From contig JAJZDO010000235.1 of assembly GCA_021805955.1 (NCBI GenBank), positions 1-6,640 on the forward strand: a stretch of 6,640 bases of DNA, read 5' to 3'. A program made the position numbers and the translations under genes. Origin of the DNA: Acidobacteriota bacterium (GTDB lineage: Bacteria; Acidobacteriota; Terriglobia; Terriglobales; Acidobacteriaceae). Under the pieces are notes generated by a model. That model worked only from the letters and a program-made list of their open reading frames with translations, did no database searches and was not told the DNA's origin. Positions 1-6,640 of this stretch are shown piece after piece; position 1 is the first letter of the stretch; each line of letters starts with the position of its first letter.

Positions 1-437
1 TCGGCCTCGGTTCCCATGTCCACGGTATTAGCCAAGTGCAGATCTTCTACATTCTCAAATCTTCGGCTGCCACGAATGCGATCGATAGCTCGATTGCGCG
101 TCACCACCGCAAGCCATCCGCCAAGGCTTCCGCGATGGTCTGCGAATGTCTCCGGCTGCTGCCACAACTTCAAAAACACCTCTTGCATTACGTCTTCCGC
201 CGCTGCACCGTCGCGCAGCACACGCAAGGCGACGGAATACACCATGGTCGAGTACTGATCGTACATACGCGACAGAGCATCGGGCTGTCGTCGCCGCAGT
301 TGGTCTATCAACTGCCGGTCCGTCAGTTGCTGGTCCGTCAGTGTGCCGTCTTGCGGTGGCATCTCAGGCAATGGAATAGCTCGATGGAAAAAATTGACTC
401 GGGCGTCTGCACGCGCGGTCGACATACAACCGTACAC
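1..437 (-). CDS. ECF-type RNA polymerase sigma factor, N-terminal part (cut by left edge)
   Basis: Only region 2 and the start of the linker to region 4 are in the window. Numbered from the ATG at 362, residues 29-101 read as sigma-70 region 2: ALSRMYDQYSTMVYS, then DVMQEVF at 57-63 (the core-binding DVxQExF motif of region 2.2), then GGWLAVVTRNRAIDRIR at 81-97 (the -10-recognising part). ECF factors redirect RNA polymerase to stress or envelope promoters, usually under an anti-sigma factor; none is visible, but the downstream side is off the window. The start is uncertain. GTG at 437 has AAGGA six bases upstream; ATG 425 and ATG 362 are in frame but lack a spaced Shine-Dalgarno. The 25 residues between 437 and 362 do not look sigma-like. 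An in-frame TAA at 447-449 bounds the gene. The family call is firm; the regulon is unknown. Confidence 0.88.
   Translation of the reverse strand, partial: MYGCMSTARADARVNFFHRAIPLPEMPPQDGTLTDQQLTDRQLIDQLRRRQPDALSRMYDQYSTMVYSVALRVLRDGAAAEDVMQEVFLKLWQQPETFADHRGSLGGWLAVVTRNRAIDRIRGSRRFENVEDLHLANTVDMGTEA
312..341. repeat. 15-bp tandem duplication within the sigma factor N-terminus
   Basis: Two adjacent 15-base units (312-326 and 327-341) differ at only two positions. On the minus strand they encode LTDRQ and LTDQQ side by side, in frame, just before region 2. This is a local coding duplication without a predicted function. Confidence 0.75.
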
Positions 438-574
438 GGTTTTTCCTTATCAACGCAAATGGACTGCATTCCCTGACAATATAGGTACGGCAAAAGTTGC
501 TTGTCGGATTGGAATCCACTCCCGCGCATGCTCCACTGCAATGCGCTCGGCCATGAACTGTTGCTGAAATATGA

Positions 575-594
575 AATCGAATTCAATCGAATTC
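575..594. repeat. Perfect 10-bp tandem repeat
   Basis: AATCGAATTC occurs twice in immediate succession (575-584, 585-594). Each copy contains the palindrome GAATTC, so the pair offers two equal sites exactly one helical turn apart. It lies just downstream of the -10-like element of the putative minus-strand promoter at 604-632, where a bound protein could block transcription. That role is inference. Confidence 0.7.
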
Positions 595-603
595 GGCGTG
601 CTT

Positions 604-632
604 TTCAGAGGATTTAGACGTGCCAAGGTTCC
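604..632 (-). promoter_or_regulatory. Putative ECF (RpoE-type) promoter reading toward the sigma factor gene
   Basis: On the minus strand GGAACCT (632-626) is followed after 16 bases by TCTGAA (609-604). Enterobacterial RpoE promoters have a -35 close to GGAACTT and a -10 close to TCTGA at about this spacing. The element points at the sigma factor gene and would give a leader of roughly 160 bases to the GTG at 437. ECF sigma genes are often autoregulated, so the position makes sense. The cognate consensus of this particular sigma factor is unknown, and a chance match is possible. Confidence 0.4.
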
Positions 633-673
633 TTGATCCTGCTAGATTTATCCCTACATTGCAGACTGAGGTC

Positions 674-685
674 GCAGGCGCCTGC
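674..685. promoter_or_regulatory. 12-bp perfect palindrome upstream of the GlsB-type gene, possible operator
   Basis: GCAGGCGCCTGC (674-685) is a perfect inverted repeat centred 34-35 bases before the ATG at 714 and ahead of the GAGGA ribosome-binding site. It has no loop, so it resembles a dimeric protein-binding site more than an RNA hairpin. No regulator can be named. Confidence 0.35.
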
Positions 686-713
686 AAAAGTCCGTTAGAA
701 CGAGGAATCGATA

Positions 714-974
714 ATGTTCATACTCTGGTGGATCATCGTTGGGATTATCGCGGGCTGGATCACGGGCAAGATCGTGAGCGGCGGTGGCTATGGCGTATTC
801 ATGGACATGGTGATCGGTATTATTGGCGCCATCGTCGGCGGCTTTATCATGCGAACCCTGGGATTTGTCGGCCATGGTGGGTTCATCTATACCATCGTTG
901 TGGCTGTTGGAGGAGCAGTACTTCTTACCCTGCTGTTGCGGCTGGTTACGCGGGGAAGGGTGAAACAAATCTAG
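714..974 (+). CDS. GlsB/YeaQ/YmgE-family stress response membrane protein
   Basis: This 86-residue protein is almost entirely hydrophobic, with three predicted membrane helices: about residues 2-20 (FILWWIIVGIIAGWITGKI), 29-50 and 57-79, and a short basic tail RGRVKQI. The Gly-rich first two segments (WIIVGIIAGWITGKIV, then VIGIIGAIVGGFIMR) and the length match the transglycosylase-associated family (GlsB, YeaQ, YmgE) of the inner membrane, linked in several bacteria to general, acid or bile stress. The biochemical activity is not established; the family name reflects genetic association, not a shown transglycosylase. ATG 714 is chosen because GAGGA (702-706) sits seven bases upstream. It is divergent from the ECF sigma factor, so co-regulation is possible. 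A terminator-like hairpin follows at 1013-1055, suggesting a monocistronic gene. Confidence 0.88.
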   Translation: MFILWWIIVGIIAGWITGKIVSGGGYGVFMDMVIGIIGAIVGGFIMRTLGFVGHGGFIYTIVVAVGGAVLLTLLLRLVTRGRVKQI

Positions 975-1012
975 CTGAGTTCGATCGAAGAATTTTCACG
1001 CAATAATCAGGG

Positions 1013-1059
1013 CCTGGGAGTTCCAACGATGTCTGTATGGGCTTCCAGGTCTTTTCTTT
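1013..1059 (+). terminator. Probable rho-independent terminator after the GlsB-type gene
   Basis: CCTGGGAG (1013-1020) pairs with CTTCCAGG (1042-1049), giving eight base pairs including one G-U, and is followed by the T-rich run TCTTTTCTTT. The loop of 21 bases is large, though CCA/TGG inside it could pair and shorten it. The position 39 bases after the stop codon suits termination of the upstream gene. Confidence 0.4.
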
Positions 1060-1106
1060 TGGGCGTAACTCAGCGATGCTTCATGCAACAATAGAGAGAA
1101 TTTTTG

Positions 1107-1150
1107 GTCGGGCGTAAAACCCTTTCGAACCCGACAGGAAGAAATCTGTC
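1107..1150 (+). promoter_or_regulatory. Two mutually exclusive hairpins in the glgX leader
   Basis: GTCGGG (1107-1112) can pair with CCCGAC (1130-1135). The same CCGAC belongs to a second stem, GACAG (1133-1137) with CTGTC (1146-1150), extendable by flanking CC/GG with a bulged C. The two structures cannot coexist in one RNA, the logic of an attenuator or switch. No T-run follows, so classical termination is not supported, and whether glgX transcription starts upstream of this point is unknown. Confidence 0.25.
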
Positions 1151-1160
1151 CGGCCATTTT

Positions 1161-1198
1161 CTGGATGGCGCATCTAACTGTCTGGATCGCACCATCTA
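1161..1198. repeat. Imperfect direct repeat with 21-bp period upstream of glgX
   Basis: CTGGATGGCGCATCTA (1161-1176) and CTGGATCGCACCATCTA (1182-1198) share CTGGAT and CATCTA flanks around a variable centre. The starts are 21 bases apart, two turns of the helix, which would place both copies on one DNA face. The repeat ends 41 bases before the glgX ATG and is a candidate activator or repressor site. No factor can be assigned. Confidence 0.45.
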
Positions 1199-1238
1199 CA
1201 GGCGTTTGCGTTTGCAATGAATCATCTTAAAGAAAGGA

Positions 1239-3434
1239 ATGAGCGACTGGATGACCGAAACACCGACGAACACAATTTGCGAGGGCTTGCCGTATCCCCG
1301 CGGAGCTTCCTGGGATGGCAGTGGAACAAATTTCGCGATATTTTCCGCCCACGCAACCAAGGTGGAAGTTTGTATTTTCGACAACAAAGGTGAACAGGAA
1401 CGCGAACGCATCGAATTGCCCGAATGCACCAACCAGATTTGGCACGGCTACTTGCCGGAGGTTGGTCCGGGCACCGTCTATGGATATCGCGTCTATGGTC
1501 CGTACGAGCCGGAAAACGGGCATCGATTCAATCCGAACAAATTATTGCTCGATCCATACGCGATCGCATACATCGGCGAACTGAAGTGGGATCCTGCAGT
1601 CTTCGGATACAAGATGGAGTCGATGGACGACCTGACATTTGATGAGCGCGATAGCGCGCCCTTCGTGCCCAAGTGTGTTGTCGTCGATCCGAATTTCGAT
1701 TGGAGGGGATCTCCCGGACGGGTACGAAGAGGAAGCCAGAGACAGTTGGCCGTCCCTTTCAATGACACGATCATTTATGAAATGCATGTGCGTGGCTATA
1801 CGAAAAAGCATCCCGCTGTACCGGAAAACCTTCGTGGTACCTATTGCGGGCTTGCGCAGCCGGCGATACTGAACTACATCAAGTCCCTCGGCGTCACGTC
1901 GATTGAATTGCTTCCGATCCATGCCTTTATTAACGATAGTCATTTGCTGGATCGGGGACTGACGAATTACTGGGGATATAACAGCATTGGTTATTTCGCG
2001 CCAGATCCAAGATATGCTTCCGACCGTGCGCAGACGTTGCGCGAATTAAAAGAAATGGTGGCCCAGACTCACCAGGCCGGCCTCGAAGTCATACTCGACG
2101 TGGTCTACAACCATACCGCGGAAGGCAATGAGCGTGGACCGACACTGTCATTCAAGGGCATTGACAATGCCAGCTATTACCGGCTGATGCCGGACAATCC
2201 TCGCTACTACATCAATGACACTGGCGCTGGAAATACCGTCAACCTGAGCCATGCCCGCGTGATTCAGATGGTCACCGATAGTCTGCGCTATTGGGTGGAA
2301 GAGGTGCAGGTGGATGGATTTCGCTTCGACCTGGGTACGATCCTGGCCCGCGAACCCAATGGCTTCGATAACCAAAGCGGATTTCTCAAAGCGTGCAGTC
2401 AGGATCCCGTGTTGAACACGGTGAAACTGATTGTCGAGCCATGGGACTGCGGTCCCGGCGGCTATCAGGTAGGTGAATTTCCACCCGGCTGGGCGGAGTG
2501 GAACGATAAGTTTCGCGACGACGTGCGTGGTTTCTGGAAAGGAGGTCAATCCGCCGCGGCATTGACACAACGTCTCTGCGCGTCCGGCGCCATCTTCAAT
2601 CAACAGGGTCGCAGGCCGTGGGCGAGCATCAATTTCATTACCGCCCATGACGGCTTTACGCTGAACGACCTTGTCTCCTACAACGAAAAACACAATGAAG
2701 CGAACGGAGAAGGAAACCAGGACGGAAATTCCAACACGACTTCCTGGAATTGCGGTGTTGAAGGTCCAACCGACGACCCTGAGATCGACCGGCTTCGACG
2801 CCGCCAAATGCGAAATATGCTGGCCACGCTACTGCTCTCTCAGGGAACTCCCATGATGGTCGCCGGCGATGAATTTGCTCGGACGCAGCAGGGCAACAAC
2901 AATGCCTATTGCCAGGACAACGACATCAGTTGGGTGGACTGGAGCCTGCTGCAGAAAAACAAGGCTCAGGTTGAATTTGTCCGAAAGCTTACCTCTCTGC
3001 GCCACCAATACCCAATCTTTCGCCGCAATTTGTTCCTCATCGGCGAGTACAACCAGGAACTGGGCGTGAAAGATGTGACATGGATCAATGCCAATGGCGC
3101 TGAGATGGAAAGTGCCAATTGGGGCGATGACGCCATGCGCTGCTTTGGGATGCTGATGGACGGCCGCGCCCAGACGACCGGCATTCACCAGCGCGGACAT
3201 GAAGCCACTATGCTGATGGTGATCAACGGTCATTTCGACCTGGTGACGTTCACCCTGCCGAAACATCCCGGCGGCAACGCATGGACGCTTCTCATCGACA
3301 CCAATATCGAGGACACCGCAGAAAAATCGTTCGAGAAGAAAGCGTTCGCGACCGGCGAGTCTTACGGCGTCACGGCCCGCTCTTTGTTGCTCTTCGAATT
3401 GCAGGCAGAGACGGCTGCCGAGTCCGCGCCGTAG
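1239..3434 (+). CDS. glgX: Glycogen debranching enzyme GlgX (GH13 isoamylase type)
   Basis: The enzyme hydrolyses alpha-1,6 branch linkages of glycogen or limit dextrins in the cytoplasm, freeing linear maltooligosaccharides for phosphorylase or trehalose synthesis. Domains in order are an N-terminal CBM48-like sandwich (about 15-105), a GH13 barrel (about 170-590) and a C-terminal beta domain to 731. All four GH13 signatures are present: DVVYNH (287-292), GFRFD with nucleophile Asp364, IVEPWD with acid/base Glu400, and TAHD with stabiliser Asp471. WGYNSIGYFAP (245-255) and NCGVEGPTDDPEI (504-516) are typical of GlgX/TreX. At 731 residues it exceeds E. coli GlgX (657), nearer to TreX. AAAGGA (1233-1238) abuts ATG 1239; ATG 1251 (five residues missing from Met1, starting MTETP) lies 12 bases after it and is a credible true start. 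No glg or tre partner gene is in the window. Confidence 0.96.
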   Translation: MSDWMTETPTNTICEGLPYPRGASWDGSGTNFAIFSAHATKVEVCIFDNKGEQERERIELPECTNQIWHGYLPEVGPGTVYGYRVYGPYEPENGHRFNPNKLLLDPYAIAYIGELKWDPAVFGYKMESMDDLTFDERDSAPFVPKCVVVDPNFDWRGSPGRVRRGSQRQLAVPFNDTIIYEMHVRGYTKKHPAVPENLRGTYCGLAQPAILNYIKSLGVTSIELLPIHAFINDSHLLDRGLTNYWGYNSIGYFAPDPRYASDRAQTLRELKEMVAQTHQAGLEVILDVVYNHTAEGNERGPTLSFKGIDNASYYRLMPDNPRYYINDTGAGNTVNLSHARVIQMVTDSLRYWVEEVQVDGFRFDLGTILAREPNGFDNQSGFLKACSQDPVLNTVKLIVEPWDCGPGGYQVGEFPPGWAEWNDKFRDDVRGFWKGGQSAAALTQRLCASGAIFNQQGRRPWASINFITAHDGFTLNDLVSYNEKHNEANGEGNQDGNSNTTSWNCGVEGPTDDPEIDRLRRRQMRNMLATLLLSQGTPMMVAGDEFARTQQGNNNAYCQDNDISWVDWSLLQKNKAQVEFVRKLTSLRHQYPIFRRNLFLIGEYNQELGVKDVTWINANGAEMESANWGDDAMRCFGMLMDGRAQTTGIHQRGHEATMLMVINGHFDLVTFTLPKHPGGNAWTLLIDTNIEDTAEKSFEKKAFATGESYGVTARSLLLFELQAETAAESAP

Positions 3435-3454
3435 AGCGAATTTTTAGGGAAAAT

Positions 3455-3492
3455 TTATGGGGAAGATCATGTCGCATGACTCTTCCCCATAA
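3455..3492. terminator. Long hairpin between convergent genes, likely terminator
   Basis: The arm at 3455-3471 (TTATGGGGAAGATCATG) pairs with 3475-3492 across a three-base loop TCG. The stem is 17 bp, interrupted only by one unpaired base in the right arm. It begins 20 bases after the glgX stop codon, where glgX converges on the cytochrome operon. Reading on the minus strand, the stem is followed by ATTTTCCC, a short T-run; on the plus strand no T-run follows. Termination is therefore best supported for minus-strand transcripts, and the hairpin may mainly protect the 3' end of the glgX message. Confidence 0.6.
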
Positions 3493-3507
3493 GCTTCCAC
3501 AGTAGAT

Positions 3508-3554
3508 CGGTTGTTGCTTGCAACCGAGGGCCCTGTTGTTGTCGGAAGCCCTCG
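3508..3554 (-). terminator. Further hairpins downstream of the cytochrome c gene
   Basis: CGAGGGC (3525-3531) pairs with GCCCTCG (3548-3554), and CGGTTG (3508-3513) pairs with CAACCG (3521-3526); the two overlap by two bases. They lie 41 bases or more past the cytochrome stop codon on the minus strand. Neither is followed by a T-run, so they could form part of a composite 3' structure with the stronger hairpin at 3455-3492. Confidence 0.3.
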
Positions 3555-3594
3555 TGAACTTTCCCAGCAGTTCGCTGCGTATTGCTGCCCGCAA

Positions 3595-3918
3595 CTACTT
3601 CTTCTGCAGGGTATGAATATAGGCGACGACTTCATTGATCTGCGCACCGGTCAGTTTGCCGGAATACGCAGGCATTTTGCCTTTGCCATTTTTGGTCGTC
3701 GCGACCATCTCCGCCGTCGACATTTTCAGCATCTCCGGCGAACTGAAAGAGGGCGTCTTCATGGCCTTCCCGGCTGGCGTCGCACCGCTGCCATCCGCAG
3801 CGTGACACATTGCACATTTTGCTTTATAGGTGTCCGCTCCTGGACTCTGCGCGAACACTGTCATCGCCGAAATGGCCATGACGCTAACGACTGCGAGTGC
3901 AATTCGATTCTTCATCAT
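3595..3918 (-). CDS. Monoheme class I c-type cytochrome, periplasmic
   Basis: This 107-residue protein carries one covalently bound heme and probably shuttles electrons in the periplasm. Residues 1-23 form a Sec signal peptide (basic start MMKNR, hydrophobic core, predicted cut after VFA before QSPGA). CAMCH at 35-39 is the heme-attachment motif with His39 as proximal ligand; Met82 in GKMPAYSGKL is the likely distal ligand; VVAYIHTL near the end is the typical C-terminal helix. The mature part is small (about 84 residues) and Lys-rich, as in soluble carriers. AAAGGAG (3930-3924) lies five bases before ATG 3918 and eight before the in-frame ATG 3915, so either may start. The gene follows the outer-membrane barrel gene by 47 bases on the same strand, suggesting co-transcription and a role feeding or draining that electron path. 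The partner is inference. Confidence 0.93.
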   Translation of the reverse strand: MMKNRIALAVVSVMAISAMTVFAQSPGADTYKAKCAMCHAADGSGATPAGKAMKTPSFSSPEMLKMSTAEMVATTKNGKGKMPAYSGKLTGAQINEVVAYIHTLQKK

Positions 3919-3965
3919 TCGCTCTCCTTTTCAACTGCCGTGTTGCTGTCATCCGTGAACCCAGG

Positions 3966-6530
3966 TTAAAACTCATAGTGCAGACCCATGGTCACATTAT
4001 TCGCATGGAAATTCCGAGGCGAAGTCTCGCCGGAAGGCGATATCGTGAGACCGGTCTGAAGTCCCGCCAGCGTGGGAGAGTTGCAGGGAACCGGGGTCAC
4101 CGGAGACGTTGGCGTGGGATTGGAAGTGCTGCATAAAGCTGCACCGGAAGGTCCGCCCTCGCCATAGCCGTAGTAGTTGTATTCTGCCCTCACAATCCAT
4201 GCCTTACGAACCGTCCATGCAAGATTCACGTAAGGAGACAGATACGTGGAGACCAGCGAGCCGTTCACATCCCGCGCATCGTTGAAGAATCGGCTACCGT
4301 TTACGGAACTGACGGTATATCCGATGTTGGATTGGATTCGGCTGGTCGGGGATAGATGGAGAGCCACCGATCCGTACTGCGTGGGAGCATCCATAAAGTC
4401 CTTGACAGGCCCGAACTCATAGTAGGTAACTCCCCTCACGGTCGCGCCGGGGCAGGCTGTGCCGCTGGGTGTCGCAGCGCCCGGTAGCGTGGGGCTGGCG
4501 GCGGCGTCGTAGCAGATGTTGGTCGAGGTATACACATCGCTGTAGGAGTAGTTGAAGTCGAACCCATAGTGCGCATTCGGCGACATCACCGCTCCCACAC
4601 TCACGACCCGGCTGTGGTCGACGTGATCCAGCGGCCCCGCTGCAGAGGGCGTGCCTGTGTTGTTCGTGTTGTTATGCCGCTCCACGTCGTTAAAGGCGCC
4701 CGAAATCGTTGCCCAGGACTTTGGCCTGTAGATGGTATGCACTCTGTACCGCTGCGTTTGCCGCGGAGTGACCGCGGTGAATGCATTGTCGTTATAGAAC
4801 AGTCCGATACTGCCGTTGACGTCCCAGTGTTCGGTGGGACGCAGAGCGACGTTGAAGATTCCTCCGTTTTCGTGAATGGTGACGGTTCCGTTGTTGGTCG
4901 CGCCCGGGGCCAGCGGAGCGTTATGAGGAATGCCTTCCGCGATGATGTGGGTTTGATAGCGATAGGTCACAGAAAAGGTCGCGCGGGACCAACCATCCCA
5001 GGTCGCCATCAGGTTGTTGGTCACGAACTTCTGTCCGAAAAAGCCTGGCTGAGGCGTGCCGTTGGGATTGCCCTCAACCTTGACTGGATTTCCAGGAGCC
5101 AGCGGACCCAGGTAGTTCAGGGTCTCGTTCGGGTTTGGAGGCGTAACCAGCGTGGACCCGCTGGAGATGTTTGCGACACCGGGTTGCTGCACATTGGAAA
5201 AGACAACCTGATCGGCAACACTGATCGTTTTCGTCGCGTTCCAATTGATGCCGTAGTCGATAGCGAGGACCTTCCGCTTGGCATTTGCATTGCCCGTATA
5301 AGTGATGGAACGAACCGCCCCGGACAGTCCCTGGAAGTTCTCATAGTAATTGGGAAGGTTCATGTTCGCGTTGGTGTAGCGCACATCGCCGTTCATCGCA
5401 ATGTTCGGGATGCTAGAGCTTTGGAACCGGAAAATCTCCGTGGGGTACAGGATGCGCGTCGGCTGGCTGCGCAGATAGCTGATAGCAACACTGCAAGCCG
5501 GATTGATAATGGGTAGCCCGCCCGTGGTTTGCGCGGGCGACAGGATCGTGTAGGGTGCGGTGCCCATGCTTCCCGTATTGCAGCTGCCGAGGCTGTAAGG
5601 CGGAATGCTGTCCCATCCGCCCGGAGCCACCTTTGTTCCATCTGCCTCCTGAACGATGAAATCGCTCGGGGCCAGAGTGAAGTAGGAGCCGTTCTTATAA
5701 TGATCGATCTCTTCTTCAAATGTCAGCGTGGTTTTCAACACGGGTTTCCAGTCGATCCCTCCGATGAAATCGTCGGTACTGTTGCGTTGATACTGCTCGA
5801 GCAGTTGAGTATTCGTGCCGATCGAGGCTGCGAAGTAGGGGCTCGACGCGCCGGGACTCAGGCTCGGACCTTGGAAAACATTTTGCGAGTATGCGAAACG
5901 GTACGTGACCTTGGAGATTGGAAAGATCGTGAGGTACGTGTCCGTCATTCTGCGCACCGTGTTGTATAGGAACGGCGATTGCTTTACCTGCGGCCATGCG
6001 AGCGAACCCGTGGGCGCATTGGTTGGGCCGATCGGGATCGATTGCCCCGAAGGGATATTCGGGTTGCCCAGCAGGTTGTAATCGAAGTACTGCCGGTCGC
6101 GACGGAACCTTCCCGAGAACTGATAGATTTTGCCTTTGGAGAAGTCCATCGTGGCCAGGTCGTATGGGTTCCCGCCCCACCCGGTGCTGAAAGCTGTCAG
6201 CGAATCGACAAGAGTATGCTTTGTGGTCGGCAGCGCCTGCATATGAAAAGAACTGCCCAGCACGCGCGGCCCGGACTGGATGTTGACCAGCGTGTCATAC
6301 ATGGCCCCACTGCCGGTAAGGCTGGTCATGTTCCCACCCAGATTGATGGCCCCGTGGAGTGTGTATCCATTCGGGGCGACTGACGGTGTATCCGGCATCG
6401 CAACCTGGGCGCCGGCGACGCCAGTGGCGATCAGCAAGATTGCGACTCCAATGCTCTCGGCAATACGCGGAGCCATTGCGGGTGAGAGCTTTTGATGGTG
6501 CCGCTTGAAAAGCCCTTCTGTTTTTTTCAT
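3966..6530 (-). CDS. Outer-membrane beta-barrel protein, probable MtrB/PioB-like sheath of a cytochrome conduit
   Basis: An exported protein of 854 residues if started at ATG 6530 (858 from GTG 6542). ATG 6530 is preferred because GAGGA (6540-6536) lies five bases before it and overlaps the GTG. Numbered from the GTG, residues 1-30 are basic and 31-45 hydrophobic, ending GVAGA before QVAMP, a long signal peptide. The remainder shows short amphipathic stretches with alternating aromatics, Gly/Pro/Asn/Ser-rich loops and a terminal HYEF, the final aromatic recognised by the barrel assembly machinery. There is no TonB plug or carboxypeptidase-like domain. The YDTLVNIQSG region near 82-91 and RRDRQYFDYNLLGNP at 147-161 suggest a repeated-strand porin. 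Assignment to MtrB/PioB rests mainly on the heme-protein genes on both sides; the N-terminal CxxC of Shewanella MtrB is absent. Six cysteines fall into three loop pairs (321/350, 677/697, 804/820). Other large porins remain possible. Confidence 0.7.
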   Translation of the reverse strand: MKKTEGLFKRHHQKLSPAMAPRIAESIGVAILLIATGVAGAQVAMPDTPSVAPNGYTLHGAINLGGNMTSLTGSGAMYDTLVNIQSGPRVLGSSFHMQALPTTKHTLVDSLTAFSTGWGGNPYDLATMDFSKGKIYQFSGRFRRDRQYFDYNLLGNPNIPSGQSIPIGPTNAPTGSLAWPQVKQSPFLYNTVRRMTDTYLTIFPISKVTYRFAYSQNVFQGPSLSPGASSPYFAASIGTNTQLLEQYQRNSTDDFIGGIDWKPVLKTTLTFEEEIDHYKNGSYFTLAPSDFIVQEADGTKVAPGGWDSIPPYSLGSCNTGSMGTAPYTILSPAQTTGGLPIINPACSVAISYLRSQPTRILYPTEIFRFQSSSIPNIAMNGDVRYTNANMNLPNYYENFQGLSGAVRSITYTGNANAKRKVLAIDYGINWNATKTISVADQVVFSNVQQPGVANISSGSTLVTPPNPNETLNYLGPLAPGNPVKVEGNPNGTPQPGFFGQKFVTNNLMATWDGWSRATFSVTYRYQTHIIAEGIPHNAPLAPGATNNGTVTIHENGGIFNVALRPTEHWDVNGSIGLFYNDNAFTAVTPRQTQRYRVHTIYRPKSWATISGAFNDVERHNNTNNTGTPSAAGPLDHVDHSRVVSVGAVMSPNAHYGFDFNYSYSDVYTSTNICYDAAASPTLPGAATPSGTACPGATVRGVTYYEFGPVKDFMDAPTQYGSVALHLSPTSRIQSNIGYTVSSVNGSRFFNDARDVNGSLVSTYLSPYVNLAWTVRKAWIVRAEYNYYGYGEGGPSGAALCSTSNPTPTSPVTPVPCNSPTLAGLQTGLTISPSGETSPRNFHANNVTMGLHYEF

Positions 6531-6585
6531 TTCGATCCTCACTTTTAAAAAGCGTCAATAAAGCGGAACCACGGGGTCGGCCCCA
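6531..6585 (-). promoter_or_regulatory. 55-base intra-operon spacer with GC hairpin and ribosome-binding site
   Basis: On the minus strand the spacer begins just after the upstream TAA. It contains GGGG-TCGG-CCCC (plus 6573-6584), a four-pair all-GC stem with a tetraloop, then an A/T-rich stretch and the GAGGA ribosome-binding site (6540-6536) of the barrel gene. No T-run follows the hairpin, so it is not a terminator. TTGACG near 6560 is too close to the start codon to act as a -35 for this gene. Confidence 0.4.
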
Positions 6586-6640
6586 TTACCGAATGAAAGC
6601 CGCATTGATGTTGGATCCGTGGATCATGGTGTGACAGCCC
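6586..6640 (-). CDS. C-terminal end of a probable multiheme c-type cytochrome (MtrA/PioA/DmsE-like), cut by right edge
   Basis: The last 17 codons before TAA (6588-6586) read GCHTMIHGSNINAAFIR. The CH at the edge is placed as the end of a CxxCH heme motif whose first cysteine lies beyond the window. CH followed by T-x-IHGSN is characteristic of decaheme-type MtrA/PioA/DmsE cytochromes, in which the second His serves as distal ligand of another heme. The gene ends 55 bases before the barrel gene on the same strand, the order (mtrA then mtrB, pioA then pioB) seen in known outer-membrane electron conduits. With only 17 residues the call is suggestive; the number of hemes cannot be seen. Confidence 0.6.
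   Translation of the reverse strand, partial: GCHTMIHGSNINAAFIR

What the first reader, a model, noticed from the sequence alone, without database searches (positions are those of the whole stretch)
3595..6640. Candidate porin-cytochrome conduit for electron transfer across the outer membrane
Three co-directional genes with 55- and 47-base gaps encode, in order, a protein ending in CHTMIHGSN (multiheme-cytochrome type), an exported beta-barrel of about 855 residues, and a soluble monoheme cytochrome c. MtrAB, PioAB and MtoAB conduits pair a multiheme cytochrome with a sheath barrel of this kind; a soluble monoheme carrier placed directly after the barrel is a less familiar addition. If correct, this host can exchange electrons with extracellular metals or other acceptors or donors while also carrying glycogen-debranching genes. 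The sequence shows the genes and the heme motifs; the complex is inferred from order and family knowledge.
Basis: partly seen in the sequence, partly recalled or inferred. Interest (0 to 1): 0.8.

Follow-up and report, generated by a model that had tools for sequence, protein, structure and literature searches.

The report
Overlooked Acidobacterial outer-membrane electron conduit
Three neighbouring genes of an Acidobacterium very probably build an electron wire through its outer membrane, using a barrel protein that standard family models do not recognise, so these common soil and mine bacteria may exchange electrons with iron or other material outside the cell.

Summary
On the minus strand lie the end of a cytochrome gene (6586-6640), a large barrel gene (3966-6530) and a monoheme cytochrome c gene (3595-3918), with 55- and 47-base gaps. 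The window shows only the tail of the first gene. In relatives a protein with exactly ten CxxCH precedes the barrel in 41 of 41 close and 20 of 20 distant loci with room; the closest full copy is DmsE/MtrA-type.

Best reading: a porin-cytochrome conduit with an unrecognised MtrB-like sheath, widespread in Acidobacteriaceae. Complex formation, substrate and direction are inferred. A monoheme partner is not itself new (MtoD).

The parts
6586..6640 (-). 3' end of the decaheme c-type cytochrome gene (17 residues and stop; the rest lies beyond the window)
   Evidence: GCHTMIHGSNINAAFIR-stop; identical to the C-terminus of the L002 protein, which has 10 CxxCH and matches TIGR03508 at 256.8 bits (cut-off 192.2); 40 of 41 close decahemes end in CH..IHGSN.
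3966..6530 (-). Outer-membrane beta-barrel, 854 aa (858 aa from GTG at 6542): probable sheath of the conduit
   Evidence: Open frame; no Pfam or NCBIfam match; AlphaFold model pLDDT 80.6, pTM 0.71; best solved match 6r2q_B; decaheme upstream in 61 of 61 relatives with room.
3595..3918 (-). Monoheme cytochrome c, 107 aa, probable periplasmic shuttle
   Evidence: PF13442 56.7 bits and PF00034 42.2 bits, both above cut-off; one CxxCH; homologue within 700 bases after the barrel in 35 of 41 close and 13 of 20 distant loci with room; calculated pI of the assumed mature part 9.5.
3446..3502 (.). Strong hairpin between the convergent conduit and glgX genes, possibly a two-way terminator
   Evidence: RNA fold -27 kcal/mol, z -6.13 against 200 shuffles; role inferred.

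Best explanation
The three genes encode a porin-cytochrome conduit that moves electrons across the outer membrane of a member of the Acidobacteriaceae. The decaheme DmsE/MtrA-type cytochrome sits inside the large beta-barrel, which insulates it as MtrB does MtrA. The small monoheme cytochrome carries electrons in the periplasm between the conduit and the inner membrane. There an 11-heme cytochrome, a cytochrome-b561-like membrane protein and a 5-heme NapC/NrfH-like protein, encoded elsewhere in the same bin next to a related monoheme cytochrome, probably exchange electrons with the quinone pool. The more likely net direction is outward (Fe(III) or humic reduction). Shown: gene order, heme motifs in relatives, conserved pairing, predicted fold, presence of the second module in the bin. 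Inferred: the complex itself, electron transfer, the role of the monoheme, the acceptor and the direction. The confidence given is for the conduit; for outward direction given a conduit I would say about 0.6.
Confidence: 0.85

Rival explanations
1. The conduit exists but works inward: electrons from extracellular Fe(II) or another donor pass through the decaheme to the monoheme cytochrome and on to a terminal oxidase, as proposed for MtoAB and PioAB.
For: The monoheme protein's best solved matches are a CcoP oxidase subunit, a cytochrome c-552 and many cytochromes c6; MtoD is a monoheme shuttle of an uptake pathway (PMC4412085 passages); no MtrC-type surface cytochrome found; source titles of several relatives are metagenome bins whose habitat I did not establish.
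Against: The second module has NapC/NirT and b561-like parts, kinds that PMC6295460 (passages) discusses for quinol oxidation but also for quinone reduction; several Acidobacteriaceae reduce Fe(III) (PMC8790237 passages). Neither settles direction.
Confidence: 0.3
2. The conduit feeds a dedicated extracellular reductase (as DmsEF feeds DmsAB for DMSO in Shewanella; recalled) rather than metals.
For: The decaheme belongs to the DmsE-named family.
Against: TIGR03508 as a name covers MtrA-type proteins as well (recalled); no reductase gene was noticed beside the window or in the ORF tables, but no search for DmsA-type genes was run.
Confidence: 0.08
3. The barrel is a transporter (TonB-receptor- or porin-like) and the cytochromes are neighbours with another task.
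Confidence: 0.05

Closest known systems
MtrAB(C) of Shewanella (solved Mtr complex, PDB 6R2Q; that chain A is MtrA and chain B MtrB is recalled)
   Same: Decaheme plus large barrel, adjacent genes; decaheme matches chain A at E 3.2e-36; barrel model matches chain B best.
   Different: Barrel not recognised by PF11854 or TIGR03509; no OmcA/MtrC-family gene over cut-off in 10 genomes of the genus; a monoheme cytochrome follows the barrel.
MtoAB with MtoD (Sideroxydans lithotrophicus ES-1)
   Same: Decaheme, barrel and a small monoheme cytochrome in one cluster (PMC4412085 passages).
   Different: 4XXL (MtoD) is not among the 53 sequences matched by the window's monoheme at E up to 0.01; MtoD is bis-His, whereas the window's protein has a KMPAY stretch like the Met ligand loop of c6-type cytochromes (motif recalled); barrel family differs.
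Recognised MtrB/PioB-type pairs in Acidobacteriota
   Same: PF11854 over cut-off in 68 of 297 sampled genomes of the phylum, three of them in the window's family; a 9- or 10-heme protein was found in 19 of 20 fetched loci.
   Different: Their decahemes form the other side of a 100/100 branch; PMC8805035 (passages) reports a tetraheme protein after mtrB in its Acidobacteriia group.
GSU2203/GSU2204 pair of Geobacter (NF041028, NF041027)
   Same: L002 decaheme scores 219.9 bits on NF041028; 4 of 10 distant barrels match NF041027 at E 6.4e-5 to 1.4e-3, a fifth at 0.28.
   Different: All below the curated cut-offs (325 and 350); the window's barrel shows no match.

Membership tests
Porin-cytochrome conduit (MtrAB/MtoAB/PioAB kind) | MtrA-type decaheme cytochrome encoded next to the barrel | tested here: met
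   61 of 61 relatives with room; in the window itself only the last 17 residues.
Porin-cytochrome conduit (MtrAB/MtoAB/PioAB kind) | Large outer-membrane barrel of MtrB-like size and fold | tested here: met
Porin-cytochrome conduit (MtrAB/MtoAB/PioAB kind) | Physical complex that transfers electrons across the membrane | not testable with these tools
   Needs co-purification and liposome or cell assays.
Porin-cytochrome conduit (MtrAB/MtoAB/PioAB kind) | Export signals on all parts | not tested
   No signal-peptide predictor was run; N-terminal hydrophobic stretches are visible in barrel and monoheme protein.
MtrB/PioB barrel family (PF11854, TIGR03509) | Match to the family model above cut-off | tested here: not met
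   No match for the window's barrel; PF11854 in 0 of 35 members. So not filed as a member; remote kinship is supported by E 1.5e-7 in profile comparison.
DmsE family decaheme cytochromes (TIGR03508) | Match above 192.2 bits and ten CxxCH | tested here: met
   L002 copy: 256.8 bits, 10 CxxCH; the window's own gene is cut off.
MtoD | Sequence relationship to MtoD (4XXL) | tested here: inconclusive
   Not among 53 matches at E up to 0.01; no direct comparison made.
ImcH / CbcL inner-membrane cytochromes | NapC-like multiheme protein; multiheme protein with b-type membrane part | tested here: inconclusive
   PF03264 over cut-off in L006, L010, L097 and L099 5-heme proteins; PF01292 over cut-off in the L010 13-heme protein but below it in L097 and L099. 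No ImcH or CbcL reference sequence was compared.

The most novel reading that the evidence does not exclude
The barrel founds a separate class of outer-membrane electron conduit, typical of Acidobacteriaceae and kin, that co-diverged with its own decaheme lineage, is missed by MtrB-based surveys, runs with a c6-like monoheme shuttle shared by the outer- and inner-membrane modules, and is the missing machinery of Fe(III) reduction in acidophilic Acidobacteriaceae.
Probability: 0.4. Interest if true: 0.68.

Novelty: new variant of a known kind. Interest (0 to 1): 0.55.

Why it matters
Conduits are usually found with models of known barrels such as MtrB. This barrel has 2008 relatives at E up to 0.001 among the 7995 candidates scored; of the 120 listed none carries a Pfam domain or a conduit name, yet every examined locus with room has a decaheme beside it. 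Such systems would be undercounted. Acidophilic Acidobacteriaceae reduce Fe(III) (PMC8790237 passages). Named strains carry the pair (Silvibacterium bohemicum S15, Bryocella elongata DSM 22489, Granulicella paludicola DSM 22464, Terracidiphilus gabretensis S55), so the mechanism can be tested by gene deletion.

Tried and rejected
PF11854 and TIGR03509 for the barrel: no match. PDB sequence search with the barrel profile: nothing at E up to 10. First profile comparison, A1 against MtrB: E 0.0058, probability 6%; global mode E 0.4. First structure, pLDDT 65.9: MtrB rank 3 in Foldseek behind FyuA and PhuR; rank 1 but tied in VIA-align. Distant barrels as a bridge to PF11854: only sub-threshold matches, L061 13.9 bits and TIGR03509 in L066 at E 0.096. 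Barrel in the window's own bin: absent. Glycogen metabolism as part of the system: rejected, since glgX is convergent with a hairpin between; a convergent ORF of glgX size follows in L002 and L005, other loci differ (these ORFs were not annotated).

Rows left out. A1 holds the window and 34 of 43 loci: L043 was dropped for three stops in its match range; L004, L021, L027, L031, L032, L035, L040 and L041 were not put in (L027, L032 and L041 match only part of the query). A2 holds the window, 28 of the 120 proteins listed, 44 of the 120 listed, and 11 of 43 loci. The decaheme tree holds 15 of 41 close, 20 of 20 distant and 19 of 20 PF11854 loci (L108 gave no 9-10-heme frame), and its bootstrap had not settled. 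In one search, 2 of 43 close loci lacked room upstream and 2 downstream. The monoheme was missing in 6 of 41 close and 7 of 20 distant loci. The 20 distant loci were picked by me from the matches.

Full report
WHAT IS THERE. The three genes lie on the minus strand. From 6640 downward: the end of a frame, GCHTMIHGSNINAAFIR-stop (6639-6586); 55 bases; a barrel gene with ATG at 6530 behind GAGG and stop at 3966; 47 bases; a 107-aa monoheme cytochrome c gene, 3918-3595, behind GGAG. The full CxxCH pattern occurs in the monoheme gene and at one other place, 356-370, with 0.57 matches expected by chance, so the multiheme nature of the first gene had to be tested elsewhere.

THE MISSING UPSTREAM GENE. 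The window lies in genome G000, but the bin's contig C390 covers only window bases 1-3710 (one mismatch), and barrel and decaheme are not in the bin. A scan of genome contigs with the barrel gave 43 loci, all with Acidobacterial record titles. In the nearest, L002 (barrel 92% identical), a 308-aa protein with ten CxxCH lies directly upstream; its last 17 residues equal the window's fragment. It scores 256.8 bits on TIGR03508 (cut-off 192.2) and matches chain 6r2q_A at E 3.2e-36 over residues 29-302. The library labels that chain 'Cystathionine beta-synthase'; 6R2Q is titled Structure of the Mtr complex, and that chain A is MtrA is recalled.

CONSERVED PAIRING. Of 43 close loci 41 have at least 900 bases upstream; all 41 have a same-strand protein with exactly ten CxxCH next to the barrel. 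Twenty distant loci, picked from matches among 61 genomes (27 of which had one), with barrels down to 23% identity over the aligned part, have one too (20 of 20). A homologue of the window's monoheme protein follows within 700 bases in 35 of 41 close and 13 of 20 distant loci. The decaheme looks obligatory, the monoheme frequent but optional.

PROFILE COMPARISON. The diverse alignment A2 against 20 Acidobacteriota PF11854 barrels gave probability 94%, E 1.5e-7 over 526 columns. With one side reversed E was 0.017 and 0.034; with both reversed, which keeps the relation, 3.4e-5. Against 25 TonB-dependent receptors of related genomes E was 2.2e-4 over 202 columns, and those receptors against the MtrB set gave 7.5e-5, so barrels in general score a little and the MtrB match stands about three orders above. 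The less diverse A1 gave only E 0.0058. Remote common descent with MtrB is likely, not proven. PF11854 over cut-off occurs in 68 of 297 sampled Acidobacteriota genomes, three of them in the window's family, not in G000; the window's barrel is a second lineage beside the recognised one.

CO-DIVERGENCE. In a tree of 54 decahemes, the 19 partners of PF11854 barrels and the 35 partners of this family lie on two sides of one branch at 100/100 (bootstrap not settled). That fits a fixed barrel-cytochrome pair rather than barrels exchanged between cytochromes.

THE REST OF THE CHAIN. In at least 19 of 43 close loci a 5-heme protein of 475-553 aa starts within 5 kb after the barrel (which lists at most five downstream cytochromes per locus). 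The two scanned from this set, L006 and L010 (the latter about 5.4 kb downstream and not one of the 19), carry a NapC/NirT domain. A 13-heme protein follows in L010, L011, L016, L021 and L041; the one scanned, L010, carries a cytochrome b561 domain above cut-off. In the window's bin, contig C251 (L097) encodes in one direction a monoheme protein 61% identical to the window's, an 11-heme protein, a b561-like protein (PF01292 24.7 bits, below its cut-off of 30.1) and a 5-heme NapC-like protein. A relative of the L006 5-heme protein is in 6 of 10 genomes of the genus. In G008 this module and the conduit share contig C47, about 30 kb apart. No OmcA/MtrC-family protein reached its cut-off in the 10 genomes; one weak match, 21.5 bits, in G001.

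HOW IT MOST LIKELY WORKS. Quinol is oxidised by the inner-membrane module; a monoheme cytochrome carries electrons through the periplasm; the decaheme held in the barrel passes them to the surface. Motifs, order and predicted folds are shown; complex, transfer, direction and acceptor are inferred. Outward flow is favoured, about 0.6, because the inner-membrane parts are of NapC and b561 kinds and because several Acidobacteriaceae reduce Fe(III) (PMC8790237 passages). Inward flow stays open: PMC6295460 (passages) reports no feature that separates quinol-oxidising from quinone-reducing forms of the CbcL/MtrH/MtoC group, the monoheme resembles c6 and CcoP-type cytochromes, and MtoAB uses a monoheme shuttle in an uptake pathway.

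WHAT IS KNOWN. I saw passages, not whole texts. PMC7399161 describes what it calls the first likely porin-cytochrome complex in Acidobacteria, in Holophaga. PMC8805035 finds MtrCAB in five Acidobacteriia, with a tetraheme protein after mtrB. PMC3669403 reports decaheme sequences of Solibacter and Terriglobus and proposes iron reduction. PMC10654088 mentions PioA, PioB and PioC homologues in Acidobacteria. PMC8100337 finds large proteins with eight or more CXXCH in its Acidobacteriota genomes, mostly of unknown substrate. The listings of ten searches showed no paper that presents this barrel family as a conduit; only open-licence papers are held, so an earlier report cannot be excluded.

VERDICT. 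It is a conduit of a known type with a barrel that present models miss. The monoheme partner is not by itself unusual. The interest lies in the breadth of the overlooked family and in a testable handle on iron reduction by acidophilic Acidobacteriaceae.

Noticed in passing
window 1239-3434 (+): Glycogen debranching enzyme GlgX (TIGR02100, 1038 bits, cut-off 640.9), convergent with the conduit genes.
   Followed up: partly
window 3-437 (-): Start of an ECF-type sigma factor (PF04542), cut by the window's left end.
   Followed up: no
window 714-974 (+): Small membrane protein of the transglycosylase-associated family (PF04226).
   Followed up: no
window 3446-3502: Strong hairpin between the convergent genes, -27 kcal/mol, z -6.13.
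   Followed up: partly
window 3966-6530 (-): Six cysteines of the barrel are invariant in 35 close members (321, 350, 677, 697, 804, 820), and the first four also in 84 diverse members: perhaps loop disulfides.
   Followed up: no
window 3711-6640: The genome bin's contig C390 ends inside the monoheme gene, and the conduit is missing from the bin: window and bin seem to come from different assemblies.
   Followed up: partly
L006 and L009: Silvibacterium bohemicum S15 carries two copies of the decaheme-barrel-monoheme set on one contig.
   Followed up: no
L057, L058, L061, L064, L070: Distant barrels show weak, sub-cut-off similarity to the GSU2204 (seleno)protein family of Geobacter.
   Followed up: no
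L059 6552-9035 and downstream: An 11-heme (666 aa) and a 19-heme (693 aa) protein follow this distant barrel: possible surface cytochromes.
   Followed up: no
G008:C70:73614-74531: Decaheme-like stretches lie inside one 1109-aa open frame: perhaps a fused cytochrome.
   Followed up: no
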